Shown: piece after piece, positions 1-64,000 of the stretch
Layout: every line of letters starts with the position of its first letter
How positions within the stretch are numbered: the stretch's first letter is position 1
Assembly: GCF_000003605.2 (NCBI RefSeq)
Contig: NW_003142304.1
Location: forward strand, 63,853-127,852
DNA length: 64,000 bases
Source of the DNA: Saccoglossus kowalevskii
Lineage: Eukaryota > Hemichordata > Enteropneusta > Harrimaniidae
Reading direction: 5' to 3'
Notes under the pieces: model-generated
What the model saw: only the letters and a program-made list of their open reading frames with translations
What the model was told of the DNA's origin: nothing
Databases searched by the model: none
Position numbers and translations under genes: made by a program

Positions 1-1000
1 AGTCTATTAATAAATATATATATATATATATATATATAGTTTGACTATCAACTAGCGGTGAACAGTTCACTACTGTCACGTAACCTTATTCGCTCATGTC
101 AATCGCCCTCATTTTGAAAACATTGAGAGACATTTAAGATACACGATACAAGTATGAAACCATAAAATTAAGTAATTGATGGCAAAAACGGAAGCCTTTG
201 ATTTTTCAAATCTCCTTTTGTGCGTATACGTCTGGTAATTTAGTCTGCTACATGGAAATTACTAAACATCAGTAAAGGTCGTTGATTGGTTCCACAAAAG
301 ATTAATATATTAAATTCACGAATCACGAGGAAAGTTGCGAGATAGATCGTGAGAGCTCTCGATTGGATTTAAACAATTTTTTGTATTAAAACCCAACATG
401 GCTGCCATGCGCCCTGCTTCTGGTTACACTCTCACATTTATCAAACATTCCCAATCGTTTCAATGCCATCGAATTTCTACATCGAGTTCTACAAACATTA
501 ATAAATCATGTAAAAACAACAACTAATCAAGCGTTTTTATTCAGTGTGTATTTTTTTTTATATATTCCCTTTTGAATTAGTTTTAAATGTCACAGAACGC
601 ATGAGCTCAAACAAATGACCCATTATAGTAGAGAAAACGTTGTGCGGGGAGTGTTATGTCTTGTGATTGGCACGATATTGTTTGGGGCACACGTCTCCTG
701 ATTCATATTACCATCTAATAATTGACAAATGAAAGGTTTTTTAGATGGAAAGACAAGAAAAAAAAATGTCTTTATTGGGCCAATTAGATGAAAAATATCA
801 ATGTAATACACACGCAATTGGAACGTGTCTAGCATGCCTGGCACTTTCTTCAGTTACACTACTGTGACGTATTTTGTGAGCTGTATATAGAGATATATAT
901 CACAGTTAACGTTTAAAATATAAATTAACTTGCATAGACCTATGTGCTGTAATTTGAAAGACAGTATAACAATTATGAACCAATTAAATCTTGATGAGTT
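1..1000 (+). repeat. Inverted duplication B, left copy
   Basis: This block matches the reverse complement of about 16590-17500. Read by eye, shared landmarks occur in the same order: an aatcaagcgttttt block near 530, a cacatttatcaaacat block near 435, an agattaatatatt block near 300 and a caaatgaaa block near 725, each with a counterpart at the mirrored place. Divergence is high, with many small indels. A (TA)n run sits at 15-38. The block may continue beyond the window start. I see no protein-coding frame common to both copies. It could be two copies of one dispersed repeat rather than a segmental duplication. Confidence 0.7.
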
Positions 1001-4000
1001 AAAAAAAAATAATAAAACTTCAGTATGTATACTGTAACACTAACAATGTGTTAACAACAATGGAAAGCGCATTTTGAATGAGTTTAGATGCTACATATTG
1101 TCACATTACATATGTATCTATTAAAATGTTGTGTATTTTTGTTTTTCGAAGGTGTAGCGTTTTTTTTTAAATAATTTAGATTGTAAATTGTGTGTGAGCA
1201 AACATTCTAAGAATCAACCAATTGAATATATCTATATATAATATGTTTGGTAACTTACCTCTTATAGACGATCTCGTTCAATATCTGAAAGATATTTTTT
1301 AACAATTAATATATAATGGGTGTCCTCATCTGAAGCTGAATACTTATATAATCACATCATAGCAGTATTGTTGTGTATTTTGTAATGTTAAACATAAAAG
1401 GACGTATTGCAATGGTGTTTTGCGATGTACAATTTCTGACTCACGGGCTATTCCATTCATCCCCACAACTTGCAAGATTACCAACTTGGATACTCAAATT
1501 TACACCAAAGTGTCAACAACTTTCTAAATATTCTGCTATTCCCGGGGGTCTCCAAATCATGTAGTAGCAGCACAACTCAAAACACTGAACCAAAAATGGG
1601 ATGAATAAGATGGCGGATCGGATGAGGTACTCAGACACTGAAACCTGCCGAAATAGTGAATTACATTGAAGTCCACGTGTCGGACAACACAACAAACATA
1701 AAAAAACTACCACAAATCCCGTCTGCCAACATTTAATTAAAAATCCGACCTATAGAGAATTGGTCAGCCACGTATGTCAGTTAGTTCAGTAGCAACAACG
1801 CAAAATATATGGTTAATATCGAATCCTTTAAAACTAGTATATTGAATAGTTCAATCCAAGGAGTGTCACTCGGCGAGAAAAGTAGTTAACAGTGTGCCTA
1901 GAGTAACTATATAGATGTGTGATCAGATTACACGAAGTGACATCTATGACCTTCACATCATATTCAATCTATAATCAAACAAATGGAAAGAGGAAAACGC
2001 AACTGTTCAATCCTTTAGAGAATATCCACTGAGTGGTGTAACGAACTAGTGCATCGCATGGTCAAGGTCAAAAGAACATCAGGTGGTATTTTATCCCAAC
2101 GCAACGCTAGATACTATTTCTTATAGAAGAAGATTTGTTTTTATATTAACGCTAAATTAAATTGTGGATTCTGATATTTAAATATGGATCCCTTAAACAC
2201 CGCACTATTTTAATATTGAATGTGGAGCAACACTTCAGGATTTAAAGTTCGATTAAAGTTAAAGACATTTAAAGTACACAAGCACACATACTATGGATTA
2301 TGGTGCTTTATCCAAGCCGCTAGGTATATTTATATATCTAACAATAATTTATTGCGATAATTATTACTAGAATAAGAACAAGACTAGATATAGAGCAATC
2401 ATGATTTTTGAGTGCAATGTTTTAATAGGAAAGATATGCATGTGAAATGTGTACTGTACAATGTACATCTTCTTGTTGAATTTCACAAGATATTATATTT
2501 ATATTTATAAGAACGATGAAATCTCGCCCAACTAACATCCCCGATTGTATTCCCAATATATTCAAGGCTGCGTACGAAACAAAATTGCACGCATGAGATA
2601 TAAAGAGTGAATTCGCGAAAACCACGAATTGATGTGTCATGCTTGGGCGTCATTCGCATACTGAAATCGTGTTGTCTTCTCTCATTTTATACACGCAGAG
2701 CCCTGGTTTAAGGTGATTGTGACTATTAATTGTAATTAGTCTTAAATAATGAATCTACTCAATCAAATGTACTTCTATTTGCGAGTACGACATATTGTAA
2801 CCGTGTTTGAATAACCGCTAGGGAAAACATGTTACACTTCTAAAATATGGGTCACGTAAGGAGAATACGCTTATTAAGCGAAAAGCTAACTATATGCATT
2901 AAATCTTGGAGAACGACCGTGGTCTTCTGGGGGGAATATACAAATTCAGTTGCTGACTGTTGTTTTGTTTCGAACAATGTGTACATCGGGAAACTGGGCC
3001 AATGTGGAACTGAAATTTAACACGATGCTATGATCGTAGATGGGTAATTACTTCATTTCAATTTCTCCCTAACATTGGAAGTGGGGTTCAAGGATTTGTT
3101 CATCATTACTGTTTTTCATATATTTTTACCCATTTTTATGACATTTATGGAAATAGAATACTTGTCGGAAACTTTATACAACCTTCATTAAACTTCATAA
3201 GCACGCACAATTCCGAGGAATGGTCACGGAGAAATACGGTACATCACATACGGGTCATCTAACAGGTGGTTTCGAGATTTCGTCATGCGCCCACGTCACT
3301 GCAATTAAGTATGGACTGTTGACGTCATTGTTTTTTATCCTACTTCATTATTCCATTGGACATGTAATTGACGTGCCAGAACAAATTAAACTTGGGGAGA
3401 TTAACTCTAGAGATTGAATCAATAAATAGTAGAGGTTTTCCGGTAATATTTAACTGTTTATTTGTCATGTGAATAACGAATATATTACTTTCGTTCTTTC
3501 TTAGTAACTCTTCAAGTGATATTTATATTTAGGAAAAAAAGGCACCACTGTCAGAATTAAAGGTTGTCATGACGTCATAGCTTTACATTATCCCCCGAAT
3601 GGAAACCTCTGGTTGCAAGTAAATTCATTTCAATAAAAAGCTCTTAGATTAAATTTGTTTGATTCTGATGATGGTGATTTATAACAATAATAATAAATTC
3701 GGAGACGGGTCTAGACGTGATCTTATCATGGATCTTTCTCCTCATCCAATATGGCGCTGTTGTGGATTTATCATGCTTTAAAAACAGGGCAAGGACGAGA
3801 ATGTTTACAACAATGGACGATACGTAGTCGAGCTCATTAACTAAGCGAACATCCCTACCGAGCCCTGTTATCACCTAATTAGTGCGGGTGGTTTGTGTGA
3901 CTTTCGGCGTCGTAGACGTGTACATTTCCGTTACGCGTAGAAGTACACGAGGAAACGACGTGCAAACATACGCACATAGGTCATTCATTTCTAGAAGAAA

Positions 4001-5700
4001 ATGACCAGGATTTTGTCAACCTGAAAACATTATTTCGTTTTTTTTTATAAGCAAAGCCAAATGTAACAAAATCATAATAAGCAGATGTATTACAAAAACG
4101 AACTGTGGGTTAGACAGAGTAATCACGGCACCCGAATTAGAAGAATTGAGCGGTTACCTAGACGATATTGGAGTGTAATTACGTTATTGGATATAATCTG
4201 ATATACTAGTTCAATCGTTATTGCGTTATCCTAACGTCTGCTTTATTCGCAACCTGACTTTTAAAGGTCAATCTGTTCCATTTGTGGTAACGATGCAAAA
4301 ATCACACATTGTAGCGTCGTTTAGTGATATTTATAATAATCAAGATTAGAGATTCCAAGAAGATCATTCAACTGGTTTTGTGGGCGAAATTCTGTTGAAG
4401 AAAATTACTATTATTAAAGTATATTCGCACATGATAAAATCGCGCACAATACTTCAATATCCAATCGTTGGGGTCGGTGATAATAATAGGTTATCTCGAC
4501 AGTACTTTAAAGTGTGAACGAAGGTAGTAGAGTGATTGTATCGAGCGATGCGTGCATATTTTGCTGTATCCTCGTGATAACCTTATTACATATTTTGTAG
4601 TAAAAATGTTGGGATGGGTTTGTCAATTGATTTGTCAGTTTATTTTTTCGGGCTGAATGGGGTCCGGTGCCTAGCGCGCCTCCCTCTAAATCCGCGCGTG
4701 CGAAGGGCGTTTTGCGCCGCACAAACGTATGCTTGAATGACGGTATTCTATTTTCATCGCGCGCTATAACGTAACGACGTCCGATGAAAGAGTGTTTGAA
4801 TATGGAGTGATTAACCTGGGACACGTCAATGTCGGTGAGGCAGTTCACCCAGTATAGAATTTGGACGTTCGAATTGATACGTCTTAGAACGACTGATGAC
4901 ACAGCTTTTTCTGGAATGGTAAATCTTATTGTTTTCGGTGCTAGGTGTATAACAGAGTGAAAAGATGTGGTGTTGAATGTAGAACTATTGCTGATATACC
5001 ACCGAATACAAATATAACATTGCGTGCGCCTCATATGCTAATTTTGTTGACAACTGGATGTGCTTTCGTGATAGTTGTTTCACTTCGGTGGAATTTCTTT
5101 CTAATTTCAACCGATTTTTTAGTAGTAGGATCGAATCGACATGGATTCACTTCCGGTCAACAAAAATACACAGTTTCAGGCAGTTAGTTTATTATATTTG
5201 TCCTGTCATATGAAAACTCAATAACGGAAAGTAAAAAAAAAATAGTCATAAATAAACGAAAATAACAATAAATAAAGATAAATAAATAAAAAGAATAGCG
5301 CATATTGACACTTTGTAAAATATTTCTGAGGGACAACATACAAACATTTATATTTAACCTACGAAAACTGATGCAAAATCCTTTCACCTTTCTGTCGCGG
5401 ACACGTTAAGAAACATAGCAACCATGGAACACGCCCGGGAACTCGACACTTGTCTATTTCTTTCCCGTCATTGTAGCGTTATGTGAATTTGCAGTAAAGA
5501 GGTTTACGTGTTTAGGCACTGGAATTCAAGGCTGATGACTCAATGCAGCATGACGAGATAGCTAAAAAAAAAAAGTGTTCAGGAGAATCGCCCTTGATAC
5601 AAGGACCGAACCAATTATAATCTGGTACAGATGAGGGCATGGTTGCCATGGAAATTGGCATTTAGGAGATGATTTTTTTTATTTATAACTCAAAAAGTTA
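1001..5700. other. Stretch without a recognisable gene
   Basis: AT-rich sequence with short random open frames. A YY1-like AAGATGGCGG occurs near 1606. The longest open frame (4507-5034, - strand, 175 codons) overlies a GC-richer patch and shows no family I recognise. An RFX X-box-like GTTGCCATGGAAAT lies at 5642-5655, inside a short dispersed-looking unit. Confidence 0.5.
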
Positions 5701-5720
5701 CAGAGTTTGTTTTTTTTTAG

Positions 5721-6141
5721 ACCTCAGAATGTTATTGATGGATTTGCTAGAAATTTGATTATGTTAGATTTTCATTTATACCTCAAAAAATATGGAAGAA
5801 TTGTTCTTGGGGCAAGAATCAACCCAATAAATATTGATAGAGAAGTGGATTCGGCTGAAATGAAAATAACAATTTCAGGGACAGTTTTTTCATCTAAAAC
5901 TCAATACGATATTGATTAATTTTCAGTAAATTTTCAGAAGGGGCGTCCTTTGAAAACACGTATCAATCGATTAAATATTGCAAACTATGATGATTTGGTT
6001 GTCATCGAAACAGCACTTTTGGGAATGATCAAATATTCAAACAGTTATAGATGGATTATCGTGACATTTTCAAAAAAGTACAAATTGTCGGCTATGATCA
6101 GATGTCCCATAACAACATTTTTTCCAATGACTATTCGTTGA
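5721..6141 (+). pseudogene. Unidentified exon-like coding relic
   Basis: Two neighbouring open stretches in one reading frame (roughly 5721-5916 and 5920-6138) encode protein-like sequence rich in charged and aromatic residues. The first contains DFHLYLKKYGRIVLGARINP, the second NYDDLVVIETALLGMIKYSN. A T-rich tract ending in AG just before 5721 looks like a splice acceptor. The frame is not open throughout, so this is a broken gene or an old element. I do not recognise the family. Composition matches the AT-rich surroundings. It may be a relic of a host gene or of a virus-like or transposable element; the sequence alone does not decide. Confidence 0.3.
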
Positions 6142-6325
6142 CAATAACTAAAACAATTAAGTAGGGAGGAAGTTATCGAAACGTAAACCAAGCAATTATA
6201 TTTTAGGGAAGAGATGCTGAATTGTTCGAGTTACGGATATCCAGCTACGAACATCGAGTTACGAGAACAAAAATGACCACGCCCACTTTTACAAAACGAC
6301 GCCCAAATTGTAACTCGATGTTCAG

Positions 6326-6490
6326 TTAACAATTAACAGAACTTCGAGTTAAGGGCAACACATATTTTTATTTTTGTTAAACGTCCACATTTAGTAACTT
6401 AAACTTTAAATAACAATTGACCTAACTTCGAGTTATGGGCAACATGGATTTTTGGTTTTGTTTAACTTTCAAATTTAGTAACTCAAATCT
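6326..6490. repeat. Two-copy tandem repeat, about 83 bp unit
   Basis: The block containing acttcgagttaagggcaac, a T-rich stretch and catttagtaactta is repeated once with modest divergence (acttcgagttatgggcaac ... aatttagtaactca). The region just upstream (6220-6290) is rich in cgagttacg motifs, so the whole of 6220-6490 may be one degenerate repeat. Confidence 0.6.
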
Positions 6491-7139
6491 TCACCATTGG
6501 CATTCCTTGAGTAAACAAATCTATTCAAGAATAATTTATGTGAGCAATGTATACAATAAGGTAGCGTTTGCGCCCTCAGAGTGACTACTAGTTATTCATG
6601 AACTTGGCCGCCTATTTACCGATGATTCTGCAACATAACAGTTAGATTTGATCCTCAGAAGTATATAAATAACAAATTCCATTGTTTTCATCTAACATGG
6701 TCACTAAAGTACTTGATGTGACGCGTAGACATCAGACTTCAGATTAAATGATCATGTAACTCATTAGAAATTATTTGTTAAACCAAATAGCACACCAAGG
6801 ATTTATAGGATTCAGAAAAACGAAATTCACGACTTTAACAAATGTAAATATTTCACGCATTTGTGTCATGTGAGATTAGTCAACAAATTCTTTAATTTGG
6901 GAAAACAAATTAGACACCTTGAACTGTGATTTATAGTGAATTAAACAAATTTTGCGACACGTTTGTGATTGTCTTATACTTTGTTTCTAAATATAGACAC
7001 GTTAATCAGGCAAATTAGATTATAGCTTTAGTGACCCATTTTGCTAAAAGCAATGATGTAAACACCTTTACAGTGCTTCAATATAGCGCGTTGGCAAAGC
7101 TGCAAGTTACATTTTTTGTTTTTAAGATTTTAAGTTAAT

Positions 7140-9650
7140 TGTGTTGCTTTCACGGCTCATGTGACCATTGGAATGTCATTATTAACACAGGAAGACAGAT
7201 GCACTGTAAGGCGCTTAACACCAATCGACTTAAGGTAAGGAAATTGTGGTTATTTCAAAGGTCCGTATTTCTTTTAATGGATAAACATGATGAAACAATT
7301 AAGCTAACACAAACATCGACAAAGACGCTCTTAGTAACGCTGGGAAAAATAACACTTTCGAAGTATATTTCAGTGATTCGTTTTAAATTGGCAGTTCACG
7401 ACAATGTTTGAACGAGCTTACAGTATACAGGAAGTCCAATAAACACTTGATTCGAATTCCCCGTCTAAAGTATAATGTCACCGCAGAGTTGGATGTTTAC
7501 TGAAGTGTGAAAACTGAGAGTCCTTGAATTTTGTTTGCAACGTATCTGCTCGTCTGTCGTCTCTATAGCTAAGTAGTGTGCCTTTGGGTTGTTTGTATTA
7601 GTGTTTCATTTCATAACATCTTATTGCGCTCTCTTATTTGCCATCACATGACCCTTGTATTGTGATCACGTGGGTGATTTCACGGTGGGGTACTTGTCAA
7701 TGTATTTTCATGATGGTGCCATCAACGTATCTTAATAGTCAATGTTCGGTTCAAACCTGATTACGGTGCCTTATGGATTTCTCAGGTTTTTTCTATATGG
7801 CTATGAAAGCGTAGTTTTGCAATCAAAGATAACTGACTGTTATATTTATTAGGATTTGTATAACTGAATGACGATGTGAAAGAAGATATGAACGTCTAAA
7901 TTAATTGATTGTCATGGTAATAATCGTTGTTTATATTACTCTGCGATGCTTAAGATCAACTAAAATATTATAATTTGTCAACATGTTTATTTTGTCAATC
8001 ATCTTTAATTACAGACACAAAAATTATATTTTTTAACTGTCACATGATAAATAATAAACGTGTTCGAGGATCATTCAAATATCAGTTCTTCTGGGTATAA
8101 ATACGTCATTTAGATACATTTCAATAGATTTCTCAAATTCGCTCAAAATATTGTGTTTTGTTTGCTTTGCGAGTAGTGTAGTCAACATTCATTTCCAAAT
8201 CGTCTACATGGTTTGCCGACACCTCTATGTTTGTCAAACTCGGTATACATGTGTCGTTAACTTTTTTGAAATTTCCTATTTCAATGGGAACTTCAATTTA
8301 TATTGCCGTGCTTATGTGACGCTTCCATTAAAAGCCTTCACAAATCACCTCAATGACGGTTGAATCGCTTTTAGTCTATCATGTCCATTTAAAAGGCCTA
8401 AAAACATAGTGATCTTTGTCATTAAAAACCGCAGTCTATCCCGATTCTATCCTGGTTGTTCTCAAATAGATATTTGAGGAGATTGAAACAAACATAATAA
8501 CGATTAGTAGGTGGATATACTCAATAAGAATTCTCAAGAAGCTTGTCCTTGCATTACAGAAATTGTTTTGACCGTGTGTGCGCATGTGCGTTATACATAT
8601 TATGCAAAATATTCAACGTTCATCTGACATGAATATTGTTGTCTAGCTTAGAGTAATTCAGGAATACATCGTGGGAGTAAGCGTAATTAGAGTAAATAGA
8701 TCCCGATTTTGTAATTTTGAGATTCCACATGGAGAATGTGATTGTAAAGATGTTGTCTAACTGTAACAAACTTCACGAACGGATGTTTATAGATACTAAA
8801 ATAAAGTATCTTCTACAAACTAAACGACTGTAATACACTATTTTGTTATGCAAACAATATTTGTTTCTGATTAATAAAGATAAGTTAAGGTCTATACTAC
8901 GTCAGTTGAGATCATCATCACACAACCTTCGGGTTAAGTTGGATTGGAAATTTCCATCCCGGAGAATGTGAAATTATGTAAACATTGTAATTTGTACTTT
9001 ATTGAGGACGGAATTAATGTTTGCCTAGCATGTCCACGATCTATGAATAAATATCTACCTGTATTTTTCCGTAATGATCATTCATACCATTCATATCCGT
9101 CCCATGCAAACTGATAATTCTAGTATTTTGTGTGTGTTTTTGAACGCAAATAATGTCGACTTTTCAGCCATTCAAGTGTTTTCTAATTGTTGTATATCCC
9201 AGGCTATAGTGCTGAACAGACTATTTAAGCTATCTTTGTTTTTTTATTTAACAAACTATTATTATGTTTTCTACATACATTTCACGATTTGTTTAAGTTA
9301 GTAAAATGACGATCTAGATTTCTATTCATATATATAGGCATAAAGATTGGAAAACAGTTGAGGTACATTTCCCTAGTGCATTTCAATAGTCCTTGACGTA
9401 AAAGATTACTTTCGGTCAATGTCACAACTTAGTATAAAGCGGTTTCGTCATAAAACACACATATCACTCAAAGTGACAACCCTTATTAGTTCTGAGAGAC
9501 ATTTTGAAGGACATATTAGCTTAGCTTCAGAGTACAAGACCATTACTCTCATGTTTACACTCCGTAATCGGCCATTATAGAACTTACATTAGAGACACAA
9601 GTATTACACAACAATCCCCCTTCCATTACAGTTTGTTATTTGTGTAATCG
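7140..9650 (+). repeat. Inverted duplication A, left copy (about 2.5 kb)
   Basis: The block is collinear, in reverse complement, with about 41780-44150. Matches seen in order include gtaaggcgcttaacacca near 7208, ggaagtccaataaacactt near 7430, acgacagacgagc (reverse) near 7550, ataacatcttattgcgct near 7613, tgttcggttcaaa near 7745, agtctatcatgtccattt near 8372, the region 8520-8700, and cacacatatcactcaaagtg near 9455. Identity is locally high but falls to about two thirds elsewhere. One frame shared with the other copy (7155-7230, reading HVTIGMSLLTQED then TVRRLTP) suggests an ancestral exon. The left copy has decayed there. Confidence 0.8.
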
Positions 9651-9839
9651 GCATAACTGTATTTGTTTCTTACGGGGGTGATATTATTCAATATCTCTGA
9701 TTTAATTAAGTTACCTAAAACATTTTTGGAGATTGAGAACCAGGACTTGATAAGCCAGCGGTATTATCGAATTAAGAACTACTGATATAATTACATACAA
9801 AGTCTGTTTATATTGTTATATAGGGGAAATGAGTAGGGA

Positions 9840-10540
9840 CTTTAATTTAAATTGTACTTAATTTAATTTAATTTAATTTAATTTTATATTATTTATAATA
9901 TATATAACAATAATGTATTCAGTACTTTGGCTTTCGGCCTTTTGTACAAAGAATGTTACAAAAATAATAAGTATAAGAAGTGCTAGTAAAGATTACAAAA
10001 GAAAAGAAAAACACATTTTTTAAATACTATCTCGTATAGCATATGCCTGTATTAAATAGCATGCTATGTTTCTCTGTAAATGTTTGTTATTTGTTTTCAT
10101 TAAGTTATTAAATTTAATTGGATCTGGGTAAGTATTATAATAAGCTGGTAAGTATGTTTTCCTTATGTCAGAATAAAGTGGACAGCATAACAGGAAATGA
10201 AACTCGTCTTCAACGATATCACGACAAAAATTACAATAACGTTCATTTCTAGAAAAGGTTTGTCTCCTGTCTGTCTCAATGTGTAAAGTATGTGCTGATA
10301 TTCTGAACTTACAAAGCACATTTAACAACATTTTAATGTGCTCTATCAAAATTAAGTAAATAATTCTCGCAGCCAAAAATGGTTTTAAAATATCTATATG
10401 TTACAAGTTTCGGGCTGTCATTTACTGCAGCTGACCACTGTTGCGAGTCTATATCTCTGCAACGTTGCTTAAATATATTTAAAGATGTCAAATCATTCCC
10501 CATCCCCTGTGATATTACAATCTCTAGATGCAACATCATT
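9840..10540 (-). mobile_element. 5'-truncated LINE, C-terminal end and 3' tail
   Basis: On the - strand this is the 3' end of a non-LTR retrotransposon. The frame at 10539-10333 reads QQWSAAVNDSPKLVTYRYFK, the segment after the reverse transcriptase, and 10376-10020 reads LCKFRISAHTLHIETDR followed by the terminal zinc-knuckle-like C-x2-C-x6-EDEFHFLLCCP. The two frames overlap and need one frameshift. Past the stop lies a 3' UTR with a ggccgaaagcc hairpin-like stretch and a (TTTAA)n run at about 9846-9884, which on the - strand is the element's simple-repeat tail. Endonuclease and reverse-transcriptase core are missing, as in ordinary 5' truncation. The clade (CR1/Jockey-like) is a guess. Confidence 0.85.
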
Positions 10541-12610
10541 CTCGATGAATTGGAATGAACATTTTGTTTCTGTTCACGTACTTGTTTTTACCTGGAAAAT
10601 TAAAATCGTGCCCATTGCGGTTGAATTAGTCTTACGTGAATACAATAGCAATGTGTTTCCATGGGAACTGAATTTAATCACCTACCACGCATGTTGAACT
10701 CACTCAATTATTTCGGTATTCAAAGGCGGAATGTGTGTAACCATTAAAAGAAACGCGGCTAATTTCCGTGTGTGCTATAAAATATAAACACAGGTATACG
10801 TTCACGGTAATACTCCGCGTTTTATCAGTTGGATCCGTCACTGTTGTTCATTGAAAGACCAGTATGTGGGAGCTGCTGAGCGGGGAATAATTTATAGAAT
10901 TATAATTGTAAAAACGACTGGGATACGTTGGCGTATCACGAATCAATTCGCATTCCCAGTGTTTTCACCTCAAGGAAGAAAGCATTATTGAAAACGTGTA
11001 CGCCATATTTATCAATCTTTCATCCTCAGATGTAATTGCTTCGCAGATTATCATGTCTGGTCCACTTTGATCTACAAATTCCTTAGAACCACGATCTGAA
11101 TTACCACTATTATGTATTGTTCCATGCGTCTTACACTGCAACGTAATGTACACTAACGCCGTGGTGCACGCTTACTCTCACACGGGCCATTGGCAAAAAA
11201 ATACCTCCAAGCAACGTCGCTACGTAGTGGGTACTGTGCCTCGGGAAAATATTACTTTATATCGATAAATCAAAAGTAGATTGACTTGTTTATGTCCTAT
11301 TTTATTAGATTCAGGACTGTTCCTGGAAAGTGAAATATTTCATTTTCAAACATTGTTTTTCTGAGATTTGGCGGAGAAATGGTGAACGGAATTATAACAG
11401 TCATTTTTGCATTTCATGATTTTGGTGTAATTACAGCTTAATTACTTGAATATTACTTGAATATTTATATATAAATATAAATTGGTAAATTGCATAAAAT
11501 CCCCCAAATAAGTACAATCACGCAAATTCCGCACTTACATGACTTTCCAGTACTTTACTGATAACTATCACCTATCTGATTAGTTGACTGGTTTCTCCTA
11601 ATGTTGATTTCTATAAAGTTAAAAATGTTAAACACTTCTTATAAAGATAAAAAAGTTAAACACCTCTTAGTTGATGCTTTCTACTCGGAAAGAAAATAAG
11701 CAAAAAACTATTATTGTTCGATTTTCTGTTTTGGGCCATTTTCTGTTTTTTCTGTAAATTGATAAGTGATTAAGAAATGTATAAAAAAAGTTCAAAAAAA
11801 CTATGTTGTGTGCGGATTTTCCAAAAAAAAAATTAACACAATATAGGTACGTAAAATACTAATACTAACAACGAGTTTTTCGTTGAAATTAATTTCTTAC
11901 TAAAATCTTAAGAAATTAAATGATTACATAAAATGAATTATTCCATGTCAAACCAGATCTCCTGCAATCTTGGGCGAACTGGAGGTAAACGTATCTCATC
12001 TTCAACAACTCCCTTTCCACGAGGCGTACAACTACGATAATCTGGTATGATACCAAGTTATCGACCATATTCAATATTAAACTTGTCGTCTGAACTGCAG
12101 TGTTTTTCCAACCTTTATCTTTATCTAATGCAAAGTGTATATTTGTATCCCCTCCGAGCACGTGCAAAAATATATTCTCCAAAACCACAGCCAAATAGCT
12201 GAGTTTACTTGTTATTGAAGAACGTTTTCAGAAGTAGCTCTCTTTATTGAACATACAATTTTATCAGAGCCCGTTTGCGTGTAATTCAATACATATCTCA
12301 TTTAAAAGTTTATTCGCATGGCCAAATAATTAAATGAGGGAATTTATCCTCTCAATAAGTGTCACGATATTAAATACGACAGGTGCTATTCTAAAAACAT
12401 GTAGGTTAATTCCTAATGTATGAGCAAACATGTCCATCCTTCAATTCATGTTAACATACAATATGTTACTATATATCTACAACACAGAATTGAGTGCATC
12501 ATATGCTAGTGACTATAGTATAGTGTTTATAACAATCGTAAAAAGCTTTCCAACACAACGAAGAATAAAGGCATATAAGACCAATCGATCATGGTTATGA
12601 ACACTAGATG
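10541..12610. other. Stretch without a recognisable gene
   Basis: AT-rich noncoding sequence. Open frames are short and show no family. Near 11597-11670 the phrase aagttaaaaatgttaaacac recurs loosely. The - strand frame at 12194-11916 (92 codons) is not recognised. Confidence 0.5.
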
Positions 12611-12805
12611 TTAAAACGGGAGGGTCGTCACCTGCGCACGCGCGGGAATTGAATCCCAAGCGACGATAACAGCATACGCTAAAACGCAAAGGCTCATGTA
12701 AACAATGACACGNNNNNNNNNNNNNNNNNNNNNNNNNNNNNNNNNNNNNNNNNNNNNNNNNNTGGCCATCTGACGCGTGCGCAGGTGACGACTCCCCCGC
12801 TTTAA
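12611..12805. mobile_element. TTAA-flanked MITE spanning the assembly gap
   Basis: TTAA at 12611-12614 and 12802-12805 bounds an element whose ends are inverted repeats: AACGGGAGGGTCGTCACC on the left, AGCGGGGGAGTCGTCACC reading inward from the right, both continuing into TGCGCACGCG. TTAA target duplication is typical of piggyBac and Kolobok superfamilies. The interior contains the 50-N gap, so true length is unknown and may be much more than 187 bp. No coding sequence is visible in the remaining part. Confidence 0.8.
12713..12762. other. Assembly gap (50 N)
   Basis: Exactly 50 N bases, probably a placeholder of nominal size. It lies inside an inverted-repeat element, which could explain the assembly failure. 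Any open frame crossing it is artificial. Confidence 0.99.
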
Positions 12806-14030
12806 GACGATGATAAAACGCTACACTAAACACTCAACAAATACTTCTAGTTACTTATCTTTAAACAGAATATTTGTTATAGCTTCGATTCCAGTTGTTT
12901 ACCATAATATCGATTTTCTAATGGAATCACAAACCTTGTGTATATTAATATCCGTATGTATTACACGAGTATATACACTAGTGGGTGGTATGCGTGGTAA
13001 CCAATTGATGCATGGCTCCATATAATCTATCTTGAAAAATGTGATATTTGGTAACATATATAATGGTCACGATTACAGTATACCATTTCTGTTCCTTATT
13101 CTTTCCCAAGACATTTATCCCCCACTTTCCTGTATGAACCTTTTCTTTTTATATTGAATTTCAATATTAATCATGTTCACTACTGATGTTTGACGATTTT
13201 TAATTAAATCATTTATATATTTGTTATCATTTTAGTCAAAGGACAGTCTTTGTCGAATAATTATTTTTCATTTCGTTTCTACATATTATATTTTTTTTAA
13301 ATTGTGCAGTATTAATGACATAATATAATAACTAATAATAACTAATGTACAAGCTTTATTTATGAAGTTTTCTCATGCTATGCTGAAGAAAAAAAATAAA
13401 ATAATAGCACAAATAAACAAGGAAATGCGTCAGTTATCTAAATCTTAATCACTTAAACGGTTGACCCTGTTTCTCAGTTTTAATTTGACGTTTAATGCTT
13501 TGACCAACAACGCAGATCATTTTACAAAAGCTTAGTGTAGCATGCGATTCGAGCAGAATATTATTAATATTATTGTAATGAAACTACAGACAGTTAAGCA
13601 TAGATACCTGTATATAGTATTACCTTCAAGAAAATTATGTCTAGCGTGGACCAAATGAGCTTTGACTTGTTATTTAACATGCATTTGCATTAAAATGTGG
13701 TTTCATTCTTTTTTTAAATGTGGGTCCGATTAGATAAACTCCAATAATAATCGACCAATGAAAACGCATGAGGAACAAACACATAACATATAAAAATCCT
13801 ATTTCATATCCTTTGTCTCCCTTGACAACGGTGCTACGCAATACCGCCGATCAAGCACATCAAAACAATCTTTATTCAACATTGACACACAAACACACCC
13901 TATCCAGTTTTTACGTTTACGATTGTATTTTTACATTCATGGGCATTGAGGTAGAGGTATAATGTTTCAATTGTTTTTGTATAGTCCTCTACGCAATAAC
14001 TATCAGTGCAGAGGGTAGAAAAGTTGGAGG
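12806..14030. other. Stretch without a recognisable gene
   Basis: Very AT-rich sequence with small A/T tracts (for example atattattaatattatt near 13559). No coding or structural signal was supported. Confidence 0.5.
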
Positions 14031-14074
14031 AGCCACTTGACTGTGTGGCTACTTTCATCTATTTTAGCTCTGCT

Positions 14075-14700
14075 ACCATCAAAGATGACAGACTGTCAGT
14101 CGCTGTCGTTTGTATTTCCATCGTCCGTCCCTCAATTATTTTGCCGACTTTTTGTTGAATACTGCCAGCTCAATTGCTTTGATACTTGACGACTCTGTCA
14201 GAATTAGATATTTATGTGGCCCTGATTTTTAAATGGACGGACCTCTGCAAGATTTGAAAAATCAAAGTACAATTACTTTGATACTGGACATGTAGGTAAC
14301 TTGGAGGGAACTCGTTCTTTCGTTACTATATCAACATTTCTTTATTTTCAGCCAATATTTGTGTCTTAAACTTACTAATTATTAATTAACTAAACTACTA
14401 ATTAAATTGTCTAATTACATTGACACTTAATGTGTACCTTGGGTAGGCACCTGTCATATGTGCGTATTTTGTGACATATCATTAATTTGTAATATCTTTG
14501 TTAATTACTTTAATATCGGTCATGTGAGTACCTTCGATAAAACTCAGATTTGTTGATTTCATGACAAGGGCATTAATTCTCTATTTGTAGCGAAAAGTGA
14601 TTTTTTTATTTGCTTTGACACTTGACCTCATGTATGCCCAGAACCAGAACCAAATTACTTTTCTGTGGGTGTACTGCGTTTTGTCTTATGGATGTACATT
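14075..14700 (+). repeat. Degenerate repeat array, about 100-120 bp units
   Basis: A motif of the form ctttgatacttgacatgtaggtacc recurs with drift near 14178, 14276, 14418, 14510 and 14614, each followed by a sequence like ctctgtcagatttgttgatttcatgac. The same consensus appears at about 57085-57200 in CDKAL1 intron 7 (ggttttgatactttgtatg, then gtaccttgggtagacc). It is therefore a dispersed, tandemly iterated repeat family. A leading atcaaagatgacag near 14079 is matched by atcgaagatgacag near 57010. Confidence 0.6.
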
Positions 14701-15385
14701 ACTTGACTTGGCTACCACAGTGTTCTTATAGAACAACGTAGCCTTTTAGACCGTCAGTACGCTTGTCACTAATTTGTTAGTGTCAGTTTTACGTGACACT
14801 GAATGGCGTATTTTTACATGATAAATACTGTGTTAAAAGTAGGCATAAATTGATATTCTAATAAACAGTTTTCTTCTATTGACGCCATACTTTGTTTCAC
14901 ATTCAGTAAAGACAAGTTTTGTCTTTTTTGTACATCATTATTGTATTATATTGCGATCCAAAGTAAAATAAATTCATTGACCACAATGAAATATAAAAAT
15001 CTGCCGAGCAACATAGTAGAAGCAACAATTAGAACATAAGCTATCCAGTTTAAATTTATGTATGTATATGCACAGTAAACGACACAATCCTGTATTTTAG
15101 TTCATATATACTTGTAGAAGTGTTCACTCGAGTGAAAATATATAACTGTGATAGACCCAAACATGTGATAAGCCACACACACGAACTTACAGAAAGCGCA
15201 CAATGCCTTCAAAAGGAGCAAGTCAAATTGAAATTGACACTTATTTACTTAAGATTATTTAATATTCATAATAATTTCCATTGAATGAATTGCATTTTGA
15301 TTAGACAGCGCTTAATAGACGATCTCACCTGGGGCTTTATTCAAAACTGATGCTGTTCATACACATAGCTGTGACCGTTGCGCCA

Positions 15386-15395
15386 CGCATGCGCA
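15386..15395. promoter_or_regulatory. NRF1-like palindromic site
   Basis: CGCATGCGCA inside a locally GC-rich patch (about 15380-15470) matches the core of the NRF1 site common in animal promoters. It lies 46 bp before an ATG (15441) that opens a 32-codon frame beginning MAESTRVRVDPDEIDSVLML and ending at 15539. Whether this is a promoter with a first exon or chance is unresolved. Confidence 0.3.
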
Positions 15396-16589
15396 CGATT
15401 TTTGTTGACACTACTCACCGCGCCCATCTAACAAATCAGTATGGCGGAAAGTACGCGTGTGAGGGTAGATCCTGATGAGATAGATTCCGTGCTCATGTTG
15501 GTTGGAGATCACACAATGGATTGTAATTTATTCGTATAAACCTTTGCTGCCTTCTTGGAGATGTGTATATGAATACCACATGTTAAACATTATATTTCAT
15601 CCCACTATATCAGTATAAATGTGTTCAATAAAAACACGTTCCAAAAAAAACTCAATATGGTACTGTCGTAACATATCTTCAACCCACTCAGTCACGTGAC
15701 GACTAAGAGTATGGCGATTGACTCTTCTTCTCTTAAATCGAATATCACCACTATCGCACGCAGCGTAGTTCCACAAATAAAGATATAAACGCTCAGTAAA
15801 TAATATAGAGTTATACAAAAAATATGAGAGAAAAAATATAATGAAATAATGTGTATCATTATAGTGGGTGTATCGAAGGTACAAACACACTCATTAAGTT
15901 CAGCAAATTATTTATTAGATAAGACGATTAATACAATATTTTACTATTTGAGAATTTAATTTTAGAGTCAATAGTCGATACTATTTTTATTGAACTAATT
16001 TAAATGGCTTCATTCATTGATATGTTTACAATAATACTTTATTAGGTCACGTGTGATAGATTTTAGTTATACTTATCCTGGTTGACCACCATACTAGTGA
16101 CTGACTGAATAATACCGTACATGCATTTTGTTTCTTTGTGTAAATACAATGATGATTGTATCTCCTTGCTGGACTGTAATGAGAGTAGATGGCGAACACT
16201 TACAATTGGTGCAGCAGTATGTTTTCATATGATGTCATTCAATATATAATATAATATAATTAAAATACAGTTAAGAACCAGGCTCGTAACAATATCGTAT
16301 TTTTGTGCGTATGCGCACATTTATAATGTTAATGTATTTATTGTGTCGACGAACTGCAAAATATGGAAACGTTATTTAGTGAAGAATGTCAAAAAATGAT
16401 ATTTATGTTCATAGCGATCTTGCAAATTTATCTGTTAGAGAAATGACAAAATGTTTAGTTTACCGATTAGCAGATGTAATGTTTCAACTTCGCGGAATAG
16501 AATGGTGTCAATGGGTTTCCAATCACTGTCTCTTATTTTATAGTATCTAATATCTCGTCTTTCATATTACTCGCCTTTCATTGTTTCTC

Positions 16590-17500
16590 CAAATTCACTT
16601 TTTTATTTTAATTCCGCGCCTCTATAGCTCAGAAATATAACCTTCAAAGTCGAACTGAATAACTTGATAAGCCAGGCACGTCAGACTGTTAAAACTGTGT
16701 ATGTGGGGCAATAGACACTCTCCATTTAATTAGGCCAATAAATGCCATCTTTTCGTGTGTTTTTTTTTCTTTTCTTTTCATCTAAAGGGCATTTCATTTG
16801 CCTATTGTTTGATGTTAATATAATTCTGAATCAGAAAAAGGTTTGCCTTGAACAATATCGTCGCTAATCGCAAATGAAAACACTTCCCACACATTGCTTT
16901 CTGTAAATTGGGTTCATACGTTCTATGACATTTTGAGCCAATTCAAAGATATACAATAAAAGAATACACACACACAAAACGCTTGATTAATTGTTTTTCG
17001 TGAGTACATGTACAGTAACATGTTAATGTTTGTAAGACAATATCAAATACGCCCGCATGTAATAAGATGATTGAATATGTTTGATAAATGTGAAAATTTA
17101 ACTAGAAGGAATGCGCATGACAACCACGTTAGATTCTAATATAAAGAGCTGTTCAAATCAAATCGAGATATTTCGAGACTTCTCTTGTGAATCGTGATTT
17201 AAATATATTAATCTTTCGAGAAAACGAGCAACTACCTGTATAGATGATAGGTAATTCTCCTGCAGCAGATTAAATTGTCAGACGTCGGTACACGAGCACA
17301 GATTTCAAAACCTATATGCTTCCGTGTTTATTATTAGGTGTCTGCATATTACTTAAAGTAGTCCGGTCGTTAACATTAAAACAAATCATTAGAATTGTTA
17401 AATTATTTTACAATCAAGTTTAATGTTATGCTGTTTTACGAAACTCGGATAAATACAATAAAATCAACAGTGATGAACTTCTGTTTCTGCCAAATAAGTA
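16590..17500 (-). repeat. Inverted duplication B, right copy
   Basis: Reverse-complement counterpart of about 1-1000. The best-conserved parts are near 16750-16830 (paired with 690-760), 16950-16990 (with 510-560), 17060-17140 (with 390-450) and 17175-17330 (with 190-330). Divergence resembles that of pair A. No gene is recognised here. Confidence 0.7.
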
Positions 17501-17816
17501 AGATTATTAATAATAAAATTAAGGTGATGTATTTTACTCATTATTATTAGTTATTATCAAACTTACATTTTGAACCTGTACGTGATATATCGTTCTTCAA
17601 TATAAATTTAAAAAAAAACAGAGTGAAAAACATATAAGCAGATGAGATTGTCATTTATGTTTCTATGTTGTCATGGTGACAGTAATAATTATGAATGGTG
17701 GATATGCGAAATTCCAATATTGTGTATGCAATTAAAAAACATTTACGAATGTTTCATGGATCAAACCATATTGTTTAACATCTACAACATTGGGTAGTGT
17801 CATGCAGTATGATAAT

Positions 17817-17818
<2 letters not shown>

Positions 17819-17910
<92 letters not shown>
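17819..17910. repeat. (TA)n microsatellite, about 92 bp
   Basis: Uninterrupted alternating T/A. Open frames running through it (poly Ile-Tyr) are artefacts. Confidence 0.98.
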
Positions 17911-17913
<3 letters not shown>

Positions 17914-19500
17914 ATTGCTACTAGACGACAAGCGTAACTCGTCAGTATAGCGTCCTGCATAATAACTCATTCGATAAACTTCCACAGAATGATCAGCGTT
18001 AATCCAATATTGATTGATATTTAACGTAGACGGATCCTTTTGCTCAGCTTATTGCCATGGCGACGTTTCAGGCAGTATTACAACGCCCGCAAACATAGTG
18101 TATAATCGTACACCATTCACAACAATATATACTGAACGTGATATTAACATTTGTCATCTAACCAAGGACTCACATCGCAAGTGCAACCGCAAGAATTTTT
18201 CTTGATGAAAAACATGTGATTGAGATAACATTTTGCAATGTAATGTACATGAGTCATCTTGAAAACATGTGATCCGCGATTTAAATTGAAATGTGCAATA
18301 GAACGATAGAAATTTCAGTGCTTAAACGGGTATGCGGACAAGTATTGCACGATATGGTACATCATTGCCATCATGGGGCGACAATGGCCCATATATAGAT
18401 CACGTTATCAGATTGGAACTAAAGATATTGAAATGAACACTACTTAATATACAGGAAGCATACATTTCGATGAGATCGACCTTGTGATTAACTCTTGCTA
18501 GCCTCGATACCTTTCTCTTTGTGCACACTACTAATTTCAGACTGCAGGGATCGTAAGTGTAGCGTTTACACTTTGCAGCAATATCAATTTAATGATGTAT
18601 AATTAGTCTGGATGACTCTTTCACGCGAAATTTGACAGATTGAAGTGCACTTAGGTGGAACAACGTTTCCATCGGTGCTTAGTTGGACAGGGTAGTTTTG
18701 TTAAAAGGGGTAAGTTTGTCATTCCATGAATTGTGAATATTCACCAACACCTTTATGTGACAAAGTTGTATACATGAGCATTTACAACAGAACAGTCTTT
18801 TGTTTTCTGGAAACAATGAACATTAAACCAATCTGCACTAAATTATATAATTAATACTGTTACATTGGATGTCATGTATCAAGTTGAATGGCACAGTAAA
18901 TGCATGGTCATTTTTTCACACTCCAAATACATACATTACAAAAATAGAGTGAGAAAGAGAAAGAAGCAACAAGCTGAGCTCGCGTAATAAAGTTAAACAT
19001 GTCAGACTAAACCACTTTGAAAACTATACGACAGGATGTGTAGGTACATTTGTTTCGTACGGCTAACAACCAATGTATAATAACAAGTATTCTTAACTTA
19101 AATATGTACTTATGTTCCAATCATCTCTTACATCTGCGAGTGCATCACATACGCAAACAGTTCGTATGTGTACACTTTGTTGCGTGCGTTCCATATCACG
19201 ATGATCAACTTTCCATCGAGGGTTTTCATTACGAGAAACGAACGACATAGTATCTACAGTGGTGATGTTGTTATTTTTTCAGACAGGTTTATTCCAATGT
19301 CAATATTCGATGTCACAAAAGGAAAAGACACACTGTGAGACTTGTCATCCAGGAATCGGTGAGAACATAACTTACCGTGCAGAGGGAGGCAATTGTGTTA
19401 TAGTGTTGCTATTTTTATTTAAGGAAAGTATTGAGTTACCCGACGTGCTTGATATTAACACTGCGACTAACTAGTATCAAATTTGATAACTGAACACCAA
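17911..19500. other. Stretch without a recognisable gene
   Basis: No coding, RNA or repeat signal was supported beyond short A/T-rich tracts. Confidence 0.5.
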
Positions 19501-20762
19501 CGTGTTCATACGAAAGCCGAGAGGGGCCTTCCTACTTCACAGTTCCAACTTCCGAGTTCCGACTTCTAACTTCCGAGTTCCGTCTTCTAACTTCCGAGTT
19601 CCGTCTTCTAACTTCCGAGTTCCGACTTCTAACTTCCGAGTTATTATTGTTACAAACCGCAGGGGCAAAAAGTACCGTCATCTGTAGTGATGAAACTTCA
19701 TAGTAGTTTCTATCATTTGTGCACAGAATTGTTTTGCATACAGGTTATGGGGTGAGATCAGCGCCAAAATTATTTTTATTTTTATATTATCTTTGCATTA
19801 TGATTGGCATTGTCTAACCATATTTATATTGTCTTTGCATTTGAATATATTCTACCTTGGAAAAAGTGACCTGATATTATTCTACCCATGGACCCTTCAT
19901 TGTGATCTACCTTAGTTAAGACAAGTCCACTGATTATGATCTATCTGGTCGCCTGATTATAAGCTCTGATTATATTCTAGTTTGTGACACGTTCCGTGGT
20001 AATTCCTATATTCTTGTGAGTCAAATATAAGTGACAACTGCTACCCAAACAGATTAATCATCAGTCTCACCTATACTTGACGAACACTGACATTCACTTA
20101 TTTTTTTCGGACATGAGGTATGGAGAAAGTGCAAGGAACGTTGGTTCCACTAAATGACATTAATTATTATTTTTTCAGGTTCGATAGGTATATTATTAAT
20201 CATGAAATTGACTTTCACTTTATTTTAAGGATACAAATATAATGTTATGTTTCATGTTTTCCCCGAAATCTCAGATTGTATGCTTTAACTTATATATTTA
20301 TGTATATATATATCAAGACTCCTATACTTCCACATTTTAAATTTCCGACTTCAAAGTTCTTACTTCTGACTTCCAATTTCCAAATTCTCACTTCCAAATT
20401 CTTAGTTCCAATTTCCGACTTCTCACTTCCGACTTCACATTTCCACTTCTCACTTCTGAATTCGAACTTGAGAGTTCTCTATTCAGACTTCATATTTGGC
20501 CTCTAAGAACATATCAATGCATTATAAAAAGTAAAACTAATTTTAGCGCTGATCTCACCCCATAACCTGTATGCAAAACAATTCTGTGCACAAATGATAG
20601 ACTACTATGTAGTTTCATCACTACAGATGACGGTACTTTTTTGCTCCTGTGGTTTGCAACAATAATAACTCGGAAGTTAGAAGTCGGAACTCGGAAGTTA
20701 GAACTCGAAACTCGAAGTTGGAACTGTGAAGTAGGCCCCTCTCGGTTTTTTGTATGTTCACG
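19501..20762. mobile_element. Foldback element with minisatellite arms
   Basis: The left arm (19501-about 19772) and right arm (about 20537-20762) are long inverted repeats. They run from cgtgttcatacgaaagccga, through a minisatellite, a ttattattgtt stretch, taccgtcatctgtagtgatg, and gttatggggtgagatcagcg. The left minisatellite (about 19545-19640) has about 4.5 copies of a 21 bp unit (acttccgagttccgtcttcta), which in one frame reads SNFRVPT repeats. The right arm has the shorter inverse. A third, more degenerate tract of the same units lies inside at about 20338-20480. The centre has no transposase. The layout fits a non-autonomous foldback (FB-like) DNA transposon. No clear target duplication is visible. 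Confidence 0.85.
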
Positions 20763-23700
20763 ACATGTGACTACGCAAACACGCACATGCATTAAATAAA
20801 GGCTTCCGTTATAATTGAATATGTATACGTGTTTTCGTTTTCGCCACAAATTGCGAGCCTGTGTTGATCAGCATTTGCATTTTGGTTGTCAAAAATGACG
20901 TCACATTGCGACGGCCTATAGGATGCGACTGATGGCAATTCAATTACATGTGATACATTAGTTTTAACAAAGACAAACATCCGTTAAGATTGATATGCGA
21001 ATGATGTTATAACATCAGAAATAAATGAATGAATATATTCATCGTCGGCTTCACAGCATACGGTAGTGGAGCCAATAAGAATCCCCTAGTACAAATGCAA
21101 TTAAAAAGGGTTATAATTGATCCACTGGTAATAGGTTTGCGTGTTGGATTGAATGATATTCACCGGTAGTCGTCAAAACAGTTAAAAAGTTGGCGTACTT
21201 AAGATGTTTATTAGAGAAGAAATATATTGAGTTAATACAGACACAATCATGCATGTACATATCATTACATATGTGTATTCAAAAAGGTATCCTTTTATAA
21301 TAATTTACATCATTTGATCTCTTGAAATCAGAAACGTGTATCATTTTTACTTGAAATTGGTGATAGTAACATATTGGCCTGTTACCTGGTCCTGGTTTGT
21401 ATTTAGTAAACTTTAAAATAACATGTTGTGTGTTATGTTATGTTACACTTGATCGGTTTACACGTATACATACCGGTCATTGTATATCAGTATAATTATC
21501 TTAAAAAAGTAACAACTTCTCAACGTTGTATTCTACGAATCGATACTAAATGTCTCTAACATTTTTCTGCCATAGCTGAGATTCAGAGTGTCATAAATGA
21601 GTAATTAGTTCATTAGCATGGTGTTGATTAGTTCTTCTTTAAAGGTATTGCTTCACCTCAAAAATATATGTTAAAGATGTAGAACGAAAATCGCCGACAA
21701 CACTAAGTTAATTTTCTCAGCTACCATTCCTACACAAGATATATCCAATGTAATGTTCAGATGCGAGGTCCAGTATTATCGGATTCACATGATAAAAACA
21801 ACAAACACGTGTATTTAGTAATACACCAGTGCATTATGGGACGGGTTTAGAAGGAACACTCGTAGCAGAGCAAACAAGCCACATCCTGTAATTGGGCAAA
21901 CCAAACAAAAACAATGGTTTACGATTACACTGTGTACCCATGAACTTGATAAACATTCAACGTCAAATTAAATAGAATGCAATACGTTTGCACATAGAGT
22001 CAATGCGTCAGTGTAAAGTATACAGTCAATGTACTAAAATGAATTGCCGATCTCATAAAAACACCTAACTACAAGACATGAATAAATAGTATCGTTTAGT
22101 GAAATGTTCGTTTAGTATAATAAGTGATTTCAAGTCCGTCTTTCATTGTCTTATGATGCTTATTTAGTTTGCTACAAATCGAGGCTCAACATGCAAAGTC
22201 TGATGTTCTGACATCAATAACATCAACAACATCATCAACAGCAAACATAAAAACTTTTATGTTATGGTTGTATCAGTTCTTGGATGTTAAAACAAATATT
22301 CTTTAAAATTCATCGGTTCATTTAGACAGTTATGCTGACCGATGTATAGTTTGCATATTTCTAGGGGTCATCATGGTAATTTTGGATCGTGGTGATTTGC
22401 ATAGTACTGTGATAAGAGGGTGCACATGTGCTAATATCACAATAGAACGTGCATATATAGATCATGGCAATACTATTATTTCGCGTGTTTTCGCATGAGC
22501 AGCAGTGCCAGTACAACATCGACATAGTTACTGCAAATTGACCAAGCTCATTGAAAACAGTAATTTGCAAACTAGTTAATAACGTTTGCATATATTACGC
22601 TGATGCCTCAGCAGCCAGGATTATCCACGTGTGAATAACCACGGCAGGAAGTCATTATATCTGTATACAAGGTTTGATAATATGGGATAGGTGAACTGGA
22701 CCACTGCTGCTAATAATAATGCAGCAATATCGCTTTTATATGAAACGTGCAACCACGATAATGAAATGAATTACTATGAGAAATAAATCACTCTTTGTGA
22801 GAAACATACTACAATAACACTTCTGATTGTCTGAATCACGTCCGATTTCAACCAATAGCATGTGGTTTTTTTAATAAAGAACCATCACCACCACCACCTA
22901 ATCGCTTTTACTTTCCGCAAGCGGTCATGCGATAGATAGTTAAAGTTGAAAGGGGTTATTTATGTTTTATTCTTTTCAGCGACTTCTGTATTACTCCGTG
23001 TAATTGTGCAGATAAAGGGAATTCCCGCTACGACTCGCACTATTTATTGATAATAAATTGTCTTCGTAAAGTGAATTGCCGGTCATCGCTGCGCAGGTTA
23101 TAGAGAATGCCCGCAGGTCATTTAGTCCATTCAAGTTCACTTATCGCTGACTAATGTGACAACTAGTACTTGTTTATAGTTATAAATATCCACGAAAAGA
23201 CAAAACGATTAACATTAGCAATGATATTTTATTTTGTGAACTACATTTTTCCAAATGAATTCCGAGGAAATATGAGTTGACTTTGTCTCGTTTTCACAAG
23301 TACAAATGAGTTATCTTTCTATTCTTATACAAGATTTCTAGAGAATGATTGGTTGAGTAATATTCAGGTATGTATCTTTTATTCTTACAATTATTCGCAA
23401 TATAAAAACGATACGCTATCGTATAACTTTTTTTAATTAATTAATCGATATTAACATAAATTGCGAATTGTCTTTTATCTGTTCATGTTAGTGTATGTAA
23501 ACTTTCACTCAGTCGTTTGTTTATTTGTTTGCTCGTTCTTAATGAAAACCGAAAGTTGATTAAAGCAGAAATACTACTTGATCTACGACCATCTTTAAAT
23601 TGGTTGAATTGAGAGGAAAATCCAATACAATAATGTTTATGAGCGTGGTGAATCATTTTCTACTTATATATTTCGACAACGCAACAGTCTAGCCAGTTCG

Positions 23701-25442
23701 TGGAATCGCCGTCGTCATACTAACCCTATATTGTTGATATGATATATAGTAATGTCGGGAATAAAGTAGAATTGATTGCTTGTGGCCAGCACGTGGTTTG
23801 CTGAAAACGTAGCGTGCAAAACGTAAATCAAAAATACAGGAATGAATTCTCCCATCCTGCATTGCTTGACTATTTCTCCCACTACGAGATTGTCGAAGGG
23901 GCATTTACTTGTGTTTTTGTAAATGTTTTCATAATTTCAATCAATGTGATATTGAGTAAAAATGATGTATGTAGTGCCAGATGAACACACCAGGGGCATA
24001 TGTGATGGAATCCATGAAAACAACAAATGGATAGTTGAAACATAATATTTTAGTCGTGGTTGTATATTACATAATATAATTTCATTTGATACAAAAAAGT
24101 TAATTTTGACTTACATATTATATGAATTGATTCAAATTACAGAACAAACATCTCATGCTCATTATTTTATGAATATTCAATGATAAAACATGTTGAGATG
24201 GAATTAATGATCAATTATTCACCGTGTCCTAATTGAAGTTGGAATTGAACATTTATAGTAATCGTGTCCGATGATAAGGAAATATATCAGCCGTTCATTA
24301 ATTATTCAGTAGCCACGATGCTAAAGCTTAATGATTATTCGTGAATTTTATAACTGGAAATGGATGGATATACATTAATGACGTCATTTGACTCCAACAC
24401 TCTCATATTCTCATACATACTGCGAATGGGGCTAGTAAATGTACAGAATGCCAATTTAGAATTTTAGATATTATTAAATTGAAACATTATTATTTGTTTT
24501 AGGGATATGTGTTAAAACCATTTCATAAAGCGTCAGCTGTTTTTGTAGGATATCGGCTGTATTTAGTCATTACATCGCAACATGGTGTTGTCAGTGTGTC
24601 TTATTGCACGGAGATTTGCCGTCCTAGAAATATTTCAATAACGTAAACAGAAAGATATATATCTAGACAATTATCTATCTTTTATGTCATTTTAGTGTAT
24701 AAAAAGTGAGTTGATATGCTAGAATTACGAATAATGTGCTTGGAGAAACAAATCGGCATGTAACTGATAGCACTGCTCAAAGCACAATGCGATATTCCGT
24801 GAATAATTTGTGTTCATTTGTATTCACAGGTGGGGCTAGAACGAGTATATGTCACAGCGGAATACTTGCGAAGAGACACCCCTTTCAAAAACCGTGATAA
24901 CACATTTCATTTAAACCCTTTGATATGATCTAAAAATAGTATTTTATATATGTATGCAGATACATACGAAAGCATATGTTATTGTTAATACCACGTTGAT
25001 TAGGTCAACTTGGGGATGACTTGTGAACGACTAATCTTGATCGAAGATACGATAAATAAGTCATTTTCTGATGAAAACACGACTTTCTCTTCAATTATCA
25101 CATGTGATAGCAAGTGACATTTAGGGGTCACGGAAGCAAATTTCAGGTATTTCTTTCTTAAGGCGATGTGACAAAAAACACACCCTTGTCAATCACCTAC
25201 CTCCGTTAATCGATCACATAATACATCAATTCTCAGCGCAGTGTCGAATAAAGAAACGTTCATTTCATACCAGGAGTCGATCTATAGTAACTATAGATAT
25301 AAAAACCTGAAATTGACTCATGTAGACAAGTGTTTTTTACATAGAGATTGGTGAATTAGTGGATGATAGATCAATCTGGGAAGTATGTTTATTGAGAACG
25401 GGAATGTATACGCTGGTTTGATTAAATTGACAGTGAGACTAA
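20763..25442. other. Stretch without a recognisable gene
   Basis: Noncoding AT-rich sequence. A tggtgttgattagttc phrase near 21618 recurs near 28182, perhaps from a dispersed repeat. No exon, RNA gene or inverted-repeat element was supported. Confidence 0.45.
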
Positions 25443-26459
25443 TTAAGGTAGCGAGACTATTATTTGTGTTGAAAATTACGATTTTCACATTATTTATTAA
25501 TTGATGAAATGCACTATAAACTTTTATATGACAAAGTCAACAAAACATAGAAATTCATGTAAGTTGGTTAAAATGTTGATTTTCTGAAGGGAAGCAAGGC
25601 AGTCTCAGTAGTGTTTTCCAAAATCAACAACACAGGTTTAATCTGTGTGCCTATAAGTTTTAAAGATTAACTCAAGACAAAGCAATGATAGGATGTGTTA
25701 TCAGTGGCTTTCTGACACACAATAAGCGTGAGTGGTTTGTCTCCGCCCCTGTTTGTTTCACAGATTAGTCATTTGCATATGAATGTGTCAGACACAAGGT
25801 TACACAGCCACTGAAAAATATCATTGATTTTGGTGTTCTCATCTGCCGATTTTATCGAATTATAGCTATTCCATTCCATTTGGATGCCCCTACATATGTT
25901 AAAACAGACCTTGAAGGGAAAACGAATCGATTGTGCCGATAAACAAGCTTGAAAATCTTTGCTGTGACTTCATGGAAGTTTTCTAGGAGTTTATTTTTTT
26001 CAAAATACAAGGTCTTTAACAAAAAATAACATATACTTATTGTCGTTGGATTAACACCAAATTTGCAAAGCTTTAAGGTGACAAAGCAAGGAATGTGAAT
26101 GTGTCCAGACAAACTATTTCGTGAATTATTTACCAACAAGTTGTGGTTTGAGTTGGGAGCAATGCGACTAAAACGGAAATTAAAATCCAGCACACTACTT
26201 TTTAAAACGCAATGCTTGAATAAAACTGACAAGACACATCAATTTACCAGACTATTGAACTAGGAAAAGTGAAAAAAACTTCTTTTCACCAGCATAATTG
26301 CGTAATTATTTTTTTTTACAGAAAAAGTAATTTTTTATCTTTGATTGAGTAACTCGTCGTAGAATGCATATAAAAATCGGAAATTGGATCTTTTTGTAGT
26401 CATTTAGTCACAATTAGAAGATGAAAACAAGTATGCAAATAATAGTCTCGCTACCTTAA
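25443..26459. mobile_element. TTAA-flanked element of 1.0 kb
   Basis: TTAA at 25443-25446 and 26456-26459 flanks a pair of identical 20 bp inverted ends, GGTAGCGAGACTATTATTTG. This is the hallmark of a piggyBac- or Kolobok-type element. The body is 1009 bp. It holds a - strand open frame of 126 codons (26232-25852) whose product (containing KIFKLVYRHNRFVFPSR) I cannot place and which may be a transposase remnant or chance. Near the left side, cagtggct...agccactg (25703-25815) forms a second inverted pair that also shares tctgacaca/tgtgtcaga, so a smaller element may be nested within. Confidence 0.9.
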
Positions 26460-28500
26460 CATGCAATCGTTTTTCTTTATTTTGTCTTTTACATACGAAG
26501 TGTCATTTGACCAAACTGTTGTCACATAGGCGGTCATTGGTCTCATTATGCAAATTAAATGTACATACAGGTCAATTTACATGTAAATTGCATTGGGACC
26601 TCTGCAGATGACGTTCGTATAAAAGTTGTCACTAGCTCAGATGTTGGCCGTACACGCCATATTTCGAACATGAGGTTTGAAATTGTTAATGAAGCAGAGA
26701 TAATCTTATGAAAAGATGGGAGAACAACATTGCAATTCATAGACGTGTGGCCATCACACATATAGCAAAAGTCGGTGAGCTGACCCAGAAACGATTTATT
26801 GTACACAATTACTGGTCAATGGGGTTAAATTCTTAAAATGTATTGTACTTTCATAGAAGCAATTTTATTGGACTCTGAACAATATAAATCACCAATATTC
26901 CAAATTCATTAACACAATTTAGCTTAATGTGAGAATAACAGCATGACTGTTCTATAACGTGCTATTTAATAGCAACGTAGCACCATTTATAAATATACAA
27001 ACATTCGAAGCTGGTGAAGTACAGTCTCCCCGTTGAGTGTATGACGGTCCTTGGCATTTGTAGATTCCGAATACACAGTGTCAATTGCGTATGTAGAACG
27101 TAAGACGGCAAGAGTAACTGTTACCCACTGGCGTCGTTAATAAGATTTTTGATTGACTAGATCTTACATAGTCGTCGTCACGTAATCCATGCTATACAAC
27201 ATCTCATGTAGGTGCATCTCTACAACTTGTAATCACATGTATATGTGCAATTGTAATTCAATAAATAGAACGTCGGGGTTTGGGCATATTTTTGATATTC
27301 GTTAATACTAGTAATTTATTAAATCCTTGATAATTTTTTGGAATATTATATCCCTCCGTTCTAGTGCATACGTCAAATACACGGTTTAAAAAGATGGTTC
27401 TCGGTCGCCATTTTAATTTTGTATTATAGAGCTGGGTATATTTGTTTCTAATCGATATTAGATGATCCGATGAACGCAATTTTCTGCTACGGGTCTTGAG
27501 ATATCAATCTAAAGATATGCATGCCCCGATTTTTATGGCGACATCGGACTGAGCTAATAGAACTGCGCTTATAGAATCAATCATTGAATCAGATGAGAGA
27601 TGACTTTTGTCGCCGTCATCGTTCACGCTGTTAGCAAGGTGGCCCAAATGCACGTATACATCGTTCTGTCGACATTCTATATTTAGCATCAGATTTCACC
27701 ACGCGCTGCTATCCGAGAATAACGGTAAATTGTGTAGACAATATTGCAAACGCAAATCCAGTTGTGAAGATACATTTGATTAATGCAAAGGAAAAATAAT
27801 CGTAGATTAGCATCGTTGTGAAAAAATATCTCTATAATTCACACTTTATATGCACCATAACTGACGAGGGGACACATACACGCGACATGTGAAAATAAGA
27901 AGTCTGGCTATCAAATCAGACGCAAATATCAAGCTATATAAATTAGCATACATGTTATTTCTCCGGTAACAGGTAGTAATGATTCCTAACACACAATTCT
28001 AGTAACGCCATGCGAAAATGTTATTGCCGACGTACAATTACGTCACATCAACTTACTTTATACTTTTGTCGAGGAAGGAAATGCAAGAGAATTAATTTTG
28101 TTAAAAACAAGTAGGTCGTCTGAGTGCAGGTATAGTACGCATTGAATTATAAGAATTTAGTATACATTCACTGTGGTGTTGATTAGTTCGGGGCTTTCAT
28201 GGTGATAATTTTGTTTGTTTGTTTGTTTTTCATATTTTTTGTTAGTTGTTGGCTAATAATAATGCTATACAATTAGCAGTATGAATAGTCAGCAGGACGG
28301 AACACTGTAGTTTGTGATGGGGAAAAAACGTTTTCACCAAGTATCCAACAGCCTGCTATTTTCTTAAGATTGTTCAGTAATTCAACAACGCATGCTGTGA
28401 TATTGTACTATACGTAAAATAAGAATGTAAGTACACACTGCGTCGACGAATAGTTTATTGATTGAAACGGATCTTATCTTGTAAAAATAGGATGATTTCC
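26460..28500. other. Stretch without a recognisable gene
   Basis: AT-rich noncoding sequence with an octamer-like ATGCAAAT near 26548. The - strand frame 27479-27258 (73 codons, basic) was not identified. Confidence 0.45.
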
Positions 28501-28504
28501 ACTA

Positions 28505-31500
28505 CAGGTATGTGAAGATCGTAAGAAGCTAGCTCCATTTATGGTTGAAGCTAGAAAAGATGGCAAACAAGCATATCTGTCATATAATAAGTTAGTAACT
28601 AAAATGCATTGTATTTAGGGTGGCCAATCCCTGTATTGTACATCAAGTATAGAAAATACAGAGAATTTTAGTTAGATTGTAATATTAGTCTTCTGTCAGC
28701 TGTATGATCGAATGCCAGAGGGTTAAAGTCTCATTTACGAAATTATTATCAAAAATAATATTTATCCAATTTCTTGGTAATCAGTATTTGTGATAATTAT
28801 ACTTATTACTCAACAGTTAGTAAAAGGTCAAAAGAGATATGACGTTATTCTGGTGGTAAGTAAAATACATATGTGAAAAGAATTGATTGTGATTGTAATT
28901 ATGTCGTATTTATGGTATTTAACAAAAAAGCTTTCTATAGTCCACGTGATTTTTTTAAGTAGTGTGTATATTTCACCTGGAGGTGCTTCAATTTACAGTG
29001 AAGGTGAGTGGATGGAATTACACGACTTGAAAATTATATTAACTGAAACTAAGGTAGGGTTTGAGAATTTTGATTGGATGTAGCTAGGCGACTTCAATAC
29101 CAGAACTAGTGCTTTACTCGATTGCATAGAGGAATGTAGCAATTTGAATGAATTATATCAGTTTGATTAAGGGGTTGGCGAGTTCAATTTCTACAAGTTC
29201 ACTTGACTACCTTTTGACGATTTCGGACGATTTTTAATTGGCCTTTGTTATAAAAAAAATCACGTGCATGAGCTTTTAAATTCATACCGGAATTCACAAG
29301 ATGAGGATGCACTTAGAAATTATATTTAAATTAGAAACCGTTATAAGAGAATGTGTAAAACCAAACCAAGAGAGTTTAAGTTTAAGCACGTAATATGTCG
29401 TTACATTGCACGCAGGGTAATGTTTGGAAGGTGGTTGAAGAAAGTAAGGTAGGGAAATGAACAATATTAGTTCACTAGATTGGTGTAACTATTTTGAAGA
29501 ATTACTTAATAAATCACCAGAAAATATTGATGTAACTTTTGAAAGCAACATTATTCACAAATTGCAAAGAACACAACTCTCATTGTGAGCTATGTAAATG
29601 TAAGGTGCTTTTAGCAGTCAACAGTGACGTCACGTTACAAGAGGTCACAAATTGTATCAAAACCACAAGGAATTGGAAAGCACCTGGTCCAGATGGACTT
29701 GTAAATGAAATGCTTCACCATTGTGTGTCAAGGTCTGTGCCATTTATTTAATTTAATTCTTTCAGAGGCAAAATATCCAATCAGCTGGGGAAAGGGATTT
29801 TCCCGTTATGCAAAAAGGAAGATATGAACAACGTCTCTGATCGTCGGTGAGTATGACTGAAATTATGATCATCTAGCTATAGTATAGTATAGTGGGCTGT
29901 AGAAAATGACATTATTGTTGAGGCCCAAGCAGGCTTTCGTAAAGCTACATCATTTTTGACAATATGTTTTCACTTAGTGTTTGGCTCAGAACTATTTATC
30001 ACGAAATGGAGTGCGTATGTAGTGTGTCTTTATTGATTTGTCGAAAGCTTTCGATCGTGTTAAACACTCACTTTTATTTTAATAATCATAGGAAGAATGA
30101 TGTACTGAATGTCCCCATATTTGTCTTAACTGGTGGTACAGTAAGATCATCCCTATGATTGGTATTATGTGCATGTATCAGATAGTGTATTACGTATGTA
30201 TTTAAAGTATGTGGCTAATGTTCGTTATCATCAAGTATTTTCAAATGTTTTAATAATGGTAAAATTTTGGCAGTGAAGTCAAAGAATGTTGTTATTTTAG
30301 CAATCGGTTTGTATGCTCTGTTTTCAAGTGTGGCGGGTTTATTCAATCTATATAAGTGTATTGGAATATGACGTGGAATTGAAATTCTTAATTTTAATAG
30401 TATGTCAGTTGTTGTTTTTTTCTGATCAGCGAATTAATTTTTGATAAATAATTTCTCAAAGTCAAGTGTTTATCGATTTCAATTCCAACAAATGTAGGAG
30501 ATTCAACCTCATTTATGGCATGAGTTATGATGGATAGACCTCCGGCCACTGATGGAGATGCACACTTAAAATAAGTTTTAGAAAAATGTATGGTTAATTT
30601 GTTCAGCTGACACCTTTTAACAACGTCGTTCAAGTGAATATTTACAGTTGATAAATTTATCCCTGGCGGATAATTGTGGAAAAGGTTGGAATAACCGAAC
30701 TTCAAAAACCTTTTGGTAAATTATTAATATGCAATAGAAATAAAGATGGGCAGAACCTCGGGGTACACCACAGGATAAAGGTAGACGCTGTGATGACAAG
30801 CCATTTGGATGTACAAACTGAGATCTATTTTGTAATTTAATTTCTAAACCACTGGCTTGGCAGACCATGTATTCCATAGTGTCCCCCGTAACGGGAAAGA
30901 TTTGAAGTCTTATGAAAATTGGTCATGTCATACAAGGGCACTCCAGTTAATGTAGTAAAGCAATACAACTATCTGGGTTTATTATTTTCTCCTAAATTAG
31001 CTTGGACGCCGACAAGGGGAAACCTAGCAGCCAAGGGGGAAAGAACGTTATATCAAATAACGGTTGTTATTAAGACACTTGGTGGTCTTCCAATAAGTGA
31101 AGCTTTTAAGTTATTTGATGTTACAGTTGTCCCAGTAATTTGTTATGGGGCGAAGTATGGGATAATAAGTACTCCATAATTGTGGAGATGGTGCAATTTA
31201 TTTTTGTAGATTTTTATAAGGGGATTTATTAGGGGGTTAGTGTAAATACTGAAGTGTTCTCAGCGGAATGTGGAAGATTTCCCCTGTTCTGTATTTCATA
31301 CTGGTTAAAACTTAAAAAATAAAATAGATACGCACCCGTATGCCAGACTCGGCAGGGAGAGTTATGTGGGGCAAAACAGATCAGAGAGTTATTGTATTTA
31401 TATGTTTTTGGAATTGTATGGATAGAACAAAAAGCGGGAGACAGCAACGTTTTCTCAGGTTTATTTCACGAAAGGTTATGTAATTGTTATCGGCAAGAAT

Positions 31501-31960
31501 GGACGACAGTGATTGGTCAATCGGGTATATTGCGTTGTTATGTAAATTTCAAATTTCTGTTAGAGCTTTAGACCCAGATTTGTATTTATCGTGTATTATG
31601 ACCTTTAAATTTAAATTTGCTCTGGCAAGAGTACTGTGTTCAAGTCATAAATTGACAGTGAAGACAGAACGGCATAGTAATGCAATAGTTCATCTTCGAT
31701 TGAGAATTTGTCTTTATTGTCAAAGTATAGGAAGATCAGTGGTTGAGGATGAATGTCATTTTATTTATTTTTCATCTATTGTAGAGCTGACTGGATTCCT
31801 CGTTGTTTCAGAGTCTATCCAACCAACAAAAAATGTGCTCTTTCAAAATCACTAAACCCAGCGACACAATATTTTAGGTATCCTCGTAATAACTTTATTA
31901 TTATACATCTTTTCCGTCTAAGGATATATCATAAGAATGCCGAAATCCAAAATGTTTAGA
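28505..31960 (+). mobile_element. Long decayed LINE with endonuclease and RT
   Basis: Relic of a non-LTR retrotransposon, recognisable in order on the + strand. 28507-28605 encodes an ORF1-end or linker type segment (VCEDRKKLAPFMVEARKDGK). 28960-29165 encodes AP-endonuclease pieces (VYISPGG, LGDFNTRTSALLDC). 29625-29735 encodes the start of reverse transcriptase (NWKAPGPDGLVNEML). 29920-30060 has EAQAGFRKATSF and the palm region. 30880-31165 carries the post-palm region (YNYLGLLFSPKLAWT, EAFKLFDVTVVPVICYGAK). 31240-31470 continues it (CGRFPL, NKIDTHPYARLGRESYVGQ). 31560-31800 is the C-terminal cysteine-rich end (CSSHKLTVKTERHSN, then VEDECHF). There are multiple stops and frameshifts, and a - strand LINE piece interrupts it at about 30302-30880. 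It is dead and old. Confidence 0.85.
30302..30880 (-). mobile_element. Inverted internal LINE fragment inside another LINE
   Basis: The - strand encodes the middle of a different LINE reverse transcriptase. At 30877-30760 it reads ASGLEIKLQNRSQFVHPNGL then LPLSCGVPRGS, the palm motif preceding the catalytic region. At 30660-30400 it reads LNDVVKRCQLNKLTIHFSKT then FVGIEIDKHLTLRNYLSKIN. The host LINE stops at about 30300 (LAVKSKNVVIL) and resumes at about 30882 (RNGKDLKSYENWS). The fragment lacks a 3' end, unlike a normal target-primed insertion, so a recombination or a secondary deletion is implied. Confidence 0.8.
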
Positions 31961-33000
31961 ACAGAATCAGCGAACTTCTTTGTGTGGAGTCCGGTAAAAT
32001 CCTGGTAGCAGCCATGTTTGTTTTTATTATTAGAGGACGCTCACGCGCGTAATCATTCCATGTTTGAAATTCGCATTTCCGTTAAATACCGATGTAACCT
32101 ATGGTGTTACAGTGACAGATGCATAACAATGCATTATAATGATTGATGTGAATAAACTACTATTATATTATTAATGTAGCAAGACACACAATATGATATT
32201 CCTAAGGAAACCACAAAACAATTGTGTTTAATAAAAGACCTCAGTGCTTGTTGTTATTTAACAAGCTATTCTGAGTTTGAAAATTATGAATTGCGTATGC
32301 GTATTTCACACACACAGGATATTTCATTCTGTTTTTATTCTGACGTAATTCTGACGTAATTCCTCACATACGTCACTGCTGATAATTTATGATATTTTCG
32401 GATTTAACGAGACGTGATTGTATTGCCTTGATATTTTATTATAGGATATTTTACGTGAATGAGTACATTATCTTATTCGGTGCACAGATATTTAAATGTC
32501 ACTCCATATGTTGTCTTGCTCAAAGCATGTGTACTATAGTGGAGACAATAGTATTTGCTCAATTTATTTCACTAAAAGCTATTTTGCAGTGTTTACAGTA
32601 ACAGTACATTTACAGTAACCAAATGACATTTGATCAAATAGAAAATTTACGATGTTATAGATGTTATAGATTGAATGTTATGTTCAATTATTTCTTTTAA
32701 GAATAACACGAGCTCTTGTACAGCTTTGGAAATTTGATAGTCAGCTTTTATAGTCTCTACTTTGTGAAATAATAATACTTTCACAAATCAAATTACAAGA
32801 AAATACTCGCAACAGCTAGATTGAACGATTCGCGATATGTAATATATGCGTAAACTTGAAAAACATTTAAAACAATTGTTTATATTGAAAATAAAAAAAC
32901 GCACTGTTATATATATATATCCTTTGACCTTTTGTACGGAATTGACTATTTACATTATGTGCTTGTTGATTGTTTTTCGTATTCCTAGATTTGTAACTAT
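31961..33000. other. Stretch without a recognisable gene
   Basis: AT-rich noncoding sequence. tctgacgtaat is duplicated near 32339. No gene was supported. Confidence 0.45.
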
Positions 33001-33014
33001 ATTTTTAACTACGC

Positions 33015-34660
33015 ATTTTCGTATATTTACACCTTTATACAACTTCTTAAATGTTTCAGAAACTAGGTAAGAACTGATCGCCCCGGGTATACAGTAAAAC
33101 ATATAATAACGTATAAATAGCTAGCTAATGAAAGAATATGATAAGAACATGTTTCTCCATATTAATTATTAATATTATATTATGTTCTATAATTGAAAAT
33201 CCTGTGTTCATTTTCATTTTCGGCACGTTAACAAATGTGTTGAAAGTGCCAAAATACCTGCGAAGGTTACACGTGAACAAATTAGACTTTCATAATTGAA
33301 TTAAAGATGTCTTGCCCTATGACGGAATCGAAATTACAGCTACATATACAAGCTCGTAAGCCGGCAAATGCGACCCGTTATACACTCCATGTAACGCCAC
33401 AACGGATTGTCCAAAAGAAGACAGCTTTAAATGGCGTGTGGTGAATGCGTTCTTACAATGACTAGATGTACATGCGCAATTCGAATCCCTTACGTCACAA
33501 ACAACAAGTCTAAAATAATCATAAATGAAACAACTGAAACACCACCAGCAGTGAACACCTAGATAGAAGTGCGTTGTTGATTGTTTGGCAGTCTTTTGTA
33601 TACTGACACTGTTACCGATATCGGTTGAGTGTACCGTTATTTCCACTTTTATACAACTTCTATAAATAAGATTTAACGTTTCTATGTAATATTACATTAC
33701 ATTTTTACGTATTCTTACTGGAAACACCCGGCCACTTTCAACAAGTTGCTGAAAACGCCAGTGTACCCGGAAGATTTCCACCAGTAAAATGTAAATTTAG
33801 AAGAATTTAGAATTGGATGTAGCCTTGCCCTACAACAGTTGTATCGCGTAAACGGTGTGTTTGGAAGTAGGATTATTTATAGCATTTGAATTTAATCTTA
33901 TCCAATCATCACGTGTTTGTTATAATTTATTATTGCAGATTTTCTAAAGTTTAATAATGAATAGCGATATTTATAACATTGTATCTCCAGGCTGTTGCCT
34001 TGGAAACGATAAATCCGATTTTAGAGAGAATGCCATGGCGTAATTGAGTAAGTGGTTTACGTCATGTGGACAGGATTGATTAAACATAACATCCATTAAC
34101 ACAATAGTTAACTTTTGCGGGTGAATAACTGATGTACCCTCTGATGAATTCAGATGTTATGTAACCATGGATACCAAAAATAGGCTTTTTCATCACTGTA
34201 ACGATTACCATTTACAAAGAAAAAAGTAAAAAAAGCTGTGACTGTTTCCTTTCATCCTAAAATGTACGTTTGAAAACAAATATAGCAGACTTCTTCAGAA
34301 AAAAAACCCTCAGTGTTCATCAGTGTTCATTTTTACAAATCATAGATAACTCACTTACAGTCTCATAAAGGACAAATGCAATTTCAAAAGTATGATATAG
34401 CGTAATTGATCATGGTTTGCGTCACATGGACAGAATTGTTTTAGTCTAACATGTGCAATGTGTGCCTTACAATTTAACAATCTGAATATGAACAAGAGAA
34501 AGTTCATGCGATGGGTGTATCAATTGATGTACACTAGTTTGAGAAGATCATGAACATATTTCTGGTGGGGAAATCTACAGTCTTGCAAAAAAAACTCTAT
34601 CTCTAACATTACAGGTATGGATGAAGATCCACTCACTCTCTGAGTTAAACAAAATCTTCT
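33015..34660 (+). repeat. Diverged local duplications
   Basis: Two overlapping patterns are visible. About 33025-33320 resembles 33645-33835: tttatacaacttct, then a gtgttgaaagtgcc / ttgctgaaaacgcc block, then cttgccctatgac / cttgccctacaac. Further on, 34030-34075 (gcgtaattgagtaagtgg, tttacgtcatgtggacagg) resembles 34398-34440 (gcgtaattgatcatgg, tttgcgtcacatggacag), a spacing of about 370 bp. An X-box-like GTTGCCTTGGAAAC is at 33994-34007. No protein family is recognised in either copy. Confidence 0.5.
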
Positions 34661-35147
34661 GTGCTTTCATTCAAGATAGACTGGGTTAACATCTTGAACC
34701 TGTAACACAATGCAAAGAGATACAATGCAGATGTAAATCTATCCTTGTTTTGATTTCAGGTGGCTACGGTCGAACGGAATTAACGAATAGAATATTGACG
34801 TCTAATAACGGTGACTGTTTTATATTTGTTGCCAACTTTTAGAATTGCAGTGGCTTTACATTGTAAAAAGTTCTGATAGTGACATGCTGTATCTGTGTTT
34901 TATTACCAAAGTAAACTTCAGAGGTGATAATAATGTGAATTAGAAAGCGTTCAAAAAGCGCAAACCCCCACCACAAGTACTCACTTTTTGTAATATCTCT
35001 GCCATTTAGTATAAGTTGTATGAAAAAACACATTTATCATATATATATAAGCTCATAATTTCTTCTTGAAAAGACACATAATTGATTCTTGGTTAATTTA
35101 TTTACTCAGTAATTCATACAATAATCTGTCAAGAGAGAAGAATCCTT

Positions 35148-35365
35148 ACTGTCTCCATGACAACCAAATCCAGGTCTCATCTAATCGATTGATTTTATAA
35201 AATTATGAACATTCGTCATTAACATTGGCATGGAGTTATAATTGACAACATCGTTATTTCCATGGCAATAATATCTAAACATCTTCTGATTGTTTCTTGT
35301 TCCAGTGGCAACTCCTCCTGAACCTAATTTTCTGTATCCAAGGCAACCAAGTCCAGATATATATC
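35148..35365 (+). repeat. Two related units with X-box-like cores
   Basis: ctgtctccatgacaaccaaa (35149) and ctgtatccaaggcaaccaag (35333) begin two related units about 184 bp apart, both followed by tccag. A third related core, atttccatggcaat, lies between them near 35258. The cores resemble RFX X-boxes, but the arrangement points to a short repeat family. Confidence 0.5.
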
Positions 35366-35929
35366 AAAATTCAATTAATAAGTGCATGACGTATTAAAAA
35401 CATATTAAAACATGTTTTCACAGTCAAGAACAGCATAACCTGAACGTGTGAGTAGTTGTTTTTCAAAAGTTGTTTGTGGACGGGGTACATAACGATACCT
35501 CATATCTTACGCCCACGCACATGTAACTGTATCAGTAGAAGGTAAAGCAATGAAACATATATGCTGTATCTGCGATGGCATTGTGATTTAATGTGTCTAG
35601 TGACTCAAGGCTTGCGATATAACCTGTTTGTGAACGGTATTGGGAATAAGTATTAGAAACATCACGAGAATGTGTGGGTTTATAATATAAATCATTGATG
35701 AGTGCAACGTGTTCGACTATAAACAAAATAGTAATCCCGATTACATAAATACAAAAGATATTTTGTACGCTTTGTCATTTGCTCAAAGCGTCAAACCTAA
35801 CTACAAGTTCAATATGCATGCCCAACAACTTAATATTTTCTACGAAACCTTGGTTTAATAGTTGCAGTAGCCTTCTTAATCTCAATATAATGTTAGGATT
35901 GTTGATGGAAAGTATATAATCAAAATATT

Positions 35930-38900
35930 GAAGTAAATAAGGCTTTGGCTTCTTCGTACATTTGTTACTAATTTCTGTGAAAAATTAGCGTCATACAAAT
36001 AAAGAAATAAAACAACAAGCAAAGGTGCCTATTTTTTTTCATTGGAATGACACTACTTTTGTTGAAAAATATATACTTCAAACATGGTGTCAATTCAAAA
36101 TTGTAGCAAACTTATAATATTAGTGTCAGTGTAGAAATGTTTCGCATCTTTTCGAAAGTGATCTTGATTTCAAGTTCTTCAAAATTTGACTTCTGCATTA
36201 TGCACAGGCAAATTACGAGCATATAAACACGCACACACTTGTAGAATTAGTATTACCAGGTTCGAACTGCCTGAAATCTGAAATCAGCAAATCTGTATTG
36301 TGGAGATTTGAAATCAATTACTGACAATCCAAATACATAATCTCTGAAGTGTTTCACAATCAGAGGATGTAAGAGAAAACAATGACGGTTTGAATCAGTT
36401 AGAATATGGAGAGTTGTTCATGAGTTGTGTTTGCACATGCAGTGTTGTTAAGGATTATCATCGCATTAACTTCGATTCACTGCACCCAGAATGTCTCAGA
36501 TTACCAATATCAGATATGTTGCCATAACAGCCGTAAGGCATAACATTACCTAGTTTTTAAAGTCAGTAATTTTCTAAGGTGAGGTGAACTAAGTGCTGAA
36601 CTAATAGTGCAATAGTAGACCTGTTTCTTGAGTGTGGACACGCATGGAGAGCGCTGGATAAGTATACTGACACAATGTTTGTAAATGTCCTAATGATATC
36701 CCGTACTTAACCCTGTGTCGAATGTAGCTTATTGTAATTCTGTTTTACACACGCAACGTCCCAAATGATATGTGCTGGCAGCGTCTAGACAGGCACCGGC
36801 CTTGTTATAGTAAATTAGTAGAATGGAATGAGATTTTATTATACAAAAACAGGAAGTAATGTGTGCGTGTGGAGTATTATGTCTAAGAATTCGTAAAATC
36901 ACGCAATCAATAATCACGGTAAAAGACGTTTTACATGGAATAATGTCACTGTAGATTATTATGTTCAAACTAGTATAAATTACCGTTTTTGCTGAGTGTG
37001 TGCAAATTACCGTGGATTCATATAATGAGTGTTATTCATCTACAGGGTGCACTTTTAATCTGAAGGTCACGACGAGAAATGTCTTGTCTTTAATCGAAAA
37101 AGCAGAAACAAGAACAACTGTGACGTTAACACCAAGATTGTTAGAAACCTGTTTTGTAATAAAATGCGACAATTTTAAAATCAGGAATTCGCTCAGATAG
37201 GCTTGGTTGTTGGTGGTGATAAAATATGCAAATCTATATTTAGCATATTGCGTGAAATCCGGAATTGTATGGTATGTTGATATATTGAATTTAAAATCAG
37301 ACTTGTGCAAAGAAATCGTGTAGATTGAATAATTCCACACGAACAGTTGATGTTTTAGCGTACAAGACCCGACAAATGGATTTTGAAGGTACTTTTAATG
37401 CAAAGCTATGTCGACGTATATGACACACAATGCGACCCATTTCTGTGACCGACATTCACAAAAGCGTCTGTAATTTCTGCTTTCATTTATAAAAATTGTA
37501 TGTCTGAATATAATAGAAATACCATCGCTAAAGACACAAATATTGTAAATATACCACCTTCAAATCATCCACCAAGCAGGTCATTGTCCGAAATATGGGT
37601 GACCTGTTTTTGTGATTATATTACAATAACGTATTTGCAACACTATGAGACAAACAAAAATAAACTTTGAAAATAATTTAAACCTTGGGAATTTTTAAAT
37701 GCTGTTATGTTTTGACAACAATCAATTACTAATTATATTCTCCTTAAAAAGTATCACATTAGAGATTTTTAATAAGCAAAGTGTGGCCCCGATTTAACAA
37801 ATAACCGTCGTGTGAGGACATACCTGCACGTGGAATTTTCCAGAAATACATCAACAATAGGTCGGTGTACATACTGTCTTAATGTTAACGTATACTGTGT
37901 GAGTGGGTGCATAAAACCGATGCTTTGTGATTGGACATATGTGCCAATACCATTAACCTGTTAGACGTGAATTTTTGCTTCCCCTCCAATGTCATTTAAA
38001 AACAAACAAATGTACCACAGACGTATAAAATAAGAAGTAAGATGATGGACCATACATACTTACAAAAATAGGTATATTAAACAAAGCTGTAAATCACACG
38101 AACTGTTCCATACTGTAAAACATTATATTGTTTATTTTCAATGAACCAAATTTCAAAGTTATAGTGTTCGTGCCAGACGTTTTACGGTACAAATATTCCC
38201 GGATGGAGAAGGAGTTTTCAGCATTTTTATTGGACGTCGTCAAGTCACTGAATCACACGCAGGCGATACGTAATTTGTTTGGGCTGTCCAGACACACAGT
38301 AATAATATGATCATTATACCCATTGGGACCTAACACACATGACTCACGAACGCCGTTAGTTGTATTCTGAGAGTGCAACCATAACTATAGTATTTAAACT
38401 AAGTATAGGTATAAATATTATTCTGTGAATTTGTGCGTACGTGGAAACTATTGTAAACACCACTCATTTATATATTTTACTTACTTACTTTTGTGTGTAT
38501 AGTTATGGTTCGACTCAACTCGTAGCGCTGCCTTTTATCGGGCCAGATTAACCGGATTATGGCAACAATGTAGCCACATCGGTTCAATAATAGTAATAAA
38601 AAATATAATAAGACCTACAAATGAAAACAATTGTTTTAACTATGGAAGTATTCCCGATCCGCCTCTGAGTGTTCCATAGATAAATTTCATACAAACAAAA
38701 CGTGTTTGAAATGTGCATCTCATCCTTAAGCTTTACTCGTATACGTATCGAAAAGCACTTAAAGGTAACTTGATTAATGCTCTCAGGTGTGGTCGACTAT
38801 GCAGCGATATTTAATCAACAAAATTGAAACCACTCAACTGAAGTTATTATGATGAAGGAAACTTGTTTATATCCATCGAGGATGTACGTAACACTGTGTA

Positions 38901-40140
38901 ATCATTTGACCCTGTTGATGGAAAGTGTGCGCATCGTGTAGGTAGGTGGGCGTTGCGTGTTAAGTGCTTGAGCTAATCGCTACTACTGAAAATCGCTTAA
39001 AATTTTGCGAATTTTGTGAATCAGTGAAGAACTTGTTAACATTGGAAAATCCTCCTACAACAATATATATATATATTGTTTTATATTATATTTGGGTTAA
39101 TTTTTAATTGTTGTTGCGACAAGCCTTTAGTTTTGCCCGCAGTATAATGTGAGAAGGATATTAGGTGGATAAATATAACTTTCCATTATGATTTCCATCT
39201 ATTACTGCTTATCGAATATTGATTTAGTATCCCTTTTCTTGAGACAATTAAATATGATGATGTTGGATTCCTTCTTCTTCATGATTTATCTCTGCATGGA
39301 TAATCCCACCTCTCCAGTAGTAACAAATACGTGTTTGAAGTCCTCGTCTTCATTTATTCCGCTGCAGAATATATCAAAATGACATGTCTCCAATTCTCAA
39401 AAAATATTACAATAACCCTTTGTAAAATTGTGTGAGAAGTGTATGTGTGTAAACTTGGAGGATTTGCCGCACTTTTGTAGTTCAACCAGTTATAATCTGT
39501 GTACTGAAGTTTGTACACAGATCATGGATGAGATATACATTATAAATATCTAGTTTTCCCTTAATATAGCCTCTGACATAATTCTGAAAATCTCTAAAAG
39601 TTCCACATATAGACCGTTATTATTATTTTATTGTGTTTTTGTTGTGTCTTGCATAGATAACATGACACAGAGTCTAAGATCTTCCACCACAATTACACAC
39701 GTAATCATTACCATTACTGAAGTATGAATAACTAACGTTTTTGACATGAAATTAAAGAACCTCATAGGCAAACAATGTTGACGTCAAGCATTTGTCGTGA
39801 TTGAACACATTTGCAGGCTGGTGCATGGAAACATCTAAGCATACATGGTACACCAACAATAGATCCAATACTTCTTTATGGACTGTGGAATAAAATTATC
39901 AAGTGTTTGTTGCAAATATTGAAACTCGATGGTTTGGCGCTTGCTTTTTAATCAAACTCGCTTATAATGTGTATCAACGAGGCATGGTTGTGAAAATACA
40001 AAACTACGATTTGCGCATGTCACAATGAGTGACAGAAGCCACTAAGAGATGTGATGGAAAGATGCATGATAAACCATATTGAATTGGTTAACATTTTTAC
40101 CATTACAATAACATAAATTTTGCTTCAATAAATCTAGTAT
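35930..40140. other. Stretch without a recognisable gene
   Basis: Noncoding AT-rich sequence with a short A/T palindrome (aacaatatatatatatattgtt, near 39060). Open frames at 37032-37340 (- strand) and 38128-38310 (+ strand) are unrecognised and probably chance. Confidence 0.45.
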
Positions 40141-40149
40141 ATTTTTTAG

Positions 40150-40331
40150 TGGCATATGATCTTGAAGCTATTTTTGAAGCTGGAAAATTACAGTTAATGT
40201 ATCCTCTGCATATTAACATTGATAGGATTAGACAAATGCATTGCATGGAAACAAAAAGAAAAACATTGCAGCCAAAATATTATACTTATAAACCATCACA
40301 TTCGATTACTGAAAATGACCTATTAAATTGA
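40150..40331 (+). pseudogene. Unidentified exon-like open stretch
   Basis: A T-rich tract ending in AG (40141-40149) is followed by 60 open codons reading AYDLEAIFEAGKLQLMYPLH and later KPSHSITENDLLN, then a stop. The sequence looks protein-like rather than random, with charged helical character. If real it would be a last exon entered with one base carried over from the previous exon. No upstream partner exon or family was recognised, so it could be a retained fragment of a gene or chance. Confidence 0.25.
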
Positions 40332-41779
40332 AGCTATTAATATATCAACGATAAAGGGCAGTTTGCTGGAAGTAATTTATGCGCAGATGTTATATAGATG
40401 TGTTTTACCATAAACAACAGTGGAATGGTCTCAAAAAGAATGAGTCGTCTCTGTTGGAAACGCTATGTACTCCTGTTATAAACATCACACTTAGTCAAAT
40501 GGCGATAACTAAACTAGTTCCAGAATGATTCACTCTCATATTGGTCAATTTAATACAGATAAAAGACAAATTTATTTTATGTAGACTATACAGTAAAATG
40601 TTAAATCTTATATGGCCTGTATAAATGTCTGTATAAATGATGATCGTGATTCAATTCGACATATATATATATATATCAACAAAGTATGGTGTACAAAAGT
40701 AGTATATTAAGCTCGTTACTCAATGCTTTATTTCATATTAACTAGGAGAGTGTGTTGAACAAGTGTCAATTTAGGATATTATCACATTTATACGACACAG
40801 CAAAGTATTATATCATCATTTGATACATGTAACCCTTATCTGGTCAAGTCAATGTAAAACTACATGGGGTTGGAAGGATAAATGTTAAACAATGCTGTAA
40901 GCACAGCAAACTGTAAATGGTCGTCTCTAACTTATACTTATAACTTATGGGTATTAAACTTTACACCAACCTCTCATTTGCAAAATGATGTAAAAGATGA
41001 TAAATATTGCGTTTTCTATCATATATTCTTCCTTGAAGGGAAAGCACTAGAAATGCAAAATGATACATGGACGTATTTGCCATCTTATTGCAATTATGAT
41101 TTCATAGCGCCGTCTATTCGTGAGTGTGATGTGAATCATTAAATTATCCCATAACGCTTTGCGCGGTTGAGCATGCGCACTTAGTTTTGTTGTTGTTGTG
41201 TAGTCGAAATGGCTTCCTAGTATATCAGTGAAGTATTGTTGTGTTATCTCTTCATCTGTTTTGTGGTTTACTGCCATCCTAACACGACAGTTACATACAT
41301 TACATTGCTGAATACAAAGTACAATAATTGGGTGTGATGTTCAATCTTACATAATATTTTAAATTAGATTAGAAATATGAATTAGCTTGATTTTTGCTCC
41401 TAATCGGTCATTTTCTCGCAAAGAACATTTCGCTTATAACTGTTTATCAAAACAGTGTATGTAATGCACAGGGAGTGAAAAATTAGTAATCATATCAGCA
41501 TTTCGTAACTGTGCAATGAAATATACAAGGCGAGTAGATACTGGTGCCTGGTCCCATCAGATGTATTATCTTGCGTGACATGAATAGTTCTGTTGATTAC
41601 ACATATATTAAATATCAAGCATACATATTGCGAAATTGCGAAACTGACAATGATAACAGATCTGAGAATGTCGTTTCCAATGTGGCATTTCACAACAATA
41701 TTATACCTTGTGTATATTTCCATCGACTACGACGCGATTAAAACTCTCTTACAGGTGCGGTGATATTTTATTTTGACCC

Positions 41780-44150
41780 TCAAAATGTAATGGGTTTGTC
41801 ATGTGATACTTTCATCACTAATGTAAGTTCTATATTGGCCGATTTCTAAGTGTAAACATGAGTATTGTGAAGCTAAGCAAGGACACGATATACCCTTCGA
41901 CATATCACGCGGGTAGGGGTAATAAGGGTTGTCACTTTGAGTGATATGTGTGTTTTATGATGAAACCACTTAAAACGAAGTTGTGACATTGACCGAAAGT
42001 AATCAATGCCGCCAAGGACTGTAGCAATGCAACAGGGAAATGTACTTTAACTTATCTTTATGAAAGATGTCAATAAAGCCATTTAATAATTTAAACGAAT
42101 TTTGGCGAAATGTATGCATAAACAAAATAAATTTACAAAGTGTAAAGGCTTTTTTGGTTTCTTTTGATGAATGTTAAGATATCATATTTTGTTATCTGAC
42201 AACGTCTTGCATTTCGATATAGTTGGGCGTCAAACTTACATTCCCCGTACCAATCTTTTGAATTAGAAAATGGTGATAATCACGTTTACTCCCACCAGGT
42301 ATTCTTGAATTACACTCGGTAAAACACCATGGATTATGTGAGATAAAGCAGAGAAATAATGTGCAATATTTGCATAGTGTTTATAACACACGTGCGCACA
42401 AACGAGAAAACAAGACACAAACTTATTGAGAATTCCGGATCGAGTAAAATCACGTACTACTTGTTATTATGCAAATCTAACCTTAGAAATAATATTCTTT
42501 GTAATCCATTTTTAAATATCCATTTGAGGCAAAACCGTGACATGGACCGGGATATACTGTGGAGTTTAATGAGAATGCTTGCTATGTTTGTCCACTCTTT
42601 TAATGGACACGATAGACTGGAAAACGATTAAATGCGTTTAAAGGAAGCGCCACGAAAGGATAGCAATGTTAATTACAATTGTAAAAGGCGAAAAACATGT
42701 GTATCATGCTTCTGACATACCAAACGACATTGTTAAAACGGGACATTGTTAAAACAGGACATACTTTTAAAGAAGTATACTGACTAACTGCATGTGGGCT
42801 ATTAAAACACAACATTTTCATTTCTGTTTGATTCAGAAACATATTGAAACAGAGAATGCACGAAACTGAATGATACTTGAACATGTTAATCTATCCGGTG
42901 ACAGTCGTGGACTCGTGTTTTTAATCAAAAACGATAAAACCTGATGATCTATTATGATATGTCAATAGTCAATACTCCAATGGTTATGACCATGACAATC
43001 AAATAACTCATCATCAAAGAACACAATTCATATTCGTATTTTTGTTCAGCATCTTGCCAACCATGATGCATTGCGGTCAAATAATGAAAACGTTAATATG
43101 TGATTGGTCGGAGAATACATGTGACGAATAATTAGTTCTGATTTAGGATGAAAAAAACATATATCGATGCATTAATCATTATCATCTCCGTTACCAATTG
43201 TAATCCACGTGTTTGACGTTGTAACATGAAATCGACCTAACAAAAAGTCATAGATCTATATTTGTCAAGACCAAATTATTGTGCAAACCAGTCTAATTGG
43301 GTTTGGACAAATTTCTACAAACTTGTAATAGAATGAGTCAAATGATATAATTACAGTTTGGGATGTGGCATCGGTTATACGCACGGCAGCCTAAGAATGC
43401 TCGTTTGTTGTACTACATAATAACGAAAAACAACAGTCAGCTATCTTTGAACGGAATTCAAAACAATTCGTCCAAACACATGAGGCACCATGTTCAAATT
43501 TCGATCCGAACAATGATTATTATTAATTGTGTTATCATAATGAACATACCATTGACAAGAAAAGCAATCTTGATTACTCATGTGATCAAAATAGAATGGT
43601 CATGTGATGTCAAATAAAAAAGCGCAATAAGATGTTATGAAATAAAACACTAATACAAACATCCCAAAGGCACACTACTTAACTATAGAGACGACAGACG
43701 AGCGGATAAGTTGCAAACAAAATTCAAGGACTCTCGATTTTCACATTTTAGTAAACATTCCACTCTGCAGTGATACATTAGTTAAGACGGGAAATTCGAA
43801 TCAAGAGTTTATTGGACTTCCTGTATACTGTAAGCTCGTCCATCCATCGCAGTGAATTCTCAATTGAAAACTAATCACTAAAAATGTACTTGTATAAGTG
43901 TTTTCCCCCAGAGTCACTACGAGCGTTCTCTACTGCTGTTTGTATCAGCAGAATTGTGTTTGTGTATTTTACCTTACAGCTGTGCCTTTTCCTTTGAAGT
44001 AATCGAGATTTTCATACTTTAAGTCGAATGGTGTTAAGCGCCTTACGGTTGATTCCTGTGTTATGAAAAACATTCCATTGGTTACATGAACAAGTGGTAG
44101 AATGGGCTGTGTCTGATGTTTACAATGTGAATAGTAGCGAATTAGTGGGC
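41780..44150 (-). repeat. Inverted duplication A, right copy (about 2.4 kb)
   Basis: Reverse-complement partner of about 7140-9650, matching in collinear order over its full length. Both copies keep aacccttatta with tgtttacac and atcggccaatatagaactt near one end (41825-41935 here, 9478-9590 there) and the TVRRLTP frame near the other. The copies are about 32 kb apart. No terminal inverted repeats or transposase are seen at the edges, so an inverted segmental duplication is as likely as two copies of an unknown repeat. Confidence 0.8.
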
Positions 44151-44160
44151 TTGAAAACAC
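43982..44160 (-). pseudogene. Possible exon within duplication A
   Basis: On the - strand an open stretch reads VHVTNGMFFITQESTVRRLT then PFDLKYENLDYFKGKG and runs into GTAAGG near 43979, a good splice donor shape. The partner copy at 7155-7265 keeps the same frame over part of its length with a 6-base, codon-preserving indel (HVTIGM...TQED..TVRRLTP) before decaying. Frame conservation hints at a former coding exon. I do not recognise the protein family, and no neighbouring exon was found. Confidence 0.3.
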
Positions 44161-45682
44161 ATCTACGACCAACGATTTATAAATATGTTCTTCAAATACT
44201 TTTTCAAGAATTACTTGGCATGTTGATCAACTCAACTACAAATACAAAAACAAAGGAAAGAAAATAATTTGAATAAAAGGAATCTGTAAATAGCTTAAAC
44301 AGCTAATCTAGTCAGATCTTTTTGACTAGTACGAGTAAATAAAATTTATATATACCTCTGAACTAATGGACAATACTAATTATTACACCTGATATTAAAA
44401 GGTAAATAAATAATTCATATTGAACTTACGGAGAAAAAGACATGACATTTTTAAAAATTCCGGGTATACATTTCTCACAAACTACGCAATCAATTTGTCT
44501 GACATTTTGGAACAAGTGCATTATCATTTGACAATATCATCGTGATTGGTCATGCAGTGTTTTCTGCATGCTGGGTGAAGGCAAACATCTTCATCTCCGT
44601 CTTCTTGTCGCTTCAACCATCTTTGCACAGAATATGTTTAATATCATCTTTTGGTAACTATGATAACGCAAATCAGCTAATTGGTGGATATCTGTAATGC
44701 TGCTTGCAGCTTTATTTACATTCATTATTGGACAAGGAGAATAACACACAATACATTGAAGTTTCCAAAATTGTCAAATGAATGTTTTTCAATATTAACT
44801 GTTTAACTAATGACTTAAACTAGTTAGGGTTATCGTCATCGTTGAATTTTATTGCTCATATATGAAATGCTCTTCTCCCCCAAAAAATACATAACGCTAC
44901 AATGATGGAAAAAGTATATCCTGTTTCCATGGAAACCTTGTACGCTATGAGTTCGCTTCGATCTGTGCATTACTCTGTTATATTGAGCATGATACATATT
45001 CCATGCGAAATTTTATAGCCACAGTAGTAATATATTTATTTAGAAACAATGATCAGAATACAGACTCTGCGGTCGATTTATTATTTAAAATGTCACTAAA
45101 CGACACGACAATATGTGGTTGTGTAGCATTACCACAAATGAATGAGACTGGCTGACCTTTGAAAATATGACTACATATTAACGAAATTTTAATAAAGACG
45201 CCAGGGTAACGTAATACCGATTACATGTGTATATTAGATTATTTCTTCTAATGTAATTACACTCCGCTATCATCTCTAGCTAACCACTCCAATCATGTAA
45301 TTCGGGATTTTGCCTAATCCACAGTTATTTTGTTTTTCTTTGCTCAAAAAAATCGATTAACCAACACATTTTTGAAATTATTTTCGCCGCTGAATGTATT
45401 CCCAATGCCGAATAAACTGTTAAATAAGTATTGCCCCAAAATATGTAATGTTGATTGCATCAGTCACGGTTAGTTGCATGGATGCCGCGGGGTGTGTGTA
45501 AATTCAACCCACTTGGCCGTTGGCAGGCTACGGTTAAACTACAGAAATACTGGATGAATCGACCCCAGGAACGCAGACCAGAGTTTCGTACGTCTCAAAC
45601 ACACGGGCTATTGACAAGTGAGCCCTCAACACTGGGGCAACTAGTGCGTTTATTGACTCCCTACGTGCCTCAATAAACTATA
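44160..45682. other. Stretch without a recognisable gene
   Basis: Noncoding AT-rich sequence. A perfect palindrome GTTTCCATGGAAAC (44923-44936) resembles an X-box. No exon was supported. Confidence 0.45.
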
Positions 45683-45868
45683 TACTGTAAAATACTTTAT
45701 TGTCGCTGGAAAGACTTTTTGGGTGTTTTGTACGGAATTTATTTTCACTGGTTATTGATGAGTTCAAAAAAAAAAAGGTATATTCGCTGGATTTTATTTT
45801 CACTGAATCATTCCTTCAGCGAAAATAGCGAAAGTTAATTCCAAGTGAAAATAAAGTATTTTACAGTA
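45683..45868. mobile_element. MITE with TACTGTAAAATAC ends, copy 1
   Basis: A 186 bp element whose ends are the inverted repeat TACTGTAAAATACTTTATT. The interior has ttcgctggattttattttca and ttcattccttcagcgaaaat, forming a long potential stem. A second copy of the same family is at 53346-53542 in CDKAL1 intron 3. It is non-autonomous with no open frame. Superfamily not established. Confidence 0.9.
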
Positions 45869-46329
45869 AATTTTATTTGTCCAAATGCAGTATAGTAAAA
45901 AAAAATCACTAGTTAATTTCAATAACCTTGATTCACGAAACCTCCTGTGCATGATTTCCCATGTTGCAGCGCGTGATTTGGGAGTCTCATGCACGTTGAT
46001 TTTATGTGTCATACAATATAAAAAAAAAAGCTAATGACGTTAAAAAACCTTGATCCCTACTTCCAATGTCAGGGGGAAATTGGAATGAAGTAATTATCCT
46101 CATATGGAAGGGTTTGATTTCAGTTCCGCATTACCCCAATTGCCTACGTAGGCATTGTTTGAAAACAAAAACAGAGCAGCTGAGTCTGCAAATGAATGTG
46201 GATATTCCCCAAAAATAAGACCAAGGTCATTCTCCAAGATATAATCCATATAATTAGCTTTTACCTTAATAGGCGTATTCGTTTACTGTTAATAAGCGTA
46301 TTGTGTGTAAGTAACCCATAGTATAAAGT

Positions 46330-46464
46330 TTAAAGGGCGGTGGTCGTCGTGCCGCGTCCTGTTCGATATGGGACTCACAGCGACGTATACAACGCGCGTA
46401 AAATAAACATTGTTTATTTACATGAAATTCGAACACGCGCTGCGCGACGACCACCGCGCTTTAA
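46330..46464. mobile_element. TTAA-flanked MITE, 127 bp
   Basis: TTAA at 46330-46333 and 46461-46464 bounds ends AGGGCGGTGGTCGTCG and, inward from the right, AGCGCGGTGGTCGTCG. The element is strikingly GC-rich (gtgccgcg, gcgctgcgcg) against its AT-rich surroundings. A lone related end, aagggcggtggaggttgcgc, occurs near 49603 without a visible partner. It is not the same sequence as the 12611 element, although both share a GTCGTC core near the end. Confidence 0.88.
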
Positions 46465-48838
46465 TTGATTGAATAGATTGATTAATAAAGGTATAGGTAA
46501 AGGCACTTACATATCACAATCATCTTAAATTTAATTTAATTTATTTATTTTTATAAAAACTATCTCGTGTGATTCGCTCTTTGAAATCGAACTCTACATA
46601 AACGGAAATAAAATGAAAAATGAATAACATGTCTTACTTGACATGAATATCGTGAATTTATAATGACCTACACCCCTCAAGAATTGCGTACTATTGCGGC
46701 GTTAGCATAACAAAAATCGTTTTATATTTGTATAAATATTGATAATCTCATAATTGTTATATAGAACAAATTATCACGTGGCAATTATCTGTCTTAAACT
46801 TCCCCGATATAGACTTGTGCCATTATGTTGATACATTACTTATTCGTTGATAGTATTATTTACTTTTGTTGTATGTACTGTTTATAACCGCATACCGAAG
46901 CCTTTAATGTAGAGATGCAGGTTCGAGGGCACTTGGGAGTGAATTTTTTTTTTTTTTTTTTTTTTTTGCTTTTTATTATTCAAACAGTAGAATTGTGAAT
47001 AGGGGAACATACTGAAAAAACGATTTTAAAATATAGATAACAGGTGCAATTATTCTCTCTTTTGAATGCTTAGTAAGATTTAGCAAGGCTGTACATAAAT
47101 AATAAAAAAGAAACATGGTGAAAAAAGAAATGACGGGATCTCCATATTATGCACTATATTTAACTTTTAACAAAACGATAATACATTTAAATTTGGAACT
47201 GTTACAGCCATTTTAATTATGAGCAAACTTCTTACTGAGTGAATTGTTATGCAAATTACCAATTATCTCAAGCTTCTTGTTAGTGCACATCCCAGAAAAA
47301 TAGCTCCTAGACGCTTTGACCTTTTGTTTTGAAATTTTCGCAAATGATTGACAATGTGTTTATCTTAGTGTTACAACAATCGTACAGACAACTAGCCTGG
47401 GTGTTAATTTATGCATAAACTTGAAGTAGTGAAATTTGGGCTACTGCCCTGCAAAATTGACAATTGGTAGACAGTTTTCAAGACGGCACTTTCTTTATAG
47501 TAAACAGATGTACCCATAAACCAATTTTGACAGGAAACAGAAGCATGGTTTAGGAGCTAATTTTTATTAAATCACTTTTGACCAAAAAAAAGCACATTTT
47601 TGTGCATATTTAAAACTACAGTGTCCATAAAAAAAATACTAACAAAATTTTAAAATTCATACAATAAGCTTTCCGAAAATATATAGTTTTGTGGACAAGG
47701 AAGGTCATCTTGGTTTCTTAATTAACTAATTAAAATACCTGTCTACCTTAATACTCTACTAACCCCATAATGCATTTCTGTAATAATCTCTATTGATATG
47801 ACACTATATAAATTAAACATGTTGCACCGTCAATCCGAAGGTGACCTGTCTAAACTTGTCATTGCATTCCAGAGAAACCTGACGTGCATAAAGAAAATAA
47901 AAGTGGCTGCCTGATGGCCATATTGAGTATATAATCGCATACGATGTTTGAATACAGTAATATTGGCCCGCAATGCATGCACTAATCAGTCTATAGCTCC
48001 AGGACACTGAGCGTTCGTCGAATTGACCACCGGGAATTACAGGTGGGAAATGATGTCCCCAAATAGAAATACAAAATAACCAGCTCCATATATATGATGT
48101 GTGTAGCTGCAAGTAATCGGTTGCAGAATGAATTTAAAAAATAAATGTGCAGTTGTATATAGTAAATATCGTTTTACGAATGGTTAATGAAGCCCGTGAT
48201 TCACTGAGGTTGCCGTTTTAACCCTATGACGCGACCCAGCCTGCTTAACGTCGTGTCCCCAATGCTGTGTTTTCGTTGTGCCTAAAGCATCTTGTCAATT
48301 GCAATTTAAATCGTGTTTATTCATTCCTACATCTCACAAATTGAAATACATTCGTGCCAGATTTTACCATGGTTTATGTGAATTCCATTGTAGACATAAC
48401 CTGGGACGCATAAGAATACGTAACATTTTCATATACAGCTTTCCATTCAATATTATTCGTTAAAAGGTCAATAAGTTTTGCAGGAAAAGGAACGTCTATG
48501 GTTGTAGCGCCCTCCGTGGACAACATGTACGTTTAAACGTCCATGTTTGATGACTTTCGTTTCAAAGCACATGTGTTACGTCGGCTATAGTGTACACACC
48601 ATTTTTGTGTTGTTTTAAGACTATACAGGAAATGTGAATACAATTTCTAGGAGAGCAAGGTATGATACAAACTGTTTCATCTGTGATTACGTGTTAGACC
48701 ACGACCATTGCTAGTGTTCTCATAATACGCCGGTATGTTTCAGTCCTGTGAACTCTCGAAAACAGCTGATCATATCTGACCTGACGATTGGTGATGCAAC
48801 CAACTTGTAACATGCATAAGATGTTGGATGAGGAAGAA
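46465..48838. other. Stretch without a recognisable gene
   Basis: Noncoding AT-rich sequence containing a 24-base poly-T run (46944-46967). The - strand frame 48112-47813 (99 codons) has no recognised domain. Confidence 0.5.
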
Positions 48839-48982
48839 GCTTCTTTTGCACCTTCCCCGATTTAATTGTAGGAGGGGCTCATAGGGACACATATCTATCA
48901 TAATTATCTAGACGAGACACGTACAATTGGAGGGCTGGGGTGAGGGTTAGAGTTAGGGTCAAGGGTGGGGTGCAAAAGAAAC
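48839..48982. repeat. Small inverted-repeat unit with G-rich core
   Basis: gcttcttttgcacc at 48839-48852 and ggtgcaaaagaaac at 48969-48982 are inverted. Between them, at about 48929-48970, lies a G-run array (ggaGGGctGGGGtgaGGG, ttagagttaGGG, then GGGtGGGG) with telomere-like TTAGGG words and the pattern of a potential G-quadruplex on the + strand. It may be a MITE that captured telomere-like sequence, or an independent G-rich tract. Confidence 0.6.
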
Positions 48983-50130
48983 TATCTTACGGCCAGTATT
49001 TACACTGATGTCCGAGAGATGATGGCGTGCAAGTTTAAAAAATATATATATAATAACTCGAAATAACAGTAATTAAAAACCAATAGACACTGACATTTAA
49101 TATCATAATACTTTTTTGATTACCCCAAAAAGAATTAACGTGAATTTCAAGGAGGAATAAATGGTTTTCATGGAGCCCACGCGTCATTCAAATCCGCAGA
49201 AGATGCTTCCATTGGTTAATAGAAGCAATTCCCATTACCTACAATACAATACAATACAATAATAAAATAAGACATACGCAAACAATGTTTTAAAACATTT
49301 CCGTCTTTTATGTGCAGAATTGATGTGCATCAAGGTGCCAGAATGTGTAATAATTACTCTAGATGTATTTACTGTAAGTGACAGAGGTGATTTAATAAAA
49401 CAGATAAATTTGATTGCGAAGACTGTTCTGGTATATTGAATACTAAATTTGGAAGTTGACACAAACCAGTGAATAAACCAAAAGGTGAACTAATAATGAA
49501 AAAGATGAACAGCAAATAAACATGGTATGCAGACTTCAAAAAGTAGTTTTAATAAAACATGGTTTTATTTTTCTGCAAGTTTAATTTTTGTGTTTCGATA
49601 ATAAGGGCGGTGGAGGTTGCGCCATGCATGCAAAAGATTTGTTTGGATAAACAGATTTTCACAGAACCCAGCGTGCTCTCCTGCTTGCCAGCGTCAATGA
49701 ATGCCAATTTTAATCTGATCGCGATGTGAACATAAATACAGACTTTTACTCCTTAGAGTCCTTCAATGCATTCCAATCATCCTAGTAATTACCTATTTAA
49801 AAAATTGTAGAGTTTGTTTTTTGTTGATGTTCGCAAAAATCAAAGTCGTCATCTTTGTTGATAAAAGATGCTTGTTCCACCTATGCGTGAGCGATGATCA
49901 TCACCCTTATTTGAGACGTTGACATTTCGTGAAATCATTACTCACTGTTTCAAAGATCACAGCTTTCATTGACTCATTATGTAGCATTCCTTATTTGGAA
50001 TTACTTGGCGAATCTGACTCGCTGCTCTGAAGTTTTTTCAAAGGAACATGAATGTTTTTTGTTGGTGCATGCGTGTGTCATATTGCAATGATCACATCAT
50101 AAACGGTCTCTAAAACATTTTGTTTTTAAG
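48983..50130. other. Region upstream of CDKAL1
   Basis: Holds an (ACAAT)n microsatellite at 49241-49264 and AT-rich noncoding sequence. No CpG-rich promoter was recognised. The bases before the CDKAL1 ATG end in tttttaag, which could be a splice acceptor, so an upstream noncoding exon is possible. Confidence 0.5.
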
Positions 50131-50261
50131 ATGTCAGCACAAGAAATTGATGATATAGAAGACGCAATCACTCCTGAACGTCGTTTGGAGAAGAAACATA
50201 TTGTGCCCAGAGCAAAAAAATTTAAAAATCATATCAAAGAAGAGAAACCTAACACAGACAG
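50131..50261 (+). CDS. CDKAL1: CDKAL1 coding exon 1 (residues 1-43)
   Basis: N-terminal exon starting [13 protein letters not shown], matching the acidic DDIEDI start of vertebrate CDKAL1. It ends aacacagacag|gtatgc, leaving two bases (AG) for Ser44. Confidence 0.88.
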
Positions 50262-53200
50262 GTATGCACTTAGGAGATTGAGGAACCTAGTAGTATTTAA
50301 TACTATTCTGGATGAGGAGTTTAATTTATGTGAAATAGCGTGTGGGGTGTTGCATAGATAGAGTCTGCAATTATAGAAATGTTCCATGATTTTTTGTTAT
50401 CAAATTCAATGTGATCATGTTATAAAGATTCAAGAAAGATGGGGTGTAGAACCAAAAGAAAATGCATTTTAAAACACAGGTTTTTTTTTATTTGGTCAAA
50501 AAGAGTCTCTTTTGAGTACAGTAATGGCATAACTCAATGTCCAAATATGGGCATTGGTTTGTTATAATATATTATACCATAATATATTATACCTGTGTGT
50601 TTTATTTTTACAGTGTCATTCCAGGCTGTCAGAGTGTGTACGTAAAAACATGGGGATGTTCGCATAATAATTCTGACAGTGAATACATGGCAGGACAGTT
50701 AGCTTCCTATGGCTACAAGATTACAGGTGAGAACACTGAAATATAACTTTTAACTAAGTTTTAATTATGCTATTTTTGTTGATGAAGTGAAATCATCTAA
50801 ATTAAACCCCACATGAACTTATAGAATAGAATCATTGATTATTTTACATACCTCATCAGGCTATTAGCCAGGAATTTGCAACTGCCAGTCCAAAACAATT
50901 CAACTCCATGTAGATGGTTTTGGATATATTTTGGTAAAATTATCAAAGAACAATAGGAAAAAACAGAAAAAGCTGCCAGTCCTAAACCAAAGTTGCCAGT
51001 CCATTTGGTGGGTGGACTGGCTAACACACTTTATGTCACAATATTTCCATCAGTTACAGTAATTTTATGGTATTGCATGAATATCCGCATCCTAGTTTTG
51101 TAAATTTCCAATATGGAACAATAAGTCATTTTTCGCAAGCTGCGAAATCACGCGTGACCATGGTTTACGCACCTTAGCAACCAATTGAGTCACATGATAC
51201 AGGTCAAGCTTTCGGTTCAATATGGTAGCAACCACATTGTCCTACTTGTTTTGAACCACATAACGAAACATTATCTGTCCCAATGGGAGTCAAACGGTGC
51301 GCTTACGACGGATGTAAGAGTGATTCTCGCTTTCAGTACAAAAATTATATGAATGCTGTTTTTTTTTTTGCGATTCCCTAAATTAAAAACGCAGTCTGAA
51401 AAGTGCGATTGATGGATCAGTGCCTGTTCTCGGGCCAGTGTTGGGTCACAATTCTGGTCGACACAGAATCATCCAGGACATGTACATGTATGCTTCTTTC
51501 CTGCACTTTGTGGAAGGAAAGGGTTCTTCGGAGTCGTATCCAGACCCAACAACAGCGATTGCGAAAGGTGTCGAACGCCGTATATTCAAATCACGGACAA
51601 TGCTGAGCGGCAATCAAAAGAAACGACGGAAAACATTTAAACCTGTTGATACGGTTTAACTTTATTTTGCAAATTGTACTGATCGGAACTTTACCGTGCT
51701 TGTTTTCATGTTTCAATATTTATTGTTATAATTTTATGATCGTGTATTTTTTTGCGATTCCGAATAAAATGTGGTTTACCATGGGATTGGCCTTTTTTTT
51801 TATTTACAACTCACAAGTGTACATCTTGTCTTAACTTTAGTATCCCGATGAAAACCAGATTCTTGACATTACTGTTACCTCGGAACAATATTGCCACAGT
51901 TAGGGAATACCTCTCCTGACAAAGAGATAAGCGCAGAATTAAATTGTAATATTTAATACTTGTACAATTTAATACTCATACTAACAGGTTTTAAAAATTG
52001 TTTTATTCAACTTCCTTTCTATTTCGAAAAGTTATGAATTTTCAAGCTATGTATTTTTAAAGCATGCTTGTTTACTATAAGCAATATTGACAGTTTCCTG
52101 TTATTTGTATGGATGCTTGTGCGTATTAGGCAGTGTCGACAGATTGTTGTTATTCATGTGAACTAGTGTGTGAATCATGCAATATCGGCTGTTTCCCGAT
52201 ATTTGTTAGGAACCTCAAATGCTGTTCACGCTAGTAATGGTGAATGTAGCAGAAATGTGCCTTTGACATGTGATGCATTTACATTTAAACATGCCCGTTG
52301 TCAAACAACTTGAAATCTTCGCACGATTTGTAGGCCCAAAGCTTCTTCCGGCCATAGTCGGACCGATAATGCATTAAAACATCGGACAAACCGAATTCTG
52401 GAACATTCGTGAAATCACTATAGAGTAGCCTGGTAATTTCAAAGGATCGATGAAATTGCGACCAAGTTTGCTACTTTAAGTCTTGAAGCAAGCTCATTTT
52501 TTAGGATCATGGCGTAAAATTAGAGGTCTTCCTCGAGCTCCAAATCGTGCACAGCTTTAGCAATTGCAAGAAGAATATTCTTGAAATGCTGAATTTACGC
52601 AGCAAGTCTTTGAGCTGTGGCACGGTCACTCTGTCGAAGTCAGCCATGATCAAAAACGTGAAACAAATGCAATAAATCACTCGGAAATTTAATGCACGAC
52701 ACTAGGTGCACGCACGATTTAGCACTATATTGATTCAACGCTTGACCTGTATCCCATGACTAGCAACCGGTTGCTAGGCAAATTTAATGGTCTCGCGAGA
52801 TCTCGACCGAAGCGAAAAATAGCCTATTACGCAATATTTCTGAGATGGCAGACATGTTTGAAAAAGAAATTTACAGCAAGAAGGTGCTAGAAAGCTTCTA
52901 CCATCGTGTTTGTTTCTTGGCTTTATACACAAATCGATTTGAATGGAAAGATAATTCCCTGTATACTGTCATCGTGACAACTTTGTGGCATCCTGGTAAT
53001 AACCTTATAGTATGAGATCTATGATTATCGCTATGACGATAATGTAATTTGATGTATGCTTTATTTGTAAAAATGACAGAGACTGAAGAAGCTGCTGATC
53101 TATGGTTGTTGAACAGTTGTACGGTGAAAACGCCGGCAGAACAACATTTCCAAAACTCGATCATCAAAGCGAGGGAGCAAAATAAATACATGGTATTAGC

Positions 53201-56200
53201 TGGATGTGTTCCACAAGCGCAGCCTAAACTTGATTATATCAATGGCGTCAGTGTCGTCGGTGTCCAACAGATTGATCGAATTGTAGAAGTTGTAGAGGAA
53301 ACATTCAAAGGTAATGTAATACCTCTCAAAAGTCACACCTCCTGGTACTGTAAAATACTTGCCTGGAGTTAATTTTCGCTGAAAAGACTTTTTTGGTGTT
53401 TTGTAAGGAATTTATTTTCACTGATTTTTGACAAGTTGAATGTAAATTATTGGAAAAAAAGTTATATTCGCTGGATTTTATTTTCACTGAATCATTCCTT
53501 CAGCGAAAATTAATTCCAAGTGAAAATAAAGTATTTTAAGTACTTTCTGAGAATACAAATTCTTTATCATTGAGAATTCATCAAATATTTTCCCTCAAAA
53601 GTACAAGCAGCTGTCATTGAAATTCAGAAACATTTTATTATGGGAAGAATGTTGGAGATTATTGCTGTAATATACCCCCAGAAATTCCAGGCTGTAATAT
53701 ACCCCCAGAAATTCCAGGCTGTAATATACCCCCAGAAATTCCAGGCTGTGTGACCTTTAGGGGTTAGGCTTCTTCATATTGAATTTTGCATGTTTGAAAT
53801 ACTAGAAGAGTGTTTTCTGGACTAATGAATAAAATTTGAAAGTCATTCAACATCATAATAATGTTGTTTGTTTTTTCAGGCCATACTGTAAGGTTATTTG
53901 GTCAAAAAAAGAAAGATGGTAAGAAAATTGGTGGCGCTCCTTTGAATCTTCCAAAAATTAGAAAAAATCCACTTATTGAAATTATTGCTATAAATACCGG
54001 GTAAGTCCCAAAGTTTTTATAGTCTTAGGTTGTGCGGTTCAAAGGTTACACAAGTCATAGTTTGTGGGGGTCATAGGTCATATTTTCTCGGGTTAAATTT
54101 TAACAAAGTCATGTTTTTCGATATCACAGTTTACAGTTGTAATATCTTATCAATGTGAAAATATAAATAAACTTATTCTGATTTACAAAATCAGTGAAAT
54201 TACTTTTGGTTTACTGTTATAGCAAAATGCTTTTCTCCAGTTGAAAGCTCTTTATTTGCATTTCTCCAAATATCTGGAAAACCAGAAGACCAGAAGAATT
54301 ATTTTGCAATGTGCTTTTTTGTTTTTGTTCAGCACATTTTAATGGTTTGTTTTGTTTTACTTCACAGCTGTTTAAATGCATGTACTTACTGTAAAACGAA
54401 ATATGCCAGAGGTGAGCTAGGTAGTTATCAACCAAGTGAATTGGTGGCACGAGCCAAGCAATCATTCGAAGGTAAACTATTTTTTGTTAGTCCCCCGTTC
54501 AGACGACGTTCAAAAATGCAAACTTAAGGATTGACCTCTGTGTGTGCGTCCATGGACCTTAATGCACATCATTTTGTTTTTTTCAGATCGGATTCAAAAT
54601 GGCCATTTTGTTTTAATGAATGTGCTTCTAGACAAGCTTTGACTGATTATGTTCAAATTTTATATATTCATCATACATCATGTCATAGATATACAGATGT
54701 ATTGGTTTGACAAACCGTTTAAAAATGGTCGAATGGTGGCCATTTTTGAGCTGAAAAATCATCAAAATGTACCATTTCGTTCAACCTTATATTGGACATT
54801 ATGGGATTTTGATACAAGTCCTTTTTCGGATCAGATTAAAAATGGCCAACCGGTGACCAAGATACAAAGTGTCTGAATGTCAATCATTTTAATGTTAAAA
54901 AATCAGCTTCTGGATTCATATCTCTGACATGTTTATGTTCAAACTATATTACTATAAACAAAACTATGTATCTTAAATTTGATAACAGGAACTGTGCCAT
55001 TCATGACTTGTTTTTGGATTGCAGTTACATAGTTCACATCTTCATCTAACATTTTCTTATATTTACATAGTGTTTATTTTAATGTAAAATACCAAATAAT
55101 GATATTTCTTTCCATGACCACTAGAGGGTGTATGTGAGTTGTGGTTAACTAGTGAGGATACTGGTGCCTATGGTAAAGACATAGGTGTTACAATAGTGGA
55201 GTTACTATGGCAACTTGTAGAGGTCATTCCTGATGGATGTATGATGAGAATAGGAATGACAAATCCACCGTATATACTTGAACATTTAGAGGTGAGTATG
55301 GAACATCTAGGTCATGTTGTCTCAGATATGTAATTAATCGGCCATCTTGGATAATATTTCTCATGCACTTGAACAATAGTGTTTTTCACACAAAAATAGA
55401 ACTGTCATAACCATGGAATGATTTTTAGTGTCTAATTGGTCCAAATGACAAAAATTTGTGTAAATGAAACAAAAAACATTTCCCAGGAACTAATTTTAGT
55501 CATTTCAGTGATTCCGTTATCAATACGTAACTATTCTAGTTTTTGTTTACTTTTGTTCATCTAAATTGATTATTAATCAAATATAATTACCGTAAAATCT
55601 GTATTAGAAGCCGCATCCCTAATAGAAGTCGCACCCATTCTTTTTGAATGTTTGAGAAGCAAAAATTCATCATTTCTCATATGTGTAGATGCTCTAATAG
55701 AAGCCGCATTCCCTCTGTCGCATTGTACCATTTTAATAGAAGCCGCGGTTTCTAATACAGATTTTACAGTAGTGGTGAAATTTACGAACTACGATATTGT
55801 CATTATCAACATAAGCTCAGATTCTCTAAATATGATTTATTTGTGTTCAAGTGCATCACATGCATACTACTAAATAATAAACTGCCAAATAAATTATAGC
55901 GAAAAAAAATGTCAGTAATTACTCTGGGTTCTCAAGCAATTCAAAAACTTATCTTCTGAGTATTGAGTATTATGTCATATACAACATTGGTTTTAGTCAG
56001 TGACTGTATAAAATTTGTAAATATTGCTGTCATGAAAGCTTACATTAGAGGCTTTTCCTGCCTTATCTGAAAAATCATTTTATTACTGGTATTGAATACC
56101 GGTATACTAGTATCTACCCAATGAAAATTGGATATGTTTAATTCTTTAGGATATTATTACGTTTTGCTAGGATGCTGGAGAAATAATTCGTAATTAGCTC

Positions 56201-59200
56201 TTTCCAATTTATATTCAGAAAATAACAAAATTTGCAATAATTTTTTGAGGAATTTTTTCAGGAATATTCATGCCATGTGTAATATGCACAGACGTCATGA
56301 GATTACAGTGAGGTTTTCAGTGAATGTTCACTTGAATTTTTACTCGCTCTTGACTTATCCTCTGTTTTTTGTTAACTGAACTCATATGTACATGTGTGTC
56401 TGTCTATAGGAAATTTCCAAGATTTTAAAGCACCCGAGAGTTTATTCGTTTTTACATGTGCCTGTCCAATCAGGATCAGACAGCGTATTGATGGACATGA
56501 AACGAGAGTACTGTGTTGACGATTTTAAACATGTTTGTAATTTTCTTAAAAAGAGGTCAGTATCTTAAAAAACATTACATAACACGTCTCTCGAGAGCCC
56601 CCTGTTTTTGTTAGTTCTTAAAGTAAAAACATGTGTATCACAGTAACAATGAATTTGTATTTCATTTCCTAGCTTTGTCAGTTCTATTACGTAGTGTATT
56701 ATTTTGATTTTAAATACCAAGTCGTCAAATTTCACTCAAGTTTGGTGTTTTGTTTTTTGTTTATACATCCAGTATTTCTGAAGCTTTCTGAAGTTGTTTT
56801 CTTAACTGAATCACTATGATGCAAGTTCACAACAACTCATGAGTCACATGACCATATGGCTGCCTTTGGCAAGAAAAACAATCAGTTTCCACTTATTAAA
56901 TGCTAGTTCTATTTAAAGTTACAAGATCTTGTTGTAAATGCTATACTAAATAGGTTCACAATAACAATCTTCTGATATTGTTAAACAAAGTTAGTTTGTT
57001 CCACTGTTATCGAAGATGACAGGGTGAGCTGTTCATAAGTTGATTGTGTGTTGTTGTCTATTTTTGACTTCTTTTTGAAAACTACATGCTCAATGGTTTT
57101 GATACTTTGTATGTAGGTACCTTGGGTAGACCTATGTCAGATTTGTTCATACGTGACAATATCTTCAATTCTATATTTTTGGCAAATATTTTTGGTAAAA
57201 CACAAAGCCTATCACAAAGCTGTAAATCTGAGAATGAGTTTGTAATTAGCCTGTGGGAGCAACTAGTAAGAGTTCTCCCAATGGTGAACTCTGTCATTGT
57301 CTTGAGAACTGTCTGTGCAGTCTTTTTTTGTATTAATTGTGGATATATTTATTACAGAGTTCCTGGTGTCACCATAGCAACAGATATTATATGTGGTTTT
57401 CCCACAGAAACTGACGAGGTATGTACTGTTGAAATTGGGCCGGCGAATTCTATTGCATCATTATAGTACCTTTGCTCTGAATAAACACATAGATTTCACT
57501 GCAGTTATATTTTTAACATCGTTAAATGTCGTGTTATTATCTCACAGGATTTTGATGAGACAATGCAGCTAGTAGAAGAGTACAAGTTTCCTAGCTTATT
57601 TATTAATCAATATTTTCCAAGGCCAGGAACTCCGTCAGCAAAAATGACACGTGTCCCAACAAGAGAGGTGAGATGAGTTGATTTTTCCAGATTAGAAACT
57701 AATGTAAGAAGTCAAAATCTAAGAATATGCATGTTCAGAGCCAACACAACATTGGCATGTTTTCAGTGTTATAAAACCAAGCATATTCAGGGCCAATAGA
57801 ACATTAGCATGTTTTCAGTGTTTTAAAACCATGCATGTTCAGGGCCAACAGAACATTAACATGTCTTTCAGTGTTATAAAACTATGCATGTTCAGGGCCA
57901 ACAGAATGTTAACATGTCTTTCAGTGTTATAAAACTATGCATGTTCAGGGCCAACAGAACATTAACACATTTTCAATGTTATAAAACCATGCATGTTCAG
58001 AGCCAACAGAACATTAACATGTCTTTCAGTGTTATAAAACTATGCATGTTCAGGGCCAACAGAACATTAACATGTCTTTCAGTGTTATAAAACTATGCAT
58101 GTTCAGGGCTAACAGAACATTAACATGTCTTTCAGTGTTATAAAACTATGCATGTTCAGGGGCCAACAGAACATTAACATGTCTTTCAGTGTTATAAAAC
58201 TATGCATGTTCAGGGCTAACAGAACATTAACATGTCTTTCAGTGTTATAAAACTATGCATGTTCAGGGCCAACAGAACATTAGCATGTTTTCAGTGTTAT
58301 AAAACCATGCATGTTCAGGGCCAACAGAACATTTGTAACCTGGATAATAAGAAACATATTTTACCATTTCAGGTGAAAAAAAGAACAAAAAAATTATCCC
58401 AGTTATTTCAAGACTACAGACCATATGATCACAAAGTTGGTGAAGAGCAGCATGTACTGGTGACAGAAGATTCACATGACGGCAGATTTTATGTAGCACA
58501 TAACAAGTTTTACGATCAAGTATGAAAATAAAGTTTTCTGTATTTCCATCCGCTGCCAACTGAAACATGGGTCGTATAAAAAAGTGCATATGCATGCATT
58601 CACTGTTTTTTCTTTTATAATTTTTATTCATAAAATATTCAAAAAAATACATTACTTCAAAATACTCTTATCACATGCACATAGGAATGTTGTCTCAGAG
58701 TAAATTATACAATCTATGCTTTATATACAGTGTTAACCATGTTGAAATGGTTGACCTTTTGACATTCAAATGGTTGTCATTGTTCACAGAAACACAAATA
58801 ATAAGAAATTACATCAATCTTGTGTAAAGTGAAATAGTGGCAGCAGATTTACAGCATCTAAAAAATTAATAGTCACTTATTTGTTTTAGGTATTAGTCCC
58901 GAAAGAAGAGAATTTACTTGGAAAAATGATTAAAGTGAAAATTACATCCACGGGCAAACATTATCTCATAGGTGACATATTGAAAGATGAGGAGACGGTC
59001 ACTCCATCCATTGCTGTGCCATTGCCAAAGGGCTGTGTCTCAGGTGCTAATCAACAGGTATGCATGTTTCTCTAGTATTTCAACAATACAGATAAATTGG
59101 AGTTCAATATTCCATTATGAGAAATAAACAACTTTCATTAGATATGCAATGTCCAACAATCGCCCATAGTGAGTCATTAAATGGACGAATGCTACAAAAA

Positions 59201-62011
59201 AATTTTGGATACATGACTTTTTCCTGTGACTAGATGTTTGAAACTCTGACGGAAAAAAACAGTTATCCGCACAAATTAAATCTCAGTTTTAGAGATTTCA
59301 AATCATTAATTGGAAATTACCCCCAGTGTAAGGCTTATTGCCATAGAGAAATCTCAGTCACTGTTGCCATGGAAACCATTTCAGATTCCATCTCTTTTTG
59401 TTTGCTCATTTACTTATTGTGGTTTCGTAATACTTCAATTTATTTTTTTCATTTATAGTAGCATTCTGTAAAAGGGGTAAATCTTCACTGGGTTTTTATT
59501 TCGCTGACTGGAAAATACGCTAAATTAAAACCCAGTGAATATGAAAAATTTAGCATAGAATACATTATCTAAATGATATAATTTAAAGTGCCTGTGCAAT
59601 GCACACCCTCACGTTTCCCATTTTAGATCTGTGTCCCACTGAAATGGGCAGTTAATGATTTTTTTGCTGAAAATGATTACTCGTATCCAAGTAAATTTCG
59701 GATATTTCTCGTGTTGTAGCCACGCCCACCTATCCTGAAACGGTCGACTGTTTCCGGATTTCCGACTCTCGCCGAAAGTGCGCCACCAAATGCCAAAATG
59801 TGAGAGGAAGTCATACCCCTGAGCCGTAACACTGGTCATTCAGTATACTTTTAAACGATATACATTTTTCAGTCGGCGTTTTTTTTTTCTTTTTTTTTTT
59901 GTCTATTTTCTTTTTTTGAGAGAGTTTTTAGATGTTGTGTTGTGGGCATTTGCAGTGAAACGTATAGTCATAGTGTAAGTATTCACACGTTTCTAATCGA
60001 TCCGAAGGTGCGACATCATTGGACGAAAGCCACTTAACCTCAGATTCCTTTTTTTGGAAAAACTGTCCTCGTCCATGAAAAAAACTAGGTTTAAAGAGAA
60101 ACGCCGACAACATAAACCTGGCGGATTTCAGAAGAGAGAGAGACGTCCGGCATGTGTTTCAAATGAGTTGACTTTTTTTGCGATCGTGATTATCGTTTTA
60201 TAGAGACAATTTAGTCCCTGTTAAGTAAAAGGTAGCAATAATTTTGACAGTGACACGAAAACGAAGCGTCAGACAATCAGGAAATTACACAGCCCTTACA
60301 CACTGCTAATTGTTTTCATTTTCGAAGACTAAAAAGTTTCTGAATTTGGTGGTTGGTGTTGAATGTTGAATTCACACCTCTGTTCTTTTTTTACCTCCAT
60401 GCTTGCAGCTTGATCTGCGTAATAATTTATAAAATAAGAATCCGGGCTTGGTCAATGTGTTTCCACCAAATAAAGTTTTAATATGATGTTATAATTATGA
60501 CAATTGCGCCATGGATCACGCTATTAAACTCAAATCCACTCTGAATTTATCTGTATCTGTGTCGATCTCGATTATTTTTGTTATCCAATTAAACGCCGCT
60601 TTTAATGCACTTGCCTTCGTCGTGACCCGATGCGTTCACCTATTTCAACAAAATTTCAATTTATATCCACGCGGCTGCCATTTATTTAGTAACTGTGATT
60701 TGTCATTTTTTTTAATTATTTTATAGTGATCACTATAGTCTAATGTTTAAAATGTCAAAATATGTTCTCTTTTATTTTAATTTTGAAAGTTTTACTCAGA
60801 CGATCGATGAAATAAAACAGTGTAGTGACGTGCCTAGTAACCTGCTAAATAACGATTGTGTCCAGGACAGTGTACAAACGTGCGCCGGTGTCGGTGACGA
60901 TCACGGTGACCAACTACACCAGAACGGACATATATCGCATCTAACTCAACCCCATGCAACAAAAATTGATACTATGTGTTCATTATGGTCCATTTCTCCT
61001 TGACGAACAAGTACATAAGTGAAAATTTAGTCAAAGACTAGAAAACTGCAGAAGAAATTTGCCTTATTTACATGTATCGACAATGGAAGCTGCCATGCGA
61101 CTTCCCCTTCTGACGTCACAAGGGGAATTTCTGTATGCAAATGAGAAGCTAATGAGGAGCCTCGTTTTAAAATACACAAAAATAAAGTTGCCGTAGATTG
61201 AGTTTAAAACACATTTTTTCACTTTTAAAAAATAATTCATGCTTAGAAACATAAAAATTAATATGTATCAATGGATAATTTTAGGCGTGAAAATAGCAGC
61301 CATTTCACAGGCACTTTAAAACCCACTTAATATGCCTGAATTGGTAAATCAGTGAAATTTAAACCCAGTGAAAATTAGTCATTTTACAGTACCATCTTAC
61401 AAGAAATTATCAGATATTCTTCATGACAATGAACAAAACAAGTCAAAGATCCGCAAAATTTGAACAATTTACTATTTCTATGGTAACAAGTTTGTTTGAT
61501 AATGTGATTAAAAAAATTCTGTCTGTGAAAAATGTAAAAAAAAAAAAAAAAATTAATAATTATTTTGCCAAATCGACAAATTAATTATAAACTCTGTTAT
61601 TATATTGTCATGTGAATTGAATGCAAAGGTATAATAGTTACTGTTCAAGAATTCATATTTTTATCAAAATCAAATTAGCATACTGTATTATATTTTCTTA
61701 GTAACTCGTGCTTTCATAAATAACAAAGGAATGTCTGGCCAAATAAGTCATATTTCAATGATTCGTTTTGCAATGAATGCAACTGTTGGGTTTGATGCAT
61801 TTCTGTTGGAGATATGCTTCCAAAAAAAAAGTAAATACAGCATGGTAAAGATAACATTACTATTATTTTTGTTTTATTTTTACAGATTGCAACTGGAGAG
61901 CATTCAAGTCGAGTGCCAAGATATTGGTTAACTGTAGCGGTGTGTGTGGCGGCCATTGCTGTGATAGCAGACATTTTAAAAATTATTTACCAGTACATGA
62001 TCAATAGATAA
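50131..62011 (+). CDS. CDKAL1: CDKAL1, tRNA ms2t6A37 methylthiotransferase (12 coding exons)
   Basis: The spliced product is 544 residues (human 579). The enzyme converts t6A37 to ms2t6A37 in tRNA-Lys(UUU) using two [4Fe-4S] clusters and S-adenosylmethionine. In vertebrates it sits on the ER by a C-terminal tail anchor. Seen here: the N-terminal MTTase domain (about 49-160) with cluster cysteines C59 ([19 protein letters not shown]), C95 (NSCTVK) and C124 ([10 protein letters not shown]); the radical-SAM motif C200-LNA-C204-TY-C207; [32 protein letters not shown] and [23 protein letters not shown]; a TRAM domain (about 412-478); and a hydrophobic tail at 516-538. All splice sites are GT-AG and all phases join. 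The chosen ATG follows an in-frame TGA and has A at -3. The exon 11-12 linker is shorter than in human. Introns hold several transposons. Intron/exon calls are by eye. Confidence 0.96.
50614..50726 (+). CDS. CDKAL1: CDKAL1 coding exon 2 (residues 44-81)
   Basis: Acceptor tatttttacag; encodes [20 protein letters not shown] and on to YGYKIT, with the first cluster cysteine C59. Donor gtgaga; one base carried over. A duplicated ataatatattata palindrome lies just upstream (50565-50593). Confidence 0.96.
51283..51659 (+). pseudogene. THAP zinc-finger relic
   Basis: The ATG opens [18 protein letters not shown], the C-x4-C start of the THAP DNA-binding domain in the invertebrate transposon-protein style. 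After a poly-T tract and a frame change the text continues [15 protein letters not shown], then after a TGA (which replaces an expected Arg codon) [13 protein letters not shown]. In a further frame the THAP C-terminal part appears as [19 protein letters not shown], followed by a basic tail [13 protein letters not shown] and a stop at 51659. The finger's order of motifs is intact though frames are broken at least three times. Confidence 0.75.
52520..52647 (-). pseudogene. SAP-domain gene relic
   Basis: On the - strand an ATG at 52647 opens [20 protein letters not shown], a clear SAP helix (x-V-x-x-L-K-x-L-L-R-K). A short deletion changes frame, after which [19 protein letters not shown] continues what should be the second SAP helix, ending at a TAA at 52520-52522. 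SAP domains bind AT-rich DNA and occur on several transposon-borne nucleases and transposases. The catalytic part is absent. Confidence 0.7.
53080..53310 (+). CDS. CDKAL1: CDKAL1 coding exon 3 (residues 82-158)
   Basis: Begins [17 protein letters not shown] and ends VEVVEETFK before donor gtaatg. Carries C95 and C124. The acceptor (ttatttgtaaaaatgacag) has a weak pyrimidine tract. The downstream MITE begins 36 bp after this exon. Confidence 0.94.
53346..53542. mobile_element. MITE with TACTGTAAAATAC ends, copy 2
   Basis: Close relative of the 45683 element, in intron 3. It shares ggaatttattttcactg, tatattcgctggattttatt and aatcattccttcagcgaaaa. The two copies differ by a few indels, including an aatagcgaaag block present only in copy 1. 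Confidence 0.9.
53664..53748 (+). repeat. 27 bp tandem repeat, about 3.2 copies
   Basis: Unit gctgtaatatacccccagaa + attccag, copies essentially identical, in intron 3. Confidence 0.95.
53880..54000 (+). CDS. CDKAL1: CDKAL1 coding exon 4 (residues 159-198)
   Basis: Acceptor ttttttcag; encodes [20 protein letters not shown] to IEIIAINT, the linker into the radical-SAM barrel. Donor gtaagt; two bases carried over. Confidence 0.96.
54368..54471 (+). CDS. CDKAL1: CDKAL1 coding exon 5 (residues 199-233)
   Basis: Encodes the radical-SAM cluster motif [20 protein letters not shown] and ends AKQSFE before donor gtaaac. One base carried over. Confidence 0.97.
54586..54850 (+). repeat. Degenerate repeat, about 120 bp spacing
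   Basis: Three loose copies of a phrase like cggattcaaaatggccattt occur near 54588, 54715 and 54830 in intron 5. Probably an old dispersed repeat. Confidence 0.4.
55125..55291 (+). CDS. CDKAL1: CDKAL1 coding exon 6 (residues 234-289)
   Basis: Acceptor gaccactag; encodes [20 protein letters not shown] and [15 protein letters not shown], both hallmark blocks. Donor gtgagt in phase 0. Confidence 0.96.
55588..55771. mobile_element. MITE with TACYGTAAAATCTG ends
   Basis: In intron 6. Left end TACCGTAAAATCTGTATTAG, right end inverted TACTGTAAAATCTGTATTAG. The interior repeats taatagaagccgc several times in both halves. The outer TACTGTAAAAT agrees with the MITEs at 45683 and 53346, but the interiors differ, suggesting related but separate subfamilies. 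Confidence 0.88.
56410..56555 (+). CDS. CDKAL1: CDKAL1 coding exon 7 (residues 290-337)
   Basis: Acceptor tgtctgtctatag; encodes [20 protein letters not shown] and [11 protein letters not shown]. Donor gtcagt; two bases carried over. Confidence 0.96.
57085..57200 (+). repeat. Copy of the 14 kb repeat family
   Basis: ttttgatactttgtatgtag, gtaccttgggtagacctatg and tcagatttgttcatacgtga, in order, match the consensus of the units at 14075-14700. Located in intron 7. Confidence 0.6.
57358..57418 (+). CDS. CDKAL1: CDKAL1 coding exon 8 (residues 338-358)
   Basis: Short 61 bp exon encoding [20 protein letters not shown]. Acceptor tttattacag, donor gtatgt, phase 0 exit. Confidence 0.95.
57548..57667 (+). 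CDS. CDKAL1: CDKAL1 coding exon 9 (residues 359-398)
   Basis: Acceptor ttatctcacag; encodes [20 protein letters not shown] and [13 protein letters not shown]. Donor gtgaga. The intron after it contains the 54 bp satellite. Confidence 0.96.
57727..58335 (+). repeat. 54 bp satellite, about 11 copies
   Basis: Unit tgcatgttcagggccaacag + aacattaacatgtctttcag + tgttataaaacta, 53-54 bp, in intron 9 directly before exon 10. Because 54 is a multiple of three, long spurious open frames run through it. Each unit carries tctttcag|tg, which looks like a splice acceptor. Confidence 0.95.
58373..58519 (+). CDS. CDKAL1: CDKAL1 coding exon 10 (residues 399-447)
   Basis: Acceptor accatttcag; encodes [20 protein letters not shown] and the start of the TRAM domain ([24 protein letters not shown]). 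Donor gtatga, a weak match. Confidence 0.95.
58890..59057 (+). CDS. CDKAL1: CDKAL1 coding exon 11 (residues 448-503)
   Basis: Acceptor ttgttttag; encodes the TRAM remainder [20 protein letters not shown] and the linker [20 protein letters not shown]. Donor gtatgc, phase 0. Confidence 0.94.
59583..61319. mobile_element. TTAA-flanked transposon with a THAP relic
   Basis: TTAA at 59583-59586 and 61316-61319 surrounds a 1729 bp body with inverted ends AGTGCCTGTGCAATG and AGTGCCTGTGAAATG. A THAP coding relic lies inside at 59933. TTAA duplication together with a THAP domain is the combination known from Kolobok elements; piggyBac also uses TTAA but lacks THAP. No catalytic transposase core was recognised, so the copy is probably non-autonomous. 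It is the younger of two nested elements in CDKAL1 intron 11. Confidence 0.85.
59933..60034 (+). pseudogene. THAP finger N-terminal relic
   Basis: The frame reads [20 protein letters not shown] then [14 protein letters not shown] before a TAA. This matches a THAP start: C-x4-C, S-x-S-I-H-x-F, DP, W-x-K-A. No ATG is in frame; the preceding tttttag could be a splice acceptor. It is a different THAP lineage from the one in intron 2. Confidence 0.7.
61886..62011 (+). CDS. CDKAL1: CDKAL1 coding exon 12 (residues 504-544 and stop)
   Basis: Acceptor gttttatttttacag; phase 0 reading gives [20 protein letters not shown] followed by [20 protein letters not shown], a single hydrophobic segment close to the C terminus as expected for the CDKAL1 tail anchor. 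Stop TAA. Another frame is also open here but gives no membrane segment. Confidence 0.9.
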   Translation: MATGEHSSRVPRYWLTVAVCVAAIAVIADILKIIYQYMINR

Positions 62012-62130
62012 TCTAATTATTATCCACACAAATATTATTTATTGTTTAGGTGTTGAGTCTAGACCTGATGCAGCAATCACTTGCTACATGTGTCTTCCAT
62101 TACATACATTGCTATAATGTCATCTGTAAA
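62012..62130 (+). other. CDKAL1: Start of CDKAL1 3' untranslated region
   Basis: Follows the stop codon. No AATAAA is seen here; the first plausible hexamer noticed is ATTAAA at 62886-62891, beyond the satellite, so the 3' end is not defined. Confidence 0.4.
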
Positions 62131-62680
62131 TTTTATTAGTTGATTCAAAATGCCATCAACTATGCCTAGGTATGATGCTAGTAATATCTCATCACAGTCA
62201 GCTATGGACTGTAAATTTCATTGAAATTCCATCAACTATGCCTAGGTACAATGCTTGTAATATCTCATCACACTCAACTATTAACTGTAAATCTGATTGG
62301 TTGATTCAAAATGCCATCAACTATGTCTAGGTATGATGCTAATAATATCTCATCACAGTCAGCTATGGACTGTAAATTTCATTGAAATTCCATCAACTAT
62401 GCCTAGGTACAATGCTTGTAATATCTCATCACACTCAACTATTAACTGTAAATCTGATTGGTTGATTCAAAATGCCATCAACTATGCCTAGGTATGATGC
62501 TAATAATATCTCATCACAGTCAGCTATGGACTGTAAATTTCATTGAAATTCCATCAACTATGCCTAGGTATAATGCTTGTAATATCTCATCACACTCAAC
62601 TATTAACTGTAAATCTGATTGGTTGATTCAAAATGCCATAAACTATGCCTAGGTATGATGCTAGTAATATCTCATCATGG
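62130..62680 (+). repeat. 161 bp satellite, about 3.4 copies
   Basis: A 161 bp unit consists of two related halves of about 80 bp: one with atgatgctaataatatctca and cagctatggactgtaaattt, the other with acaatgcttgtaatatctca and caactattaactgtaaatct. Two copies encode an identical 64-codon frame (starting 62297 and 62458), an artefact of the near-perfect repeat. Confidence 0.95.
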
Positions 62681-63914
62681 AGTGAGCTAACCTAGGAACA
62701 TAGAGTATTAATTTCTTGAGACATGCTTATGACATTACATAGAGTGTGTGAAATTTGCATAAATCTGAATTAGTAATGGGGTATTACCATAGCTAAGCAT
62801 TAATGGAATGGCATGCTAGTTTTAATGCACTCTGTAAAATTTTATTTATATATTTTTACTTCTCTGTTCTAGACCCATTACTGCAATTAAAGTTTGATTT
62901 TAAGTCTGATTGTGTCATTTTCTCTGCTAGTAGTTCTCATATTGATTTAAGGGGCATTTGTGAGGACAAAGTTTATGGCTTTTTTGTGCATGTTCCACTT
63001 GTATCTCAAGAACCTCATTTAATAACCAGTCATCAGATTTCAATGAAACCTGTCATCAGTTTAGGGTTAAAATTCATGCATATTAATTACCTAATTTGCA
63101 TAATTTTAAGTGTTCTGAGATGTTTCCAGTGCCACTCATTGAATTTCAACAAAACCGGGCACATAAATGTTCCAGGAGAAGAGACAACAGTTTAGGGTTG
63201 TGATTTGAATATTTTTTACCTGATATATCGGTTGGGAGCTCATAACATGATTTGTTGAGAAAATTCTGGTCAGTTTAGGAATCACTAAATTACACTATTT
63301 TGTTCTCCAAAGGTACTTGTACAATGCATGTATGTCAGGTACTTTCTCGTTGACGCAAAATTTGAAAGTGATGACTCTTTAACAAGTGTTATAATTATAC
63401 AGGTCACAGGGTCAGCCAGTGAAATTGAATTTTGTAAATTTCATAAAACATTTTTGTTCTTTACAAAGTACATAATATTTATTATTTTTTTCAAATTCCA
63501 TTACACTGAAATTTTGTTTCACTTTTTTAATTTTTTTTTTTTTTGCCTTACTATGCAAATGATTTGCACATGAGATTTACTTTTGCCGATAAGCATGTAA
63601 TTTTTCACTTGGTGAAAAATAATTTACATGTGTCAAACCAAAACTGGTTTTCAGCTAAACTGAATTATTAATTCATCACAATATACATTTGGTGTGTGTT
63701 TAGATAATGGAATAAGTTAGCTGACTATGTACATTACTATGTATTTCCGGCAGTTAACTTATCGCTTATTTATTGATTGTTTTGCATTTCGTGACATCCG
63801 TTGACATACTAGTACTAGTATTAACTGCATCATTAAGCTTGCGGTGACACTTGTGGTATGTTTAGTTACTGCGCCCTCTCTCGACCAGCGTCACTTGCCG
63901 GTGAGGGCGACTTC
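62681..63914. other. Stretch without a recognisable gene
   Basis: Downstream of CDKAL1. The open frame at 62803-63195 (130 codons) has no recognised domain, and its DNA contains loosely repeated phrases (tttcaatgaaacctgtcatc, tttcaacaaaaccgggcaca), so it is probably an old dispersed repeat. A T-run lies at 63529-63544. Confidence 0.5.
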
Positions 63915-63998
63915 ATTCTACGACTACCCCAGACCATTCGTCCCGGTGTGTGGCGATAGCGATAACACCGGGACGAATGGTCTGGGGTATTCTACGAC
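63915..63998. mobile_element. 64 bp perfect hairpin with 10 bp direct repeats
   Basis: Arms 63925-63949 (TACCCCAGACCATTCGTCCC then GGTGT) and 63965-63989 are perfect inverted repeats of 25 bp around a 15-base loop. The unit is abutted on both sides by the exact direct repeat ATTCTACGAC (63915-63924 and 63989-63998), overlapping the arm by one base. This is the form of a tiny MITE with a 9-10 bp target duplication. It could instead be an assembly or replication artefact. Confidence 0.8.
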
Positions 63999-64000
63999 AT

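Follow-up and report, generated by a model that had tools for sequence, protein, structure and literature searches.

An intron of a tRNA methylthiotransferase gene contains an element of ca. 1.7 kb (positions 51115-52833) whose inverted ends are diverged and about 105 bp long. We consider this element, with a probability of about three in four, to be a decayed, internally deleted and non-autonomous cut-and-paste transposon of the ISL2EU type. In a sequence-only reading, the stretch had been proposed to be a DNA transposon whose THAP and SAP genes converge and whose centre is deleted, and this proposal was supported by the inverted ends, by two domain heads that both score below threshold, and by a centre in which no domain was recognized. 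The layout was confirmed as well: a THAP-like frame reads inward from the left end and a SAP-like frame reads inward from the right end, so that the two converge. Positions refer to the window, which is the whole 64-kb stretch of DNA that was analysed. The features are as follows.

50525-57466, plus strand: exon pieces of a MiaB-like-B tRNA methylthiotransferase gene, from profile matches
51113..51114, no strand: AT, left candidate target-site duplication (5-bp reading: AATAT, 51110-51114)
51115..51226, plus strand: left terminal inverted repeat, starting with GG, from local alignment
51283..51659, plus strand: remnant of a THAP-headed gene, from the ATG at 51283, interrupted by two frame breaks and a single in-frame stop; from a Pfam match to a read-through
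51660..52284, no strand: centre without recognizable coding domain; 8 of 8 overlapping open frames without credible Pfam match
52285..52470, minus strand: open frame of 61 aa that shares its reading frame with the SAP start, without Pfam match
52507..52647, minus strand: start of a SAP-headed gene with the first half of a SAP domain, from the ATG at 52647; Pfam E 0.0077
52724..52833, minus strand: right terminal inverted repeat, from local alignment
52834..52835, no strand: AT, right candidate target-site duplication (5-bp reading: AATAT, 52833-52837)

Inverted ends and target site

Diverged inverted ends of ca. 110 bp had been noticed before and were recovered by local alignment, in which 51120-51226 paired with 52724-52828. 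With strict scoring, the end-pair score of 52 was equalled by 1 of 5000 random pairs taken from the same window. With lax scoring the score was 144; of 495 random pairs from the window one attained it, and of 500 letter shuffles none did, the best of them reaching 121. The outermost 22 bases are identical between the ends at 15 positions. A 17-base outer pattern occurred twice in the window, once in each end, and not at all in 100 shuffles; since the pattern was taken from these ends, the count shows only that the window holds no further exact copy. The right end contains a palindrome at 52757-52780 with two 12-nt arms that are 92% complementary, a putative feature that may be a binding site.

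The element was located where the sequence-only reading had placed it, but the borders given there (51109..52839) were a few bases too wide, with the GG of the left end at 51115 and the right end at 52832 or 52833. In a gapless alignment of the ends, the left end reads AT directly followed by GG, and an AT is found at the matching place on the right, where the terminal base differs. A perfect 5-bp duplication, AATAT, fits equally well as AT at both flanks. The right end starts with TG if the duplication is taken as AT and with GC if it is taken as 5 bp. The AT reading gives the target T-AT-A, compared to A-AT-T reported for ISL2EU.

When the element and each of its ends were compared with the window by BLAST at E values up to 1, the only hits besides self-matches and the end-to-end match were of 28 bases or less, and no second copy of the element was found within the 64 kb. 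A search with the end pattern in genome_contigs gave 81 stretches, which by their titles were from bacteria or archaea among the matches listed and were taken as chance.

Remnants of two convergent genes

The THAP-side frame begins at an ATG 168 bases inside the left end and contains CxxxxC, with which a THAP-like finger begins. Past the two frame breaks and the stop, the THAP-side piece carries a 12-residue motif which we take to be typical of THAP ends. The read-through matched THAP with 21.1 bits (E 5.3e-4, profile positions 1-58 of 87), below the Pfam cut-off of 23.9, and this match is a favoured one because the frames across the two breaks and the stop were picked by eye. Single open pieces gave no THAP match in the Pfam searches (sets of two pieces, one 34-aa piece, two pieces and one piece). 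One frame over the remnant matched DUF4590 with an E value of 0.039, which was taken as chance, and 0 matches were obtained when the THAP read-through was compared with the sequences in the PDB.

On the other side, the SAP frame starts at an ATG 186 bases inside the right end. Its SAP match of 16.3 bits (E 0.0077) covered profile positions 1-20 of 37 and was also below the Pfam cut-off of 23.9; E values of 0.0049 and 0.0041 were obtained with other cuts of the sequence. When a second SAP-side piece, read in another frame, was added, the match still covered no more than profile positions 1-20. The 61-aa frame at 52285..52470 is possibly a downstream part of the SAP-headed gene, and it may resemble invertebrate proteins with SAP, SWIM and YqaJ domains. 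A degenerate pattern for a motif of SAP-YqaJ proteins found 0 stretches in viral_contigs, so that the link between this frame and YqaJ proteins is a putative one. YqaJ, SWIM and SAP domains were not found together in the literature searched.

The 61-aa SAP-side frame gave 15 pattern matches in viral_contigs and 590 in genome_contigs, and the 90-aa THAP-side frame gave 17 in viral_contigs, with 0 relatives in each case. Both collections hold viruses and prokaryotes, and misses in them therefore carry little weight and are no evidence against an animal transposon family.

Between the two remnants, all open frames of at least 40 aa, counted from stop to stop and overlapping 51660-52284, were searched with Pfam. 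No transposase or nuclease domain was found in any of the eight; the best matches, to a La domain (E 0.14) and to Agd3_C (E 0.18), were both taken as chance. Pfam searches found no HTH, PHIS-type DDE, YqaJ or KDZ core in this copy, as expected for HTH and DDE if these were deleted. The suggestion that a catalytic gene had been located in the deleted centre agrees with the lack of any recognized catalytic domain there, but its restriction to one gene, with DDE and YqaJ named among the candidate cores, fits less well: the DDE and YqaJ domains belong to two genes in ISL2EU, and probably two catalytic parts are thus missing here.

Relation to ISL2EU and alternative origins

The layout could not be matched to a named superfamily in the sequence-only reading, but one probably fits, since ISL2EU is a two-gene element of the PHIS superfamily with a THAP-HTH-DDE transposase gene and a second gene with YqaJ (PMC4482050, available part). 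The same text describes AT target duplications within the target A-AT-T, ends of 6-259 bp that usually start with GG, autonomous elements that average about 4840 bp in length, and occurrence in animals (PMC4482050). According to the available part of a second paper, the first gene encodes a DDE transposase that carries either HTH or THAP, and the second encodes a YqaJ exonuclease (PMC9179366). The element described here is like ISL2EU in having two genes, one of them for a protein with THAP (here a weak, sub-threshold and frame-broken read-through), in the AT beside GG at its left end, in an end length within 6-259 bp and in its presumably animal host. It is unlike ISL2EU in the absence of DDE and YqaJ cores, in a right end that starts with TG, in the ambiguity of the duplication (AT or AATAT), and in its length of 1.7 kb compared to the mean of ca. 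4840 bp of autonomous elements. Furthermore, it has a SAP head, whereas SAP has 0 occurrences in the available text of each of the two ISL2EU papers (PMC4482050, PMC9179366). The available parts of these papers do not give the relative orientation of the two ISL2EU genes. Repbase places Spy under ISL2EU, and YqaJ, THAP and SAP are absent from the available text of the paper that reports this (PMC12730594). In a scallop, THAP and YqaJ are among the contracted transposition-related gene families, in a passage that does not link them to one element (PMC10225492, available part). This copy retains neither DDE nor YqaJ, and its membership of the superfamily is therefore probable rather than proven.

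Another type of THAP-bearing transposon, Kolobok or P-like, that acquired a SAP gene is an improbable source of the element. THAP also heads the transposases of Kolobok and of P elements and Galileo, but the duplications of these groups, TTAA for Kolobok and 8 bp for P elements and Galileo, are absent at the borders. The THAP domain of Galileo, an element of the P superfamily, is reportedly the subject of one paper.

The element may also stem from an undescribed superfamily in which one protein with THAP and one with SAP accompany some other catalytic core. None of the core is left in this copy, the duplication may be 5 bp, and the missing mention of SAP in the available text of both ISL2EU papers would agree with such an origin. 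On the other hand, the two-gene plan, the GG and the AT fit ISL2EU without the need for a new class (PMC4482050, available part). We consider an undescribed superfamily quite unlikely.

The SAP protein would be the transposase if the element were of the KDZ (Zisupton-like) type, to which we give a still lower probability. SAP domains occur in Zisupton-type proteins, but THAP is not known as a part of KDZ elements, and the Pfam searches found no KDZ core in this copy, although it may have been deleted. It is hardly credible that two weak domain-like frames lie by chance beside an unrelated inverted repeat, since, even with both domain scores under the curated cut-offs and the THAP frames picked by eye, each frame begins at an ATG, which lies 168 bases inside the left end in one case and 186 bases inside the right end in the other, and only 1 of 5000 random pairs equalled the inverted match.

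If the element is of the ISL2EU type, its parent would have carried two convergent genes. The first would have encoded a THAP-HTH-DDE transposase that bound the ends through THAP and cut and joined the DNA, and the second a YqaJ-nuclease protein with SAP as its first domain. The present copy has kept both heads and the ends and would have lost both catalytic parts. It was probably mobilized by the transposase of a full copy and would since have decayed in the intron.

A doubtful extension of this ISL2EU-type origin is that SAP heads the YqaJ protein of ISL2EU itself, which would give both proteins their own DNA-binding head, and that deleted copies keeping heads and ends could titrate the binding of ends. 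KP, a repressor of P elements, is an analogue of such a competitor. If the YqaJ protein is indeed headed by SAP, the nuclease may reach DNA, perhaps at the ends of the element, through a DNA-binding domain of its own. What the additional PHIS-element proteins do was described as still unknown by Han et al. 2015 (PMC4482050, available part). The element as such is ordinary and its significance goes little beyond annotation.

Host gene and other repeats in the window

Profile matches of the host gene flank the element on both sides. UPF0004 was matched by 50525-50746 at profile positions 2-34 and by 53043-53372 at positions 28-84, and MiaB-like-B was matched by the same two pieces at positions 2-35 and 30-114. 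Further downstream, MiaB-like-B matches were found at 54198-54527 (profile positions 140-176) and 57068-57466 (positions 280-300). The first two exon pieces are consecutive without a gap in the profile, which places the element in an intron of the tRNA methylthiotransferase gene. The host MiaB-like-B gene is presumably of the CDKAL1 type, and its division by introns indicates a eukaryotic host.

A tandem array at 57726-58333, with a unit of ca. 53 bp in 11.5 copies, lies downstream of the last of these exon pieces. A dispersed repeat that holds TTTTCACTGAATCATTCC is present at 45680-45871 and 53369-53510 (57 nt at 98%), and its copy at 45680-45871 is flanked by inverted sequences (50 nt at 74%) and is MITE-like. 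A run of 50 N at 12713-12762 is an assembly gap. A second tandem array, at 62124-62677, consists of 3.4 copies of a 161-bp unit with 97% matches. Short repeats of the CTTCCGAGTT type are arranged in inverted blocks at 19543-20725; the arms of these blocks at 19709-19783 and 20527-20601 are 96% complementary and perhaps belong to a foldback element. Dispersed inverted copies at 7203-7678 and 43573-44049, with a longest arm of 311 nt at 87%, are probably members of a repeat family of the host.
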